Shown here one piece after another: positions 1 to 64,000 of a DNA stretch of 64,000 nucleotides (positions are counted from its first letter, which is position 1; every line of letters begins with the position of its first letter). The notes under the pieces were generated by a model. It had not been told where the DNA came from and made no database searches. It was given only the letters and a program-made list of their open reading frames with translations. The translations under genes and the position numbers were made by a program. The stretch is from Parabacteroides sp. PH5-46. Lineage in GTDB: Bacteria; Bacteroidota; Bacteroidia; Bacteroidales; Tannerellaceae. The stretch covers positions 186,001 to 250,000 of the forward strand of contig NZ_JARXXA010000003.1 in the NCBI RefSeq assembly GCF_029892785.1. Direction: 5' to 3'.

Positions 1-2
1 GA

Positions 3-314
3 TTTGATATTGTTGCTGGTCATGAAGGCGTTCCCGTAAGTTTTCTAATTAGGAGTGTCTGGGATTCTAACTTTGATATTATTGGAGAAAAAAACGGAAG
101 TCCCAATACTATTTTGAAGGCAATGGGGTTAAATGCAGAAGATCACAATAAAATTGTAGAAATTGATGATCCTAATAGTGAGATCAATATACAAAATACC
201 TCTAATGAGATAATGAATCAAAGAAAGTTGACAGTGAAACAACAGCCAAGAATTAATTTGAAATCTGGCTTTGAAGAAGGAAATGGTGTTTTATGGAATT
301 TTTTGTTAGAGTAA
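3..314 (+). CDS. C-terminal part of an unknown protein (5' end outside window)
   Basis: An open frame enters from the left edge and runs about 103 codons to TAA at 312-314. I recognise no family. The C-terminus is hydrophilic and Asn/Glu/Ile-rich, ending in WNFLLE. The region is AT-rich like the neighbouring integrase element and unlike the genes after 4 kb, so it is probably cargo of the same element. It converges on the AraC gene, the two stop regions overlapping by about 9 bp. Function unknown. Confidence 0.55.
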   Translation, partial: FDIVAGHEGVPVSFLIRSVWDSNFDIIGEKNGSPNTILKAMGLNAEDHNKIVEIDDPNSEINIQNTSNEIMNQRKLTVKQQPRINLKSGFEEGNGVLWNFLLE

Positions 315-1187
315 CTTCTTGGTTATCGGCAGCAGAATTTCGGTCAGTAAACCTTCTTCCAGAGTATCTGTTACACTATTTAGATATCGTTCTAAAATCA
401 AACCATCACTCAAGTTATAACCATCGGGGATTTGGTGAAGAATAGCATTATAGAAAGAATCAAGTTCTTCATAAGGACCTTTGTGAATATAAACAGCATA
501 TTTTTCTTTGGGGAAATACATAGATTTTATTTCATCGGTCACTTTCATCTTAGGTAGATGATTGACGGTTAATCCTGCGTAAAATCGACATTTATTGTCA
601 ATGGTAATATCACGATCATCATAACAAACGCCCCAGTATTCTTCTTTTTCAGGAAGCCAGTCGTTTTGTTGAGCATATTGACGAAGTCTTTCCCAACTTT
701 CTTCTTCAAAAAAATCGGTAGTATAATCATCATAACTACCGTTGTATAGAAAAAAGATAATTGGCGTCTCCGGCAATTCTATGAGGGTGTAGTCGACTTT
801 GTCAAACTCAACATATGTATTCAATTCAAATCTTTCAGCTTTATATTTTGTTGGCGATTGTAAATTTCTCTTCTTGAAGGCGTTATAAAAAGCTGTATCA
901 TTTGCCCATCCTAAGCGTTCTGCTATTTCCTTGTTAGAATAACGGTTTTCTTTTAGTAGCAACACTCCATATTCCATACGAATACGATCTATATATTCAC
1001 CAGCAGTTTCTCCTATGTATTCCTTGAAGACTAACTGAAAATTGCGTTTAGACAAACAAGCAATATCCATCAGTTTGGCAATGGATGTCGCATTATTGAA
1101 TGTGTTTTCCGGTTCTTTCGACCAATCTCTCTGAATTTGTGAGTTTATATAATGAAGAACGGCATCTATTTGAGCTTTGTAATTCAT
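306..1187 (-). CDS. AraC-type transcriptional regulator with GyrI-like effector domain
   Basis: A 293-aa protein. Residues about 5-115 form an AraC-type double helix-turn-helix: a first helix pair around the LSKRNFQLVFKEY segment and a second around NKEIAERLGWAND, followed by an aromatic/KR segment ending in PTKYKAERF. Residues about 125-290 resemble the GyrI/SbmC-like small-molecule-binding domain (a segment near YNGSYDD and a C-terminal YAVYIHKGPYEEL stretch). This HTH-first layout is the Rob/SoxS-plus-GyrI arrangement known for drug- or stress-responsive activators. Effector and targets cannot be told from sequence. It lies downstream of the DUF1016 gene inside the integrated element. Confidence 0.85.
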   Translation of the reverse strand: MNYKAQIDAVLHYINSQIQRDWSKEPENTFNNATSIAKLMDIACLSKRNFQLVFKEYIGETAGEYIDRIRMEYGVLLLKENRYSNKEIAERLGWANDTAFYNAFKKRNLQSPTKYKAERFELNTYVEFDKVDYTLIELPETPIIFFLYNGSYDDYTTDFFEEESWERLRQYAQQNDWLPEKEEYWGVCYDDRDITIDNKCRFYAGLTVNHLPKMKVTDEIKSMYFPKEKYAVYIHKGPYEELDSFYNAILHQIPDGYNLSDGLILERYLNSVTDTLEEGLLTEILLPITKKLL

Positions 1188-1208
1188 AAAAAGGCAAATA
1201 AGAGTCTT

Positions 1209-2324
1209 TTATTCTCCAATTTCTTTCTTGATAAAATTCTCTAAGACTCTTTTATCGGGTAACTGGACTAAGTATTTGGAAACAAACAGCTGATTATCCA
1301 TACCAGAGGTTGCATATTTCGCCAAAGCTTCGCCTTTGCTTCCGCAGAGGATAAGTCCGATAGGGGGATTATCTCCGTCCGACATTTCATTGTCTTTATA
1401 ATAATTCAGATAGACATTCATTTGCCCAGCATCGGCATGATCGAATTTGCCTATTTTCAAATCAATCAGAATATGGCTTTTCAGAATGCGATGATAGAAA
1501 ACCAAGTCAATACGATAATGGGTATTGTCGAATGTGATTCGCTTCTGGCGAGCTTCAAAACAGAACCCGGTGCCAAGTTCTATCAGAAATTTCTGTAAAT
1601 GGTCTAAAATAGCTTGTTCTAACTCTGATTCGCTATATTCTGACCGTTCTTCCAATCCAAGAAATTCCAAGAAGTACGGATCGCGAATAACATCTATACT
1701 TTGAGCCGGTTTCTGATTCTTGAACTTACTGATGATGGCTTCTTTGTTTTTAGATAAGCCGGTTCGAACGTATAAAGCTGTATTGATCGCGCGTTCCAGT
1801 TCCCGTACGCTCCAGTTGTTCTTTATTGTTTCAACTTCATAGAATAGGCGTTCAAGAGGATCGTCAAATCTAATCAATTCTATAAAATGAGAGTAGGATA
1901 ATCTTGACAGGAGCAATTCTGGCGACAATTCGAGGTTGTCATCCAATTCGACAGACACTGTCTGTTGAATCTCTATATTGCTATTTGACAATGATTTGAT
2001 GTCTTGATTTTGAAATATAACAGACAGTGTCTGTTGAATCTTAGGATATGTTTTATAAAAGGTTCTACACGTTCTTAATGCCATAGGAGAGAACCCTTTG
2101 AGCCCTTTTGCTTTTATAGATTTAGACATTGCTTCAATTAGCTTGTCGCCATACTTTGCCCGATCTTCACCATATTGTTCGTATTCTACAATATAACATC
2201 CAACAAGCCAATTGCGTATGGTTAGGTTTTGGTTGATAGCTCTCTTTGCATTTTCTTGTAATGCGCTATGCGTTTGATAAACATTATCAATTAGTTGGTC
2301 GAAATTTTGATGTTTTACTATCAT
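1209..2324 (-). CDS. DUF1016 (YhcG-type) PDDEXK nuclease-family protein
   Basis: A 371-aa protein matching the YhcG/DUF1016 family: an N-terminal helical region (residues about 1-170, with the typical NWLVGCYIVEYEQ and GFSPMALRTCRTFY segments) and a C-terminal PDDEXK-type fold. In the C-terminal half, RIDLVFYH and LIDLKIGKF supply the D...D-x-K nuclease signature. The family is often found with mobile elements and type I restriction loci; its biological role is poorly known. Between the integrase (upstream) and the AraC gene (downstream) on the same strand, so probably element cargo. Confidence 0.85.
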   Translation of the reverse strand: MIVKHQNFDQLIDNVYQTHSALQENAKRAINQNLTIRNWLVGCYIVEYEQYGEDRAKYGDKLIEAMSKSIKAKGLKGFSPMALRTCRTFYKTYPKIQQTLSVIFQNQDIKSLSNSNIEIQQTVSVELDDNLELSPELLLSRLSYSHFIELIRFDDPLERLFYEVETIKNNWSVRELERAINTALYVRTGLSKNKEAIISKFKNQKPAQSIDVIRDPYFLEFLGLEERSEYSESELEQAILDHLQKFLIELGTGFCFEARQKRITFDNTHYRIDLVFYHRILKSHILIDLKIGKFDHADAGQMNVYLNYYKDNEMSDGDNPPIGLILCGSKGEALAKYATSGMDNQLFVSKYLVQLPDKRVLENFIKKEIGE

Positions 2325-2366
2325 TGGAATCTGAATTATGGTATAAAGGTAATGAATTCCTGTAGA

Positions 2367-3629
2367 TTACGATCGCTTATTCAGACTGTTTCTCAAAGCT
2401 TTCAATCTGTTTGCCGCTTGCATGTTGTCTACCTTGATATATCGCATAAACGCCGCAGGACTTTTATGCCCGGATATTCGCATAAGTTCCTCAGCAGGAA
2501 AACCGGAGAGATACATATTGGTACAGAATGACCTCCGGCAAGTATGCGAAGACATCATTTCCCATTTCTCATGAACCTCTTTGATTCGGAGATTCCCTTT
2601 CTTGCGAACAATCTCTACCTTTTGTTTTAGTTTGGCTTTCTTACCAAGTTCTTTCAGGCGTTCGTTAAACTTATAGCTGGGTATTTTTGGCAGGTCATAA
2701 TCATATTTTTCCAAAATCTCTGGCACATAGTCAATCATCGGAATAATAACCGCTTTGTGAACTTTACGTTGTTTTAGGTTGATAGTTTCGTTGGCAACAT
2801 CAATATGTTCCGGACTAAGTGTGGATAGGTCACTGTATCGCAATCCAGTGAAACACCCTACGATAAATACATCCCGAATCTCTTCCAGTTCTTTGTCGTC
2901 CGAAAGACAGAGCTTATAAATCTTAGCAAGTTCATTCTCGTTTAAGTAAATAGCATCGGTTTCTTCTTCAACGACCTTGAAATGAGTAAGGTCAACTGCA
3001 GGGATAGTTCCTTTGGCTATTTGGTAATTAACGAATCCCTTCAATAGCCGGATAACCTTTCCAGCAGAGTTCGTCAGTAAGCCGATTGTGCCGTCTGGCT
3101 TCTCCGCCTTGTAGAAAAGATAATCCATAAATTCATTATAGAATTTCAGATTGAGATTTCGGAACGTAACAGGTTGTGATGAATGTTCCTTGAAATTGGT
3201 GAGATGCTTTTTTAACGATTTATAGTCTTTTATTTGGTCGGCAGAAACCTTGCCTTTTTTCTCTTCAATGTAAAGCTCCAATGTATCGAACATGTTTACC
3301 CGATTAGAGCGTTGTTCGTACTCCCGGTTCTTTTCCAGTTCAAGCAACACAAAATCCACAATAGGGTCTATACCGTTGTCTTTAGCGTAGGTTAATATCT
3401 CACCCAGCTTCGATGTGATTTTCGTCAAAGCAGAATCAATCTCTTCAAATTCGGGACAAGCACGTTTTATCCAACGCTTTTTATCATCCCAATGGTCGGG
3501 CTTGATATTATATCCGGTAGATATAAGTGTACGCTTTGTGCGATTGTAATTGTAGCGCACATACAAAGGAGTCTTTCCGTCGCCGGAGACATAATTTGGT
3601 TTGATGTAGGGATAATATAAATTTGCCAT
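2367..3629 (-). CDS. Tyrosine site-specific recombinase (integrase) of an integrated element
   Basis: About 420 aa from the chosen start (ATG at 3629, MANLYYPYIKP); the frame stays open to 3692, but the extra 21 residues are not family-like and overlap repeats typical of integrase arm sites. An N-terminal arm-binding domain (YVRYNYNRTKRTL) is followed by a SAM-like core-binding domain and a C-terminal catalytic domain. Catalytic residues visible: Arg in TGLRYSD, the HTCRRS box, His in SGHKSP and Tyr in FMRYIKVD. The family integrates or inverts DNA. Its 5' end faces the junction at about 3.77 kb where the receptor gene is interrupted, the usual position of an integrase next to its attachment site. 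Confidence 0.93.
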   Translation of the reverse strand: MANLYYPYIKPNYVSGDGKTPLYVRYNYNRTKRTLISTGYNIKPDHWDDKKRWIKRACPEFEEIDSALTKITSKLGEILTYAKDNGIDPIVDFVLLELEKNREYEQRSNRVNMFDTLELYIEEKKGKVSADQIKDYKSLKKHLTNFKEHSSQPVTFRNLNLKFYNEFMDYLFYKAEKPDGTIGLLTNSAGKVIRLLKGFVNYQIAKGTIPAVDLTHFKVVEEETDAIYLNENELAKIYKLCLSDDKELEEIRDVFIVGCFTGLRYSDLSTLSPEHIDVANETINLKQRKVHKAVIIPMIDYVPEILEKYDYDLPKIPSYKFNERLKELGKKAKLKQKVEIVRKKGNLRIKEVHEKWEMMSSHTCRRSFCTNMYLSGFPAEELMRISGHKSPAAFMRYIKVDNMQAANRLKALRNSLNKRS

Positions 3630-3667
3630 ACCGCTAAATTTATTGTGTTGCATTTGTGTTGCAAATC

Positions 3668-3780
3668 TATAAAAACTATCCGAAATAGTCAAAAAATATT
3701 AGAAATAAAATTTTGCAATATATTGATAATCAGCAATTATTAGAAACTATTGGAAATTGTGGAAAAATGAATAGAGTCCC
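3668..3780. other. Probable attachment-site region of the integrated element
   Basis: Between the integrase start and the broken receptor gene lies an AT-rich stretch with imperfect direct repeats: AAACTAT-CC-GAAAT (3673-3686) and AAACTAT-TG-GAAAT (3744-3757), plus TATTAGAAA near 3698 and 3738. Such repeats resemble integrase arm-type sites. Receptor similarity ends near codon 312 of the receptor frame (about 3770-3778), which I take as the junction. The partner junction lies outside the window, so the exact core cannot be defined. Confidence 0.5.
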
Positions 3781-4710
3781 GTCCATACCGCTTATCTCGG
3801 CAACGGCACCGATACGTCCCCCCTGGCTGGGGCCGTAGCCGCCTTTCATAATGCGTATGTCTTTTACCATATAGGGATTGACTGAGCCTATATGGTCGTT
3901 ATAGTTCTTAATTCCGAACAGGGTATATCCATCGTATGTGATTTTACTTTCCCCCATACTACTGCCCCATGTGATCAGGTCTTCCGAGGGTTCGCCCGAT
4001 GCCCTTACACCGGGCATCATCCGCATCTGGTTGAATACGGAATTATCGATGCTTCCGGGGATGTATTTGGCAATCTGATGGTTAATACGTATTTCGCCGG
4101 GACTGCCGCCCGACTGGATAAGCATGGTAGCGGGAGCAGGGCTGACGATTACTTCATCCATCATATAAACAGCAGGTTGTAAGCGAATTTCGTTTCCTCC
4201 GGGAAACAAGATGGTATCCTGTGCTTGATAGCCCAAATGCTGCACTTGCACACGCAAGCTACCCGTTCTGTCTGTTTTGAAAGAAAAACGGCCTGTCTCG
4301 TCTGTCGAAACGGTTTGTCCGGGAGTCCTAATATAGGCGTAAGGTAGGCTTTCTCCGTTATCCGCATCTCTTATTGTCCCAGAAAAGGTATGGTACTGCT
4401 TAACTTCAGTAAGCGGTGGCTGTTCCTTCTTTTCAGTGTATGAAGCAATAACGAAAACCCCGTTTATATTTTCATAACGAAAGGGTTTATCTTTCAGTAA
4501 ATAGTCAAGCGCACTTTGCGGATTGCCGAATTTTCTATTGATTGTTACTTTGTATTGTGAAAGAGCCTTGTCATTAAAGGATATTTCTATGGGCAAACTT
4601 CGCAGTACATCGTTCAGAGGCTTATTATTAACGACCAAATGCAGCTCTTGTGAAAAAGCTGCAATCGTGCCTGTCAGGGTTATGATGAGTATCGTTATAA
4701 ATCTCTTCAA
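3730..4710 (-). pseudogene. FecA-like TonB-dependent receptor, truncated by insertion
   Basis: Signal peptide (residues 1-20), short STN signalling domain (about 22-88), CarboxypepD_reg-like beta-sandwich (about 105-180) and the start of a TonB plug domain (about 190-312) are recognisable. The receptor-like sequence then stops: after the plug motif GGYGPSQGGRIG and ISGMDG, only about a dozen unrelated residues follow before a stop. The whole beta-barrel (normally several hundred residues) is missing. The break coincides with the integrase-proximal end of the element. The start codon abuts the FecR stop, so this was the third gene of a sigma-FecR-receptor cell-surface signalling operon. As it stands it cannot form a pore. 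Confidence 0.82.
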
Positions 4711-5496
4711 TTACTTTATCTTAAATTCGATTCCGAACGGAGTACCTACTATTTTAAGTACGTCATGCGGATCAATTGCTTTTGTGAAATTACCTGAATA
4801 TGAGTAATCCGGAATAGAGTGGGGTAGTACCTCAATGTTGTACTGCCTTTCAATTTCCTGAATTACTTCCTGCAAAGGTACGCCGACAAAAACAAATTTG
4901 TCCTGTTTCCAGTTGATCGATTCCTGTGCATCGCCAATCTCTCTTGCCATCAGTTTCCCATTACTCCATAATGCTTGCATATTGGGGGTAAGTGTAAGCG
5001 ATTCCGATTGATCCGAAACATTCACTTTCCCGCTAAGACAGGTTACATTGAACTTGCCGGCACGGGAAAATACATTGAAACTTGTTCCAAGTACGCTAAC
5101 GGTATACCCTTCGGAACGCACATCAAAGGTACTTCCTTTTTCAACTTCAAAATAGGCCTCTCCCTTCAGTTTCACATCACGGGATATGAACCACCAAAGA
5201 GGTTTGTAGCTGATTTCACTTTCAGCATTCAGCTCTACTTTCGAGCCATCGGGCAAAACCACAGCCAGATGCGTACCTCTTTCCGCTATTTCGCTTTGGG
5301 TATAGAAAAATGCGATACTGGGCAATATAAGAGCTACTACAGCAATAGATGCGGCAACATAAAACCAAACAGGCCTTTTTCGGGGAGCTATTTGAAGCAC
5401 CTTAGGGCTATCTTCCAGTTTCTCGAAAGCAGTAGCCCATACTTCTTCTTTGCTTTTACTCCATTCAGGGGTTATTTTTATATTATCTGTTTTCAT
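4711..5496 (-). CDS. FecR-family anti-sigma factor
   Basis: A 261-aa protein with a short cytoplasmic N-terminus, one membrane helix (about residues 45-67, VWFYVAASIAVVALILPSI) and a periplasmic FecR domain. The domain carries the characteristic HLAVVLPDGSKVELNAESE segment, EAYFEV and VLGTSFNV, and a C-terminal STN-partner domain (LQEVIQEIERQYNIEV). In the family it holds the cognate ECF sigma factor until the receptor's STN domain signals. It sits 12 bp after the sigma gene and abuts the receptor start. With the receptor truncated after its STN and plug region, signalling may be altered. Confidence 0.92.
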   Translation of the reverse strand: MKTDNIKITPEWSKSKEEVWATAFEKLEDSPKVLQIAPRKRPVWFYVAASIAVVALILPSIAFFYTQSEIAERGTHLAVVLPDGSKVELNAESEISYKPLWWFISRDVKLKGEAYFEVEKGSTFDVRSEGYTVSVLGTSFNVFSRAGKFNVTCLSGKVNVSDQSESLTLTPNMQALWSNGKLMAREIGDAQESINWKQDKFVFVGVPLQEVIQEIERQYNIEVLPHSIPDYSYSGNFTKAIDPHDVLKIVGTPFGIEFKIK

Positions 5497-5508
5497 ATCT
5501 TACTTGAA

Positions 5509-5997
5509 TTATAACAGTTTAGCCCTTAGGAATTGTAAAGCAGCACTCATACGTTTTTCTACAGTTTTGATGCTTATATCCAGACATTCAGAAATTTCAT
5601 GGTATTTCAGTTCATCGTTTCGGTTCATCAGGAAAACAACCCTTTGTGTTTCAGGCATCTTTTCCAATGCTTTAGCATAAGAAGAAGCCAGTTCTTCAAC
5701 GTTTAATTCTTCTTCTGGTGATAAAGGGCTTTCATTTTGGATCGTCAGGCTTTTTTCATAATCCATACGGGTTGAGCTTTTTCTGTAATTGCTTATAACC
5801 ATATCGTTGGCCATTTTGTAAAGCAATGGCTTTATGCTAAAACTGTCCAGGTTTTCTCGCTTCTCCCATACCTTCATAAAGATATCCTGCGCCATATCCG
5901 ATGCTGTATCCGTATCGCCGCAACGATAAAAGATAAAGCTCCGGATCGTATCGAAGTAATTGTCGAATAACTGTTTGAACGCTGCTTTGTTTATCAT
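5509..5997 (-). CDS. ECF RNA polymerase sigma-70 factor
   Basis: A 162-aa protein with sigma region 2 (about residues 8-75, including SDMAQDIFMKVWEKRE) and region 4 (about 105-155, LPETQRVVFLMNRNDELKYHEISECLDISIKTVEKRM). There is no region 1 or 3, as usual for extracytoplasmic-function sigma factors. It heads the sigma-FecR-receptor operon and by analogy with FecI would transcribe it. The proximal stop is followed by 12 bp before FecR. Confidence 0.93.
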   Translation of the reverse strand: MINKAAFKQLFDNYFDTIRSFIFYRCGDTDTASDMAQDIFMKVWEKRENLDSFSIKPLLYKMANDMVISNYRKSSTRMDYEKSLTIQNESPLSPEEELNVEELASSYAKALEKMPETQRVVFLMNRNDELKYHEISECLDISIKTVEKRMSAALQFLRAKLL

Positions 5998-6068
5998 CCT
6001 GTCGGACTTTATTTACTATTATACCGCATGAAGATACAAATACCCTATGTGATTTAATGTAAAAGGGG

Positions 6069-7343
6069 TCAGTCAGGCTGTTTTTCTACCAAAACTTTGT
6101 CTATACGTGCTCCGTCCATGTCTACGATTTCAAAGTCGAAGCTGAGCCAGGAGAACTTTTCGCCTGTCTGGGGGATATGCTCTAGTATGTCCAAGATTAG
6201 TCCGCTGAGTGTGTTGTATTCGTATTCGCTGTAGAGGTCTTCCATGTCAAAATGCTCCAGGAAGTCATAGAAGGGGTACTGACCGTCCAGTAGTACGCTA
6301 CCGTCTTCTCTTTCTACCAGCTCCAGGTCGTCGCCTATTTCCGGCATTTGTCCTACCAGGGCTTCCATGATGTCTTTCAGGGTTACGATTCCTTCTATTC
6401 CTCCAAACTCGTCGGAGATGATTCCGTACTTTTCGCGTGCATTCTTAAATTGCTCCAATGCGCTGTATACACTTAGATTTTCCGGCAGATAATTGGCATG
6501 CCGCAGGATGTTTTTCAGTGAGAAATCAGGGGTGTCTATTGTCAGGAACAGGTCTTTCAGGCTTACCACTCCCTGGATGTTGTCTAAGGTTTCCGATACA
6601 ACGGGATATATGTTGTACAGATTTTGCTGTACCACGCTTTTGATGGTTTTTACATCATCGTTGATATCCAGCCAAATCATATCGCTGCGGTGTGTCATAA
6701 TAGAGCCTACGTTCCTGTCTCCCAGGTTGAATACCCTGTCTACAATATCTTGTTCTACTTCTTGCACTTCGCCTACATCGTAACCTTCTTTTACGATGGC
6801 TTTTATTTCTTCTTCCGTTATTTTGCTTTCTTCTATGGCATCGATACCCAGTATTCTGACAATCAGAGAGGTGCTCTTAGATAGTAGCCACACAAAGGGG
6901 GTGGCAATACATGACAGGAAGTTCATTGGGCGGGCGATGATTTTCGATATATTTTCTGCCATATTCATACCAATACGCTTGGGTACAAGTTCTCCCAATA
7001 CAAGCGTAAAGTAGGTTACGATAATTACAATCGTAGTCTTTGCTATGGTGATAGAATAAGGAGCCATGGAGGGTATTACATTCCGGATCACTTCTGCAAA
7101 GTCAGCAGCAAATGCCTCTCCCGAATACAAACCGGTAAGGATACCGATCAAGGTTATACCAATCTGGATAGTAGATAAAAACTTGTCGGGCTCATTAGAC
7201 AGATCTAAAGCCGTTTGAGCCGATTTATTCCCCTTTTTAGCATCAATTTCCAACCTGGATTTACGTGCCGAGACTAACGCAATCTCCGACATAGAAAAAA
7301 CACCATTCAATAAAATAAGTCCAATAATAATCAGAATTTCCAT
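6069..7343 (-). CDS. CNNM/CBS-domain membrane protein (hemolysin C / CorC family)
   Basis: A 424-aa inner-membrane protein. Residues 1-190 form the DUF21/CNNM transmembrane domain (hydrophobic segments near residues 1-20, 60-75, 95-120 and 135-160). A CBS pair occupies about 205-335 (VGSIMTHRSDMIWL, NIYPVVSE, YGIISDEFGGIEGIVTLKDI) and a small CorC/HlyC C-terminal domain about 345-420. Relatives transport or regulate Mg2+/Co2+ efflux; the historic hemolysin label is not good evidence for toxicity. Monocistronic, with its own -7 box upstream and a terminator separating it from the fimbrillin operon. Confidence 0.9.
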   Translation of the reverse strand: MEILIIIGLILLNGVFSMSEIALVSARKSRLEIDAKKGNKSAQTALDLSNEPDKFLSTIQIGITLIGILTGLYSGEAFAADFAEVIRNVIPSMAPYSITIAKTTIVIIVTYFTLVLGELVPKRIGMNMAENISKIIARPMNFLSCIATPFVWLLSKSTSLIVRILGIDAIEESKITEEEIKAIVKEGYDVGEVQEVEQDIVDRVFNLGDRNVGSIMTHRSDMIWLDINDDVKTIKSVVQQNLYNIYPVVSETLDNIQGVVSLKDLFLTIDTPDFSLKNILRHANYLPENLSVYSALEQFKNAREKYGIISDEFGGIEGIVTLKDIMEALVGQMPEIGDDLELVEREDGSVLLDGQYPFYDFLEHFDMEDLYSEYEYNTLSGLILDILEHIPQTGEKFSWLSFDFEIVDMDGARIDKVLVEKQPD

Positions 7344-7374
7344 TCGTACTAATAGCCTTTGATTAAGTAAGGAA

Positions 7375-7382
7375 CAAATATA
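7375..7382 (-). promoter_or_regulatory. -7 box TATATTTG for the CNNM/CBS gene
   Basis: The minus strand reads TATATTTG, a full match to the Bacteroidetes -7 consensus TAnnTTTG, about 32 bp upstream of the start codon at 7343. No convincing -33 TTTG was seen. Confidence 0.5.
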
Positions 7383-7398
7383 ATGAATAATAGTTCAT

Positions 7399-7436
7399 AA
7401 AAAAGCGAACCGTGCGAACAATCCCTGTCCACACGG
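7399..7436 (-). terminator. Terminator after the fimbrillin operon
   Basis: On the minus strand CCGTG ... CACGG can pair around a long loop, followed by a run of six T (7404-7399). A second small hairpin, ATCGTTAA-TCT-TTAACGAT, lies at 7478-7496 just past the stop codon. Position and T-run fit transcription stop before the next gene's own promoter. Confidence 0.5.
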
Positions 7437-7494
7437 CTCTAACCAAAAACATTAATATGTAAAAAAAGTATATGTTATCGTTAATCTTTAACGA

Positions 7495-9498
7495 TTAATC
7501 TTGTACGCAACGGATGGAATAACCATCTGCACGACGGCCTGTATTCACAAGCAGCTTGGTTGAAGAGAAATGTAAACGCACACCGTTTACACCACCAGTT
7601 TCTGACGACCAATAGTAGCTGGCCACGCTTTGACCATTCGAGAAACCACTACCGATGTCTCTAAACCCGACGGTAGGGAAGTAGAGGGTATCCACTCCAT
7701 TATCACCTTGAACTTCCAACCGCTTTTCAATATTATTCCAGGCTACAACCCCGTCATTGTCGGTATAACTACTTCTGTAAGCTCCAATCAGTTCAAATTC
7801 CGCCTTGGTTGGGACGTGCCAACCATTAGGGCATGGACCCTGTCGTTTGTCACCACTCCACAAGTTGTCATTCGAAGGAGTTACCCAGTCGTTTGTTGTG
7901 CCTTCCACACCCTTGATGAACTTGTCTTTGGCAGAACCTGTAGTAGCTGTTTCCCAATCTAAAGGTCCTTGAATGGTGTCAGAAACCGTTCCTAGTCCGG
8001 CAGCATAGCTAAAGCCTATATTACGTCCCCATTGGAAAAGCAATCCATGATGTTTTACTTCGGTTGTGGTGCCAACTTCTGTGGCTCCTACATTTACCGG
8101 AGCCCAGTAGATATCTCCGAATAGGACAGGTTTCTCGTTTGTAGTGTCATAGTTTGGCACACCGTTGATGTAGAGGGTGTCTCTTTCTTCCGGCTTGGAG
8201 TTGTTGACTATCTCTATCCGTGCATGAAGAGGGGTTTTCTGTACCGGGATCTCAATCTTGTGTTCTTGCATGTAGCCTGCGGCGTATGTAAGAGTGGGTT
8301 CGGGAGAGGTGACGATAATTCTGTCTGTTCCGTTGCCTGTTCCGTGTAGGTAAGTAACATCTACGTGTGTACCGGATTTGTTGAATGTCGTTACCGGAAC
8401 CTTGATTGTGCCTGTGGTAGTGGCATTAGTGATATCATAGGTCTTGTCCGTTTCCTGGATACCTGCACCACCTGTCAGGACAGCTGCGCCTACTGTCATA
8501 TCATCTGTTTCGGGTTTGGCTTCATGGGTGCCTCCGTCGTCGGCCCAGTCGTCTACTAGTATATTGAGCTCCGGCTCTTTCTTTTCTACCTTCTGCACTC
8601 TTAGCGTATAGCGTTTATTGGCTTCAATCTGTTGAGTGTTTTTTAAGCTATAGATGCGGCGTTCGCCCAGGAAGGTACCTTCAACAGAGATGATGGACTT
8701 ATCTGCTCCTATCTCTGTGGGGTAGAGGTAAAACAGGCTCTCGATAGTGGTAGCGGTGTTGGCGTTGGCTTCCTTGCTGTACTCTATTAAAGGCAGTGTG
8801 CCTTTTGCTAAGGTTGGTTCAGGGATACCCGTTGCATCGCCGAAGGCATGGCCTTGCAGCTTCACGTTCTCAATGATGATGTTTTCTATCGTGAAGTTGG
8901 TTTCAGAAGCATCGTTTATTACGTCGAAACGGGCTACACGGCGCAGTAATTTCACCTTCAGATCGTCATCTTTGGCATCTTCTACATCATTGATTATTTT
9001 GCGGGCTGTCATCAGGAGCGGGGTCCCAAGGAGTCCGCTTTGTACGTCAGAGAGGCGTTCCAGGAAGTCCTCTTCCGTTGTTGCACCTGCATTTACATTG
9101 CCTAAAGCCGAAGCATTGTCTTTGCCATTGGCTACAAAATAGAAGGTGTGTTTGCCTGTACGACCGGTTACGTCTACTGTTGCTTTCAGGTCTGTATCCT
9201 GTTGTTCCAGGTCGTCACTGCTTACGCGGAATACCTTTTGCAATAAGTTGGGTAGGCTTTCTGCCGAGCGGTCGTTAAACATATAGATTTCAAGAGAATC
9301 TACTGCATTTTCATTGGCAGTAGCTATTGTTGCATAGCTCACAGGTTGTCTTTTTCCCTGAAGGCGGAAGGTGATAAAGCCTTCACGAGCCGGAGTGGAA
9401 GGAGTATCCACATACTCTTCCTCGTTGCTGCAGGAAGGCGCCAACATCAGCACCAGAGCAGCCAGTATCATTGTTAGTTTTGTATATTTTGTTTTCAT
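7495..9498 (-). CDS. Fimbrillin-like lipoprotein with C-terminal FISUMP domain (copy 2)
   Basis: About 667 aa from the chosen ATG at 9498 (MKTKYTKLTM); the frame extends 13 codons upstream but lacks a signal sequence start there. A lipoprotein signal ends in LMLAPSC with Cys as the anchor. The N-terminal region, with LEIYMFN and KHTFYFVANG, is typical of Bacteroidales fimbrillin/Mfa-like Ig folds. A linker follows, then a C-terminal FISUMP (Fibrobacter major paralogous) domain: GDIYWAPVNVG, QWGRNIGF, GPCPNGWHVPTKAEF, YWSSE and YSIRCVQD at the end. Probably a surface adhesin or fimbrial tip/accessory subunit. Paralogous to the preceding gene, 51 bp away. Confidence 0.82.
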   Translation of the reverse strand: MKTKYTKLTMILAALVLMLAPSCSNEEEYVDTPSTPAREGFITFRLQGKRQPVSYATIATANENAVDSLEIYMFNDRSAESLPNLLQKVFRVSSDDLEQQDTDLKATVDVTGRTGKHTFYFVANGKDNASALGNVNAGATTEEDFLERLSDVQSGLLGTPLLMTARKIINDVEDAKDDDLKVKLLRRVARFDVINDASETNFTIENIIIENVKLQGHAFGDATGIPEPTLAKGTLPLIEYSKEANANTATTIESLFYLYPTEIGADKSIISVEGTFLGERRIYSLKNTQQIEANKRYTLRVQKVEKKEPELNILVDDWADDGGTHEAKPETDDMTVGAAVLTGGAGIQETDKTYDITNATTTGTIKVPVTTFNKSGTHVDVTYLHGTGNGTDRIIVTSPEPTLTYAAGYMQEHKIEIPVQKTPLHARIEIVNNSKPEERDTLYINGVPNYDTTNEKPVLFGDIYWAPVNVGATEVGTTTEVKHHGLLFQWGRNIGFSYAAGLGTVSDTIQGPLDWETATTGSAKDKFIKGVEGTTNDWVTPSNDNLWSGDKRQGPCPNGWHVPTKAEFELIGAYRSSYTDNDGVVAWNNIEKRLEVQGDNGVDTLYFPTVGFRDIGSGFSNGQSVASYYWSSETGGVNGVRLHFSSTKLLVNTGRRADGYSIRCVQD

Positions 9499-9549
9499 TT
9501 TTCTTTTAAAGTTTAATGTTTTTATTTTCTTTCTCAAGAGGGGCGAAAA

Positions 9550-11550
9550 TCACCAATCCTGTACGCAACGGAGAGAGCGACCAGAAGCCCGGTTGTTCAT
9601 ACCCATTGCGAGACCTGACAACTGAAAATTCAGACCACTAACAGCCGTGGCTCCAACACCTGATGACCAATAACCACCATACGCAGTACGGTTCTTAGAC
9701 GAACCATTACTACTAAGTCGATATCCTGAGGCAGGAAGATAGAGTATATCTGTTTCATTGTCACCCTTGACTTCTAAACGTTTTTCTGTGTCATTCCATA
9801 TAACCTTTTCACCGTTGGAAGAGTAATTATTTCCATAAGCAGTATTGATTATCTTAAGTTCTTCTTCTGTAGGTACACGCCAACCATTTGGACAAGGACC
9901 TTGACGGTCATCACCCGACCAAAGATCATGATTTTGAGGCGCCAACCAATCACCTTTTGATGCATTTGAACCAGTAATAAATTTATCTTTTGAAGAGCCT
10001 GTTGTAGCCACTTCCCAATCCAAAGGACCCTTAATCGTATCAGTAACAGGTGCCAATCCGGCTTCATACGTAAATCCAACATTACGTCCCCATTGATATA
10101 TCAATCCATGATCAGTCACCTTGGCATCCGGACCACTTACCCCTGCATTTACAGGAGCCCAATAGATATCACCGACCAACACCGGATACAACTTTGTATC
10201 TGTGTAGCGATTAGCATATAGTGTGATCACTTTCTTCTGATCCAGGTTGGCTTCGTTGCGGATCGTGATCTCTACTTCTACAGGGACTTTGCTACCGTTT
10301 ATGTTCGGGATGTCTATTTCGTATTCCTGAACGTATGAGGCGCCGCTGTAGGTTAATACAGGGATTGGGGTGTTGACTACAAAATCTCCGTACGAAGAGG
10401 CGCTGCCCCAGTTGTATTTTACTTCTGCCTTCGTTCCTTTTTCGTTGAAGGAGGAGGTTGTAAAGGTCAACTTGCCTTCCTTGATGACTTTTGTCAGGTT
10501 GTAGGTATCATTCGCCTCTACTACTATGCCTGTGGCGTCTGTGCGTTTAATGGCAGAGAAGGTTACCAGGTCGGTTTCAGGGTTGGCTGGTCCTATGACT
10601 TCGTCTACCCAGTCTTCTACCTTTATCTCCATCTCGGCCTTGTTCAGGTCTACCGTCTTTACCTTCAGGATGTAGCGTTTATTCGGCTGGGCTTCGAGGT
10701 CTGCGATATTAAGGTTGTAGACCTTTGTTTCACCATTGAAGATACCTTCCAGGGCTATTTCTGTCTTGCCTGTTCCTACTCCTATGGTTGTGGGATACAG
10801 GTAGAAGACGCTGTCCAGACGTTCAGGAGCTTGAAGGTCTTTGGGTTCAATCTCTATAGGCTTATAGTTGGCTTCTTCTATGGATTTTAAAGGAGTAGCT
10901 GTTTTATCTTCAAATATATAGCCGCGTAGTTTAGCTTTGGAAACCAGGATCTTCTTTATGTCAAAGTTCGTCTCTTTCGGGTTGTTGTCTATATCCAGAC
11001 GTACCACACGACGTTTTAAGTCTACTTTTAGTTCCAAAGGTTTATCGTCCGGAGTACTTACTTCCGTAATGATCGTTTTACCGGACATCAGCAAGGGTGT
11101 AACCAGCGTGTCAGTATGCATATCCGTTATCGCCTCGACAAAGTCGGTTTCAGATGTTGCACCTACATTCAGGTTAGCCAGGTCTGCAGATCGGTTTTCG
11201 CCATTGCCGACAAAATAGAAGGTTTTCTTGCCCGATTTGCCTGTTACATTAATCTTGGCAGTCCGGTTTGTTCCCGATGTACCCAACTCGATATCAGCCA
11301 TCCGGAATACCTTTTCCAGCTTTTTCGAGTTATCATTAAACATATAAATGGTGATATCAGAGAGCTCATTCTCACTTGCTCCCGCTATAGAATAAGACAC
11401 TGCCCCACGGGTCATCAGAGGCAATGTAAATGTCACACTTCCTTCACCCTCGTATTCGGGGGGAGAAGTCAATACGGTTTCTTCGTTGCAAGCCGCCAAG
11501 AATAATAAGGCGGCAAACAACAAACACTGAAAAACGGTTTGTTTTATCAT
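9550..11550 (-). CDS. Fimbrillin-like lipoprotein with C-terminal FISUMP domain (copy 1)
   Basis: A 666-aa lipoprotein (signal peptide ending LLFLAAC). Domain order is the same as the downstream copy: fimbrillin-type N-terminal domain (ITIYMFND, KTFYFVGNGENRS), a middle region with a conserved KAEMEIKVEDW segment, and a FISUMP domain (GDIYWAPVNAG, GLIYQWGRNVGF, GPCPNGWRVPTEEEL, GGYWSSG, SLRCVQDW). The two C-terminal halves are much more alike than the N-terminal halves. First gene of the operon; its 5' leader begins beside the 28-bp inverted repeat and a -7 box inside the candidate invertible segment. Confidence 0.82.
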   Translation of the reverse strand: MIKQTVFQCLLFAALLFLAACNEETVLTSPPEYEGEGSVTFTLPLMTRGAVSYSIAGASENELSDITIYMFNDNSKKLEKVFRMADIELGTSGTNRTAKINVTGKSGKKTFYFVGNGENRSADLANLNVGATSETDFVEAITDMHTDTLVTPLLMSGKTIITEVSTPDDKPLELKVDLKRRVVRLDIDNNPKETNFDIKKILVSKAKLRGYIFEDKTATPLKSIEEANYKPIEIEPKDLQAPERLDSVFYLYPTTIGVGTGKTEIALEGIFNGETKVYNLNIADLEAQPNKRYILKVKTVDLNKAEMEIKVEDWVDEVIGPANPETDLVTFSAIKRTDATGIVVEANDTYNLTKVIKEGKLTFTTSSFNEKGTKAEVKYNWGSASSYGDFVVNTPIPVLTYSGASYVQEYEIDIPNINGSKVPVEVEITIRNEANLDQKKVITLYANRYTDTKLYPVLVGDIYWAPVNAGVSGPDAKVTDHGLIYQWGRNVGFTYEAGLAPVTDTIKGPLDWEVATTGSSKDKFITGSNASKGDWLAPQNHDLWSGDDRQGPCPNGWRVPTEEELKIINTAYGNNYSSNGEKVIWNDTEKRLEVKGDNETDILYLPASGYRLSSNGSSKNRTAYGGYWSSGVGATAVSGLNFQLSGLAMGMNNRASGRSLRCVQDW

Positions 11551-11645
11551 ACGCGCTAACGTTAATGGTTAATAATAATTCAATAAAATCCTCCATCACT
11601 TGCTAAGTGATGGCAGGGGATGGGAGAATGTCTCCTAATCTGTTG

Positions 11646-11653
11646 CAAACGTA
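11646..11653 (-). promoter_or_regulatory. -7 box TACGTTTG facing the fimbrillin operon
   Basis: The minus strand reads TACGTTTG, matching TAnnTTTG, about 95 bp upstream of the start at 11550 and just inside the left inverted repeat. If the segment inverts, this promoter would turn away from the operon. No -33 element at normal spacing was found, so this is tentative. Confidence 0.4.
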
Positions 11654-11845
11654 CTCTTTTCCTTTCTACCGATTGTTAACAAAAACGTCCGATTGTTTAA
11701 GCAGGTAGAGAAAAAGGAAAACTGAATATAAACCAAGTCAACCTTTTCTACATATAAGATATAAAGTAGTCAACTGAAAACGTCAACAGAAAAACCCAAG
11801 GTGTTAATATACAGCACCCTGCGAGTTTCACTATTTTTCATAGGG

Positions 11846-11956
11846 TGAAACTCAAAGTTTCACCTGGGTGAGAATTTATTCTCATGGCGTTGAGAAAAAG
11901 TTCTCATGCAGGTGAGAAAAAATTCTCATCGGCATGAAACTTTTTCTTCATCAGGA
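11846..11956. repeat. Palindrome array with 22-bp period (locus A)
   Basis: Five tandem units begin at 11846, 11869, 11891, 11913 and 11935: 23 bp, then exactly 22 bp each. Most contain a 16-bp palindrome of the form TGAGAA-n4-TTCTCA followed by a 6-bp linker; the outer units use TGAAAC. A weaker unit precedes at 11823. Each can form a small hairpin. No function is evident. Confidence 0.7.
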
Positions 11957-11967
11957 TAATTTGCAGG

Positions 11968-12228
11968 AAAAGTCCTGAAGGACTTATAGATGGATAACCC
12001 CTTGCAAGCGCAGCGTAGCTCGGGGTAAAGGAGCAGCCCTCTCCACCATCTCCGGAACTCCGACAGGAGTTCTACCATCCATCCAGAGTCTCCCTGAAAA
12101 GACGCATTGAACTCCTACGGAGCTCAGGTGATTAGTAGTATCTCGTTTCTACCCCGAGCTGCGCTGTTCCCCCCCGAGCTGCGCTACGCTTGCAAGGGGT
12201 TATCCACTTATAAGTCCTTTCGGACTTT
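11968..12228. repeat. Nested inverted-repeat element
   Basis: Arms 11968-12025 and 12172-12228 are nearly complementary over 57 bp, including GGATAACCCCTTGCAAGCG and a GC-rich AGCTCGGGG end. Each arm has its own small palindrome (AGTCC...GGACT). An extra half-arm lies at 12152-12165. Inside are two more palindromes, at 12055-12072 (GAACTCC...GGAGTTC) and 12109-12125 (GAACTCC...GGAGCTC). It looks like a non-coding intergenic repeat of the MITE/REP kind. Confidence 0.65.
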
Positions 12229-12363
12229 CATCCCTTGTTTACAATGTTTGTGTTTTTGTCTACACGGAAAGCTCTTTTAGGGATATCTAAATTGCTGTTA
12301 TTCAATCATAATATACTTTATCCACTTTCCCCTGCCATCACTTAGCAAGTGATGGCATTTTTT

Positions 12364-13605
12364 TTATCCGGCTCGGCGGATGGCGGCGGAAACTTTGTCT
12401 ACGGCCTTGTCCATGACTGAGCGGTCGAAAGAGGCTAGGTAGGTGTAGGTTACCTTCTCGTTGGCATGGCCCAGTCCTTCGCTGATGACCCATAGGGGCA
12501 GGCGTTCGCCTTTGGCGATGGTAGCCCAAGAGTGGCGGGTGACATGGGTAGTCAGCTTCTTTTTCCAGCCCAGCCGACACTCGATACGGTGGAGGCGATT
12601 GTTCTGAACCTTCAGAGCGGCAAGGTATTGGGGGCGATGGGGTTTATCCGGCTCACGGATCAGCGGGAATAGGAAGGGGCTGTCCTTCGTTGTTTCTTCG
12701 TAGTACTCTATTATTGACTGCATCGCAGGGGTGATACGTAGTTCGAGCAGTTGACCTGTCTTGCGCCTCAGGTAAGAGATTACGCCGTCTCTTACATCTG
12801 TTTTCTTCAGGTAGGCTACATCAACAAACGACATTCCCCTGGCATGGAAGCAGAACAGGAAGATATCCAGGGCTTGGCAAAGTCCTATATCTTTTGTTTT
12901 CATATCGTTACGTGTGAGGTCCAGTTTGTCTAATATCCTTACTTCTTCTTTGCTTAAGGCTCGTTTGCGGGTTGGCTGTACGCCGGTGTAGACTTGTGAG
13001 AATGGGTTTGCATGTGGACTTTCGATCAGTCCTTCGCTGACGGCCCGATTCAAGAGTGCGCGTAGGTTACGCATATAGAAGGAGATGGTGTTGAGTGAGA
13101 GCGTGCTGCTTTTCAGCCAGGCTTCATACCGGCGCATCAAAGGAGCATCTAGCTTTTCCAATGGGATATCCCGTCCATCATTAAACCGAATTAGCGAGCG
13201 GGTAGCAGAGAGGTAAGCCTCGGCGGTTCGTTCCCGGCTTTGTAAGCGAAGTTCGACTGCTTTGCCGTAAGCATAGCCTTTCAATAGCTTGCTTCCCCGG
13301 CGACAGCGTAGGATATTTAGTACATCATGTACCGTATAAGTGGGTTTATAGGCTTCCAGACTGGCGAGGTGTGCTTTCAGGCAATGTATATCATCCCGGA
13401 TAGCACGCTCTGTTTCAAGCAGGTAATCCCGGCGTTCGGTATTCAAAGGTACGGGATATACGATGCATCGGCTTTCCGCATTCCACTCTGATAGATAGAG
13501 GCGATAGGTAAGTACTTCCCGGTGATGTACCGCGCGGATAAATAAGCTGCCCGGAGACTCCAGCCCCTTACTGGAAGGGCGCAGGTTAACTGTAATTGTA
13601 CACAT
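12364..13605 (-). CDS. Orphan tyrosine recombinase next to the fimbrillin operon
   Basis: A 413-aa tyrosine recombinase. It has an N-terminal arm-binding region (about 1-95), a core-binding SAM-like domain (about 110-205) and a catalytic domain (about 215-400). Active-site residues: Arg in ARGMSFVDVAYL, HVTRHSW box, GLGHANEKVTYTYL with the nucleophilic Tyr. The RGMSFVD signature is typical of Bacteroidales recombinases that act on local inversions or conjugative elements. No other mobile genes adjoin it, and its 3' end lies 9 bp from the right 28-bp inverted repeat, suggesting a dedicated DNA invertase for the fimbrillin switch (inference). Confidence 0.9.
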   Translation of the reverse strand: MCTITVNLRPSSKGLESPGSLFIRAVHHREVLTYRLYLSEWNAESRCIVYPVPLNTERRDYLLETERAIRDDIHCLKAHLASLEAYKPTYTVHDVLNILRCRRGSKLLKGYAYGKAVELRLQSRERTAEAYLSATRSLIRFNDGRDIPLEKLDAPLMRRYEAWLKSSTLSLNTISFYMRNLRALLNRAVSEGLIESPHANPFSQVYTGVQPTRKRALSKEEVRILDKLDLTRNDMKTKDIGLCQALDIFLFCFHARGMSFVDVAYLKKTDVRDGVISYLRRKTGQLLELRITPAMQSIIEYYEETTKDSPFLFPLIREPDKPHRPQYLAALKVQNNRLHRIECRLGWKKKLTTHVTRHSWATIAKGERLPLWVISEGLGHANEKVTYTYLASFDRSVMDKAVDKVSAAIRRAG

Positions 13606-13651
13606 AAGGCTTTTGTTTTTGATGTTTCAACTCATAGTATTCTCATGTAAA

Positions 13652-13659
13652 CAAAGGTA
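13652..13659 (-). promoter_or_regulatory. -7 box TACCTTTG for the recombinase gene
   Basis: A minus-strand TACCTTTG, a full TAnnTTTG match, 46 bp before the start codon at 13605 and divergent from the helicase promoter. Confidence 0.5.
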
Positions 13660-13703
13660 AGGAATGATTTTTCAACAGGCTGTATAGAATCGGATAGAAA
13701 TGG

Positions 13704-13711
13704 CTACCTTT
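13704..13711 (+). promoter_or_regulatory. -7 box TACCTTTG for the UvrD-type helicase
   Basis: Plus-strand TACCTTTG. Transcription would begin near 13717, downstream of the first in-frame ATG (13700). That argues for translation from the GTG at 13733. Confidence 0.5.
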
Positions 13712-13732
13712 GCTTTCCGAAAAGAGATACTT

Positions 13733-16009
13733 GTGGAAGAATATTTGAACCAACTGAATGAAAGCCAGCGCGAAGCGGTGTTGTACACGGAGGGACCGGA
13801 GCTGGTAATAGCCGGAGCCGGATCGGGGAAAACACGTGTACTTACGTATAAAATTGCTTATTTGATGCAACAGGGATTGCCGCCCTGGAGTATTCTGGCT
13901 CTGACATTTACCAATAAAGCTGCCCGGGAAATGAAGGAGCGTATTGCTGCTTTGACAGAACCGGACAAGGCACGCCGTCTTTGGATGGGAACTTTTCACT
14001 CGATCTTTTCGCGTATCCTGCGTTCGGAAGCCGAGCGTCTCGGTTATACCTCCAATTTTACCATTTATGACTCGGCGGACTCTAAGAATCTTTTGAAATC
14101 GATTATCAAGGAAATGCATCTGGATGATAAAATGTATCGTCCCGGCATGATACAAGCGCGTATTTCTAATGCGAAGAATGCGTTGGTTACCTGGCGCATG
14201 TATGAGCAGAACAAAGACTTGGTAGAGAGTGATATGAATGCAAAAGTGCCTATGATACGCGAGATATACAAGCGCTATCAGAGCCGTTGTTTCCAGGCCG
14301 GAGCGATGGATTTTGACGATTTGCTATTGCAGACCAATATCCTATTCCGCGATCACCCGGATGTGCTGGATAAATATCGGAGCCATTTTCAATACATCCT
14401 GGTAGATGAGTATCAGGATACGAATTTTGCCCAACACCAGATTGTACAAAGGCTTTCGGAGCTGCACGGACGTATCTGTGTGGTAGGAGACGATGCGCAA
14501 AGCATCTACTCGTTTCGAGGTGCAAATATAGAGAATGTATTGCAACTGCAGAAGGTGTATCCGAACCTGCGCCTGTTCAAACTGGAACAGAATTACCGTT
14601 CGACACAAAACATAGTAGATGCAGCGAATAGCTTGATTCATAAGAATAAAGAACAGATACATAAAACCGTTTTCTCCGAAAAGGAAAAGGGGAGTAAAGT
14701 GTCTTTGATTTCTTCTTATTCGGATTATGAAGAGGCCTATGTAGTAGCCTCTAAGATCACGGAAATGAGGATGGCGGCAGCTGATGCTTCCTTTGCCTCT
14801 TTTGCCGTACTATACCGCACCAATGCCCAGTCGCGTACGCTTGAAGAAGCCCTCCGGAAGCGGAATATCCCCTATAAGATATACGGCGGACTTTCGTTTT
14901 ACCAACGAAAAGAGATTAAAGATGTAATCGCTTACCTGCGGGTAATCATCAACCCGCACGATGAAGAGGCTTTGAAGCGTATCATCAATTATCCGATACG
15001 CGGCATTGGCGATACAACGGTAGGCAAACTGCTGGCTGCTGCTACGGAGTACAATGTAAGTCTCTGGAAAGTGCTGGAAGAACCGGAAACCTATGCCGTA
15101 CCCCTGAATAATGGCACGCTGAAGAAGCTGGCGGCTTTCCGGGAAATGATGGACGAATTTATGCAGAAGAATAAAGAACTTCCGGCTGATGAAATGACGT
15201 CTATGGTAGTGAAAAAGAGCGGTATCGCTACCGAATTGTTCCGCGACCGTTCGGTAGAAGGTATTAGCAAACAAGAAAATCTGGAAGAGTTGCTGAAAGG
15301 TATCTCCGAATATATAGATATCAGGCGTGAAGAGGGGCTGGAGCAGATTTCACTGGAAGATTTCCTGTCGGAAGTAGCCCTGCTTACCGACCAGGACAAT
15401 GACAAAGAGGAAAACGTAAATAAGGTAACATTGATGACTATTCATGCCGCCAAGGGTTTGGAATTCAGAAATGTATTTGTCGTAGGGCTAGAGGAAGACC
15501 TGTTCCCTTCGCTGATGTCAAAAGATAATCCACGAGCGATAGAGGAGGAGAGACGTTTGTTTTATGTAGCCATTACCCGGGCAGAGGAAAACTGTATCTT
15601 GACCTATGCTAAAAGCCGTTTCCGCAACGGCAAGAGTAATTTATGTTCTCCCAGCCGCTTCCTGAAAGATATAGACCCGCAATACCTGCATGTAGTAGGT
15701 GGTGAAGCACCTCAGCAGGCTACTCCAACGCTTCAACGTCCGGCTTTTGCTTCCCCGTTCCAGCAACCCAAAGCGGTAGAACCTCGTATGACAACCGTTG
15801 CTTCGGCTGCCGCAAGTACAACTTCGGAACCACCGGCTGATGTGTCGGCTATCCGGGTAGGAGCCAAGGTGAAACATGATCGTTTCGGATCGGGCGAAGT
15901 ATTGGCTATAGAAGGGGAAGGTGGCAATATGAAAGCAACTGTACAATTTGCCAATTTCGGGCAAAAACAACTCTTGCTGAAGTTTGCCCGCCTGAGTATT
16001 ATTGAATAG
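13733..16009 (+). CDS. ATP-dependent DNA helicase, UvrD/PcrA family
   Basis: About 758 aa from GTG 13733 (reads VEEYLNQLNESQREAV; relatives begin at this point). An ATG at 13700 is in frame but falls before the predicted transcript start. SF1A helicase motifs are complete: Walker A GAGSGKTRVLT, TFTNKAAREM, DEYQDTN, GDDAQSIYSFRGA, QNYRST, and TIHAAKGLEF near the end. A basic C-terminal tail has a KHDRFGSGEVLAIEG module, typical of PcrA-like proteins that bind RNA polymerase. The role is DNA unwinding in repair and replication restart. Its 3' end overlaps the convergent NigD-like gene by 11 bp. Confidence 0.93.
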   Translation: MEEYLNQLNESQREAVLYTEGPELVIAGAGSGKTRVLTYKIAYLMQQGLPPWSILALTFTNKAAREMKERIAALTEPDKARRLWMGTFHSIFSRILRSEAERLGYTSNFTIYDSADSKNLLKSIIKEMHLDDKMYRPGMIQARISNAKNALVTWRMYEQNKDLVESDMNAKVPMIREIYKRYQSRCFQAGAMDFDDLLLQTNILFRDHPDVLDKYRSHFQYILVDEYQDTNFAQHQIVQRLSELHGRICVVGDDAQSIYSFRGANIENVLQLQKVYPNLRLFKLEQNYRSTQNIVDAANSLIHKNKEQIHKTVFSEKEKGSKVSLISSYSDYEEAYVVASKITEMRMAAADASFASFAVLYRTNAQSRTLEEALRKRNIPYKIYGGLSFYQRKEIKDVIAYLRVIINPHDEEALKRIINYPIRGIGDTTVGKLLAAATEYNVSLWKVLEEPETYAVPLNNGTLKKLAAFREMMDEFMQKNKELPADEMTSMVVKKSGIATELFRDRSVEGISKQENLEELLKGISEYIDIRREEGLEQISLEDFLSEVALLTDQDNDKEENVNKVTLMTIHAAKGLEFRNVFVVGLEEDLFPSLMSKDNPRAIEEERRLFYVAITRAEENCILTYAKSRFRNGKSNLCSPSRFLKDIDPQYLHVVGGEAPQQATPTLQRPAFASPFQQPKAVEPRMTTVASAAASTTSEPPADVSAIRVGAKVKHDRFGSGEVLAIEGEGGNMKATVQFANFGQKQLLLKFARLSIIE

Positions 16010-16751
16010 AAAGTCCGTACAGAGATTCTCCCCAGCTGGATACAGTAGGCGTATTATTGCTGAAGCTGCTGACGTAATGCAGATTGATGTATAAGCTGTC
16101 TTTCCCTAAGGATTTTTCCTTGTCGGCTATCTCTTGAAGGTCGAATGTATTAATGAAAAGACTCTCCGGATTACTGACTCTCTCTTCTGTGACAGATGTG
16201 TTCTTGAATACGCGCAGATACAGGTTGTATATGCGGCGATTAGACTCGTCTACCTTCGGTTCGTTGGGCTTGTTATACGTTAGCTCAAAGAAGTTTTGCA
16301 ACTGAAAGGAATCCACTTTGTGCTTGGTGTACAGGAATAAGCGGTTATAGATGAAAGCATGCCTTTGTTCGAGTGTAAGCATCCGTTCGTTTTGATAGGC
16401 CTGAGCCGTATCCAATCCTGCTTCCAGCGGATACAAGGGACTGATAGGCTGAGCTTGTTTTATGGTTACAGTATAATATCCCTTTTGTTTGCCCGAATCG
16501 CTGTTTTCCGGTGTGTTGTAATCAAGATCGTATGTAAAGATGAAGCAATCGCCATTATCATATCCGGACGCAAAAGAGCTTGAATAGATGAATGTGCTGT
16601 CTTTCAGCTGGATTTTTGTTTCATTATTAGACACTATAACTACTCCCGGTTGATTAGCTACAGTAATCGAGTGTCCGCTATCTCCCAAGCAGGAAGTGAT
16701 AAGTATCACAGACAAGAGGCTATATATACAGAATAGAGTGTACTTCTTCAT
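15999..16751 (-). CDS. NigD-like lipoprotein (1)
   Basis: A 250-aa lipoprotein: signal peptide ending ILITSC, then LGDSG. The layout matches NigD-like proteins of Bacteroidetes, with an N-terminal OB-like part (GVVIVSNNETKIQLKD, a YYTVTIKQA strand) and a C-terminal beta domain with YNLYLRVFKN. Function unknown for the family. It is related to the next gene upstream but has its own -7 box and is separated from it by a terminator. Confidence 0.7.
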   Translation of the reverse strand: MKKYTLFCIYSLLSVILITSCLGDSGHSITVANQPGVVIVSNNETKIQLKDSTFIYSSSFASGYDNGDCFIFTYDLDYNTPENSDSGKQKGYYTVTIKQAQPISPLYPLEAGLDTAQAYQNERMLTLEQRHAFIYNRLFLYTKHKVDSFQLQNFFELTYNKPNEPKVDESNRRIYNLYLRVFKNTSVTEERVSNPESLFINTFDLQEIADKEKSLGKDSLYINLHYVSSFSNNTPTVSSWGESLYGLSIQ

Positions 16752-16770
16752 ATTTTATTCATTAACAACG

Positions 16771-16778
16771 CAAAGATA
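16771..16778 (-). promoter_or_regulatory. -7 box TATCTTTG for NigD-like gene 1
   Basis: Minus-strand TATCTTTG followed by GCG, 20 bp before the start at 16751; a full TAnnTTTG match. Confidence 0.55.
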
Positions 16779-16799
16779 GTAAAAAGCTCCCGATACAAA

Positions 16800-16832
16800 A
16801 AAGGAGAATGGATTTGTGTGCCATTCTCCTTT
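16800..16832 (-). terminator. Rho-independent terminator after NigD-like gene 2
   Basis: A perfect 12-bp stem (AAAGGAGAATGG / CCATTCTCCTTT) with a 9-nt loop, followed on the minus strand by a T-run. Confidence 0.85.
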
Positions 16833-16864
16833 CGATTTAATATTATTTATCGAAATGTATTAAC

Positions 16865-17620
16865 TTACGATTCCTTCGGTATTGTATTATACTGAACTTC
16901 AGAGCTGGTCCAAGTAGGAACCGAGTCTTTGTCGAAGGATTTAATATAGTTGATTCTAAAGTAATACTTGTCTTTACCTTTTGCTTTTTCGACATTAGAG
17001 ATATTATCGAAGAAACGTTTTACATTGTAGGCATTCGGAATAATCAGATTGCTCGTTACAGATGTACCGTCTTGTACTTTTCTGACACGCAGGTATAGCT
17101 GATATACATCATTTCCTCCTGATGTGATAGTCGGCAGTTCAGAATCGTATGAAAATTCGAATTCGTTTTTCTGGCTTCCGCCCACTGCTTCGTGGTATGA
17201 ATTCACGAATAAATACCCTTTCACATAGTTTACGAGTTCGACATTGGTAGTTGCCATTTCATTTTGTTTGGCGACAGCCGTATCTGACTTTATAGGAATC
17301 ACCTGCCCTTTGTTGATTATATCAAAAGCGGTAGGGATTGCGTTGTAATATCCTGTGGTGGCTACGTCCGGATTGTCATCGCTTTTTATCGTGGCTGTTA
17401 CATAGTAGCATTCTCCTTCATTCAACTGAAGAGCCAATGTAGAAGAATATAGCGGATAATCCGCATCGCTGAAATGTAGGACAGTTTTACCAGTTGTCAG
17501 ACTGTAATCGGCAACTCCGTAATACGTGTATGTGTATTCATTACTTCCTCCGTCGCCCAAACAGGAACTCATCAACATAGCGCCAACAGCTAACATGCTG
17601 CAAAAAAATAATTTCTTCAT
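16865..17620 (-). CDS. NigD-like lipoprotein (2)
   Basis: A 251-aa lipoprotein with signal peptide ending LMSSC and the same LGDGG start as its neighbour. It contains a GECYYVTATI strand, a central NYVKGYLFVNSYH region and YQLYLRVRKV, paralleling NigD-like gene 1. It follows the sigma/beta-barrel pair by 47 bp on the same strand and ends at a strong terminator, so it is probably the last gene of that operon and may be an output of the sigma factor. Molecular function unknown. Confidence 0.68.
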   Translation of the reverse strand: MKKLFFCSMLAVGAMLMSSCLGDGGSNEYTYTYYGVADYSLTTGKTVLHFSDADYPLYSSTLALQLNEGECYYVTATIKSDDNPDVATTGYYNAIPTAFDIINKGQVIPIKSDTAVAKQNEMATTNVELVNYVKGYLFVNSYHEAVGGSQKNEFEFSYDSELPTITSGGNDVYQLYLRVRKVQDGTSVTSNLIIPNAYNVKRFFDNISNVEKAKGKDKYYFRINYIKSFDKDSVPTWTSSEVQYNTIPKES

Positions 17621-17667
17621 TTTACTTTCGTGTTTTTTTTAATGTATTGTTTATTATTTATCTATAC

Positions 17668-18903
17668 TTAAAAGTTTAGCCTTAATCCTATTTGCGGACT
17701 GACATTGAATGGCTTATCCGAATAAATCGTCTCGATACTGCTTCCATTGTCAAAGTAGTATGTGGCACCAACTTCGGCGAATGCACTTACAAAACGGAGA
17801 AGCGGATAACTAACTCCTGCACGGGCATTCACAGACCATTGCCATTCTTTCATTCGTACGCTTTTTGTATCGACACCTGTTTGCTGATCAACAAAGAATG
17901 TCTTTGTTCTTTCTTGTCCGGATACGTTTATTTCTGCCTGCGCACCCGCCGACGCATAAAAACGGAAGCGGTTCCAATCGGCTATACGATACGACAAAGA
18001 TAATGGAATACCGATAAAGTGTAATCGTTGACGTATCTCTTTATTATATGTACTTGCCTGGGTTTCCCAATCGGAAGTAAGGAATGAATACGTTAGCCCG
18101 CTTTGGAGCGAGAAACGGTCGTTCAACTGCCGGCTGACGGATATTCCGAAAGAAATCGGCGTACGATGTTTGATATTTGTTTTAGGCTCTTTGCCTTCTG
18201 CCTGGTCGGAAAGGGCATTCATGGACAGCAAGCGTTCGTCTTCGGCATACGAGTTACTTCTCAGTACATATGTATTTACTACATTACCGGAGCTTTCGGT
18301 AAAACCTCCGGCACCCATACCGAATCCCCATCTGGAGGACGATTTGGCTTTTGTTTTTACTTCCGGAGCTTCCTTTTGTGTTTCTTTTCTTTCCGGTACG
18401 ACATCATCTATAATAAGTGGTTGGTCTTTACGGATAGGAATAACTTCTCTATCGTTTGTCTTTTCTTTTACATCCTCTTTGACTCCTTCTTTTTCTTTTT
18501 TCTCGGGAATAGAAACGTTAACAGATATGGCAGTAGTATTAGCGGGTACTATTCGTTTGGCAACAGCCAGTAGAGGCGTTTCTTCTTTGGCCGGAGGAGT
18601 TACAAGGGTTGGGCGTTCTTTTGTCTGAGGTTCAATAGGAGTTTCTTTCTTCTCTGCCTGTTTGGCTATTGTAGTATTTAATTGATCATTTCTGAGTAAA
18701 TAAACTCCGCCGCTTACAATCATCAGAAGGGTGATAACGGCAGCTGCCGCTCTATACATCCATCGTCTGCGTAAGGGCTGGTTTGAGGTAACCGATAAGC
18801 GTTCGGATATCGCTTCCCAGTCTCCGGGGTTTGTATCTGCTTCAAAATCCTGGAATTTCGAGCGGATCAGGTCATCAAATATGTCTCTTTCTTTTTCTTT
18901 CAT
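17668..18903 (-). CDS. Membrane-anchored outer-membrane beta-barrel protein, probable sigma-factor partner
   Basis: A 411-aa protein with an unusual layout. An acidic cytoplasmic N-terminus (1-45, MKEKERDIFDDLIRSKF, like small anti-sigma domains) is followed by one membrane helix (about 49-70) and a long Lys/Glu/Pro-rich linker (about 75-195). The C-terminal domain (about 200-411) has alternating beta strands ending LRLNF, as in PorT/OmpW-like outer-membrane barrels. It starts 1 bp after the sigma stop, so translation is coupled. The likely role is anti-sigma regulation linking the two membranes; this is inference. Confidence 0.7.
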   Translation of the reverse strand: MKEKERDIFDDLIRSKFQDFEADTNPGDWEAISERLSVTSNQPLRRRWMYRAAAAVITLLMIVSGGVYLLRNDQLNTTIAKQAEKKETPIEPQTKERPTLVTPPAKEETPLLAVAKRIVPANTTAISVNVSIPEKKEKEGVKEDVKEKTNDREVIPIRKDQPLIIDDVVPERKETQKEAPEVKTKAKSSSRWGFGMGAGGFTESSGNVVNTYVLRSNSYAEDERLLSMNALSDQAEGKEPKTNIKHRTPISFGISVSRQLNDRFSLQSGLTYSFLTSDWETQASTYNKEIRQRLHFIGIPLSLSYRIADWNRFRFYASAGAQAEINVSGQERTKTFFVDQQTGVDTKSVRMKEWQWSVNARAGVSYPLLRFVSAFAEVGATYYFDNGSSIETIYSDKPFNVSPQIGLRLNF

Positions 18904-18904
18904 G

Positions 18905-19435
18905 TTACTGATACAAATCCGTAATTTTACGTTGTAATAACTGCTTAGCTCGTGTATACTGCGAACGGGAAGTGCTTTCCGTTATGTTCATCAGTTCTCC
19001 GATCTCTTTATGCGAAAAACCTTCGATAGCGAACAGGTTGAAGACGGTTCGGAAGCCAGTTGGTAAAGCCTGGATAAGTTCCATTAGCTCATTGGCTGAC
19101 ATTGTTGACAAAGCCGAGCTTTCCGGGGCATACAGTTCCGCTGTATTATCCAGATCTACCGCTTCTTTCATCACATCTGATTTACGCAGATATTCCAACG
19201 CACAATTTACAAAGATCTTTCGCATCCAACCTTCAAATGAGCCAGAGCCTGTGTAAGAGTCAATGCTGGTAAATATTTTTACGAAACCATCCTGCAAAAT
19301 ATCCCGTGCAGTTTCCCTGTCGTTAATATAACGCAGGCAAACTCCCATCATCTTGCGGGAATATGTGTCGTAAAGCTCCTTTTGAGCCAGTCTATTTCCC
19401 TTCCTACAACCCTCTATAAGTTGTTGCTCATTCAT
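18905..19435 (-). CDS. ECF RNA polymerase sigma-70 factor
   Basis: A 176-aa ECF sigma factor. Region 2 spans about 20-85 (RYINDRETARDILQDGFVKIFTSID), with the region 2 end FEGWMRKIFVNCALEYLRK. Region 4 spans about 115-170 (ALPTGFRTVFNLFAIEGFSHKEIGELMNITESTSRSQ). There is no FecR gene beside it; the coupled next gene is the anchored beta-barrel protein. Confidence 0.93.
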   Translation of the reverse strand: MNEQQLIEGCRKGNRLAQKELYDTYSRKMMGVCLRYINDRETARDILQDGFVKIFTSIDSYTGSGSFEGWMRKIFVNCALEYLRKSDVMKEAVDLDNTAELYAPESSALSTMSANELMELIQALPTGFRTVFNLFAIEGFSHKEIGELMNITESTSRSQYTRAKQLLQRKITDLYQ

Positions 19436-19535
19436 CCAGCCGTGCTTGTGTTGCTTCCTGTGAAGCCTTACTATTTCTTAGATGCAACGACACCGATAAA
19501 CGCTGCATTCCGTATACGCATTTTTTTATAGAAAG

Positions 19536-19559
19536 AAAGCCTCTTTCATAAGAGGCTTT
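19536..19559 (-). terminator. Terminator after the HMA gene
   Basis: Stem AAAGCCTCTT / AAGAGGCTTT with a short loop. On the minus strand it is followed by a T-rich tract including seven T near 19527-19521. It ends the metal operon. Confidence 0.8.
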
Positions 19560-19600
19560 ACAAAGATAAAATGTTTTATGAATAAACAGGAGCGCAACAT

Positions 19601-19918
19601 TTATTTTTGCGGCTCTTCTGTTTTTTCATCATCTATCACAACAGCTGTCATACCGATCTTTTTAAATGCGGTAGCCAGTTTATCCGTATCTGTTTTATCT
19701 GTCCTGTATGTTACTTCGGCAGTACGGGTATCCAGGTCACATTTCAAATCGGTTACTCCTTTCTCGAAAGAAATGTTCTTTTCGATTTTTTTTACGCAGT
19801 TGTTACAGTCCATTCCTTCTACCTTAAAGGATACTGTTTCTTTCTTTTTCGCATCTTGTGCAAAGGCTGTAGACATAGCTACGAAGAAACAAATCATAAA
19901 TACCAGAAAACGTTTCAT
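19601..19918 (-). CDS. Exported heavy-metal-associated (HMA) domain protein
   Basis: A 105-aa protein with signal peptide (cleavage after AMSTAFA) and a single HMA ferredoxin-like domain carrying the metal-binding motif GMDCNNC. Exported HMA proteins act as periplasmic metal shuttles (Cu+ or Hg2+ type). It is 35 bp after the TonB receptor stop and is the last gene of the three-gene metal operon. Confidence 0.88.
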   Translation of the reverse strand: MKRFLVFMICFFVAMSTAFAQDAKKKETVSFKVEGMDCNNCVKKIEKNISFEKGVTDLKCDLDTRTAEVTYRTDKTDTDKLATAFKKIGMTAVVIDDEKTEEPQK

Positions 19919-19953
19919 AATGTTTAGTATTAAAGTGTGAATAATTTTCTTTA

Positions 19954-22173
19954 TTAATCGCGGCTGATATTAAAGCGAATACCAGCGTATAATGTTCTTC
20001 CGTGTATCGGCCCCCAAACCATTGAAGCGTCGAAGTTATCTCCACGTGGATTCCCGGCGTCAATAATCGGATGATCCTGGGTGTAATCAAACAAATTCTC
20101 TGCTCCAACATAAATAGACCAGGTACGGAAGTACTTTGTAATTTGTGCATTTACGATTGTGTAGGCTCCGTAGGTTGGTTTCCAGAGGGGATTTGTTTTG
20201 TCAGGCTCGGGCATTCTGCCGCCTCCGTTGAACTGTCCGGTTAAGTCGAACTGCCATTTTTTCAAGGGCGTTTGGTATGATGCCGTTAGCAGGCCTTTAT
20301 AGTCGTTCAGTAACGGTTTCTTCAGGCGACGGGTGATGCCTTCTTCGTTTCGGTAGTCTGTTTTTGCATCTGTATAACGATAGGCTGCCGTAAGGGTAAA
20401 TCCTCTGAAGAAGGGATAACTGGCTTCTACCTGATAGCTACTTGAGTAGGATTTACCGTCCAGGTTATAGAAGCGAACGGCATGCGGATTGCTATCCATA
20501 TCAACCACTACCTGTTTCCTGAAATCGGTGTAATACCATTCTCCGTTTATCGTTAATTCTTTTCCGAAGAGTGGGATGTAGAACGAGAGGTTCAGTCCGG
20601 TATTCCAGGCTTCTTCCTGATCCAGCTTGTCTGCGATCACCATCTTCCGGCTACTGGAGAGCAGATAATTGTTCTCGGCCAGAATGTTAGGCGTACGGAA
20701 TCCTTTACCTGCTGATACACGCACGTGGAACCAGTCGGTAGGGTTGTATTTCAGGTGGATACGTGGGGTAACAAAGAAGTCGTACTGGTTGCTGTAGTCT
20801 GCACGCAGTCCGGCCAGCAGGATAAACTTGTCATGTAAGTTATAGGTATACTGAACGTAAGCACCCGGCACTACCTCGTCTCTGTTGAATATCTTCCTGT
20901 CTCCGGCCTGTCCCAGGTTTTCGTTGAATCCGTCGTAGTTCATGCTCAGTCCCGTGCTTAGGCTGTGCATCGGCGTGAATTCTTTTTCGTACATCAAGCT
21001 GGCGTACACATTGTTCTGGTATATGTTATATGGCGTGCGGTCATACATGGATAATTGCTCGTGATACGAACCGGACAAGATCAGCGCCACACTCTCTACC
21101 TTTTCCTTGTCAATGATGTAGGCTTGTTTGGTATATACTTCCGCCCGGTTGGTATTGAACTTTATCTTGTACGGATCGGCAAAATCATGATGTTTGGTTG
21201 ATTGCCCGCTCTTGCGGTTTTCATGCAAATATCGTACACCATACTGAGCCACATATTGATCAGATTTATGATACCAGCGGTTCATCAGGTTTACCTGCTC
21301 TTTCAGCGGCAAATCCAGGAAACCGTCATCATTCCCGTCGTGTTGTTTGTTGTCATTGGAGTAATGCACCAACAAGCCGGTCGAGAGGTTTTCATTGATA
21401 TGCCAGGAGGCGTCGGCATTTCCTTCGTAGCGTCCGGCATCGCTTGCAAATACGTTTGCCGAGAAGATGTCTGCCGTAGGAGGCTTCTTAAACTCTACGT
21501 TTATTTGTCCGGCAATGGCTTCGTAACCATTCTTAACAGAGGACGTACCTTTGGAAACCTGAATACTTTCCATCCAGGGCCCCGGCACATAATCCAGTCC
21601 GTATAAGGAAGCAGCCCCTCTGAAATTAGGATAGTTTTCGGTCAGCATTTGAACATACGTGCCCGAAAGCCCCAGCAGTTTAATCTGGCGGGCTCCGGTA
21701 GCTGCATCGGCATAGGATACGTCTACAGAGGGGTTGGTTTCAAAACTCTCCGCCAGGTTACAGCAAGCGGCCCGGCATAGCTCGTCATAGGTGATCTTCT
21801 GGGTTTGCAGTACGCTTACACGAGAGGAGATGGTTCCCATTTTCCGCTCGCTTACTACTACTTCCTCCAGCTCTATTTCTCCCTTTAACACGATGTGAAG
21901 TTCTTCGCTGCTATTCGTTACCGGTGTAACGGTAGTAGCGTATCCTATATAGCTGACCACCAGGTTTTGGCCACCATCTGTTTGTTCGATTTCAAAGTAG
22001 CCGTTTACATCGGAAGTTGTACCCTTTTGGGTGCCTTCCCAATAGATGTTGGCTCCGATGATCGCTTGTTTGCTTTCATCTACAACCTGACCTTTGATTC
22101 GTTTACCGTCATTTGCCCATGACAGGACGGTACAAAAAAGTAATATAGATATAATGTATAATTGCTTTAACAT
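19954..22173 (-). CDS. TonB-dependent receptor, metal-associated type
   Basis: A 739-aa outer-membrane receptor: signal peptide (1-20), CarboxypepD_reg-like domain (about 22-105, KGQVVDESKQAIIGANI), TonB-type EEVVVSE, a plug domain with a Cys cluster (LCRAACCNLAESFETNPSVD), and a beta-barrel to the C-terminal GIRFNISRD. The CxxxCC plug cluster recurs in receptors encoded next to HMA and HYC_CC_PP genes, suggesting a heavy-metal ligand. The exact metal is not known. Second gene of the operon. Confidence 0.87.
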   Translation of the reverse strand: MLKQLYIISILLFCTVLSWANDGKRIKGQVVDESKQAIIGANIYWEGTQKGTTSDVNGYFEIEQTDGGQNLVVSYIGYATTVTPVTNSSEELHIVLKGEIELEEVVVSERKMGTISSRVSVLQTQKITYDELCRAACCNLAESFETNPSVDVSYADAATGARQIKLLGLSGTYVQMLTENYPNFRGAASLYGLDYVPGPWMESIQVSKGTSSVKNGYEAIAGQINVEFKKPPTADIFSANVFASDAGRYEGNADASWHINENLSTGLLVHYSNDNKQHDGNDDGFLDLPLKEQVNLMNRWYHKSDQYVAQYGVRYLHENRKSGQSTKHHDFADPYKIKFNTNRAEVYTKQAYIIDKEKVESVALILSGSYHEQLSMYDRTPYNIYQNNVYASLMYEKEFTPMHSLSTGLSMNYDGFNENLGQAGDRKIFNRDEVVPGAYVQYTYNLHDKFILLAGLRADYSNQYDFFVTPRIHLKYNPTDWFHVRVSAGKGFRTPNILAENNYLLSSSRKMVIADKLDQEEAWNTGLNLSFYIPLFGKELTINGEWYYTDFRKQVVVDMDSNPHAVRFYNLDGKSYSSSYQVEASYPFFRGFTLTAAYRYTDAKTDYRNEEGITRRLKKPLLNDYKGLLTASYQTPLKKWQFDLTGQFNGGGRMPEPDKTNPLWKPTYGAYTIVNAQITKYFRTWSIYVGAENLFDYTQDHPIIDAGNPRGDNFDASMVWGPIHGRTLYAGIRFNISRD

Positions 22174-22184
22174 AGTTCTTTTAA

Positions 22185-22249
22185 TTAATTTATACTGATA
22201 AACATAATGTTCCTCCTGCGCAATACGCAGAGGTGCCAGTATAAATTAA
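22185..22249 (-). promoter_or_regulatory. Intercistronic long stem-loop between the HYC_CC_PP gene and the TonB receptor
   Basis: 22185-22197 and 22237-22249 are perfectly complementary over 13 bp (TTAATTTATACTG). The loop contains a second hairpin (CTGCG...CGCAG). The structure covers the upstream stop codon and ends 12 bp before the receptor start. It could stabilise or attenuate the receptor transcript. Confidence 0.5.
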
Positions 22250-22689
22250 ATCAAAAGAGTAGTAAGTAAGGAAAGGTAGGCGCGGGGACAGACTATCAAG
22301 GGTGGGGCGTTCTGATCCGCATATAAAATATCTGTTTGATTGATGGCAGGTACAAGAGATACGACCTGACAATTAAAAATATCGAAATTAAGTGGTTCCA
22401 ACTGGAAGTCGGGCATATTCACCTGGTTCCATTCAAAACTGATCCGCTCAAGGCTACAGCAATCGGCCTCCTGCGTGTGATCTGCACAGGATGCAGTATG
22501 AGTCTCCGTAGCATGCTCGCAAGTGTGATTGTGATGATGAATATCGCAGCAAATGTCGCTTTTTACAACCTCTACTCCATACGAGTGACAGTCGTCACAG
22601 CAGTATGAAATAAGATTGACACCGCAACCACCATAAAAGACAAGGGCAGCTAAGACGGTAACAAGCAGATATTTTACATATTCTTTCAT
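22246..22689 (-). CDS. HYC_CC_PP-type His/Cys-rich small membrane protein
   Basis: About 147 aa from ATG 22689 (MKEYVKYLL); upstream codons are in frame but lie on the -7 box. One N-terminal hydrophobic segment (about 7-28), then a Cys/His-rich stretch (YCCDDCH, DICCDIHHHNHTCEH, HTASCADHTQEADCC), then QNAPP near the C-terminus. This matches the Bacteroidetes HYC_CC_PP family, found in metal-related operons upstream of TonB receptors. Probably a metal-binding or sensing membrane protein. Confidence 0.75.
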   Translation of the reverse strand: MKEYVKYLLVTVLAALVFYGGCGVNLISYCCDDCHSYGVEVVKSDICCDIHHHNHTCEHATETHTASCADHTQEADCCSLERISFEWNQVNMPDFQLEPLNFDIFNCQVVSLVPAINQTDILYADQNAPPLIVCPRAYLSLLTTLLI

Positions 22690-22695
22690 CCGACG

Positions 22696-22703
22696 CAAAG
22701 ATA
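22696..22703 (-). promoter_or_regulatory. -7 box TATCTTTG of the metal operon
   Basis: Minus-strand TATCTTTG ending 6 bp before the ATG at 22689, which implies a very short leader or a leaderless transcript. Confidence 0.55.
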
Positions 22704-22828
22704 GAAAAAAGAATGAAATATAGGATAAATTACCCTTTATTTCTTGCTCATTACCTAATAAATATGGCTCGTTTGCAAATAAAAACCGGACGTGAGCCGT
22801 TTTTTTTCGCTCGTAAGCTATTATCTAT

Positions 22829-24286
22829 TCATTTGGAGTAACGGGAAAAATAATAATATATCTCACGGGATGGCTTGCTTTCTATGTGATAGCGACTGGA
22901 TGCCGTAACCCTGAAGGAGTATTCCTGTTCCTTTTCCGAGTTGACCGTTAAATATACTTCCGTATCGCGTATGCCTGTAGCCAGGATGTTTTCTGCCCGG
23001 TTGGGGTTTACGGTGCCGTTGGTAGAGTAATAGATCGTATAGGTCAGGGGCTGAGTAGTATCTGTTGGTTTCCGCCAGGAGATCTTCAGGTCTTTTCCAG
23101 CTCTTTCTACTCTCACATTCAGCGGAGCTTCCGGCCTTTCTTTACTTAGCCAAGTAAGGGGAGGAAGCAATGCGGGATATTTGAAGTATTTGCTTTTTAG
23201 CATTTTATAAAGCCCTTTGGTGTCACCAAATACCTGTGAGGCACGAAAGAAAGCCACTCCGTTAGCATTCGACTTCCGGAGGTATTCCATCTGTTCTGCA
23301 ATGTCATATAAAGACCAGTCGCCGTCTTTGGTTCTCATACGATAGGTTCCCAAACCGGAGATAAACAGTCGCCCGTTTGTATTTTCCGTCCAGTTATCTA
23401 CAAAGGGATAAAAGTTGTCGTATTTATAATACATCATAGGAGCTATCATGTCGTGCTTGCCCTGTTTTAGCCAGAGCTGCGGGTCTTGATGGACTGTTTC
23501 ATAGGATGTCCAGCCGGCGTTCGGAACCCTTGGGATACGGTTGTATTTTCCCAGGGGAGAGCTACTAACCTGTACCCAGGGCTTTGCCTGCTTTACCCAA
23601 TCGTAGATGCGGGTTACGGTGCGGTTTATATTGTCTCGCCGCCAGGCTGCCAAGCCTAAAGAGTTCCCGTATCTTGCGTACGTGTCTTTGTCCGGGAATG
23701 TTTCGGCTTTTTCGGGATAACGAATATAATCAAACTGAATGCCATCTATGTCGTAGTTCGTTACTACTTCTTTCACCAGTGAGAGTAAATAGTCGGTGGT
23801 TCCGGGCATTCCGGGATCCAGGTACCATTCTTTTTCGTGTAACTTGCAGAGTTCCGGCCTTTTTTTGACGGCTGTTTTCTTCCCTTGCCCGAGAGGATAT
23901 GTCACAAACCAGGCATGACATTCCAGTCCCCGTTTATGACACTCTTCAATAGCAAATGCCAAAGGGTCGTATCCCGGGCTAACATCATATTTGCCCGAAA
24001 AAACCTTATTCATCGGTTCAATAGCCGAAGGATAGATCACATCGCCACGGAGTCGTACCTGAAGGAAAACGGTATTAAAGTTGGCTGCCTGTAGCATGTC
24101 CAGCTTGTCGCATAGCTCCTGTTGTTGTCGTTTGCGGCTAATTTCGTTGGTGGCAGTTGTTTTCGGCCAATCTTCGCCATAAAAGGTCATAATCCATACC
24201 GCCCGTATTTCTCTTTTCGGGTGATCGGCTGCGTAAAACGGTTGTAGTAATAGGGTAGTGAGTAGTAAGAGTAGATATTTCCTCAT
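22829..24286 (-). CDS. GHL10 (DUF187-type) family 10-like glycosyl hydrolase
   Basis: A 485-aa exported protein (signal peptide 1-19). A GHL10 TIM-barrel-like domain (about 25-340) begins with EIRAVWIMTFYGEDWPKT and carries LQVRLRGDVIYPS, GLECHAWFVTYPLG, and DIDGIQFDYIRYPEK near the barrel. A fibronectin type III-like domain (about 385-480) follows. Relatives (YngK-like) are putative peptidoglycan or polysaccharide hydrolases with unproven substrates. It starts 1 bp after the GDPD stop, so the two are translationally linked. Confidence 0.87.
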   Translation of the reverse strand: MRKYLLLLLTTLLLQPFYAADHPKREIRAVWIMTFYGEDWPKTTATNEISRKRQQQELCDKLDMLQAANFNTVFLQVRLRGDVIYPSAIEPMNKVFSGKYDVSPGYDPLAFAIEECHKRGLECHAWFVTYPLGQGKKTAVKKRPELCKLHEKEWYLDPGMPGTTDYLLSLVKEVVTNYDIDGIQFDYIRYPEKAETFPDKDTYARYGNSLGLAAWRRDNINRTVTRIYDWVKQAKPWVQVSSSPLGKYNRIPRVPNAGWTSYETVHQDPQLWLKQGKHDMIAPMMYYKYDNFYPFVDNWTENTNGRLFISGLGTYRMRTKDGDWSLYDIAEQMEYLRKSNANGVAFFRASQVFGDTKGLYKMLKSKYFKYPALLPPLTWLSKERPEAPLNVRVERAGKDLKISWRKPTDTTQPLTYTIYYSTNGTVNPNRAENILATGIRDTEVYLTVNSEKEQEYSFRVTASSRYHIESKPSREIYYYFSRYSK

Positions 24287-24287
24287 G

Positions 24288-25061
24288 TCATTTATCCGGT
24301 TGCGATACTATGCTTTGTGCTTCCAAAGGAACGTCTGTTGTAATAAAATCGGCCCCCTTGTCTGCCATTTCACGTATTAAATCCGGTGTGTTTACAGTCC
24401 ACACATTAATTGTTAGCCCCAGCTTTTTGGCTTCCGAGAACCAATCCGGATTTTTTCTCATGACATCGAAATGATAATCAAGTCCTGTAAAACCGGCTTC
24501 CTTTAGTTGCGCCGGAGACAGATCACCGTTCAGATAAGATACTTGGGCATCGGGTGCCAGGCGGATGATTTCTGTTCCTGCATCCAGGTTAAATGTAATA
24601 TATTCTGTTCGCTCCTGCAAACCCATATCCTGCACCATCTTGACACAGATTCGGGCGGCTTCGCGATTTCGTTCGGGAGTAGCGTGTGTTTTTAGCTCAA
24701 AGATTAATTTTGTCTTGAGAAGTTTTCCTTTATTCAGGTAAGCCTCCAGCGTTGGGATCTTTTCTTTGTTCGGCAAGCTGTAACTTACAATATCTTCGTA
24801 GTTGGAAGTCTGAATCGGAATACCTAAAAACTTATCGTCATGGAAAACTACCGGAATGTTATCTGCCGTGATATGTACGTCAAATTCCGATCCGTAAACA
24901 TTTATATCATTAGCCAAATCCAATGCCCGGATAGAGTTTTGAGCCGAACCACTGGTTTTCCAGAATCCCCGGTGCGCAATGATTTGTGTCCGGTTTTCAG
25001 CAGAAAGCGGAATAACGACCAACAGCGCCAGCAGAAGAATATAAAATGTTTTTGTTTTCAT
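24288..25061 (-). CDS. Glycerophosphodiester phosphodiesterase
   Basis: A 257-aa exported protein (signal peptide 1-21). GDPD TIM barrel with IAHRGFWKT, metal ligands in YGSEFDVHIT and VVFHDD, ELKTH, and the C-terminal INVWTVNTPDLI and GADFITTDVP. It hydrolyses glycerophosphodiesters to glycerol-3-phosphate. A short palindrome (CCCCTCTTGAGAGGGG, 25093-25108) separates it from trxB. Confidence 0.92.
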   Translation of the reverse strand: MKTKTFYILLLALLVVIPLSAENRTQIIAHRGFWKTSGSAQNSIRALDLANDINVYGSEFDVHITADNIPVVFHDDKFLGIPIQTSNYEDIVSYSLPNKEKIPTLEAYLNKGKLLKTKLIFELKTHATPERNREAARICVKMVQDMGLQERTEYITFNLDAGTEIIRLAPDAQVSYLNGDLSPAQLKEAGFTGLDYHFDVMRKNPDWFSEAKKLGLTINVWTVNTPDLIREMADKGADFITTDVPLEAQSIVSQPDK

Positions 25062-25120
25062 AAATATCTTTTTTCAAAGTTTACTGTTCATTCCCCTCTT
25101 GAGAGGGGAGATGTCACTCT

Positions 25121-26077
25121 TTAATTATCGTTCATTGTTAATAAGTAACGTTCCGCTTCGATGGCTGCCATACAACCTGTACCGGCGGCTGTTACGGCCT
25201 GGCGGTAGTGTGGGTCTGCCACGTCGCCGGCGGCAAATACTCCGGGCATATTGGTTTTTGGCGTACCGGGGATCGTTTTGATATATCCTGTTTCGTCTGT
25301 TTCCAGCCACTTTTGGAATAGTTTGGAGTTAGGCGTGTGTCCGATTGCCAGGAAGAAGCCGTCAATCTCAAGGCTTACCTTTTCTTCATTCGGCTCTCCT
25401 TTGCGCTTGATCAGATGAACACCTTCCACACCCTGTTCGCCATATAGCCCCAGTGTGTTGTGCTCAAATAAAACGGTGATGTTCGGGGTATTCATTACCC
25501 GCTTTTGCATCACGTTTGAGGCACGTAGAAATGGTTTGCGGACAATCATGTATACCTGAGAAGCTAGTGACGAAAGGTATAATGCCTCTTCACAGGCTGT
25601 ATCGCCGCCGCCTACTACGGCTACTTTCTTCTTGCGGTAAAAGAAACCGTCGCAAGTGGCACAGGCAGAAACACCCATCCCGGCATACTTTTGTTCGTCT
25701 GCTAATCCTAAGTACTTGGCAGTCGCACCTGTTGCTATAATAATGGTGTCGGTTTCAACCGTCTTTTCTCCGTCAATCGTTACCGTGTAAGGTTTATTGT
25801 CCAGGTCTACGGATGTAACAACACCTATGCGGATATCGGCTCCGAAGCGGGTAGCCTGTTTTTTCAGGTCTTCCATCATATCAAATCCCGCTATGCCTTC
25901 CGGATATCCCGGGAAGTTTTCTATATCGGTAGTTGTAGTCAACTGTCCGCCAGGTTGGATACCTTCGTAAAGTACAGGAGACAAATTAGCGCGTGAAGCA
26001 TAAATAGCAGCTGTATACCCTGCCGGTCCTGAACCTATAATGAGGCAACGAATCTTTTCTCTTGTTGTATTACTCAT
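25121..26077 (-). CDS. trxB: Thioredoxin-disulfide reductase
   Basis: A 318-aa two-domain flavoprotein: FAD-binding GSGPAGYTAAIYASRANL near the N-terminus, redox-active CATC in SACATCDGFFYR, NADPH-binding GGGDTACEEALYLSS, and GVFAAGDV near the C-terminus. It reduces thioredoxin with NADPH in the cytoplasm. 18 bp after the LolA-like gene, probably co-transcribed. Confidence 0.95.
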   Translation of the reverse strand: MSNTTREKIRCLIIGSGPAGYTAAIYASRANLSPVLYEGIQPGGQLTTTTDIENFPGYPEGIAGFDMMEDLKKQATRFGADIRIGVVTSVDLDNKPYTVTIDGEKTVETDTIIIATGATAKYLGLADEQKYAGMGVSACATCDGFFYRKKKVAVVGGGDTACEEALYLSSLASQVYMIVRKPFLRASNVMQKRVMNTPNITVLFEHNTLGLYGEQGVEGVHLIKRKGEPNEEKVSLEIDGFFLAIGHTPNSKLFQKWLETDETGYIKTIPGTPKTNMPGVFAAGDVADPHYRQAVTAAGTGCMAAIEAERYLLTMNDN

Positions 26078-26095
26078 AATATCATGTTTTGATGT

Positions 26096-26737
26096 TTATC
26101 GTAAGTCTATAATCTCGGCATCTGGATAGTCTGATTCTTTAAAGGTAAAGAAGCTGTCCGCTTGGTTGACGCCCGTTTTTATATTACTTACATGTATTGT
26201 GTTTTTTATTCCGTTCTTGGTTTGAATGGTGATACCTGCCGGCAAACTTGTAAACTTCTCAATCTGCAGGCTGATCTTTGTGATATCACTTTTCTTTTTA
26301 GGAGTTAGTTCTACATCGTAAGTAGCTTTCCCGTTAAGAGCGGTACTTTCTCCTTTGTAAACTGCCGTGAACCCTTTTTTATACGAATTGAGTAATATTA
26401 CCGGATTGGTAAATTGCAGTTCTTCTCCTTCCGGATTGCTTATGTTTACTTCTTCCGAACGTGGCATGTAGGTCCATTGCGTGCTGCCGTCGTACCAGGT
26501 AATCAGGTCGGGAGTTGTAAATGTAAACTTGTCTCCTTTCATATTGATTGCACCTTCAAAACTTTCCGTTGCATTATTCTGTGCCGAATGGATACGAATC
26601 GTATAGGTGGCAGATATTCCGTTTGCATTATTATAAACGGAGGCTGCTTTATCTATTATCTCATTTGCATTTTGTGCTACGATCGTTGTTGCGCAGAACA
26701 ATAGCAATAGGAGAGTAAATAAGCTGTTCTTTTTCAT
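26096..26737 (-). CDS. LolA-like outer-membrane lipoprotein carrier
   Basis: A 213-aa periplasmic protein (signal peptide, cleavage near TIVAQ). Its beta-rich LolA-like fold features FTFTTPDLITWYDGSTQWTY, NPVILLN and KKKSDITKISLQIEKFTSLPAGI. In the family it ferries lipoproteins from the inner to the outer membrane. The start overlaps the FtsK stop in a TAATG, as in many Bacteroidetes ftsK-lolA pairs. Confidence 0.88.
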   Translation of the reverse strand: MKKNSLFTLLLLLFCATTIVAQNANEIIDKAASVYNNANGISATYTIRIHSAQNNATESFEGAINMKGDKFTFTTPDLITWYDGSTQWTYMPRSEEVNISNPEGEELQFTNPVILLNSYKKGFTAVYKGESTALNGKATYDVELTPKKKSDITKISLQIEKFTSLPAGITIQTKNGIKNTIHVSNIKTGVNQADSFFTFKESDYPDAEIIDLR

Positions 26738-29133
26738 TACTTCAAATTGTTTAACAGTTGCTCCAGACTATAATCGTCTTGTATGAGTACCTGCCGGGCT
26801 TTGCTGCCTTCGGAAGCTCCTACAACACCGGCGGCTTCCAGTTGGTCCATTAAGCGTCCGGCGCGATTATAGCCGATAGAGAATTTGCGTTGTATCAATG
26901 AGGTAGAGCCTTGTTGCTGAATAACAATCAGGCGGGCTGCCTCGTCAAATAGCGGGTCGCGATCCGCCAAGTCTACCGCACCTGGAGAAGATCCATCGCC
27001 TTCGCCGTGGTATTCCGGCAGTTCAAAAGCTGTAGGATAACCTACCTGCTGACCTATAAATTTAGAGATATTTTCTACCTCCGGTGTATCTACAAAGGCG
27101 CATTGCACACGCGTCATATCATTTCCCTGTGAGAAGAGTAAGTCTCCCCGTCCAATCAACTGGTTGGCACCGGGTGAATCCAGAATGGTCCGTGAGTCCA
27201 CCATCGAGGATACGCGGAACGCCACACGCGCAGGGAAGTTAGCTTTAATGATACCTGTAATGATATTGGCCGAAGGACGTTGCGTAGCAATAATCATGTG
27301 AATACCTACGGCACGGGCCTTTTGAGCGATACGTGCGATAGGCATCTCAATTTCTTTTCCTGCCGTCATGATCAGATCGCCAAACTCGTCGATGATCACT
27401 ACAATATAGGGCATGAATTTATGTCCGTTGTTCGGATTGAGGTTGCGGCTGATAAACTTCGCATTGTACTCCTTGATATTCCGGGTATGTGCTTTCATCA
27501 GCAGATCGTACCTGTCGTCCATCTCTTTACAAAGCGAGTTAAGCGTCATGATAACTTTGGTAAAGTCTGTGATGATCGGCTTATCTTCGTCCGGCAGCTT
27601 GGCCAGATAATGTCTTTCTATATCCGAATAGATACTGAATTCTACCATCTTCGGGTCGATGAGTACGAATTTCAGCTCAGACGGATGCTTTTTATATAAC
27701 AAAGAAGTGATAATTGCATTCAGTCCTACGGACTTACCTTGTCCGGTGGCACCGGCTACCAATAAGTGAGGCATTTTGCAAAGGTCGAACATGTATATTT
27801 CGTTCGTGATTGTTTTCCCCAATGCTACAGGCAGGTCGTATTTACATTCCTGAAACTTGCGCGACGCAATGATAGACTGCATAGACACCATTTGCGGGTC
27901 TTTGTTGGGTACTTCAATACCGATGGTTCCTTTTCCCGGCATAGGCGCTATGATACGGATGCCTAAGGCAGAAAGGCTCAGTGCAATATCATCTTCCAGG
28001 TTACGTATTTTTGAGATTCGTACACCGGCATCAGGGATTACTTCATACAAGGTAATGGTAGGGCCTACGGTTGCTTTAATGGAGGCAATGTTGATACCAA
28101 AGTTCTCAAGCGTTTGCTTGATACGCTTCTGGTTGGCCGTTTGCTCTTCCATGTCTACCTGATGGTCGCTGTTTTCGTATTTCTTCAATAGGTCTACTGT
28201 GGGATATTTATAGTTGGATAAGTCCAGTTTCGGGTCGTATTCTCCCAAGTCTGAGCCATCGTACACTTCGTCATCGCCAACGGGTACTTCTACCTTGAAG
28301 ATTTCCGGCTGCTCCGGTTCAGGTGTCTGAACGGGAGGTACATACCTTTCTTCCTCTTGCGCTACCGTAATAACGAAGGGGTTCTCGCTTTCTTCCTCTT
28401 CCTCCTCTTCTTTCTCGGGCAGATCGTTGGTTTCTTCTTCTTCGTCCTCCTCTTCGTCAAAATCCTTGTATACAGGTTTCTCTTTCTTTTTAATGGGGTT
28501 TTTCATCCATTTAAAGGCAAACAATTTCTGTAGGAAGGGAATGGTATGCTTGCTGGAGAGTATCGCAATGATCAGGAAGGTACCCAGTAAAAACAAGAGC
28601 ATACCCGGTATACCTATATTACTAACCAGCATTTCGGAGAGGTAATACCCATGTTGTCCGCCCAGGTAAATAAACGTATCTTCGTATCCTGTGATAAATA
28701 TAAAGGCAAAAAACAGCGATCCCCAAACCAGAATAGCGGCTGAGAACAGGAAGCGTTTGATCAATGAAATACCTTTGAAATTCATCAGCTTTGCACCGAT
28801 AGAGCCCAAGAAGAACAGTAAAACAAAAGAGGACACGCCAAACCAATGATTCATCAGTAAGTTAGCGAGGAAAGCTCCCCTTACACCTGTCCAGTTCTTA
28901 ACAGAGCCTTTAGAGAGAACGAGATCTCTCACCGGCAGGTTCTCTATGCTGCTTTGATCGGCTGCTCCCGTGAAGAAAAAGGAGATAAGCGCCAGTCCGA
29001 TATAGATGGTTAAAAAAGAAACTATCAGCCCCAGAATAAACCGTGTCCGTTCATTCGTTAAAAAACTTCTGGAAAGCGTGAACACTCCCTCTTCTTTGTT
29101 ATACTTCTTTGAACTGCTGCCTTTTTTTGCCAT
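26737..29133 (-). CDS. ftsK: FtsK/SpoIIIE-type DNA translocase
   Basis: About 798 aa from the chosen ATG at 29133 (MAKKGSSSKKY); the frame is open to 29310, but that part overlaps a promoter and a palindrome array. Four or so N-terminal membrane helices (about 30-210), an acidic linker with long Glu runs (about 235-310), then the motor: Walker A GATGQGKSVGLNA, Walker B IVVIIDEFGDL, and a C-terminal gamma winged helix (IVIQQQGSTSLIQRKFSIGYNRAGRLMDQLE is its core; described by its ends). Coordinates chromosome segregation with division. Transcribed with the LolA-like gene. Confidence 0.93.
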   Translation of the reverse strand: MAKKGSSSKKYNKEEGVFTLSRSFLTNERTRFILGLIVSFLTIYIGLALISFFFTGAADQSSIENLPVRDLVLSKGSVKNWTGVRGAFLANLLMNHWFGVSSFVLLFFLGSIGAKLMNFKGISLIKRFLFSAAILVWGSLFFAFIFITGYEDTFIYLGGQHGYYLSEMLVSNIGIPGMLLFLLGTFLIIAILSSKHTIPFLQKLFAFKWMKNPIKKKEKPVYKDFDEEEDEEEETNDLPEKEEEEEEESENPFVITVAQEEERYVPPVQTPEPEQPEIFKVEVPVGDDEVYDGSDLGEYDPKLDLSNYKYPTVDLLKKYENSDHQVDMEEQTANQKRIKQTLENFGINIASIKATVGPTITLYEVIPDAGVRISKIRNLEDDIALSLSALGIRIIAPMPGKGTIGIEVPNKDPQMVSMQSIIASRKFQECKYDLPVALGKTITNEIYMFDLCKMPHLLVAGATGQGKSVGLNAIITSLLYKKHPSELKFVLIDPKMVEFSIYSDIERHYLAKLPDEDKPIITDFTKVIMTLNSLCKEMDDRYDLLMKAHTRNIKEYNAKFISRNLNPNNGHKFMPYIVVIIDEFGDLIMTAGKEIEMPIARIAQKARAVGIHMIIATQRPSANIITGIIKANFPARVAFRVSSMVDSRTILDSPGANQLIGRGDLLFSQGNDMTRVQCAFVDTPEVENISKFIGQQVGYPTAFELPEYHGEGDGSSPGAVDLADRDPLFDEAARLIVIQQQGSTSLIQRKFSIGYNRAGRLMDQLEAAGVVGASEGSKARQVLIQDDYSLEQLLNNLK

Positions 29134-29189
29134 AAATCTGATAAAGATGTCACCGGAAGTTAAATACAATATATGCCGGCTAAACCTTG

Positions 29190-29197
29190 CAAAGGTA
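29190..29197 (-). promoter_or_regulatory. -7 box TACCTTTG for ftsK
   Basis: Minus-strand TACCTTTG followed by CAAGG, 56 bp before the start at 29133. It supports the downstream start choice. Confidence 0.55.
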
Positions 29198-29240
29198 GTC
29201 AGAAGAATTGAAAGATAAAAGATGATGCCGGAAAATAAAG

Positions 29241-29350
29241 GTGTGCGAGCGTTCAAAAAATAGCATGCATGCATTTTTGAAAAGGCATGCGTACGTTTTG
29301 CAAAACGCATGCATGCGATTTTTAGCCCGCAAAAATGCCGTTAAACAGTG
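29241..29350. repeat. Palindrome array with 22-bp period (locus B)
   Basis: Five 22-bp units begin at 29241, 29263, 29285, 29307 and 29329. The three central units start with GCATGC (GCATGCATGC, GCATGCGTAC, GCATGCATGC). Spacers are A/T palindromes, the middle one being the perfect GTTTTGCAAAAC (29295-29306), which is also a centre of larger symmetry. It occupies the gap between the TelA gene end and the ftsK promoter and may act as a terminator-like fold. Confidence 0.7.
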
Positions 29351-29353
29351 GGT

Positions 29354-30364
29354 TTAAACGGATAGTTTTTTCCTCCATTCGTTTTCTATGTTTAACAGTT
29401 CTTTTTCGGCCGAAAGGCGCTTTTGTCTTCCTTCCTGCTGAATGGCCAATACGTCGTCTATCGTAGCAAAAAGTTCGGTATTTACCTTTTGTAAGGTCTC
29501 TACATCTACGATACTTCGTTCGTTTTCTTTGGCTATTTGCACACTTGAGGTATGGAGTATCTCGCTGTTGCGGCGCAACATCTGGTTCGTGGCATCTGTT
29601 ACAGCCCGTTGTGCTTCCAGCGCTTGTTGCGAATGAACGAGCCCTAAGGCCAGTACCATTTGGTTTCGCCAGAGAGGTAGTGTGTTTACGATGCTTGACT
29701 GTATCTTTTCCATCAGTACGGTACTGTTGCTTTGCACTAATCGTATCTGTGGGGCCAGTTGGAATGAAATCATGCGGCTTAGTTTTAAGTCGTGCAATTT
29801 CTTCTCTAGCTGGTGTAACTGATCCTTTTCCATGTCGGACAGGTTCTCCGGATTTGTTTCTGCCACCTTATCTTCTCCGGCGTAGATGTGAAGTGACAAG
29901 TCTTTGTAACATTGCTCGTTTTGTTCGTATAGTTTATCAAACAGATGGATGTCTTTCAGTAATGTCTGATAATGTTTCTCCAGTTGCCGCTCTACCTGTA
30001 CAACATTCTTTTCAATCTTTGAGTATTCTGCCTTGATACGTAATATTTTCTTCTTCAGGCTTTGGAAGAAAGATAAGATGCCCGGCTTGTTGATGGATTT
30101 GTCAAATGTTTTCAAATCGGTAACCAGTCCGGATAGGATATCGCCCACTTCGCCTATATCCTTGTTCCTTACCTGTGTTAATACTGTCTCGGAAAAAGAA
30201 ACCATCCTGTGTTGGGATTCGGCGCCATACTGGATGATATTGCTTTTATTTGTCAAATCTATTTTTGCTTTATACAGGCTTATCTTTTCGTTGTCGGCAG
30301 GTGTTAGCTTGTTTCTTTCGATGGATAATTCGGGAGAATCGACAGGTAATATGGGATGTTCCAT
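29354..30364 (-). CDS. TelA-family (toxic anion resistance) protein
   Basis: A 336-aa, largely alpha-helical, coiled-coil-rich cytoplasmic protein matching the TelA family. The conserved C-terminal part is clear: LPLWRNQMVLALGLVHSQQ, AVTDATNQMLRRNSEIL, AKENERSIVDVETLQ and AIQQEGRQKR. TelA/KlaA proteins are named from tellurite resistance, but most chromosomal members are general stress proteins of unknown mechanism. It is last in a five-gene cluster, 12 bp after the ATPase. Confidence 0.9.
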   Translation of the reverse strand: MEHPILPVDSPELSIERNKLTPADNEKISLYKAKIDLTNKSNIIQYGAESQHRMVSFSETVLTQVRNKDIGEVGDILSGLVTDLKTFDKSINKPGILSFFQSLKKKILRIKAEYSKIEKNVVQVERQLEKHYQTLLKDIHLFDKLYEQNEQCYKDLSLHIYAGEDKVAETNPENLSDMEKDQLHQLEKKLHDLKLSRMISFQLAPQIRLVQSNSTVLMEKIQSSIVNTLPLWRNQMVLALGLVHSQQALEAQRAVTDATNQMLRRNSEILHTSSVQIAKENERSIVDVETLQKVNTELFATIDDVLAIQQEGRQKRLSAEKELLNIENEWRKKLSV

Positions 30365-30376
30365 GATCTTTATTTG

Positions 30377-32422
30377 TTAGTTTATTAATCCTCTGTTCTT
30401 TAAACTCTGCATGTACGCCATTGATTCGGCATCGATATCCAGCATATCCGATTCGAAGATACGGCTTAACTCTTGTTCAAACGCTTTATATGTAAGTTCA
30501 ATGGCTTCTGCAACCCGCTGGCGGGAGGCCTCTATTTCCGGGGTATCTATGCCGGAAACTTCCAGTGCTTTGTACTGCCGCAGCAGTTTAACTACTGTAT
30601 CTGTATGTCGCATGGAGAATACCTCTCCGGCTGTATGATCTTTTTCCTGGATGATATGTGCTATTTTGCTCATCTGTTCCAACTGAGACTTTATAGATAC
30701 ATTTTGAATCTCTTTCTGCCAGTATTTTAATTCGGCAGAGAGGGTCTTGCGTTCTAGGATGTCTATTTGTGCCTCCAGCAGGTGAATAAGGGGTTTGATC
30801 TGGCTGTTGGGAATAAAATCTATGTTCAATTTTTCGTTTCCGAGCAGTATATGTAAAACGCTGTACTGAGGCCCACTCTTATAACTCATCTCATTGATCT
30901 GTCCGTATGGGAACGACTTGATTTTCTTTTGCTTGCTGATAAACAACAAACGCTTCTCCGTAGCAATCAGTGTCCCGGCCTCATTATTAAAAGAGCCGAC
31001 AATCGATTTCAAAACATTCTCATCATCCAGTAGTGCATGTGATAGCTCTTCTATGATCTCTTGTGGGAGCAATACGTTCTTGAACTGTTTTTCGATCCGC
31101 TTGATCTTTTTCTGTTTTATTTCATCTTCCATTTCAAAGGTTTCTTCTCTTTCGTCGATGATCTTTATTTCGTCTACCAGTTTCTTTTTATCTACATTAG
31201 GATTCTGGCGGATAATATTCAGTATGTTAAGGAAATCACGGATCACCTCCCGAGGGGTAAGGAAGTCCGAAGCTCCCGGTTTGTTGTATATCTCTTCCAT
31301 GAAGCTGTGGATATCTTCATTGCTAAAGCCGATCTCTACCTGATAGTTAAAGTTAAAGATATCTCTCAGGTTATAAAGCAACACAAATATTTCATCATGG
31401 CTTAGCGGCATCAGACGGATCACCGGCTGGGCATAATCGCGCAGCTCTGCCGTTTCAAACTTATTTACTTTCAGGCGTGTTTTCAACGCATCGTAACTAT
31501 AGAAGCCTTTCTGCTTATCTTCCAACACATCAGTGGTTCCGGCTATATTGAAGAACAAATATTCTACTTTCCCTTGAAAACAATCATTGTACATGCTCAA
31601 CAAGGTTTCATAATTCTTCTGACGCATACCGGGATGTGCTATTTTGTATAGATTGACTGCCTCGTCCAGATTGATAAGCAAGCCGCTGTATCCGATATTG
31701 ACAAACAAACGGCAGAAGTTTTTAAGCATATCGTAGTAGTTTCTGTCGTTTACAATTTCGCTTACTCCCAGATCCGAGCGGGCTTCTGTTTTCGTGGTGT
31801 ATTCGCCTTTCAACCATCTGAGTGCATTTTTGCGTAAGAAATCGTCTCCGGAAATAAATCCCTCATAATATTTAACGATAGCCAGTCCGAAATCAAAACC
31901 GCCTACTTCGGTTATCTGATTGACTGTTTGTATGATGCTATTCTGTATCAGGCTAAAGTACTTAGCATCCCTGATCTCTGCTAATGGAATTTGGTGTTCG
32001 GTAGCTGTTTGCACTATTACTTGTTCGATCCATTTCTCAAGCAGGATATGCAAAGCACCCCCTTCCGGCTTGGTCTGGATAGCTATATTATCCATTAATG
32101 CGGTATATAAGGCTTGGGCTTTCCCGTCATTGGAATATAAACGTCTGTGTGGAGTAAAATCGGCTGTAGCAGTAACGAATTTCTGTTTTAAAGCTACCGT
32201 ATTCAGCAAATGCAGCATGAATGATTTTCCGGAGCCAAAATCTCCTATCCAGTATTTCATCATGCTATGTCCGTTCTTCACTTCTTCCAGCGCTTTTAAT
32301 ACCATTTCTATTTCATTGCTACGGCCTACGGTAATATGCTGTACGCCTATTTTGGGTACTACGCCACTGATCAACGAATTTATGATAGCTGTTGCTTCCT
32401 TGGGTTTTACTTTTATCGTCAT
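30377..32422 (-). CDS. BrxD-like (DUF2791) P-loop ATPase with an inserted PH-like domain
   Basis: A 681-aa protein. The N-terminal half (1-400) matches the DUF2791/BrxD ATPase family: GVQHITVGRSNEIE, Walker A GDFGSGKS (60-67), Walker B LLINLDEA (248-255), and TPREVIRDFL (389-398). Residues about 462-555 look like a bacterial PH-like domain (LLDDENVLKSIVGSF, ATEKRLLFISKQ, IKSFPYGQI). A helical tail follows, with EKDHTAGEVFSMRHTDTV. BREX BrxD proteins lack such an insert in my knowledge. It overlaps the TerB-C-like gene by 4 bp and precedes TelA by 12 bp. No BREX methylase or PglZ gene is nearby. Confidence 0.75.
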   Translation of the reverse strand: MTIKVKPKEATAIINSLISGVVPKIGVQHITVGRSNEIEMVLKALEEVKNGHSMMKYWIGDFGSGKSFMLHLLNTVALKQKFVTATADFTPHRRLYSNDGKAQALYTALMDNIAIQTKPEGGALHILLEKWIEQVIVQTATEHQIPLAEIRDAKYFSLIQNSIIQTVNQITEVGGFDFGLAIVKYYEGFISGDDFLRKNALRWLKGEYTTKTEARSDLGVSEIVNDRNYYDMLKNFCRLFVNIGYSGLLINLDEAVNLYKIAHPGMRQKNYETLLSMYNDCFQGKVEYLFFNIAGTTDVLEDKQKGFYSYDALKTRLKVNKFETAELRDYAQPVIRLMPLSHDEIFVLLYNLRDIFNFNYQVEIGFSNEDIHSFMEEIYNKPGASDFLTPREVIRDFLNILNIIRQNPNVDKKKLVDEIKIIDEREETFEMEDEIKQKKIKRIEKQFKNVLLPQEIIEELSHALLDDENVLKSIVGSFNNEAGTLIATEKRLLFISKQKKIKSFPYGQINEMSYKSGPQYSVLHILLGNEKLNIDFIPNSQIKPLIHLLEAQIDILERKTLSAELKYWQKEIQNVSIKSQLEQMSKIAHIIQEKDHTAGEVFSMRHTDTVVKLLRQYKALEVSGIDTPEIEASRQRVAEAIELTYKAFEQELSRIFESDMLDIDAESMAYMQSLKNRGLIN

Positions 32423-33606
32423 CCTCTTAGTTGTTCATAATATGTTTCATTCAACATATAATACTCCTCTTCTTCTTCAATTAAAACGTCGTCGAGTTCG
32501 TCAAAATGTTCTTCATTGATGCTTTGAATCAATTGATTCATAAATAGCCCTTTCGATCGTGCAAATATATCAACTTCTTCTTTATTTAGCTTATAATCTT
32601 TATTTATAAATAGCTGTAGTAACCCCTCCTTGTTGTCTGTAACCTCTGTTAGCGGTTGTTGTGGGATGGTTACAGACTCCGGTTCGTCGGCCAGAATATC
32701 ACTTAAGATACCTGCTACTTTAGCCTGTTTTCCAGCTGCTTCCCGTATCGCAGTAATATCTAATCTGACTTTTTTTCGTTGCGAGATCTCCAAATTATCA
32801 AACTGTTTGAGAGCTGTATTCAGGTTCTTACTTGTTAAAAGTTTGCTGCATACCTGATTGAATTGTTGTTCTTCTTTTGTATTCCGGAAGAGTAGTTTTG
32901 CGTTCGGTTTACTTATCTTTTTGTGTTTAAATGTATCCGAAAGTGTTTTTACATGCAGATAATGCATGTAAAATTTTAGGGAATATTCTTTGTCTTTGTG
33001 AACCAGAAACTGATGAGCCAGGAGGTAGATTTCGCGCTCAGTAGTTACACGTTTATCAGACATTGTTGCCAGTTGGCAGATATCGTTATAAAACTGCTGG
33101 ACATTATCTGTGTCAAAGCTGTTTATAAGGTTTTGATATCGCACTTTCCATGCATCTCCACTATTATAGAAACGCCTGTCGCTCTCTCTTGTTAAAGGCC
33201 TGACTACGACAGTTGCCCGTTCCTGTATTAAACGGGTTGTTGCTGTGTCTATCTTTTCTTTAGCCGGGCTTTCTATGGTATCCTGGAAGCTTAATAGGTC
33301 GAGAGTCGTTTTTTTACATGTTTGAAGGATAGCTTCACTAAAAGCGAAACTATCCTTCCAGCATTTATCAGCGATAAGGGTTCTTCTTACGTCAATGAAT
33401 AATGTAACTATTTCTCTTTTACAATATTCGTTGGAACAGAGATTACGCCCCATCAATTGAAGGGCATCTTCAAATTCGGTACGTGTTAACTTATATCCAT
33501 CCCGAAAGCTATAGTCTTTGGATTGCTCTCTTTTTTTCTTTGTAAGTTGGAAGTATATATTTGTAGCAATAGCAATACCGATCAACAATAAGATAAGCCC
33601 CATCAC
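32419..33606 (-). CDS. Membrane-anchored protein with TerB-C-like C-terminus
   Basis: A 395-aa protein with one N-terminal membrane helix (about 1-20, MMGLILLLIGIAIATNIYFQ) and a mostly helical cytoplasmic body. The C-terminal about 65 residues (LLQLFINKDYKLNKEEVDIF, LMNQLIQSINEEHFDELDDV and IEEEEEYYMLNE in outline) resemble the TerB-C domain seen in Ter-type stress systems. The middle region is not recognised. Its stop overlaps the ATPase start (ATGA), suggesting the two products work together at the inner membrane. Confidence 0.6.
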   Translation of the reverse strand: MMGLILLLIGIAIATNIYFQLTKKKREQSKDYSFRDGYKLTRTEFEDALQLMGRNLCSNEYCKREIVTLFIDVRRTLIADKCWKDSFAFSEAILQTCKKTTLDLLSFQDTIESPAKEKIDTATTRLIQERATVVVRPLTRESDRRFYNSGDAWKVRYQNLINSFDTDNVQQFYNDICQLATMSDKRVTTEREIYLLAHQFLVHKDKEYSLKFYMHYLHVKTLSDTFKHKKISKPNAKLLFRNTKEEQQFNQVCSKLLTSKNLNTALKQFDNLEISQRKKVRLDITAIREAAGKQAKVAGILSDILADEPESVTIPQQPLTEVTDNKEGLLQLFINKDYKLNKEEVDIFARSKGLFMNQLIQSINEEHFDELDDVLIEEEEEYYMLNETYYEQLRG

Positions 33607-33615
33607 TAAAAATCC

Positions 33616-35310
33616 TTATTTCATTTTAATTAGTAACTGACGCTTATTTATGTCTGCCCATTCCACCATCAGGTTGCGGAAAGCTGCATAGTCGGCAGGA
33701 GTTATCAGTTGCTTTTTCATCTCCAGATTGCGTTTTACTTCTACTGAGTTGCCGTTTTGTGTAATAGTATAGCTTGCTTTGCCCGCTGCATTATCTGTTG
33801 TTTTAGTTGTTGCAGGAGTACTCAGTTCCATACCTGCCGGTAGTTGGATTGTGTAGCTAATGCTTTCTGTTGCTTTATATGGTACCAGCAGATGCTGATT
33901 TCGTTTGCTGTTATAGTTCTTGTAAGCAGCATTGGAAATACTGTTCGGAGCCTCCGGTAAGCTGAGAAGGATATATCCGTTATTGTTCTTCAGTTTTTGT
34001 TCTGTTTTCTCGCTAACGGTTGCTTTTCCTTTATTTGTGTAAGGGATAAAGGCCTCTCCGATAGTCGCATTTGCCTGTATGTCAGCTTTATCTGGGGATA
34101 ATGTGATGGTATACGTATAATCCAGCTTGGTAGAAGGAGTTTGGAAGTTTACCTTTTTTCCAGGATTAGTCAGGCTTATATACTGGGCATATTCACTATA
34201 CCAGCCGGCATCCGACATCTTCATCTGTTTGGGAGTCAGCAGGAATTGTTTACCGTCTGCAGAAGCCAGGATAAACCAGTCGGCAACAGCGCTTAATCCG
34301 TAACAATTCTGGTCGGCAGGGGTGTAGTATGCGGCTACTGTTTCTGCTTTTATTCCGCTAGCGTTCAACAGAGCAGCCAGCATGTTCAGTTTTTCTACTT
34401 CCGTACCGTAAGCAGTGGTAACAACATCGTCTGTAGAACGGATACGAAAAGCTGTTTCCTGCAAAGACAAACGGCTGAATCCTACATTATCTGTTACATG
34501 TTTCAGCAACGCATATATCTTTTCCGTATCTGATGTAAGGCCTTCTGTTAGTGTTTCCGACAAAGACAACATCGGCATATCCCGTTCCGGAGCAAACTGC
34601 GCATTCAGGGTTTCGAGTGCCTTTTGATTGGAAGCATAGGTAGAGGCCAACAAGATTTGCCTGTCTCCTCCCAAAGCCGTAACCTGCGGAGCCATAGAAG
34701 CAGCCGGTAGGTTGCGGATCTTCCAACTTACTTGTTTTACACCGTTTGCTGTACTTTCCGAGGGCTTAACGTTTGAATTAACTAATGAGTAAAACAGTGG
34801 TTTACTTTCTGGAACAGAGATTGTAAGAGTATAATCCTTTACCGGAGAGGTCTGTTCTATCGGCTCACATAGATCCAGCTCGGGAAGGTATCCCGCTTTG
34901 GAAACAATGGAGTAATCCAGGTAGATGGTAGCGCCTAGCTCCAATCCGGTATGTACAACAACCATCTCTTTCAGGTGATTATAAGCCGGAGCGTTAGCTG
35001 CCTGACGGGGAAGCACTTCCACAAAGGCATTTTCCGGGGTCTTTATAATGGTACCGTCTTTCTGCTTGGTGTACGATGTATGTATCTTTAATTCCTGAAA
35101 CTTTGGATTGTAGACAATGAAGCTCTCGCCATAGGTACGGTTCATAGCTGTATGTGTGAAGATCGTCAGCTCCATATTATAACGAAACTCCTGGATACCG
35201 TCCGAATGCAGCGTATATGTCTTGGACAATACCCCATACTCCGCCTCCGATGCAGCAAACAAAGAAACCGAAGCAATTAATAACAAAAACAGAATATATA
35301 TCTTTTTCAT
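33616..35310 (-). CDS. DUF3857/transglutaminase-fold protein with a degenerate active site
   Basis: A 564-aa exported protein (signal peptide 1-19). It has an N-terminal DUF3857 beta domain (about 25-240) and a transglutaminase-like fold (about 265-370). In the expected Cys position of the fold the sequence reads AYGTEVEKLN instead of the GVCKD of the neighbouring paralogue, and the His and Asp positions (ADWF, LLTPKQ) also deviate. It is therefore likely non-catalytic, perhaps a binding partner. 9 bp upstream of the TerB-C-like gene and 10 bp after the active paralogue. Confidence 0.75.
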   Translation of the reverse strand: MKKIYILFLLLIASVSLFAASEAEYGVLSKTYTLHSDGIQEFRYNMELTIFTHTAMNRTYGESFIVYNPKFQELKIHTSYTKQKDGTIIKTPENAFVEVLPRQAANAPAYNHLKEMVVVHTGLELGATIYLDYSIVSKAGYLPELDLCEPIEQTSPVKDYTLTISVPESKPLFYSLVNSNVKPSESTANGVKQVSWKIRNLPAASMAPQVTALGGDRQILLASTYASNQKALETLNAQFAPERDMPMLSLSETLTEGLTSDTEKIYALLKHVTDNVGFSRLSLQETAFRIRSTDDVVTTAYGTEVEKLNMLAALLNASGIKAETVAAYYTPADQNCYGLSAVADWFILASADGKQFLLTPKQMKMSDAGWYSEYAQYISLTNPGKKVNFQTPSTKLDYTYTITLSPDKADIQANATIGEAFIPYTNKGKATVSEKTEQKLKNNNGYILLSLPEAPNSISNAAYKNYNSKRNQHLLVPYKATESISYTIQLPAGMELSTPATTKTTDNAAGKASYTITQNGNSVEVKRNLEMKKQLITPADYAAFRNLMVEWADINKRQLLIKMK

Positions 35311-35320
35311 AAGTTCTTTT

Positions 35321-37285
35321 TTATTTTGTTAATATCACGTATTCTCCGAAGCTCTTGTAGTTGTTTACGGCAGTACGGAAACCGTCCCAGTCGGAGGCAT
35401 CGTATACACGTTTCTTTAGTGTCAGCTTCTGATAGAGATTAAGTTCGTTTCCCTCTTGACGTAAATAGCCTTCAAAGTCGGCTGCTCCGCTTTGACTGGA
35501 TTCTCTTTGGGCTGCTGTTGCCAATTTATACCCTTTGGGTAGTTGGGTGATTTCCTTTAATTCTACCAGGCGTGAGCAGGCATCTTTAAAGCCGTATTCC
35601 CGCTTTTCCATGTTTGTATTGATACGAAGGAAGGATTGTACGGAAGTATACAAATTATTCATCACCATTGGTTTGAATAACATTTCTTCTTTACCCATAA
35701 TGGCATAATCCGGTATTTCGTAGTGGAAGGTTATCTTGATAGGCGCTGCCTGATAGTCTTTGGGGTTCTTGCCATAGTCTACACTGATTAACTTAGCTTT
35801 AGGCGAAACAGCTAATAATTGCTGCTCCATTGTATTTTGCCATTCAGTCTGCCAGCCTTGTGTAAAGATGCGGCGGATATTACTGTCCGACTGTCCTTCG
35901 GCGGTAATGGTGAATTGTCCGCTTAATGTACCTTTTGTATCTAACTTATTGGTAGCTATGATGCGGACAAAGTGGTTTTCGGGAGGTGAAAGAGGTGTTT
36001 CAAGTAAGTCAGATCCCTCAGGAACGCCTGGTAAATAGTTTTGTTGCTGTTCGGCACTGCTCCACAATTCGCGTACGAAAGGAACCCAGGTCGGGTCGAG
36101 TGGCATATAGGTTCCGTTTGATAGCTTAACAACTGCTACGCAATGGTTGAAGTGGTCTGCCGGAATCTTTTCCACCCGGCTACCAGCCATCGTCATAGCG
36201 GGGTAAGACTCAAAGCCAGCCATGCGCAGGAAAGAAACCAATGTTCCGGCAATATCTTTGCACACGCCGCAGCGGTCTGTATAATTCATCTTTGTATTGT
36301 GCAGGGTATAGCCTTCACCTTTGCCCATGGAGATACCGGAATAGCGGATATTATCAGCCACCCAGTGGGTGAGCACTTCAATCTTCTCCATTTCGGTTTT
36401 CTTTCCTTTGATCAGCTCGTCTACCTTTTTCTGTGCCTCGGGTAGTGCGGCGAAGCTGTCGTAGTCTTCGTTTACTTTGTAGAACCACAGCGATTTATCC
36501 TGCCACTTGGGAGTAGATGACATAAACAATTTGGGAGCCGCATCGAACAGGTCTACCATATTGGCTTCCCGCTTGAACGGTAGCATATCCCTCATGGCAA
36601 AAGTATATGTTTTGCGATTATTGTCTTCAAAACGTACGGAAGAAGAACATTCGCCCTGATAGAACTGGAATTGAAGTTCTTTTTCCATCGGGACAGATAC
36701 CTCATATACTTTACGAACGGTAGGTTCAGATGCCCAGAATGGAACAATGTCATAAAATTGGCCGCGCATGGGTGGTATGAAGCGCGATTCGTCATCGTCT
36801 CCACTCAGCAAAGCGTATGTAAATCCTTTTTTAGCTATTTCGTATTCCACGATGTCACCGGGTTCCAACCAGCCGATTTCCAACATGATCTGTCGAGCTC
36901 CCCAAAAGATAGCACGTGCAGGAGCCGCATAGTCACAAGCCTTGCTAACATCAAGACCTACCACATCTCCGTTGGCACGATAGACAACCGCATAGCGAAA
37001 CTCAGCAAAAGCTGTCAGCGGATCATAATCATATATTACCGTACGATTGTTAACTGCACCATTAGGCGTCAGCACTTTAAATGCTTTATAAATAGCAAAA
37101 GAGCCCGACCCGGTTGGCTGAACCGTAACCGATATACTGTCGAGCAAGGTCACACTATCAAAGCCTTTATACGCTTCCGGCTTTTCCAGAGTAGGATCTT
37201 GTGGAAATTGGCATACTTCTCCGTTCTGTGCATATGCAGATACACTGAAAAGAATACCTAAACAAATAATTATCAAGTGTTTCAT
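35321..37285 (-). CDS. DUF3857 and transglutaminase-like protein
   Basis: A 654-aa exported protein (signal peptide 1-19). DUF3857 domain (about 50-230) and a transglutaminase-like core (about 295-405) with an intact triad: Cys342 in RCGVCKD, His381 in DHFNHC and Asp397 in LDPTW. A C-terminal beta domain follows. Homologues are common in Bacteroidetes, acting in the periplasm or at the outer membrane, with unproven substrates. First gene of the five-gene operon; only a weak promoter-like TATCTTAG lies just upstream (about 37325). Confidence 0.82.
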   Translation of the reverse strand: MKHLIIICLGILFSVSAYAQNGEVCQFPQDPTLEKPEAYKGFDSVTLLDSISVTVQPTGSGSFAIYKAFKVLTPNGAVNNRTVIYDYDPLTAFAEFRYAVVYRANGDVVGLDVSKACDYAAPARAIFWGARQIMLEIGWLEPGDIVEYEIAKKGFTYALLSGDDDESRFIPPMRGQFYDIVPFWASEPTVRKVYEVSVPMEKELQFQFYQGECSSSVRFEDNNRKTYTFAMRDMLPFKREANMVDLFDAAPKLFMSSTPKWQDKSLWFYKVNEDYDSFAALPEAQKKVDELIKGKKTEMEKIEVLTHWVADNIRYSGISMGKGEGYTLHNTKMNYTDRCGVCKDIAGTLVSFLRMAGFESYPAMTMAGSRVEKIPADHFNHCVAVVKLSNGTYMPLDPTWVPFVRELWSSAEQQQNYLPGVPEGSDLLETPLSPPENHFVRIIATNKLDTKGTLSGQFTITAEGQSDSNIRRIFTQGWQTEWQNTMEQQLLAVSPKAKLISVDYGKNPKDYQAAPIKITFHYEIPDYAIMGKEEMLFKPMVMNNLYTSVQSFLRINTNMEKREYGFKDACSRLVELKEITQLPKGYKLATAAQRESSQSGAADFEGYLRQEGNELNLYQKLTLKKRVYDASDWDGFRTAVNNYKSFGEYVILTK

Positions 37286-37354
37286 CCGTATTATGTGTTT
37301 AAGTTACTATATCTACCCGCTAAGATACACTTTTTTGGTAAAAAATATCTAACC

Positions 37355-39394
37355 TTATGCTATTGCTATTTCTTTGCAGGCGGCACGATCTATTTTACCG
37401 CTTGGAGTGAGGGGGATGCTTTTAACAGCTATGATATGTTTGGGGTATTCGTATGAGGGGAGCAGCTCCTTGATTTGTTGCTCTGTTTCTTTATTAATGA
37501 TGTCTGTTTCTATCAGTAAGACAATGGCTTCTCCGAATTTGGGGTCAGGAGCGGAGGTAATGGCAAAGGGGAATGATAGGATAGTAGATAGCTTCTCTTC
37601 CAACACTTCTGCCTGTACTTTGATACCTCCTGTGTTGATGGTATTGTCTTTCCTTCCCAGGATGCGGAAGCTTCCGTTGAGGTATATCTTGGCTATATCA
37701 TTCGTTTCCAAAGGTTCATCGCATATTTGGAGCGCTTCTATTATAAGGGTGTTTTCGTTAGACAGACGGAGTGTGACAGCCGGGAATGGGGTATAGGCTG
37801 ATGAAGCCTCTTGGCCATTCAAACGTCGCATGGCGATATGAGACAAGGTTTCCGTCATGCCGTAAGTAGCATATATTTCGTTTGTGAAGGATTGTAAGGC
37901 TTTTTCCAGAGCCGGATCAATCATTCCTCCTCCTATAATCAGCTTCTTAATCCTACCCAGTCGTTCTTTTTCTTCCGGGATTTGCAATGAGTTGTAGACT
38001 TGCTGAGGCGTCATTGCTGCGAAATCAAGCGGTGTATCCACATCCTTTAATGGATGTCCGGAGGCTTTCCTGACTATTAATTGAAGCTCCTGTACAAGCG
38101 CACGTACAACCATCATCTTGGCTCCGATATATTGCAGAGGCATACACAGTAAGGCGGTATCTCCCTTTTGCAAATCAAGGAAAGAACACGTTTGTCGCGC
38201 ACTGTAAATCATCTTTTCTTTCTCAACAGAAAGTGCCTTAGGACAGCCCGTAGAGCCGGATGTCTGCACTGTTACAAAAGGTGACTCATCAAACCATTCC
38301 CCCAAAAAAGCAAAGTATTCCTTATACCCCTCCGTATAGTCCTGATCAGGCGAATAACAAAGAAAGTCTTTCCGTATAGCAAGCGGCATCTCAATATTAT
38401 TGATGAAAAGCCCCCCGGTACCCAGCCCTTGATAAATAGCCCCGTGCTGCGTTCTGCGTGTTCCGTTCTGCGTCAGCTTCGCTGACCACTGAGCAATCGC
38501 ATTCAGCCCAATATTGGATTCTAAGGCAGAGGTAATCCACCAACCAATCCCTTGTTTTTCAGCTTCCGCAATCCACTCTTCACAGCCCGACATACCTCCA
38601 TGCAGAGAGGGTTTTAGTATAATGTATTGAGGCTGGATCGTTGTTAGGAGGCGGTGTTTCTCTTCTAATTGGTTACAGCCGATCAGTTCTTCGTCTAATG
38701 CAATGGGGATGGGCGTTTGGCGGCATAGTTGAGCCATGTCCTCCCATTGTCCGGCATGGATGGGTTGCTCTATTGAGTGGATATCCAACTCTGCCAGCCG
38801 TTTCAGTTTATCCAAGGCCGTATCAGGGGTAAAGGCGCCGTTGGCATCTACGCGGAGTTCAATCTCTTTTACGCTAAAGTGCTGTCGGATATAGCGAAGC
38901 AAGTCCAGTTCCTCTTCAAAGTTAATGGCTCCGATCTTTAATTTGATACAGCGGAAACCGGCCTTTAACTTCGCCTCAATCTGCTCCAGCATCCTTTGGT
39001 GACTTCCCATCCAGATCAGCCCATTGATAGGAATACCAGCTTCTCCGCGCGAGAAAGGAGTATCCCACAAAGCAAAGCTATCTGTTTCAAAATGCCGGAA
39101 AGCCGTTTCCAGCCCAAAGAGCATCGAAGGGTAGGGGCGAAGCACCTCCTTGTCTAAAACACCCGTCCGTTCAATCTGCCGACAAATATCCTGCAAGATA
39201 TGCCCATAGTCCGGCAGATCATCACAACTCAGATTCGGCAGAGGGGCACATTCTCCAATTCCCCACTTCTGATGTTCCGCTGACTTTATTAGTACGTACC
39301 AGGTTTTACGCGTTGTATAGATGCCTCTTGATGTTCCAGCAGGTTGGCGGAACATCAATTGAAAATTGAAAATTGAAAATTGAAAGCGGGTCAC
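37355..39394 (-). CDS. MenC-MenE fusion: o-succinylbenzoate synthase and o-succinylbenzoate-CoA ligase
   Basis: A 679-aa protein. Residues about 14-350 are an enolase-superfamily Men[45 protein letters not shown] and SALESNIG supply the metal ligands and catalytic Lys. Residues about 365-679 are a MenE-type acyl-CoA ligase: [40 protein letters not shown] and TPSGKIDR. It thus joins two successive steps of menaquinone synthesis. The frame starts at GTG 39394 (GTGA overlap with menB); the first 13 codons come from a repeat. ATG 39355 is an alternative start. Confidence 0.92.
38443..38474. repeat. Repeat-derived stretch inside menC-menE
   Basis: The sequence GCGTGTTCCGTTCT (38457-38470) within CTGCGTTCTGCGT repeats is also found in the 3' end of the RlmD gene near 60204. 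It is translated here as NGTRRTQHG, between conserved MenC segments. Confidence 0.5.
39357..39385. repeat. Tandem ATTGAAA repeat at the menB/menC junction
   Basis: Tandem GAAAATT units cover 39357-39385. The reading frame passes through them and encodes [10 protein letters not shown], the N-terminal strand of MenC. Confidence 0.65.
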
Positions 39395-40209
39395 GGGAAT
39401 TTAGGGTATTGCTTGAAATTGGGTTTGCGCTTTTCTAAGAAGGCTTGTTTGCCTTCTTGGGCTTCTTCCGTGAGGTAGTATAGTAGGGTGGCGTCTCCGG
39501 CCAGTTCTTGTATGCCGGCTTGTCCGTCGAGTTCGGCATTCAGTCCGGCTTTGATCATGCGGAGAGCCAAGGGGCTGTGCATCATTATGGTTTCGGCCCA
39601 GTCTACTACTTCGTCTTCCAACTTATCAAAGGGGACTACCTTGTTCACCAATCCCATATCCAGTGCTTCCTGTGCGTTGTATTGGCGGCAGAGGAACCAT
39701 ATTTCCCTGGCTTTCTTTTGTCCTACGATACGTGCCAGGTAGGCAGAACCGAAACCGGCATCAAAGCTGCCTACGCGAGGACCTGTTTGTCCGAAGATGG
39801 CATTTTCGGAAGCAATGGAGAGGTCGCACACTACGTGCAATACGTGCCCGCCTCCGATGGCGTATCCGTTTACCATAGCGATAACCGGCTTGGGCAGAGA
39901 GCGGATTTGCTTTTGTACGTCCAGTACATTCAGACGTGGAACGCCGTCTTTGCCTATGTAGCCGCCTTTGCCTTTTACGTTTTGATCACCACCTGAGCAG
40001 AAAGCCTTATCGCCTGCTCCTGTGAGGACTACTACACATATATCCTGCTCTTCCCGGCAGATACGCAAAGCATCGCTCATCTCTGTTGTAGTGGTAGGAG
40101 TGAAGGCATTACGATAGCGGGGACGGTTGATCGTGATCCGTGCGATTCCATTATAAAAATCAAACAGAATATCTTCATACTCTTTGATAGTTGTCCATTC
40201 TCTTGCCAT
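39391..40209 (-). CDS. menB: 1,4-dihydroxy-2-naphthoyl-CoA synthase
   Basis: A 272-aa crotonase-family enzyme with [35 protein letters not shown] and [20 protein letters not shown], the DHNA-CoA synthase signatures. It cyclises o-succinylbenzoyl-CoA. 2 bp after the menD stop; overlaps the menC-menE start by GTGA. Confidence 0.96.
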
Positions 40210-40211
40210 AT

Positions 40212-41891
40212 TTATTTTCTTTTAAGTTCGTGATAGTAATTGCGCAGTATTTCCGTATTCTTGTCCATAGAGGTAAACACCTCCATCAGTATGGGTTTGT
40301 TGCTTCTGTTGTCTATAAATAGAGGCATTTTCTCTGTCAGTTCTTCTTCATTGGAAACTGATAAGTAAGCGACTCCTGCCGATTCAGCCCAGGCTTTTGC
40401 ACTTGTCTGGTGCGATGCGGAAATATAGGTGTCCAGGGCTTCGGACTTATTCAAGCCGGGAAGCGCGTAGAATATCTCGCCTCCTCCATTATTGTTCAAT
40501 AGGATACGCAGGTTTCTGTTCAGTTGCTTGTTCCACAGGGCGTTCATGTCATAGAAGAAGGCCAGGTCGCCAATCAATAGAAAGGTTGGCTGGTTGCTTA
40601 CCGAGGCATATCCTACAGCAGTAGACATACAGCCGTCTATACCGCTTGTCCCGCGATTACAGTAAAAGCGGATCTTTTTCCGGACAGGGAATAGCTGAGC
40701 CAGACGAACAGACGAACTATTGGCCAGATGCAATACGGAATCAGCCGGTACCGTTTCCATAAAAAACTGAATAGCCCGCAAGTCGGAAAAGTCTTTAATT
40801 TCAGGTGCCGGAAGACGGTTTACTGCATTTCCCCATTGCGAACCGTAGGGTTTGTTATTGTCTGGAGTGTCGTAGGATGCCAGATAATCGAGTACCGCTG
40901 CCGGGTCTGCTTCTATCAGGTGAGTCAGGCATTGGAATAGGTCTACTATTTCGCCTGAGGGTGAAATGTGCCAATGCTCTTCCGGTGGATAGCTTTGCAA
41001 GAATTGTTTGACTCTTTTGGAAACAAGATGTCCTCCGAAAGTAATCAATAGATCCGGCGCGTAGACTGCCTTTTCTTCTTTGGCTAATGTATATAGAAAC
41101 TCGTCGAAATGGGCTGTGATATAAGGCGATTGGATATTGGAAAGCTGTTCGGCCAGGATTACGCAATCATAATCTTCGGCCAGTACTTCCAGTACTTTGC
41201 GGATGGTATCTGTCTCCCAAAGCAGTTGTCCTACAACGATCATCCGCCTGCCGAAGCGTTTGAAGCGTTCGCCAAAGCCTCCTTTTTCTAATTGTTCGTC
41301 TATTTCCCGTTGAGGCATACAGCGGTTTATTTTCCGGACTTCGGGAAGCCTTATTTCCGTATATTCAAACAAAGGTTCAGACAGGGGGACGTTGATTTGA
41401 ACCGGTCCGCATGTATAATGGTTTAGCTCTTGCAAGGCTTCGTTTATCAGACGGTTGCAGTACCATTCGTCTGCTGCGGTTGCTATTTCAGGCAGTTGAA
41501 CGGACTTCCGCACCAAGGTATTGAAGATACCGGGCTGGGGAAGGGTTTGTCCCGCCATTTGTCCGATCCAGGCAGCGGGACGGTCGGCTGTTATCAGCAA
41601 CATCGGCAGTTGCATATAATAGGCCTCGGCAACAGCAGAACCCAGGTTCAGGACTGCCGTACCCGATGTACAGCAAACGGCTGCTGGTTTCCCGGTTTGC
41701 AAGATAATACCAAGGGTATAGAAACCGGCGCTTCTTTCGTCTACTACCGTATGGCAGATGAAGTAAGGATCTGCTACAAGTGAATGAGTAATAGGTGAAT
41801 TACGCGAGCCGGGAGAGAGAACGACCTGTTGTATTTCGTATGCTTTTAATAGAGCAAGTAGTTGTAAGACATTTTTATGATTAGAATACAT
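40212..41891 (-). CDS. menD: 2-succinyl-5-enolpyruvyl-6-hydroxy-3-cyclohexene-1-carboxylate synthase
   Basis: A 559-aa ThDP-dependent enzyme: [13 protein letters not shown] near the N-terminus, [14 protein letters not shown], the central domain, and the ThDP/Mg motif [10 protein letters not shown]...[10 protein letters not shown] in the C-terminal third. It condenses isochorismate with 2-oxoglutarate. Its start overlaps the menF stop by 11 bp. Confidence 0.96.
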
Positions 41892-42966
41892 AATTATCTG
41901 CTTTTGTTAAGTATAACATTGTTTGCAGTTTATCTTCCGTTTCTTTCCATTCTTGTTCAAGTACGGAAGACGGTAGCAAACCGCCACCGGCATACAAAGT
42001 AAACGAATTACTGTGAATGTTCATACATCGCAGATTCACATAAAGATCACTTTTCTTTTCGGGATCCAATTGTCCGATAAATCCGGAGTAGTAGCGGCGG
42101 TTATAGCCTTCATGATCCAGGATAAAGCGGTACGCCTCTTCTTTGGGCAGGCCCGAAACAGCAGGTGTAGGATGCAATAATTTCAACAAGTTACCCAATA
42201 GGTTGGTATCGGGAAGTGAAAAATGGAAATCAGTCCGCAGATGAGCCAGTTCCCCGGCTCGTACGGTATAAGGTCCGTTCTCTGCCGGATGGATTCCAAA
42301 CGAAGATAGTTGTGTTCGTATATAGAAAGATACGAGCATTTGCTCGATCAGGTTTTTATCGTCCCATGATTTGGGAAGGGCTCCTTCCAGAAGGGGTTGG
42401 GTACCGGCTATGGCAACCGTATTCCATACGTTTCCTTCGCCACAGAGTAGCATTTCCGGCGTACTTCCGAGCCAGGTTCCGGTTTGGGGAGTATGGCACA
42501 GGTAGACATACGAACGGGTATATTTGCTACAGGCATGAAGAAAGGCGCGAACGGGCGAAAAACCTTCTTCGCGCGGAATATCTATACTGCGCGAAAGGAC
42601 TAATTTCCTAAACTGTTTCTCACGTATCGGATGGATAAAAGAGGCGAAACGTTCGGCATAGTCCTCTCCGGTTTCCGTATCTTTTCTCTTTTCTCCTTTT
42701 TTCCCTTTTTCTGCAAAGCCTTGAAAAGGAATTTCTTTCTCTATGGAAGGCCGCATCAAAACGATGGGGGAGTTGTCTGATACGGCAAAGGGGGCAATTA
42801 CAAAGCCTTTTTGTCCGTTCAGCTCATTGATGGTATTTAATAGGGTAGGAGGTTCTTCTCCCTGCATAAGGAAATGCAAGGTCTTTTCCTCCGGGTTGCG
42901 GTAAATGGCAAAGCTCCGGTTTTCACCGATGTACGTATCTAAGATATGTAGTTCTTCTGAACTCAT
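41881..42966 (-). CDS. menF: Isochorismate synthase
   Basis: A 361-aa chorismate-binding enzyme, shorter at the N-terminus than many MenF/EntC proteins but with the full C-terminal catalytic core: RKLVLSRS, YVYLCHTPQTGTWLGSTPE, TVAIAGTQ, AGELAHLRT, HPTPAVSGLPKEEA, and RRYYSGFIG. It converts chorismate to isochorismate. Overlaps the HAD-thioesterase gene by 4 bp. Confidence 0.94.
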   Translation of the reverse strand: MSSEELHILDTYIGENRSFAIYRNPEEKTLHFLMQGEEPPTLLNTINELNGQKGFVIAPFAVSDNSPIVLMRPSIEKEIPFQGFAEKGKKGEKRKDTETGEDYAERFASFIHPIREKQFRKLVLSRSIDIPREEGFSPVRAFLHACSKYTRSYVYLCHTPQTGTWLGSTPEMLLCGEGNVWNTVAIAGTQPLLEGALPKSWDDKNLIEQMLVSFYIRTQLSSFGIHPAENGPYTVRAGELAHLRTDFHFSLPDTNLLGNLLKLLHPTPAVSGLPKEEAYRFILDHEGYNRRYYSGFIGQLDPEKKSDLYVNLRCMNIHSNSFTLYAGGGLLPSSVLEQEWKETEDKLQTMLYLTKADNYVF

Positions 42967-44195
42967 CTCTTTTTCAGAACGCTGTTTACTACCCGTACAG
43001 AAGAAACCAGTTTACCGGTAGAGGTAAATACATCTACATTCCATACATGCGAAGAGCGCCCTTTATGGATAATGGTGCCTACGGCGCGTACGGAATCTCC
43101 TTCTTTGGCAGACGATACATGATTCCCGCTTACCTGCATACCTACTATCACTTCGTCCGGCTGGCATAGTACCATTGAGCCCAGTCCGGCTACCGTTTCG
43201 GCCAGTGCCAATGTAGCTCCGCCGTGCAGGATGCCGAAGGGCTGGCGGGTACGTTCGTCTACAGGCATGGTAGCTTCTACGCGGTCTTCCGAGGCGTAGG
43301 TATATTGTATGCCCAGGTTGCCCATCAGGGCGTGGCGGGCTCGTTTGTTTAGTTCGTCCAGAGGAATGTCGGCCGGGCGTATCTTGGCTATGATGTGCTC
43401 TTCTACGGCCTTGGCCACTCCGTCTTCGTCGTTGGAGGCTGTTGTATAGTCCGTACATCTTTTTACAGAGTCGAGAGCATTCTCCATCGCAATGCCCAGA
43501 CCGGCTGTTTGTATCATGGTGATGTCGGCCTCTCCATCGCCTATGGCCATCATCTGTTCCGGCTGTATGGATAGATGTCCCATCAAAACGCCCAATGTGT
43601 CGGCTTTGTTGATCGAAGGGGGAACTACCTCCAGGAAATAAGGCTCCGAGCGGAATACATCAAGTGACCCGTCGAGCTTCTTTTTCCAATGGTTTTCCAG
43701 TCCTACCAGCGCTTCTATATCATCGCTTACCAGCATACACTTGCAGGGAGAGAAATTTACAGAGTCGGCAAAGTGTGCCGTTTCCTTTATTTTCATCTTG
43801 TTGCGCTCTGCTTCTTCCTTTACGTGTATATCTTCTGCATTGTTGGTCAGGATGGTATCCTGATGATAGGTAAGTATGGTGAAGTTGTTTTTAATGGCTT
43901 TCTTCTCCAGATAGGGTATGAGTTCCGGGTTGATGCGCCGTTCAAACAACAGCTCATTGGTACTCATATTGAAGATCTGGCCTCCGTTGTAAGAGAGGAT
44001 AAAGCCGTTATATTTATCAAGTTCCAGTTGGAGTGCTAATGGACGAAGCCCAAAGGTAGAGCGGCCCGACGCCAACACAATCCGTACCCCCATTTGCTGT
44101 ATCTTCAGTAGGGTAGATAAGGTGGCAGGAGTAATTTCTTTCTTACTGTTTAAAAGCGTTCCATCTACATCAAGAACTAATAATCTGTATTTCAT
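42963..44195 (-). CDS. HAD phosphatase fused to a hotdog thioesterase (probable DHNA-CoA thioesterase)
   Basis: A 410-aa bifunctional protein. Residues about 1-272 are a Cof-type HAD hydrolase (DVDGTLL at 9-15, LASGR, KADTLGVLM and MAIGDGEADITM). Residues about 283-410 are a PaaI/MenI-like hotdog thioesterase (GILHGGATLALAETVAGLGS, GNHVSSAKEGD). Leading the men operon, the second domain most likely performs DHNA-CoA hydrolysis; the substrate of the HAD domain is unknown. First gene after the -7 box at 44218. Confidence 0.9.
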   Translation of the reverse strand: MKYRLLVLDVDGTLLNSKKEITPATLSTLLKIQQMGVRIVLASGRSTFGLRPLALQLELDKYNGFILSYNGGQIFNMSTNELLFERRINPELIPYLEKKAIKNNFTILTYHQDTILTNNAEDIHVKEEAERNKMKIKETAHFADSVNFSPCKCMLVSDDIEALVGLENHWKKKLDGSLDVFRSEPYFLEVVPPSINKADTLGVLMGHLSIQPEQMMAIGDGEADITMIQTAGLGIAMENALDSVKRCTDYTTASNDEDGVAKAVEEHIIAKIRPADIPLDELNKRARHALMGNLGIQYTYASEDRVEATMPVDERTRQPFGILHGGATLALAETVAGLGSMVLCQPDEVIVGMQVSGNHVSSAKEGDSVRAVGTIIHKGRSSHVWNVDVFTSTGKLVSSVRVVNSVLKKR

Positions 44196-44217
44196 ATTGC
44201 TTCGTTTTGCGAGAGGA

Positions 44218-44225
44218 CAAAGGTA
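44218..44225 (-). promoter_or_regulatory. -7 box TACCTTTG of the men operon
   Basis: Minus-strand TACCTTTG, 22 bp before the start at 44195, just past the helicase stop. One promoter could serve HAD-thioesterase, menF, menD, menB and menC-menE, whose frames abut or overlap. Confidence 0.55.
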
Positions 44226-44228
44226 CGA

Positions 44229-46142
44229 TTATTTTTCCTTTGAGGGGATAATAAGCCCATATTTCCTGACATATTGATAGAATTCGCGATAGAAGGCATG
44301 ACGGGATAAAGTGGAGCTGTCTCCTATGATAATCAGCTTCATACGCGCTCTGGTAATGGCTACATTCATACGCCTGAGATCGTTTAGAAAACCAATTTGC
44401 CCGGAATCATTGGCACGTACCAGACTGATCATAATCACATCCCGCTCCTGTCCCTGAAAACCATCTACGGTATGAATGGTAATCCGCTTTCTGAGCGGCT
44501 TATAGAAGGCGTCTTGCCGGATTAGTTTCCGTATGTATTGCACCTGTGCCCGATACGGAGAAATGAGGCCGAAGTCTATTTGCTCTTCCAGGATGCGTTC
44601 TTTGCCGATCCGCTCGATGTATAAATGAAGTTGGGAAACCAATAGTTGGGCTTCCTGCGGATTGATACGGCTCATGCTCTCGTCCGGACGGGCTTCGTCA
44701 AAGTCACTGTCGGAGGTATCATACCATACTATCGGTGTGTCCAGCGCCAGGATGCCCCGGTCTTTTACTTCGGAAGCCGATTCCAGCTCGTCATGATAGA
44801 ACCAGCGGGAGGGGAAGCGCATAATATCGTCGTGCATCCGGTATTGAGTCTTCAATAGGGAAACGGTATTGGGCTTGGAAGCAGCAATTTTCTGCATCAA
44901 GGTACGGTCTAATCCTCCTTTTAGTGCCTCCGGGCATTTAATGGTGGGAGGGAGCTGGCAATGATCTCCGGCCAGTATCACACGGTCTGATTTGCTGATA
45001 GCTATCCAACAGGCAGCCTCTAATGCTTGCGCTGCTTCGTCAATAAACAGAGAGGTAAAATAGCGGTTGTTCAATACCTTATTAGCTGAGCCTACCAAGG
45101 TGCAGGCAATTACACGCGCTTCATCAAACAGGTCGGTATCTATCTTGATTTCCAATTCCGTAGCTCGTGAGCGTAGCCTCGACAGGCGGTTCCGTACCGA
45201 ATCTTTATCCTCTCTGCTTTGCCTGCGGAAGGAAGACTGAATCTCGCGGATAGCCTTGCGGATGCTCCACAGGGTAGGATAGTCGGGATGCGACTCGAAT
45301 TTCTTTTCATACGTGAAAGAGAGCATCTTGTCATTCACCCGGGTAGGATTCCCGATGCGTAAGACCGATACTCCCCGGTCTACCAACTTCTCTGATATCC
45401 AATCTACTGCCGTATTGCTTTGCGCGCATACCATTACCTGATTCTCGCGATGTAAGGTTTCATATACGGCCTCTACCAAGGTAGTGGTCTTTCCCGTACC
45501 CGGTGGGCCATGCACAATGTATACATCCTTAGCGGCCAATACTCTATTGACAGCCGCTTCTTGAGAGGGGTTCAGCCAGGGGAAACGCAAGGGGAACAGG
45601 TCGCGGAAAGCTGCTGGAGTACTTCCTTTCAGCACCTCCCGGAGGTATGCCAGGCGATTCTCCTTCGCCCGCATAACATCTGCCAAGGCCGCAAACATAG
45701 TCTTATAACTTGTCTCGTCAAAGTACAGTTGCACCCCCGGTTCATGTGCTGCTTGCAGCTCTGCCAGGGCGGCCGGAGAGGGTAGGGCAACCACCATCCG
45801 ATCCTCCTGCACATAACTGATAATCCCCGAAAAGTTCAGAAACTGAAAACTACCATCAGGCTTCACAGTGAAGAAGCAAACCGGACGACCATGTTCGAAC
45901 GTATGTTCTACCTCCTTATCGGCCCTCCGCTCTACTTCTACCACCAACTGATTCAGTGAATTATAATAAGTCTTACCAGACGACACCGGATACCAACACA
46001 CTCCCTGCTGCACCTTCTTCCACATACCCGCCCTTTCAGATTGCTGCCGGTACGCTTCCTTCTCATACTCATACTCCTTCCTGAGCAGGCTATCCTGTTC
46101 CTGCAAGTCTACCAACGCAGCCCTTACTTTGTCCTTTGCCAT
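44229..46142 (-). CDS. Superfamily I DNA/RNA helicase (DNA2/IGHMBP2-like)
   Basis: A 637-aa helicase with an N-terminal coiled/beta region (1-190) and SF1B motifs: Walker A VHGPPGTGKTTTLVEA, CAQSNTAVDWI, LFIDEAAQALEA, GDHCQLPPT, QYRMHDDIMRFPS, and TVDGFQGQERDVIMISLVRAN. The family unwinds nucleic acid; the precise task is unknown. Single gene with its own -7 box. Confidence 0.92.
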   Translation of the reverse strand: MAKDKVRAALVDLQEQDSLLRKEYEYEKEAYRQQSERAGMWKKVQQGVCWYPVSSGKTYYNSLNQLVVEVERRADKEVEHTFEHGRPVCFFTVKPDGSFQFLNFSGIISYVQEDRMVVALPSPAALAELQAAHEPGVQLYFDETSYKTMFAALADVMRAKENRLAYLREVLKGSTPAAFRDLFPLRFPWLNPSQEAAVNRVLAAKDVYIVHGPPGTGKTTTLVEAVYETLHRENQVMVCAQSNTAVDWISEKLVDRGVSVLRIGNPTRVNDKMLSFTYEKKFESHPDYPTLWSIRKAIREIQSSFRRQSREDKDSVRNRLSRLRSRATELEIKIDTDLFDEARVIACTLVGSANKVLNNRYFTSLFIDEAAQALEAACWIAISKSDRVILAGDHCQLPPTIKCPEALKGGLDRTLMQKIAASKPNTVSLLKTQYRMHDDIMRFPSRWFYHDELESASEVKDRGILALDTPIVWYDTSDSDFDEARPDESMSRINPQEAQLLVSQLHLYIERIGKERILEEQIDFGLISPYRAQVQYIRKLIRQDAFYKPLRKRITIHTVDGFQGQERDVIMISLVRANDSGQIGFLNDLRRMNVAITRARMKLIIIGDSSTLSRHAFYREFYQYVRKYGLIIPSKEK

Positions 46143-46162
46143 CTAATCCCTGTTGTTTCCGA

Positions 46163-46170
46163 CAAAGGTA
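46163..46170 (-). promoter_or_regulatory. -7 box TACCTTTG for the helicase gene
   Basis: Minus-strand TACCTTTG followed by TCGG, 20 bp before the start at 46142. Confidence 0.5.
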
Positions 46171-46260
46171 GCTACAACAAACGAAAATACCCTTATACCA
46201 GGTAGTGTTTACTTGATATACAATCAATAAAAAGCAGCATTCATCTTGTTTATTCCAAAA

Positions 46261-46313
46261 TGTTCATTATATTCGTATGTTCATTGACAATGAACAATGA
46301 ATTAAAATGAACA
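46261..46313 (+). promoter_or_regulatory. Symmetric four-half-site operator of the AbiE operon
   Basis: The central perfect palindrome TGTTCATTG-A-CAATGAACA spans 46278-46296. Identical outer half-sites TGTTCATT (46261-46268) and AATGAACA (46306-46313) each sit exactly 9 bp outside it. The last half-site ends 6 bp before the antitoxin start, so binding there would block transcription or translation. AbiEi antitoxins are known to repress their own promoters through inverted repeats. Confidence 0.75.
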
Positions 46314-46319
46314 AATCGT

Positions 46320-47318
46320 ATGAAAGCAAAAGATGCTTTGTTAGAAGAAATAAAGGATAAACTCCTTGAAAACACAGGGATTGTAATAACCTACTCTGAT
46401 AGGAAAAAAGAGCATGGCAGAATTGTTCAAATAAAAAATGAACGTTTCATCGTTGTTGTAAAGCCTGAAATAACACAGGGAAATAAAGGGATTGTTCTTC
46501 AACAGTTGAAAGATGTCTCAAAAAAGGCGAATCTACCTGTGCTTCTTATAACAAAGTACATACCTTCTGCTATTGTTAAATCTTTTGTGGAAGAAGGTAT
46601 TAGCTATGTAGATGCTGCAGGAAACTGTAATATACAACAGCATAATCTTTTACTGATTATTGAAGGAAAAAAAATAGAAAGACTTCCTAAAACAAACCAA
46701 GCACGTGCTTTTCAGGAAGCCGGTATCAAACTGATCTATTGTTTATTGGCCAATCCGGATAACATCAACAAATCATTCCGGGAGCTTTCAGACTTATCTC
46801 AGATTTCGTTGGGCTCTGTAAGTACTATCATTCAGGAACTTGTATACTCAAAGTTTATCTTAAAAACAAAAAATAAAAAAGTACTTAAAAACAAAACCGA
46901 CCTTCTGAAACGTTGGGTTATTGCTTATAATGACACACTTCGCCCCAAATTATTTATAAAAAAAATGAGTTTTATAAATAAATCCGAGTATCAGAATTGG
47001 AACTATTTAAACTTATCTTCTATTTCTGAAAAAACACGTTGGGGAGGTGAATGTGCCGCTAATATTTTAACGAAAAGCCTTACTCCGGCACACTATACGA
47101 TCTATACCGATGAAATTTGGCAATCTGTTGGTAAGTCCCTGAAACTTATGCCCGACGATAATGGGAAAATAGAAATACTTCGCTTATTCTATAATGAGGA
47201 AGAAGGAAATACAGTTTCCCCTCTTTTGATATATGCAGACCTGATGGGGAGCGGAGATAGCCGAAATATAGAAACCGCAGAAATAATATTAAACAATGAG
47301 CTACAATATCTCAAGTGA
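46320..47318 (+). CDS. AbiEi-type antitoxin / autorepressor of a type IV toxin-antitoxin system
   Basis: A 332-aa protein. The first 120 residues form a beta-rich region (VLLITKYIPSAIVKSF, GISYVDAAGNCNI). A winged helix-turn-helix (about 130-205: AGIKLIYCLLANPD, FRELSDLSQISLGSVSTII) and a C-terminal domain (about 215-332) follow. The layout, gene order and downstream nucleotidyltransferase match AbiE. It ends overlapping the toxin start by 23 bp. Presumed to bind the operator upstream. AT-rich relative to the men operon, suggesting transfer. Confidence 0.8.
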   Translation: MKAKDALLEEIKDKLLENTGIVITYSDRKKEHGRIVQIKNERFIVVVKPEITQGNKGIVLQQLKDVSKKANLPVLLITKYIPSAIVKSFVEEGISYVDAAGNCNIQQHNLLLIIEGKKIERLPKTNQARAFQEAGIKLIYCLLANPDNINKSFRELSDLSQISLGSVSTIIQELVYSKFILKTKNKKVLKNKTDLLKRWVIAYNDTLRPKLFIKKMSFINKSEYQNWNYLNLSSISEKTRWGGECAANILTKSLTPAHYTIYTDEIWQSVGKSLKLMPDDNGKIEILRLFYNEEEGNTVSPLLIYADLMGSGDSRNIETAEIILNNELQYLK

Positions 47319-48171
47319 TAGCTTAAACAATCCGCTATTGAAAGACTTATTAAAGGAACTGAATCGTTTCTTTGGCTCTATATATGTAGACTTTTATGTG
47401 ATAGGAGCCACCGCTCGTGATATGATACTCAGTAATTTGCATGATTTAGTTCCGGATCGTATGACTGCCGATCTGGATATCGCTATTGCTATATCCGACT
47501 GGAAACAATTTCAATCTATAGAAGAAAATCTTCCTGAAATAGAGGGTTTTGCTAAAAGTAAAGAGCAGAAACAACGCTTCATTTACAAAGATATGTATGT
47601 CGTTGATATTGTTCCATTTGGAGATGTAGCAGAAGATGATGGAAATATTTATTGGCCTCCGGATGAAACGATAGCTATGTCAGTTTGGGGATTTCCTGAG
47701 ATGGCAGATGCTACAATTCACGTAGAAATTGATGGTGAATTTACGATCAAAATAGCCTCCCTTCCCGGATTATTTTTGTTGAAGTTAGTAGCATGGAAAG
47801 ACCGCCACTTATCCGCTTCGAAAGACGCATACGATATCGCTCTGCTTCTAACCAACTATCTGGATATTAATGCGGAAAGATCCGTTGAAGAACATTATGA
47901 TCTTTATGAAACAGAGACCTTTGATCAAGTAATTGCCGGCGGGCAGCTTATAGCAAGAGATGTAAAGTTGTTGATTCGCGAGAACAAAAAAACATTGGAA
48001 TACCTTATTGAAATACTAAACGAAGAAATCAAACTTGCCGAAGAAAGCCTTTTAATCAATCAGTTAATAGAATCAGATGCGAATTTGCGATACGAACAAA
48101 TGCTTACTTGTCTGCAATCAATACACGCGATCTTCAACAAGGATCAATCCTTGTATCCATCAGCTTTATAA
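47296..48171 (+). CDS. AbiEii-like nucleotidyltransferase toxin
   Basis: A 291-aa protein of the nucleotidyltransferase AbiEii/AbiGii type. Catalytic site: GATARD (37-42) and TADLDIAI with Asp59 and Asp61. A third acidic strand (VVDIVPFGDV) and a LKLVAWKDRHL...KDAYDIALLL helix follow, the family's signature. Such toxins inhibit growth and give abortive phage defence by modifying tRNA ends. Toxin and antitoxin overlap, so they are co-translated. Confidence 0.85.
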   Translation: MSYNISSDSLNNPLLKDLLKELNRFFGSIYVDFYVIGATARDMILSNLHDLVPDRMTADLDIAIAISDWKQFQSIEENLPEIEGFAKSKEQKQRFIYKDMYVVDIVPFGDVAEDDGNIYWPPDETIAMSVWGFPEMADATIHVEIDGEFTIKIASLPGLFLLKLVAWKDRHLSASKDAYDIALLLTNYLDINAERSVEEHYDLYETETFDQVIAGGQLIARDVKLLIRENKKTLEYLIEILNEEIKLAEESLLINQLIESDANLRYEQMLTCLQSIHAIFNKDQSLYPSAL

Positions 48172-48192
48172 GGTGTATTGTTAATAAATAAA

Positions 48193-48290
48193 GAATCGCG
48201 CCACATATGTCACGCGATCGAAACACATATGTAGAACGATCGGTTTACATTTGTGTTTCGATCGTTCTACATATGTGGTGCGATTCTTTT
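48193..48290. repeat. Palindrome array with 22-bp period and fold-back terminator (locus C)
   Basis: ACATATGT (once ACATTTGT) occurs at 48203, 48225, 48247 and 48269, exactly 22 bp apart. CGATCG lies in each spacer at 48215, 48237 and 48259, also 22 bp apart; the outermost spacers carry GAATCG and CGATTC. The whole is roughly symmetric: 48193-48210 and 48269-48286 are complementary at 17 of 18 positions. It sits between convergent genes and is flanked by A/T runs, so it probably terminates both. Confidence 0.8.
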
Positions 48291-48293
48291 TTC

Positions 48294-49274
48294 TTAATTT
48301 ATCCGTAGGTTTCCTTTGTTATCTAAATAGAGGCGATCTATACATACTATGCGGTCATAATTAGGCTTTATGCAATTGGGGTCTGCATGACGGTGATATA
48401 CTATGTAGAGATTTTTATCGGGAGTTTCAATAATTGAGTTATGACCCGGTGAAGAAACTCCTTTTGAAAGATTGGTTGTAAGTAAAGGATTATCCTTGCT
48501 TTTAACCCATGGTCCCAGTGGATGTTTGGCATAAGAAACTCCTACACCATAGGACTCAAATCCGGTATGATTCGCAGAATAGGTCATGTAATAGGTGTTG
48601 CCCTGTTTAAAGACAAAGGCTCCTTCGTTACACCTATTATTCTCCCAATTTACTTTTTCCCACGCTTGGGAAGCCTCTGACACTAATACCGGCTCGCCAT
48701 CAAGGCCTGAAAGATCTTTCTTTAGCCGGGCTGCATACAAAACACCGGTAGATATTGTATCCTGATTCCCATTTTTACTGAAATAGATATATGGGGTATC
48801 GTCGTCATCTACAAAGATGTTCGCATCAATAGCTGAATAGTCCAAATCAAACCAGGGTGCATAAAGATCAACAAAAGGGCCTTCCGGCTTTTCACTTACA
48901 GCTAAACAGGTAAGCATTAAATCACGATCTTCTACATAGCAACTATACGTCATATAGAATTTCCCTTTGTAATGCTTTACTTCCGGCGCCCAAAAGCCAT
49001 AAATTCCAATGTGTTTTTCAGGTTTGCGATAAAGTTCTCCGATATATTCCCATACAATAAGATTGGTGGATTTATAACAGATAAAGCCCTCACCCTGGGG
49101 TAAATTGGATGTTCCCGTCATGTAATAGATGCCATCGTGTTTGTATACAAATGGGTCTGCAAGATGTATTTCAGTCTGGTCTATTGTTTTTACAGGATTA
49201 ACATACGATCCGGAGTGATTGCAACCAAATAAAAGTATGGATACATAAAGGAGTGATATTATTTTATGTTGCAT
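48294..49274 (-). CDS. Glycoside hydrolase family 43 lipoprotein
   Basis: A 326-aa lipoprotein (signal ends LLFGC). Five-bladed propeller with the GH43 acidic residues: LADPFV (base), the SAIDANIF Asp and the NEGAFV Glu (acid), and WAPEVKHYKGKFYMTYS. The family cleaves arabinose- or xylose-containing glycans; the specificity here is unknown. Last gene of the PUL, 31 bp after the beta-helix gene. Confidence 0.92.
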   Translation of the reverse strand: MQHKIISLLYVSILLFGCNHSGSYVNPVKTIDQTEIHLADPFVYKHDGIYYMTGTSNLPQGEGFICYKSTNLIVWEYIGELYRKPEKHIGIYGFWAPEVKHYKGKFYMTYSCYVEDRDLMLTCLAVSEKPEGPFVDLYAPWFDLDYSAIDANIFVDDDDTPYIYFSKNGNQDTISTGVLYAARLKKDLSGLDGEPVLVSEASQAWEKVNWENNRCNEGAFVFKQGNTYYMTYSANHTGFESYGVGVSYAKHPLGPWVKSKDNPLLTTNLSKGVSSPGHNSIIETPDKNLYIVYHRHADPNCIKPNYDRIVCIDRLYLDNKGNLRIN

Positions 49275-49305
49275 CTTTACTTAATATTTTTGCTAATCTT
49301 TATTG

Positions 49306-50361
49306 TTATTTTATATAATCTGCACTTATGTCTTCGTCTGAGAGCTTCCGTTCCGGCATTATCTGATTTTGTAATACACCTTTTCCACCTTTATGGGCTT
49401 TAAGCAGTGTAACTTTCGTGCAATCAGCATGAAATCCCATTCGGAATCCGGTCACAATAGAATTGAATACTCCCTCTGCGTCTATGGCTGTTTGAAACGG
49501 TACTTTGCCGGAATACCAGAAGCAGAAACAATCGGTAAGATTTACAGATACCCCTTTCTTGATATTGAATGCCGTAGCGAACTGGTCGCTATAGCAGAAA
49601 TTAAGCCAGTTGTTATCACTTTCGATTATGAATCCGTAACTTGTTTCATAATTCTGGTCTTTGGCAAATATATAGAGTGGGTGAATATTACGCAGGCTGT
49701 TACCTCCGCTTTTCATCCAAACGCCCTTGTTTACGGATGCTATACGCATGTTACTGAGCGTGTTGTCGTAGCCCTCAATCAGTACACCTATTGAAGTGGG
49801 GGAATCGTTGCCTACAATATTTACATTATTGATGTCGGCATCCGATGAGCCACTATTGGCACCGGTCTTGATATGTACTCCCACCTGGGTATGCTTGATA
49901 GAGACGTTTTCAATTCTTGTTTCGCGTCCTCCGTCAATCGAGATACCGTCGGCAACGCCTGAACCGTCAATTATTCCACCATAAATTCCGTAATTACTAC
50001 CCGGGATAGATATGTTGTTAGCCGGATTTGATGCCCCGAGCCTTATAACGGCTCCGCCATCTTTCCATTCACCGATAGCCTTGAATATAGCATAGTTTCC
50101 CAGTACCAGATGTACGCTTTTGCGCGGGTCGGCAGGGGTAAGAATCGAACGTGATACGAGATATGTTCCGTCGGGAAAGACAATCGTACGGTTAGGGTTA
50201 GAATCTATGAGTTTCTGTATAGCATCGATTGCATCGGTTTTCCCGTCAGTAGGTACATATTCCGTGGCAATGAGGAATGCACTTTGCGCAAACGTAGACA
50301 TAATAGAAAGTGAGGCAAAAATTAATGCCACAAACATGATATTAAATACTTTTTTTGTCAT
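49306..50361 (-). CDS. Right-handed beta-helix protein (pectate-lyase superfamily)
   Basis: A 351-aa exported protein (signal peptide, cleavage near TFAQ). It opens with a YVPTDGKTDAIDAIQKLID motif, typical of pectate-lyase-superfamily beta-helix proteins, followed by repeated coils rich in Asn/Gly (IDGSGVADGISIDGG, IENVSIKHTQVGVHIKTG, INNVNIVGND). I see no established catalytic set, so lyase or hydrolase activity is only possible. Follows SusD after a terminator-like hairpin. Confidence 0.75.
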   Translation of the reverse strand: MTKKVFNIMFVALIFASLSIMSTFAQSAFLIATEYVPTDGKTDAIDAIQKLIDSNPNRTIVFPDGTYLVSRSILTPADPRKSVHLVLGNYAIFKAIGEWKDGGAVIRLGASNPANNISIPGSNYGIYGGIIDGSGVADGISIDGGRETRIENVSIKHTQVGVHIKTGANSGSSDADINNVNIVGNDSPTSIGVLIEGYDNTLSNMRIASVNKGVWMKSGGNSLRNIHPLYIFAKDQNYETSYGFIIESDNNWLNFCYSDQFATAFNIKKGVSVNLTDCFCFWYSGKVPFQTAIDAEGVFNSIVTGFRMGFHADCTKVTLLKAHKGGKGVLQNQIMPERKLSDEDISADYIK

Positions 50362-50399
50362 GATTGATAGGATTTTATAAGTTTGGAAGTATTTATAAA

Positions 50400-50434
50400 A
50401 AAGGAAGAGATATAGTGTTTACATCTCTTCCTTT
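50400..50434 (-). terminator. Hairpin after susD (partial terminator)
   Basis: Stem AAAGGAAGAGAT / ATCTCTTCCTTT (12 bp) with an 11-nt loop and a T-rich tail on the minus strand. Such hairpins between SusD and enzyme genes reduce downstream expression. Confidence 0.8.
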
Positions 50435-50449
50435 CCGGTTATGAGGTTA

Positions 50450-51928
50450 TTATTCGTATCCCGGATTGTTCTCGACAATACCTCCGGATTCGATAATCAC
50501 TTTGGGAGGTATGGGAAATAATACCATGTGATCTTTTGCGGGATATCCTTGTTCCCGGCCATATTCGATATATCTGCCAAAGCGGATCATGTCTTGTCTT
50601 CTCCAGCCTTCGAAATAGAGTTCGCGCCCGCGTTCGGCCAATAGGAATTCTTTGAACTTCTCTTTACTTGTCCGGATGTCAGACGGGATGGTATGCGTAA
50701 CACCCGAACGTTCGGTAATCTGTTTTAGGTAGTTCAACGCCTTCTCCGTAGGCCCGTTCAGTTCATTTTCTATTTCGGCTAACGACAGGATAATGTCTGC
50801 ATACCGGCAGACTACTAAAGGAAGATTACCGGTACTTGTTTGTTCTTTGGGCAAGAGGTATTTTACCATGATGGCCCCGTAAGGCAAACGGTCACCCTGA
50901 TTCTCGTCGCGAGAGTAAAAAGTTCCATCAGGGCCTATATAGTTATCAGCTATACCAACCAAACGCTTGTCTTCTTTCGCATACGTGTCATAGAATGCCC
51001 ACGGCATCATTATTACCCCCCAGTAAGGAGACACTTTTATACCGGACACTTCGGCACAGGTAGATGGGATCATATAAAAGAACCATTCATTTCCCATCTG
51101 CTGTCCGCTGGGTACCGACCAGATATTTTCGTTGTTATGCTCTTCACTGAATATTTTGCTGTAATCTTCGGAAAGTGAATATCCCATCTGCGTAAGGCTT
51201 TCAGCGTAAGGTAATGCTTTGTCATATTGATGGTCGTTCATATATAGCTTCATCAGCAGCATCGTGGCAACTCCCTTGTTTACCCGCCCCCAGTTGTCCG
51301 TATTGTTCGTCTTTCCATGCAGGTGAGGAATCGCTTCGGTAAAGTCTTTTACCATTTGGTTGAAATATTCTTCCTTGGAAGGACGAGGCCCGTATTTGAT
51401 ATCATCCAGTTTGGCCGGATCGGTAATAACAGGGATCGGGCCATATAGGTCGTAGAAGCAAAACATCAGCCAGGCTCTCAGGCATTTCGTCTCCGCTATT
51501 AATTGGTTTTTCGCTTTTTCCGGAATATCTGCCTTGTCGAGTACTTCAAGTATATAAGTCGCACGTGTAATATTGCGGCTTACCGTGTACGACGAATAGG
51601 TATCAAAAGCGCTACCCCAGTTGAAGAAAATATTCTGATGTTCAATGTTATAAATCACATCGGTAGTCATTTCGGAAAGTCCCAGCCATCCTCCATAGCC
51701 CGGGGTGAAAAGAGGCAAACACCAAACGCCGTTGCTATTATCGTTCACAGCGCCCGAATTACATTTAAAATAGGCATACAAGCCTGTAAGCATGGAACGC
51801 GCGTCTTCCTCCGTCTGTGGGAAATTCGTTTCCGCGAACGAAGAGTAAACCTTGGAATCCAGGTCGCATGAATTAAAGGAAACAGTCATGTACAAAACCA
51901 ACAATGAATATATTATTTTCGTCTTCAT
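50450..51928 (-). CDS. SusD/RagB-family surface glycan-binding lipoprotein
   Basis: A 492-aa lipoprotein (signal ending SFNSC). TPR-based SusD fold with the conserved N-terminal region (NFPQTEEDARSMLTGLY), SKEEYFNQMVKDFTEAI, and the C-terminal AERGRELYFEGWRRQDMIRFG signature, ending in NNPGYE. It forms a lid on the SusC pore. Follows SusC by 18 bp. Confidence 0.95.
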   Translation of the reverse strand: MKTKIIYSLLVLYMTVSFNSCDLDSKVYSSFAETNFPQTEEDARSMLTGLYAYFKCNSGAVNDNSNGVWCLPLFTPGYGGWLGLSEMTTDVIYNIEHQNIFFNWGSAFDTYSSYTVSRNITRATYILEVLDKADIPEKAKNQLIAETKCLRAWLMFCFYDLYGPIPVITDPAKLDDIKYGPRPSKEEYFNQMVKDFTEAIPHLHGKTNNTDNWGRVNKGVATMLLMKLYMNDHQYDKALPYAESLTQMGYSLSEDYSKIFSEEHNNENIWSVPSGQQMGNEWFFYMIPSTCAEVSGIKVSPYWGVIMMPWAFYDTYAKEDKRLVGIADNYIGPDGTFYSRDENQGDRLPYGAIMVKYLLPKEQTSTGNLPLVVCRYADIILSLAEIENELNGPTEKALNYLKQITERSGVTHTIPSDIRTSKEKFKEFLLAERGRELYFEGWRRQDMIRFGRYIEYGREQGYPAKDHMVLFPIPPKVIIESGGIVENNPGYE

Positions 51929-51946
51929 AATTCATTCAAATTAAAA

Positions 51947-54900
51947 TTAAAAAGTAATATTAACACCCAATACAACCGTAAACGGAATCGGGAAAGGAGC
52001 GGCATTCTGTTCCATTTCCGGATCCAGACCTTTATAGTTTGTGAGCAACAACGTGTTCTGTAAGTCAACATATACCGCAGCATTCGAAGCGATCTTGTTA
52101 TCCCTCAACCAGCTTTGCGGCAACATATAGGTCACCTTTATGTCCTTGAACCGCCAATAGCTTGTATTCTGCAAAGAGAAATCGTCAGTCCCCGACTTAT
52201 TACTATTACCGGCAGCGTTCGGCGCAATGCCCGGCCACCATCCTGTCGTGTTGAATGAGGTCCAAACATCCTGATAACGATAACTCGTATTAATTTTAGT
52301 ACTCGGCAAACCGCGATATAGCCATTGGTCATACGTTTTTTTGCCTAATACGCCATACGTATCAATGTCGATCATCACGTTCTTGATCCTGAGACTCGTT
52401 CCCAAACCGAAATAGAGCTTGGGTTCGTTGTTTCCCAGTTTCACGATGTCCTCATCGTTCAATACGCCGTCGCCATTGATATCTACAAATTTCTTATTGC
52501 CTGCATACGAGTCGGGCTGAAGAACTTTGCCGTTAGATGTATATTGCTGTACTTCTTCCTGTGACTGGAAAATACCGTTTGTCTTCCAACCATAAATCGG
52601 GCTTAAATCGTCTCTCTCCTTTATCCATGAAGCGATCTGCACTTCTGGATTCCGCTCCACCCAGTACGAATGGTTATGGCTCAGGTTCAAATAGGCATTC
52701 CAATCGAGATCCTTCTTTTCCATGATGACCCCTTTCAGGGCAATTTCATAACCGGTACTACGGGTGGAGCCAATATTTTTGGCCAATGTAGCTACCATAT
52801 CGGTTGCAGGCAAGGTTGCAAAATCGAGCAAATCTTTTGCCGTACGTACATAGTAATCGAAACTACCGGACAAACGATCATTGAATAGCGAGAAATCAAG
52901 ACCGGCATTAACTGTCACATCGGTTTCCCACTTCAGGTTCTTATTTCCTTTTTGTTTCTGTATAATCCCTTTGTTTAAGAGGCCGTCGAAATAGTATAAA
53001 GCACCGTTAGCCATACCGTAAGTGGTCAGGCTGTAATTGCCACCCGTCAGGATACTTTCATTACCAGACGTACCGATACCGGCTCTCAACTTCAGGTAAT
53101 TCAATATGTTTTGTTTTTTCATGAAGTTTTCTTCCGAGATTGTCCATGCCGCCGAAACACCGGGGAACCATCCCCATTTGTGGTTCTCGGCAAATACGGA
53201 AGAGCCGTCATTACGCAACGTTCCCCCGATTGTGTAGCGATCTTTAAAGGTATAGTTGAAGCGTCCGAAATAAGACAGCTTGTTGCGTTCCCATCTTCCC
53301 GAACTATAAGTGGTCTCTTCAACGTCGGAAGACAATTCCAGGTAATTGTTTTCAAGAGCATCCGACGGGAAGTTGAATACCGTAACGGAATAGTTATTCC
53401 CGGACGTTACATAGTAACCCGTACCGACTACCACGTTCAAACGGTGGTCCGTACCGAACAGCTTATCGAATGTCAGGTACTCTTCAATCCCGTAGTTATT
53501 ATTATAGGCATTGGAATAACCTCCGAAATTCCGCTGAGTCTGTTGTGGAAGTATGGACTTGGAGGGAGAAAATACATCCCGGTTTTCATCCGTTTTATCA
53601 ATGCTCAACTGTACATTGGCTTTTAATTCGGGTAATATTTTGATTTCCAGGTTGGGGGCAAACATGATACGTTTAGTTGTTGTCTTATCCCTCATATAGC
53701 TCCAGGCCAACGGGTTTGCACTCATGGCATTCTCCGGGAAAGTTAGATTGCCATACTCATCCTGCAACGGCAAGCGGGGCGAGAAATACAAGGCAGCATT
53801 TGTTTGGTTTGCCTCATTGGCATTTCCCCGCCACATTCCCGAAGAGGGGTTGTTGGCCGTCAGTAATGAGTACATACTTGCTACATTCAGTTTCAGGTAT
53901 TTACTAAAGATTGCTTCCATATTGATACGGCCACTAAAGCGTTCCATATCACTAATTTTCATTACAGATTTCTGGTCGTAATAATTGAAAGAAGCATATA
54001 CCTTGAAGTTCTCACTACCGGCATTAAACGAGACATTGTGATTGTGGATCAGACCTGTACGGCTCACTTCGTCGAAATGGTCGTACGATTCCGTTTGAGC
54101 CAATTGCGCTTCATCATACAACACAGTCCATCCGGAGGCCGGCGCCGGTGTTGGGCCATAAGGGGCATACCGGTTAACATACAACCATTCTTCTTTTATT
54201 CCCTGATTGGCAACATTCATGAAATCCTGCGCATTCAGCATATCGTAATATTTATTGATGCCTTGTACGGAGAACGAGCCGCTATACGTTACCTTCGGTT
54301 TTCCGCTTTCTCCCTTTTTCGTCGTGATCAGGATCACACCGTTGGCAGCCGATGATCCATAGATAGCCGTGGCGCTCGCATCCTTCAGTACGTCGATCGA
54401 GGCAATATCATTCGGATTCAACGTAGCCAACGGGCTTCGATCGGAACCATCTCTTAAAACTGTGCCTAACAATCCGGAAGGACCTACCTTAGCCGCCTTA
54501 TTCGATTCGGAACTGATAATCACACCGTCAATCACATAAAGCGGACTATTGGAACCGTTCGGAGAGAGCGCTCCACGAATATTGACAGACATACCCGAGC
54601 CTGGTTGAGCCGAATTCTGAGAGATAATCAATCCGGCAACCTTTCCTTGTAGCAGATTATCGGCACTGACAGCATTCGGAGCCTCGATATCCTCTGCCTT
54701 TACTGACGAGATGGCTCCTGTAATGGTTTTTCTAAGTTGCGAACCATAGCCTACAACTACCACTTCATCCAATGTTTGGGTATCTTCCCGTAACATTATA
54801 GAAATGTTCGTTTGATTGCCGACTCTGATTTCTTGTGCAGTATATCCAATATAGGATACCTGCAACACGGCATTTTCTGCTACCGACAGCGAGAATTTCC

Positions 54901-55402
54901 CATCTAAATCTGTAATGATACCATTGATGCTTCCTTTCTCTACAACGTTGGCACCGATGATAGGATCACCATTCTGGTCAGTAATCGTACCAGTGATGGT
55001 TCGTTTTTGTTGCTGAGTTATCAGGTCATTCTTAGATTCTTGAGTGAGTATGATATTCACTCCCTCCATAGCGTATGACAGGTTAGAACTTTCAAAAAGA
55101 ATGTCAAGTACTTCTCTGACTGGTTTGTTTCTGGCCCGAATGGATACTTTATGTTCCAGGTTGATATCTCTATTGGAAATAAAAAGATAGTCTGTTTGCT
55201 GCTCTATCTCATTCAAGACCTCCTTTAATGCTGTCTGCTGCTTGTTCAGGTTCACCCTGGCATTTTGCGAGTTAGTGTTTTCGGCAAAAGCAAAACATGC
55301 AAAGAATACTAATAGATAAGTTGTGATTCTCATAATCCTAAATATGTGGAGATAGTTATTGTCTTTTAACAAAAGAATCTCTGATGAAAAAAGTTTTTTC
55401 AT
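51947..55402 (-). CDS. SusC/RagA-family TonB-dependent transporter with STN signalling domain
   Basis: About 1151 aa from ATG 55402 (MKKLFSSEILLL); the frame extends 25 codons further upstream, but those overlap the leader. Hydrophobic export signal (about 26-42), STN domain (about 45-115, TALKEVLNEIEQQTDYLF), CarboxypepD_reg-like domain (TGTITDQNGDPIIGANV), DEVVVVGYG, plug (AISSVKAEDI, VAGLIISQNSAQPGSG) and a long barrel to the end. The STN domain marks receptors that signal to a FecR anti-sigma; the FecR and sigma genes lie just upstream. Confidence 0.94.
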   Translation of the reverse strand: MKKLFSSEILLLKDNNYLHIFRIMRITTYLLVFFACFAFAENTNSQNARVNLNKQQTALKEVLNEIEQQTDYLFISNRDINLEHKVSIRARNKPVREVLDILFESSNLSYAMEGVNIILTQESKNDLITQQQKRTITGTITDQNGDPIIGANVVEKGSINGIITDLDGKFSLSVAENAVLQVSYIGYTAQEIRVGNQTNISIMLREDTQTLDEVVVVGYGSQLRKTITGAISSVKAEDIEAPNAVSADNLLQGKVAGLIISQNSAQPGSGMSVNIRGALSPNGSNSPLYVIDGVIISSESNKAAKVGPSGLLGTVLRDGSDRSPLATLNPNDIASIDVLKDASATAIYGSSAANGVILITTKKGESGKPKVTYSGSFSVQGINKYYDMLNAQDFMNVANQGIKEEWLYVNRYAPYGPTPAPASGWTVLYDEAQLAQTESYDHFDEVSRTGLIHNHNVSFNAGSENFKVYASFNYYDQKSVMKISDMERFSGRINMEAIFSKYLKLNVASMYSLLTANNPSSGMWRGNANEANQTNAALYFSPRLPLQDEYGNLTFPENAMSANPLAWSYMRDKTTTKRIMFAPNLEIKILPELKANVQLSIDKTDENRDVFSPSKSILPQQTQRNFGGYSNAYNNNYGIEEYLTFDKLFGTDHRLNVVVGTGYYVTSGNNYSVTVFNFPSDALENNYLELSSDVEETTYSSGRWERNKLSYFGRFNYTFKDRYTIGGTLRNDGSSVFAENHKWGWFPGVSAAWTISEENFMKKQNILNYLKLRAGIGTSGNESILTGGNYSLTTYGMANGALYYFDGLLNKGIIQKQKGNKNLKWETDVTVNAGLDFSLFNDRLSGSFDYYVRTAKDLLDFATLPATDMVATLAKNIGSTRSTGYEIALKGVIMEKKDLDWNAYLNLSHNHSYWVERNPEVQIASWIKERDDLSPIYGWKTNGIFQSQEEVQQYTSNGKVLQPDSYAGNKKFVDINGDGVLNDEDIVKLGNNEPKLYFGLGTSLRIKNVMIDIDTYGVLGKKTYDQWLYRGLPSTKINTSYRYQDVWTSFNTTGWWPGIAPNAAGNSNKSGTDDFSLQNTSYWRFKDIKVTYMLPQSWLRDNKIASNAAVYVDLQNTLLLTNYKGLDPEMEQNAAPFPIPFTVVLGVNITF

Positions 55403-55455
55403 ATATTTGTGATGATTTAAATTAATAAGTATATTTACTTCAATGTACTTGTTTG

Positions 55456-55487
55456 GAATCGGTAAGTGTTGACGCATTTACCGATTC
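55456..55487. other. Hairpin in the FecR-SusC intergenic region
   Basis: GAATCGGTAA (55456-55465) pairs with TTACCGATTC (55478-55487), a 10-bp stem. The T-run follows on the plus strand (55488-55493), so on the SusC strand it is a leader hairpin rather than a normal terminator. Confidence 0.6.
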
Positions 55488-55528
55488 TTTTTTCTACAGG
55501 TGTTTTGTCATAGGCATTTCTTTTAGAA

Positions 55529-56461
55529 TTAATAAATATAGATTTTGCTCATGGTTTCATCCCGTTTATAAGTAAAATGATAGTCGTTTTGCAATACTCT
55601 CAGAGCATGATCCACTCCATCAGCTATCCTGAGTTTACCCTGATATCCCAGATCTTTTACTTTCTTATTTTCTATGATAATTTCTTGTCCGAAATATTTT
55701 TCTAATAGGAGCATGACTTCTTCAAATGATTTGTTTTCAATAATGATCAATCCGTCTCTCCAGCGGTAGGTTTCAGATTGAATAGGGGATATTTGCAATG
55801 TGTTGTCTACAAGTTTTGCACATTCTCCTTTATTTAAGAATATGGAGGTTTCCTTTTCTTCTTCCTGGTATAGTTTTATCCTGCCTGTGAATAAGGCTGC
55901 GGAAAAGGTTTCTTTATTGTTATATGCTTCTACGTTGAAGGTAGTACCTAATACTTCGATGTTATATTTATTAGTCTTAACAATGAATGTTTTTTTCTTG
56001 TCTTTAGTTACCTCAAAATAAGCTTCTCCATCTAATTCTACGATGCGTTCTTTTTTAGAGAATCTACTAGGGTATTTGAGTGTCGTGTTAGAATTCAGCC
56101 AAACTAAAGTGCCATCGGGTAAAGTAATAGATGTCCGGTTACCGGTTGGCACATGTATATTTTGTGATATCATTTCGCCTTGTCTGTCTTGATATAAGCT
56201 GAACAGGTAGCTACTTCCTACCAGGATAAGGAATGCGGCAGCTATTTTCATGATATTCCAGATGATGCCTTTTGCCTTATAGTCTGTATGAAGCATTTTA
56301 TTTTCATCAATCATCAGGGAGGCATCAAAACGGATACGTTCGTTAATGAACTGTTTTTTATGTGTTTCATCCTCCTCCAACCATTTCTGGATGCTGCTTT
56401 TTTCACTTTCAGTACATTCTCCTGAAAAGTAACGGATCAATATATCGCGGTTTATTTTCAT
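55529..56461 (-). CDS. FecR-family anti-sigma factor of the PUL
   Basis: About 310 aa from ATG 56461 (MKINRDIL); the frame is open upstream to 56494 without supporting signals. Cytoplasmic N-terminal domain (RYFSGECTESEKSSIQKWL), one membrane helix (about 82-100), then the FecR domain: TGNRTSITLPDGTLVWLNSN, ELDGEAYFEVTKDKKK, IEVLGTTFNVEAY and the C-terminal FEEVMLLLEKYFGQEI domain. It regulates the adjacent sigma factor on a signal from SusC's STN domain. Confidence 0.93.
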   Translation of the reverse strand: MKINRDILIRYFSGECTESEKSSIQKWLEEDETHKKQFINERIRFDASLMIDENKMLHTDYKAKGIIWNIMKIAAAFLILVGSSYLFSLYQDRQGEMISQNIHVPTGNRTSITLPDGTLVWLNSNTTLKYPSRFSKKERIVELDGEAYFEVTKDKKKTFIVKTNKYNIEVLGTTFNVEAYNNKETFSAALFTGRIKLYQEEEKETSIFLNKGECAKLVDNTLQISPIQSETYRWRDGLIIIENKSFEEVMLLLEKYFGQEIIIENKKVKDLGYQGKLRIADGVDHALRVLQNDYHFTYKRDETMSKIYIY

Positions 56462-56549
56462 TCTCTCATTAATTAGCTTCTGTAAATAGAGCAACTAAGC
56501 CTCCAAAAATCCCAAACGAATTGAATATTATTTTAGATTTAAATAGCAA

Positions 56550-57140
56550 TTAGGAATAAATAAGTAATAACAAAACAGGCAAATAATCCTTTAAGTCTTT
56601 GTATAAGTGATTGTTGGCTTTGTTTATGTGATAGTCTATTTTTTGCAGGGAAACGCCCATAGCTGCCGCTATCTCTTTGCGGGATTGATATTTGAAACGG
56701 TTTTGAATAAAGATATATTGAGTTTGTTCCGGTAGTTTAGACAAGGATTTTGTGATGATATCTATGATTTCTTTTGTGAAAATATCCGCATAATTGTCAT
56801 CCTCCAATGTCATGATGCGGGCCTCAATTTCCCATTTGTGTAATTCTGCATATTTCTTGCTATAGTCTGTCTCTACCTGTAAGTGCTTGAGAAAATTGAG
56901 ACATTTATTCTTTACCGTCAGAAGAATGTAACCCAACACATCTGTTTCATACGATAAGCTATCTTTATTTTCCCAATAATATAAGATGGCATCGTGGGTA
57001 ATATCTTCAGCCGTTTGGATATTACTCACATAATAAAAGGCATAACGCACGAAGCGTTTATAATACATATTATAAAACGAAGCGAAGTTAGTATTCGAAT
57101 TTACTTCAAAAGGTGTTATTATGTCTGTTCTTTTTTTCAA
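56550..57140 (-). CDS. ECF RNA polymerase sigma-70 factor of the PUL
   Basis: A 196-aa ECF sigma factor: region 2 (about 20-85, IQTAEDITHDAILYYWENKD) and region 4 (about 125-180, LPEQTQYIFIQNRFKYQSRKEIAAAMGVSLQKI). Predicted to activate the SusC/SusD genes. Preceded by a minus-strand -7 box. Confidence 0.93.
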   Translation of the reverse strand: MKKRTDIITPFEVNSNTNFASFYNMYYKRFVRYAFYYVSNIQTAEDITHDAILYYWENKDSLSYETDVLGYILLTVKNKCLNFLKHLQVETDYSKKYAELHKWEIEARIMTLEDDNYADIFTKEIIDIITKSLSKLPEQTQYIFIQNRFKYQSRKEIAAAMGVSLQKIDYHINKANNHLYKDLKDYLPVLLLLIYS

Positions 57141-57175
57141 GGGTTCAAAATAAAAGGGAACTTAGCTTGCCCTTA

Positions 57176-57183
57176 CAAATATA
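57176..57183 (-). promoter_or_regulatory. -7 box TATATTTG for the PUL sigma factor
   Basis: Minus-strand TATATTTG, 35 bp before the start at 57140. A TTTG lies 16 bp further upstream, shorter than the usual spacing. Confidence 0.45.
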
Positions 57184-57313
57184 AGGATATTTTTTCGGCC
57201 AAATCTTAATTTGAGATGTTAACTCCGGATTCAGGCATATTATACTATCCTCTGAGGCTACTTGTCGGGTTTGTAAGGAGGTGTTCAATTCTATGTCTTA
57301 ACCCCTACTTACA

Positions 57314-57368
57314 TATAGGGACTGCCTAGGGTGATCCTAGGGTGCTCCTAGGGTCTGTCTTAGGTAAG
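57314..57368. repeat. CCTAGGG array with 11-bp period (locus D)
   Basis: CCTAGGG begins at 57325, 57336 and 57347, with degenerate copies at 57314 (TATAGGG) and 57358 (TCTTAGG). The spacing is exactly 11 bp, half the period of the other arrays. The flanks CTTAC and GTAAG add larger symmetry. Located between divergent promoters. Confidence 0.7.
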
Positions 57369-57437
57369 AAAATTAAACAAAAAATGCTGTAATTTCTTTT
57401 TTCTTTGTTTGTGGTAATAAGCTTTCGCAATATTACG

Positions 57438-57445
57438 TATCTTTG
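57438..57445 (+). promoter_or_regulatory. -7 box TATCTTTG for the CyuA-like gene
   Basis: Plus-strand TATCTTTG, 45 bp before the start at 57491. Confidence 0.5.
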
Positions 57446-57490
57446 ATATGCAAAACACAAATCATTACTAAAGAGAAAATATAAATAAGG

Positions 57491-58780
57491 ATGAATGACA
57501 AAACTAAAGATCAGATATTTACATTGATTCATAGGGAGATATTGCCGGCTATTGGGTGTACGGAGCCGGTGGCTGTTGCATTGGCGGCTGCCAAGGCTGC
57601 TGAGACTCTTGGGTGTGTGCCTGAAAAGATAGAGGTCTTTCTGAGTGCTAATGTGTTGAAGAATGCAATGGGGGTGGGGATACCGGGTACGAATATGGTT
57701 GGACTGCCGATTGCTATTGCCTTGGGGAGTTTAATCGGGAAGTCGGAATATGGGCTTGAAGTTTTACGTGATTTGTCTCCGGAGGCTCTTGAGAAGGGGA
57801 AGGAGATGATTGCCCGCAAGTGTATCCGTATCTCGCTGAAAGAGAATGTAGATAAACTGTATGTAGAAGTGGTTAGTCAGGCAGGTGAAGAGGTTGCCAA
57901 AGCTATTATTTGCCATGAGCATACACGCTTTGTGTATGTAGAGAAGAATGGACAGGTCTTGAGCGATTGTTCAACAGAGGGGGAAGAGGCGGAGGCTTGT
58001 TGTCCGGAAGAGCTAAAGCTCTCTTTTGATATTGTTTATGAGTTTGCAATGGAGATGCCTCTGGATGAGATTCGTTTTATTAAGGAGGCTGCGGAAGTAA
58101 ACAAAAAGGCTTCTGAAGAGTCTAGGAAAGGTTCGTTCGGACATACGGTAGGTAAGACTATTGCGGGCGATATCGGCCGGAAATATATGGGAGATAATCC
58201 TTATACACACATGTTGGTGATGACATCGGCTGCTTGTGACGCGCGTATGGACGGAGCCATGATTCCGGTGATGAGTAATTCAGGAAGTGGAAACCAGGGA
58301 ATTGCTGCTACACTTCCGGTTTTATCCTTTGCCGAAGATATCGAATGTTCGGAGGAACAGCTGATCAGAGCCTTGATGCTGAGTAATCTGATGGTGATTT
58401 ATATCAAGCAAAGCCTGGGGAGGCTTTCTGCCCTCTGCGGATGTGTGGTAGCAGCAACGGGAGCCAGTACCGGTATAACATACCTGATGGGTGGAGACAA
58501 ACTGCAAACTACATATGCTATCAAGAATATGATAGGCAATATAACCGGAATGATTTGTGACGGAGCCAAGCCCAGTTGCGCAATGAAAGTAGCCAGTGGT
58601 GTGTCTACAGCTATGCTTTCGGCCATGATGGCTATGGAGAATAAGGTAGTAACTTCTGTGGAAGGGATTATTGATGAAGACGTAGATAAATCAATAGCCA
58701 ATCTGACAGCTATAGGCTCTAAGGGTATGGAGGCTACTGACAGGATGGTGTTGGAAATTATGACGGGGAAAGAGATTTAG
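57491..58780 (+). CDS. UPF0597 / L-cysteine desulfidase (CyuA-like) family protein
   Basis: A 429-aa cytoplasmic protein. Family motifs: LPAIGCTEPVAVALAAAKA near the N-terminus, NAMGVGIPGTNMVGLPIA, MPVMSNSGSGNQGIA-like segment, and GMICDGAKPSCAMKVASG near the C-terminus. Relatives are [4Fe-4S] enzymes that break L-cysteine into pyruvate, ammonia and sulfide; the conserved Cys residues (Cys23, and those in ICDGAKPSC) are present. Ends directly against the convergent MltF gene. Confidence 0.85.
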   Translation: MNDKTKDQIFTLIHREILPAIGCTEPVAVALAAAKAAETLGCVPEKIEVFLSANVLKNAMGVGIPGTNMVGLPIAIALGSLIGKSEYGLEVLRDLSPEALEKGKEMIARKCIRISLKENVDKLYVEVVSQAGEEVAKAIICHEHTRFVYVEKNGQVLSDCSTEGEEAEACCPEELKLSFDIVYEFAMEMPLDEIRFIKEAAEVNKKASEESRKGSFGHTVGKTIAGDIGRKYMGDNPYTHMLVMTSAACDARMDGAMIPVMSNSGSGNQGIAATLPVLSFAEDIECSEEQLIRALMLSNLMVIYIKQSLGRLSALCGCVVAATGASTGITYLMGGDKLQTTYAIKNMIGNITGMICDGAKPSCAMKVASGVSTAMLSAMMAMENKVVTSVEGIIDEDVDKSIANLTAIGSKGMEATDRMVLEIMTGKEI

Positions 58781-60181
58781 TTAGTTCTCTACTTTGCTTT
58801 TGTAATATTCATATCGCCCTAGTATTTCTCTTACATAGTTGTAGGTCTCGGTTCCGCGTAGGTAGCCGTATTTTACTACCGGATCGTTATAATATTCGGG
58901 GTCTCTTTTCAGACGGACAAATTCGTCTACATTATCGTTCCATATAAGTGGGTCTTTTTCGTATTTCTCAGCCAGACGCTGGGCGTCATAAATATGTCCG
59001 ATACCGGCATTGTATGAGGCCAGTGTGAATTTGATCAGCTCTGTAGTGTCTGTAATACTGGAAAATCCTTTCCTGAAGCGCCGCAAGACTTCTACACCCG
59101 TACGGATGCTTACCTCCGGGTCTGTTAATTGATCGAGTGATACACCCAGTGTTTGTGCTGTAGCGGGCATAATACCCATTAGTCCCTGTGCTCCTGCCCA
59201 GGATACTTCGCTTGTTATGAAATGTGACTCCTGATAAGCGATAGAGGCCAAGAGTCTCCAGTCCCAGTCTAGGTTTTTAGCGTATTTTTTGAATAAGGCG
59301 TCGTAAGGGGAGATGTTGCCGTGTTTGATCTCCGGCATGCTGATTTCCAAAACCCTTTTACTTAGTTCGAAGTAACGTTTGCTTGCTGCTTTATAGGTAA
59401 ATCCGCTTACATTGTCTGATGTCCAGGCATTGATAGCCTCTGCCAGTAGGGGACTGCTTTTCCTTACCACCCAGGAGGAACGTTGCTGGAAACTGATTTT
59501 CAGGTTGACATCTATATTCCAATAATAGGTTTTGTTCAGGCGGGCAATCTTATCATCACTGATTGTATAGGGTATTTCGCCGGTTGATACTTTTTCTATC
59601 AGGTCTTCTGTAGTGATTGTATCTTGGCCGATATCATGTATGTTGAGGCCTCCACCTAATTCCATATCAAGATTGATCAGGCGTTTGTGGTATCTTGTTC
59701 CGGGAGTGACGTAAATATCTTTGCCTATCAGTTCTGTTACGTCAGTGATTAGTTTTTGGTTCTTGTCAATACGTTGAACCAACACCTGATAGGAAGAATC
59801 TACTCTCCCGCAATAAATAACTTCGCTTTTCAAATCATTATTGATGGGCATCGGATAGGCTACGATATCAGCTTCGCCGGCTTGTAGCATCTGAAGCAGA
59901 CGGGTAGCGTTTTCGGCTACTTTAATTTCCAGTTTTAAGCCATTTGCATTGGCAAATTCCTGAATCAGATCATATTCATACCCCATGGGTTGCATCCTGT
60001 ATAAAAAATAAGAAGTAGAACTATATAAGGTAGCAGCTCTAATGGTTCCTTTTTCTTTTATTTGCGGCAGGTCTACAGCTCCCGGCTCCTTGTCTTTGGG
60101 CTTATTGCTGTAACAGCTAACCAGAAAGAGCAGTACGCAGTACGCAGCACGCAGTGCGGAGTATGTTTTTGATATTTTCAT
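58781..60181 (-). CDS. mltF: MltF-like membrane-bound lytic transglycosylase
   Basis: A 466-aa lipoprotein (signal ending FLVSC). Residues about 40-265 form a solute-binding (SBP_bac_3-like) regulatory domain (GTIRAATLYSSTSYFLY, GEADIVAYPMPIN). Residues about 285-440 form a lytic transglycosylase domain with catalytic Glu in ASIAYQESHF, GAQGLMGIMPATAQTLG and LASYNAGIGH. It cuts peptidoglycan glycan strands. Its signal peptide region is partly encoded by a GCAGTACGCAGTACGCAG-type repeat. Start overlaps the RlmD stop by 4 bp. Confidence 0.93.
   Translation of the reverse strand: MKISKTYSALRAAYCVLLFLVSCYSNKPKDKEPGAVDLPQIKEKGTIRAATLYSSTSYFLYRMQPMGYEYDLIQEFANANGLKLEIKVAENATRLLQMLQAGEADIVAYPMPINNDLKSEVIYCGRVDSSYQVLVQRIDKNQKLITDVTELIGKDIYVTPGTRYHKRLINLDMELGGGLNIHDIGQDTITTEDLIEKVSTGEIPYTISDDKIARLNKTYYWNIDVNLKISFQQRSSWVVRKSSPLLAEAINAWTSDNVSGFTYKAASKRYFELSKRVLEISMPEIKHGNISPYDALFKKYAKNLDWDWRLLASIAYQESHFITSEVSWAGAQGLMGIMPATAQTLGVSLDQLTDPEVSIRTGVEVLRRFRKGFSSITDTTELIKFTLASYNAGIGHIYDAQRLAEKYEKDPLIWNDNVDEFVRLKRDPEYYNDPVVKYGYLRGTETYNYVREILGRYEYYKSKVEN
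60132..60165. repeat. Tandem GTACGCA-type repeat in the MltF signal peptide
   Basis: AGTACGCAGTACGCAGCACG and onward, a short tandem repeat in the coding start, translated as ALRAAYCVLL within the signal peptide. Confidence 0.6.
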
Positions 60182-61623
60182 TCTTCTTCCGTTCTGCGTT
60201 CAGCGTGTTCCGTTCTACGAACGAGAAGGACTACGTTTTCCACATGGTGGGTATGAGGGAACATATCTACCGGCTGAACTTTTTTAACGATATAGTCTTC
60301 GTCGAGAAGGTTCAGGTCGCGTGCCTGAGTGGCGGGATTGCAACTAACATAGACGATACGTTTTGGGGCAGCTGCCAGGATTGTTTTGATTACATCGTCG
60401 TGCATACCTGCCCGGGGAGGGTCGGTGATAATTACATCCGGCCTGCCGTATCTATCTATGAACTCTACATTTAGTATGTCTTTCATATCTCCGGCAAAGA
60501 ATAGGGTGTTGTCTATGTTGTTGAGCGAGGCATTTACCTTGGCATCTTCGATAGCTTCGGGTACGTATTCTATGCCTATAACCTGTTTGGCTTGACGGGA
60601 AACGAAGTTGGCAATAGTTCCGGTACCGGTATAGAGGTCGTAAACCAGTTCATTGCCTGTAAGCCCGGCAAACTCACGGGCTATCTTGTACAGGTTGTAT
60701 GCCTGCTCACTGTTGGTCTGATAAAAAGACTTAGGGCCGACTTTGAACTTCAGACCTTCCATTTCTTCAATGATATAGTCCTTACCTTTAAATACATGTA
60801 CCTCTTGGTCGGTTATAGTGTCATTCTTCTTTTCATTAATAATGTAGAGCAGGGATGTGATTTCCGGAAAGGATTCTGCTATGTGGGATAATAAGGCCTT
60901 TCTCTTGTCTTCATCTTCATAGAAAAAGACAACAATTACCATCAATTCACCTGTAGAGGAGGTGCGTATAATTAAGGTACGCATGAAACCTTCCTGATTG
61001 CGCAGATCGAAGAAAGGGTATCCCTCATGAGAGAAGCAGTAGGCTCTGACGGCTTGCCGTATCCGGTTGGAGATATCATCCTGCAGCCAGCATTTTTCAA
61101 TATCCAGTACTTTGTCGAACATGCCGGGGATATGGAAGCCCACGCCATTCATGTTGTCATACGTTTTACCGGAGCGGACTTCTTCTTCCGTCAGCCACTT
61201 CTTATTAGAAAATGTAAATTCCAGTTTGTTCCTGTAAAAGCAGGTCTTTGCAGAGCCCAGGATAGGGAGCTCTTCTTCCATTTGGATTTTGCCGATGCGC
61301 GACAGATTGTCTGTTACCTGCTTTTGTTTGAACCTGATTTGCTCTTCGTAAGACAGGTGTTGCCATTTACAGCCTCCGCATGCACCGAAATGCTGGCATA
61401 ATGGTTCTACCCGCTTATCGGAATAAGCATGGAAATGGACAGCCTTTCCTTCGGCATAACTATTTTTCTTACGTGTGAGTTGTATATCGACTATATCGCC
61501 GGGAGCTACGAAGGGAATAAAGATAACCAGATCATTTACGCGTGCAATCGCTTTTCCTTCAGCGGCAACATCGGTTATTGTAATGTGCTCCAACAGTGGT
61601 AGTTGCTTCTTTTTCTTTGCCAA
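60178..61623 (-). CDS. rlmD: 23S rRNA (uracil-C5)-methyltransferase, RlmD/TrmA family
   Basis: About 481 aa from TTG 61623 (reads as MAKKKKQLPLLE); an ATG at 61662 is in frame but lies before the -7 box at 61652. An N-terminal TRAM domain (about 12-65) precedes the [4Fe-4S] Cys cluster CQHFGACGGCKW. Methyltransferase motifs are SFYQTNSEQA, DLYTGTGTIANF, TDPPRAG and catalytic VSCNPATQARDL. The C-terminal [14 protein letters not shown] is repeat-derived. Overlaps mltF by 4 bp. Confidence 0.9.
   Translation of the reverse strand: MAKKKKQLPLLEHITITDVAAEGKAIARVNDLVIFIPFVAPGDIVDIQLTRKKNSYAEGKAVHFHAYSDKRVEPLCQHFGACGGCKWQHLSYEEQIRFKQKQVTDNLSRIGKIQMEEELPILGSAKTCFYRNKLEFTFSNKKWLTEEEVRSGKTYDNMNGVGFHIPGMFDKVLDIEKCWLQDDISNRIRQAVRAYCFSHEGYPFFDLRNQEGFMRTLIIRTSSTGELMVIVVFFYEDEDKRKALLSHIAESFPEITSLLYIINEKKNDTITDQEVHVFKGKDYIIEEMEGLKFKVGPKSFYQTNSEQAYNLYKIAREFAGLTGNELVYDLYTGTGTIANFVSRQAKQVIGIEYVPEAIEDAKVNASLNNIDNTLFFAGDMKDILNVEFIDRYGRPDVIITDPPRAGMHDDVIKTILAAAPKRIVYVSCNPATQARDLNLLDEDYIVKKVQPVDMFPHTHHVENVVLLVRRTEHAERRTEEE
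60188..60227. repeat. Repeat tract at the 3' end of rlmD
   Basis: GTTCTGCGTTCAGCGTGTTC and onward; shares the 14-mer GCGTGTTCCGTTCT with the menC-menE insertion near 38457. It encodes the extra C-terminal tail of RlmD. Confidence 0.55.
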
Positions 61624-61651
61624 TGTATTTGCGTTTAAAAATTTCGCCACG

Positions 61652-61659
61652 CAAATGTA
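61652..61659 (-). promoter_or_regulatory. -7 box TACATTTG for rlmD-mltF
   Basis: Minus-strand TACATTTG, 28 bp upstream of the chosen TTG start and inside the longer open frame, supporting the shorter protein. Confidence 0.5.
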
Positions 61660-61748
61660 CATATTTACTCTGTAACTATCACACGGAAAGTTCTAAAACA
61701 CATTAAATTAATTTGTCAAAAATTCCGATATTTTCCCATAAATTAGAC

Positions 61749-61756
61749 TATATTTG
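61749..61756 (+). promoter_or_regulatory. -7 box TATATTTG for ppdK
   Basis: Plus-strand TATATTTG, 52 bp before the ATG at 61809; full TAnnTTTG match. Confidence 0.55.
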
Positions 61757-61808
61757 TACCGATTGCTATGTCGAGATTGCAAATACTCACACAATATAAT
61801 CTTATTTT

Positions 61809-64000
61809 ATGGAAAAAAAGAGAGTTTACACCTTCGGAAATGGTAAAGCAGAAGGTAAGGCAGATATGAAGAATCTGCTTGGAGGAAAGGGGGCTAACCT
61901 GGCCGAAATGAATTTAATAGGTGTTCCTGTTCCGCCGGGGTTTACGATAACCACTGACGTTTGTAGTGAATATTACGAGCTGGGAAAAGATAAAGTTGTT
62001 GAACTTTTGACAAATGAAGTAACAAAAGCTGTAGGCAATGTTGAACAGTTAATGAACAGCAAATTCGGGGATGTAGCTAATCCACTCCTTGTTTCCGTAC
62101 GTTCGGGCGCCCGTGCTTCTATGCCTGGTATGATGGATACGATCCTAAACCTGGGTCTGAATGATGAAGTAGTAGAGGGCTTGGCTAAAAAAACAGGAAA
62201 TGAGCGTTTTGCCTGGGACTCTTACCGTCGCTTTGTTCAGATGTATGGTGATGTAGTATTGGGTATGAAGCCTGTTAACAAAGAAGACATCGATCCGTTT
62301 GAAGAAATCATTGAAGAAATGAAGCATGCTAAAGGCGTGAAGATGGATAACGAATTGGATGTAAATGACTTGAAACAGCTTGTTAAGAACTTTAAATCTG
62401 CCGTTAAAGAACGTACCGGAAGAGATTTCCCAACATCAGCTTACGAACAATTATGGGGTGCTGTATGTGCCGTATTTGATTCATGGATGAACGAACGTGC
62501 CATCCTGTATCGTAAAATGGAGGGTATTCCTGCCGAATGGGGAACAGCCGTTACCGTTCAGGCGATGGTATTTGGTAACATGGGGAATACCTCTGCAACA
62601 GGTGTTTGTTTCTCTCGTGATGCCGGTAGCGGAGAAGATGTATTCAATGGTGAATACCTGATCAATGCTCAGGGTGAAGATGTAGTGGCAGGTATCCGTA
62701 CGCCACAACAGATTACTTTAGCCGGTTCCAGACTTTGGGCTGAAATGGCAGGTGTTTCGGAAGAAGATCGGAAAAACAAATTCCCTTCTATGGAAGAGGC
62801 TATGCCTGTAATATACAAGGATCTTGATGCCATACAGACTAAACTGGAAAACCATTATCGCGATATGCAGGATATGGAGTTTACAGTTCAGGAAGGCAAA
62901 TTGTGGTTCCTTCAGACCAGAAACGGAAAACGTACAGGTGCTGCTATGGTTAAGATAGCTATGGACTTATTACGTCAGGGAATGATTGATGAGAAGACTG
63001 CTCTGGAACGTATTGAACCTAATAAGCTGGATGAACTTCTTCACCCGGTATTTGATAAAGAAGCATTAAAGAAAGCTAAAGTATTGGTGAAAGGCTTACC
63101 CGCATCTCCGGGAGCTGCTACTGGACAAATTGTTTTCTTTGCTGAAGATGCTGCTGATTGGTATAGAGCCGGCAAAAAAATAGTTCTGGTACGTATCGAA
63201 ACATCTCCGGAAGACCTTGCTGGTATGGCTGCAGCTGAAGGTATCCTTACCGCTCGTGGAGGTATGACTTCACATGCTGCCGTAGTAGCTCGTGGAATGG
63301 GTAAATGCTGTGTTTCCGGTGCCGGAGGCGTAAATATAGATTACCGTAAGAAAACAATGGAAATAGACGGTAAGGTATTTAATGAAGGCGACTATATCTC
63401 TATCAACGGTACAACCGGAGAGGTTTATGAAGGACAGATTTCTACTCAAGATGCTGAAGTAAGTGGTGATTTTGAAGCATTGATGACACTTACCGATAAA
63501 TATGCTACAATGGGTGTCCGTACCAATGCAGATACTCCGCATGATGCCTCGGTAGCCCGTAAGTTTGGTGCTGTAGGTATCGGTCTCTGTCGTACGGAAC
63601 ATATGTTCTTTGAAGGTGAAAAGATTAAAGCCATGCGCGAGATGATTTTGGCAGAAAATGCAGAAGAACGTAAAAAAGCGCTAGAAAAACTATTGCCTTT
63701 CCAGAAAGAAGACTTCAAGGGTATATTTAAGGCGATGGCTGATTGTCCGGTAACAGTTCGTTTGCTGGATCCTCCTTTACATGAGTTTGTACCTCATGAT
63801 GATAAAGGACAACAGGAATTGGCCGATGCCATGGGTGTAAATGTAGATGTTGTACGTAAACGTGTAGAAGCATTACACGAAAACAATCCGATGTTAGGCC
63901 ATCGTGGATGCCGCTTAGGTAATACATATCCTGAGATAACAGAGATGCAGACAAAAGCTATTCTGGGTGCTGCTCTTGAATTGAAGAAAGAAGGAGTGAC
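61809..64000 (+). CDS. ppdK: Pyruvate, phosphate dikinase (3' end outside window)
   Basis: An open frame of 730 codons from ATG 61809 to the window edge; the family is about 880-910 aa, so roughly a fifth is missing. The N-terminal ATP-binding domain has GGKGANLAEMN, SVRSGARASMPGMMDTILN and RRFVQMYGDVVLG. The phosphohistidine domain has the catalytic GGMTSHAAVVARGMGK with His489. The start of the PEP/pyruvate barrel has GIGLCRTEHMFF and RLLDPPLHEF. It interconverts pyruvate plus ATP plus Pi with PEP plus AMP plus PPi, a main glycolytic/gluconeogenic node in Bacteroidales. Confidence 0.96.
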   Translation, partial: MEKKRVYTFGNGKAEGKADMKNLLGGKGANLAEMNLIGVPVPPGFTITTDVCSEYYELGKDKVVELLTNEVTKAVGNVEQLMNSKFGDVANPLLVSVRSGARASMPGMMDTILNLGLNDEVVEGLAKKTGNERFAWDSYRRFVQMYGDVVLGMKPVNKEDIDPFEEIIEEMKHAKGVKMDNELDVNDLKQLVKNFKSAVKERTGRDFPTSAYEQLWGAVCAVFDSWMNERAILYRKMEGIPAEWGTAVTVQAMVFGNMGNTSATGVCFSRDAGSGEDVFNGEYLINAQGEDVVAGIRTPQQITLAGSRLWAEMAGVSEEDRKNKFPSMEEAMPVIYKDLDAIQTKLENHYRDMQDMEFTVQEGKLWFLQTRNGKRTGAAMVKIAMDLLRQGMIDEKTALERIEPNKLDELLHPVFDKEALKKAKVLVKGLPASPGAATGQIVFFAEDAADWYRAGKKIVLVRIETSPEDLAGMAAAEGILTARGGMTSHAAVVARGMGKCCVSGAGGVNIDYRKKTMEIDGKVFNEGDYISINGTTGEVYEGQISTQDAEVSGDFEALMTLTDKYATMGVRTNADTPHDASVARKFGAVGIGLCRTEHMFFEGEKIKAMREMILAENAEERKKALEKLLPFQKEDFKGIFKAMADCPVTVRLLDPPLHEFVPHDDKGQQELADAMGVNVDVVRKRVEALHENNPMLGHRGCRLGNTYPEITEMQTKAILGAALELKKEGV

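Follow-up and report, generated by a model that had tools for sequence, protein, structure and literature searches.

Three adjoining genes in the window (the whole 64,000-nucleotide stretch of DNA analysed, part of a 4.42 Mb Bacteroidales assembly) look like a variant of a Shango-type defence machine that has been directed at the membrane. Specifically, comparison with related loci supports the idea that a sngA-sngB pair of the Bacteroidota Shango type exchanged SngC for a PH-XpaC-TelA module. Read from its sequence, the actual unit comprises a membrane-anchored TerB-C protein, a SngB-like ATPase and TelA. These are the last three genes in a packed row of five, and the two genes before them appear to be an old, independent exported pair that the trio adjoins in one lineage.

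The five open reading frames occupy 29354-37285 on the minus strand and, as the earlier note had claimed, they share that strand with gaps of at most 12 bp and one 4-bp overlap. In the order of reading, D1 (35321-37285, 654 aa), D2 (33616-35310, 564 aa), the SngA-like TerB-C protein that opens the unit (32419-33606, 395 aa counted from a GTG whose following codon is ATG), the ATPase (30377-32422, 681 aa) and the TelA that closes it (29354-30364, 336 aa) are spaced by 10, 9 (12 from the ATG), -4 and 12 bp. Pfam recovers each of the domains that had been named, that is, DUF3857 and Transglut_core in both D1 and D2, TerB_C, BrxC_BrxD (formerly DUF2791), bPH_3 and TelA. Likewise, the signal-peptide-like N-termini of D1 and D2, which had been called exported, are visible in the sequence, and the placement of the TerB-C protein in the inner membrane agrees with a clear N-terminal membrane segment (hydropathy 2.31). 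Two features had gone unremarked, namely the PADLOC matches to SngA and SngB and the likeness of the ATPase C-terminus to XpaC (PF10112).

These genes do not lie in a defence island; in the window they have menaquinone genes, ftsK, a LolA-like gene and trxB around them. In the menaquinone cluster adjoining D1, menC-like and menE-like parts lie in one 679-aa ORF (37355-39394) that is possibly a fusion. Between TelA and ftsK, at 29240-29330, there is a palindromic repeat, GCATGCATGC, with good RNA folding (z -2.8); the pattern around it has 107 matches in the genome, often as close pairs, against 11 for a reversed control, and the repeat is a dispersed REP-like element. A promoter scan found sigma-70-like sites at no more than chance level, and only three of eight loci have a Bacteroidota TAnnTTTG box in the 100 bp upstream of the three-gene unit.

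It is informative to examine the first two genes on their own. D1 is an exported DUF3857/transglutaminase-fold protein and D2 an exported DUF3857/transglutaminase-fold/DUF3858 protein related to PDB 3kd4. Candidate Cys, His and Asp residues occur in D1 within CGVC, DHFNH and LDPTW, D2 lacks a cysteine at the position that is catalytic in transglutaminases, and the two may form an active/inactive pair. Orthologues of D1 are common among the 41 genomes compared (its own and 40 relatives), and D2 follows D1 in twelve further genomes, drawn from the genus, the family and the order. Only one of these, the Tannerellaceae MAG G017, which is the closest carrier of the same genes, continues with the TerB-C, ATPase and TelA genes. 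In two genomes of the same genus (G010 and G006) D2 abuts ftsK, leaving an empty site. The window has a similar ftsK start with a similar promoter-like TACCTTTG box, and there the 4.3 kb unit separates D2 from that box. Conservation of the five-gene order across relatives, which the earlier note had proposed as a check, thus breaks down from both directions, with D1-D2 mostly found without the other three genes and the trio found without D1-D2 in six genomes. All five genes occur together only in the window species and in its congener G017, in a comparison where many of the same-genus genomes are incomplete MAGs, and the order is genuine in these two species but lineage-specific. The block in G017 is split over two contigs; D1 is preceded there by a PDDEXK_9/AAA-ATPase-like gene and TelA is followed by a LemA gene, in place of the menaquinone genes and ftsK of the window; because the flanking genes differ in this way, a lineage-specific link between D1-D2 and the trio is possible. 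The LemA gene (L045:1820-2377, about 260 bp after TelA) may be an extra envelope-stress neighbour in G017.

The resemblance to Shango lies in the first two products of the unit. The TerB-C protein carries a TerB_C domain (PF15615) at aa 277-394 (32425-32778; 5.9e-15, 56.2 bits against a cut-off of 26.3) and matches PADLOC SngA at 7.1e-23; a SngA match is present in all eight members of the family sample, which consists of eight loci with the window included. The ATPase matches BrxC_BrxD in Pfam (4.9e-139) and SngB in PADLOC (2.2e-161, 536 bits). Its P-loop core, placed by PADLOC SngB and alignment at aa 1-423 (31154-32422), is 65-73% identical to canonical Bacteroidota SngB, and in the alignment both the Walker A motif GDFGSGKS (aa 60-67) and the Walker B-like INLDE (aa 250-254) are conserved. 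The description of this protein as a BREX-type ATPase does not hold up, in that it reaches 142 bits where the NCBIfam BrxD cut-off is 350, and in PADLOC it fits Shango SngB far better (536 versus 140 bits). Judged by these profiles, the TerB-C protein and the ATPase are relatives of SngA and SngB and not of BREX, a relationship that was overlooked when the combination was said to resemble no described system.

Beyond its core, the ATPase bears a bacterial PH domain (PF14470, bPH_3; aa 465-549, 30776-31030; 1.2e-12), found in all seven of seven members, and then a helical, XpaC-like tail (aa 560-681, 30380-30745) that lacks the membrane hairpin of XpaC. The XpaC profile itself (PF10112) scores 23.7 bits on the window ATPase against a Pfam cut-off of 29.8; however, the tail matches at 41% over 117 aa (E 8e-29) a protein of genome G162 that passes the PF10112 cut-off and adjoins a bPH protein, and hhalign comparison with an XpaC pair (prob 93.5, E 2.4e-7) aligns the tail to the C-terminal half of XpaC only. 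The structural model of the ATPase (mean pLDDT 58.7) is too poor for a fold search, with the PH domain modelled as seven strands and a helix. TelA matches PF05816, a family found in all eight members, at 3.3e-94 (316 bits, cut-off 30), and its model is all helical, with long rods predicted at a mean pLDDT of 72.5; searched against the PDB, this model returned generic helical rods and no match at E <= 0.001. Among solved structures, a sequence match was found for none of TelA, the ATPase and the TerB-C protein.

Shango is an anti-phage system of the TerB-like SngA, the ATPase SngB and the helicase SngC for which phage restriction has been shown in Pseudomonas and E. coli (PMC10250203), and SngC clusters with other defence helicases (PMC12278908). 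A canonical Bacteroidales locus, L062, has all three proteins confirmed by PADLOC. In each of 66 readable canonical loci SngC lies beside SngB, and none has TelA, a PH domain or the XpaC tail; six SngB-like loci combine the PH-XpaC tail with TelA and lack SngC, and no locus has both arrangements. To these can be added G017, whose first contig ends after the tail-bearing ATPase and whose TelA is on the other contig, and five SngB-like loci that are cut by contig ends or too distant. SngC is absent beside the unit in every fused locus with a readable downstream side, and no SngC orthologue exists in the window's own genome, whose helicases are generic ones no more than 28% identical over the motor domain. 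Since SngC is absent, the unit falls outside Shango itself. Furthermore, because the fused ATPases form one clade with 100/99 support inside the Bacteroidota SngB sample, their fusion is best explained, on this tree, as having arisen once.

Genomes of 84,980 species were scanned with exact peptides, a method that could overlook distant members, and this yielded seven more fused ATPases of full or almost full length, in Bacteroides sp. 224, Bacteroides sp. 51, Dysgonomonas alginatilytica, Dysgonomonas macrotermitis, a Tannerella MAG, a Symbiothrix MAG and the Tannerellaceae MAG G017. In the six carriers apart from G017, the TerB-C protein comes before the ATPase and TelA after it at sites without D1-D2, with a YdjM gene between the TerB-C and ATPase genes in Dysgonomonas alginatilytica. 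The distance matrices of the three proteins are congruent (Mantel r 0.94, 0.80 and 0.88, with 0 of 2000 permutations as high). Over seven or eight loci the ATPase has a mean column identity of 77% and TelA one of 67%; the TerB-C protein, at 42%, is the fastest-evolving of the three, a trait that would suit a sensor. The Symbiothrix MAG has, 41 bp after TelA, a gene (L076:6135-8702) for an 855-aa SF1 helicase carrying DUF2726; it resembles Mokosh helicases (PADLOC MkoA 5e-51) and could be either a defence gene of its own or a substitute helicase.

The unit occupies fixed chromosomal places in sister species (the two Bacteroides, 224 and 51, and the two Dysgonomonas) and is not in defence islands, a pattern more like that of a stress system than of mobile defence. 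The full-length ATPase was found in none of 50,697 phage records and in no viral contigs, and the 690 plasmids with a match include none covering 80% of the protein, the best spanning the SngB part only; TelA has two distant matches in viral contigs. The full-length fused ATPase is rare among genomes, occurring in one of 393 Bacteroidales genomes (its own) and in one of 18 other same-genus genomes.

The added part has a recognizable counterpart elsewhere. Envelope stress switches on XpaC-TelA operons, and mutation of telA confers sensitivity to nisin (PMC12791056; PMC3139573); Aravind and colleagues place TelA in sub-membrane structures hindering the entry of phage or xenobiotics (PMC7824862). 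Separate XpaC-TelA pairs, followed by flotillin-like genes, can be read from the sequence of two Bacteroidota genomes, G251 and G161, and a third separate pair, in G420, is 34% identical to the window in the XpaC-like C-terminus and 51% in TelA, so that the window TelA is closer to that of G420 than to that of Dysgonomonas (47%). The simplest history suggested by these sequences is one in which SngAB acquired an XpaC-TelA module. In two Bacteroidales from the same family, a small membrane-type protein and two flotillin-like genes come after an XpaC-TelA pair (L064:6062-11317 and L065:2337-7733), making up a conserved membrane-stress operon. In another Bacteroidales genome (L063:6697-8303) a membrane XpaC-family protein is followed by a bPH-SHOCT protein, and the two resemble the ATPase tail split into two genes.

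How might such a unit work? We think it somewhat probable that it is a Shango-derived system whose ATPase would act at the inner membrane via TelA, in defence against phage or envelope damage. The TerB-C protein, anchored in the inner membrane, would receive a signal of stress or infection and switch the SngB-like ATPase; the PH domain and XpaC-like tail would dock the ATPase at the membrane's inner face and couple it to TelA; and ATP-driven assembly or release of TelA would reinforce, remodel or close the membrane, a change that could counter phage entry, bacteriocins or other envelope damage. The trigger would be phage, bacteriocin or general envelope damage, among which the sequence does not discriminate. 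A more specific version, which we offer tentatively, is that a nucleic-acid output became a membrane output, with the TerB-C sensor and the SngB-type ATPase driving assembly of TelA rods on the inner membrane; such an ATPase and scaffold might bear some resemblance to the pairing of AAA ATPases with proteins of the ESCRT or PspA type.

It is also worth considering that the unit may not be directed at phages at all. An SngAB-like switch could have been recruited to drive XpaC-TelA in an envelope-stress housekeeping module that would help mainly gut Bacteroidales to withstand bacteriocins, bile, host peptides or metals. The standing of XpaC-TelA as envelope-stress genes, the stable sites in sister species outside any defence island, and the lack of a full-length ATPase in phage records, phage contigs and plasmids are all consistent with this; however, so rare and patchy a distribution is unusual for housekeeping, and two of the three proteins have anti-phage nearest kin, and we regard it as a real but rather unlikely alternative.

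Other readings fit the data less well. The earlier note pictured a single complex of all five gene products across the envelope, in which D1-D2 would supply the periplasmic part; the linkage of TerB-C, ATPase and TelA and the membrane theme survive from that picture, but the five genes as a unit do not. Although the short gaps, and the adjacency of the same five genes in G017 despite differing flanks on both sides, speak for it, the eleven genomes with D1-D2 and no unit, the six with the unit and no D1-D2, and the empty site at ftsK in G010 and G006 make a five-gene complex improbable. It is more improbable still that the locus is a degraded Shango system, with SngC lost and TelA an unrelated neighbour: SngC is indeed missing both beside the pair and genome-wide, yet the identities of the ATPase and TelA are high with motifs conserved, the gene order is constant, the histories are congruent, and the family of the tail includes separate proteins that adjoin TelA elsewhere. 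Least credible of all is that the unit is part of a true BREX or Ter system, as might be supposed from the Pfam name BrxC_BrxD and from the links of TerB_C and TelA to Ter. Profile searches of the window's own genome return PF10923 once and PF05816 once, so that a second PF10923 protein (BrxC) is absent, and TerD is absent as well; for BREX, that single gene and the low BrxD score already amount to a refutation.

The natural replacement of a helicase by PH-XpaC-TelA suggests that SngA-SngB is an interchangeable sensor-switch core with exchangeable outputs. The swap gives a handle on SngAB sensing and on TelA action, neither the Shango nor the TelA mechanism being described in the literature searched, and the gene fusion ties the XpaC-TelA envelope-stress module to a defence system. 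On the practical side, detection tools that require SngC will miss fused loci or label them incomplete. Targeted literature searches, outside whose scope lay a 2012 Ter-systems paper (PMC4104200) that could conceivably already mention the TerB-C/DUF2791/TelA neighbourhood, found no description of the SngAB-TelA arrangement.

Set beside known systems, the unit shares something with each of several and coincides with none. With the BrxC/BrxD ATPases of BREX it shares the Pfam ATPase family PF10923, but its ATPase lies far under the BrxD cut-off and has no second PF10923 gene in the genome for company. With Ter systems (TerB/TerD/TerC/TelA) it has the TerB-C and TelA domains in common, whereas its genome is without TerD and a ter operon is missing at the locus. 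Like the XpaC-TelA pairs (Listeria lmo1966-lmo1967, Lactococcus llmg_1115-llmg_1116, Bacillus yaaN), it encodes TelA together with an XpaC-type helical domain; unlike them, it has that domain joined via PH to an ATPase, with no membrane hairpin of its own, and a SngA-like gene comes first. The closest likeness is to Shango, with which it shares SngA-like and SngB-like proteins in the same order and the membrane anchoring of SngA, an N-terminal transmembrane segment being present in 28 of 70 canonical Bacteroidota loci versus all eight of the fused ones. It differs from Shango in that its SngA-like protein is shorter than most canonical SngA, its SngB-like ATPase bears PH and XpaC-like domains, and TelA follows that ATPase in a unit without the DEAD/DEAH (SF2) helicase SngC.
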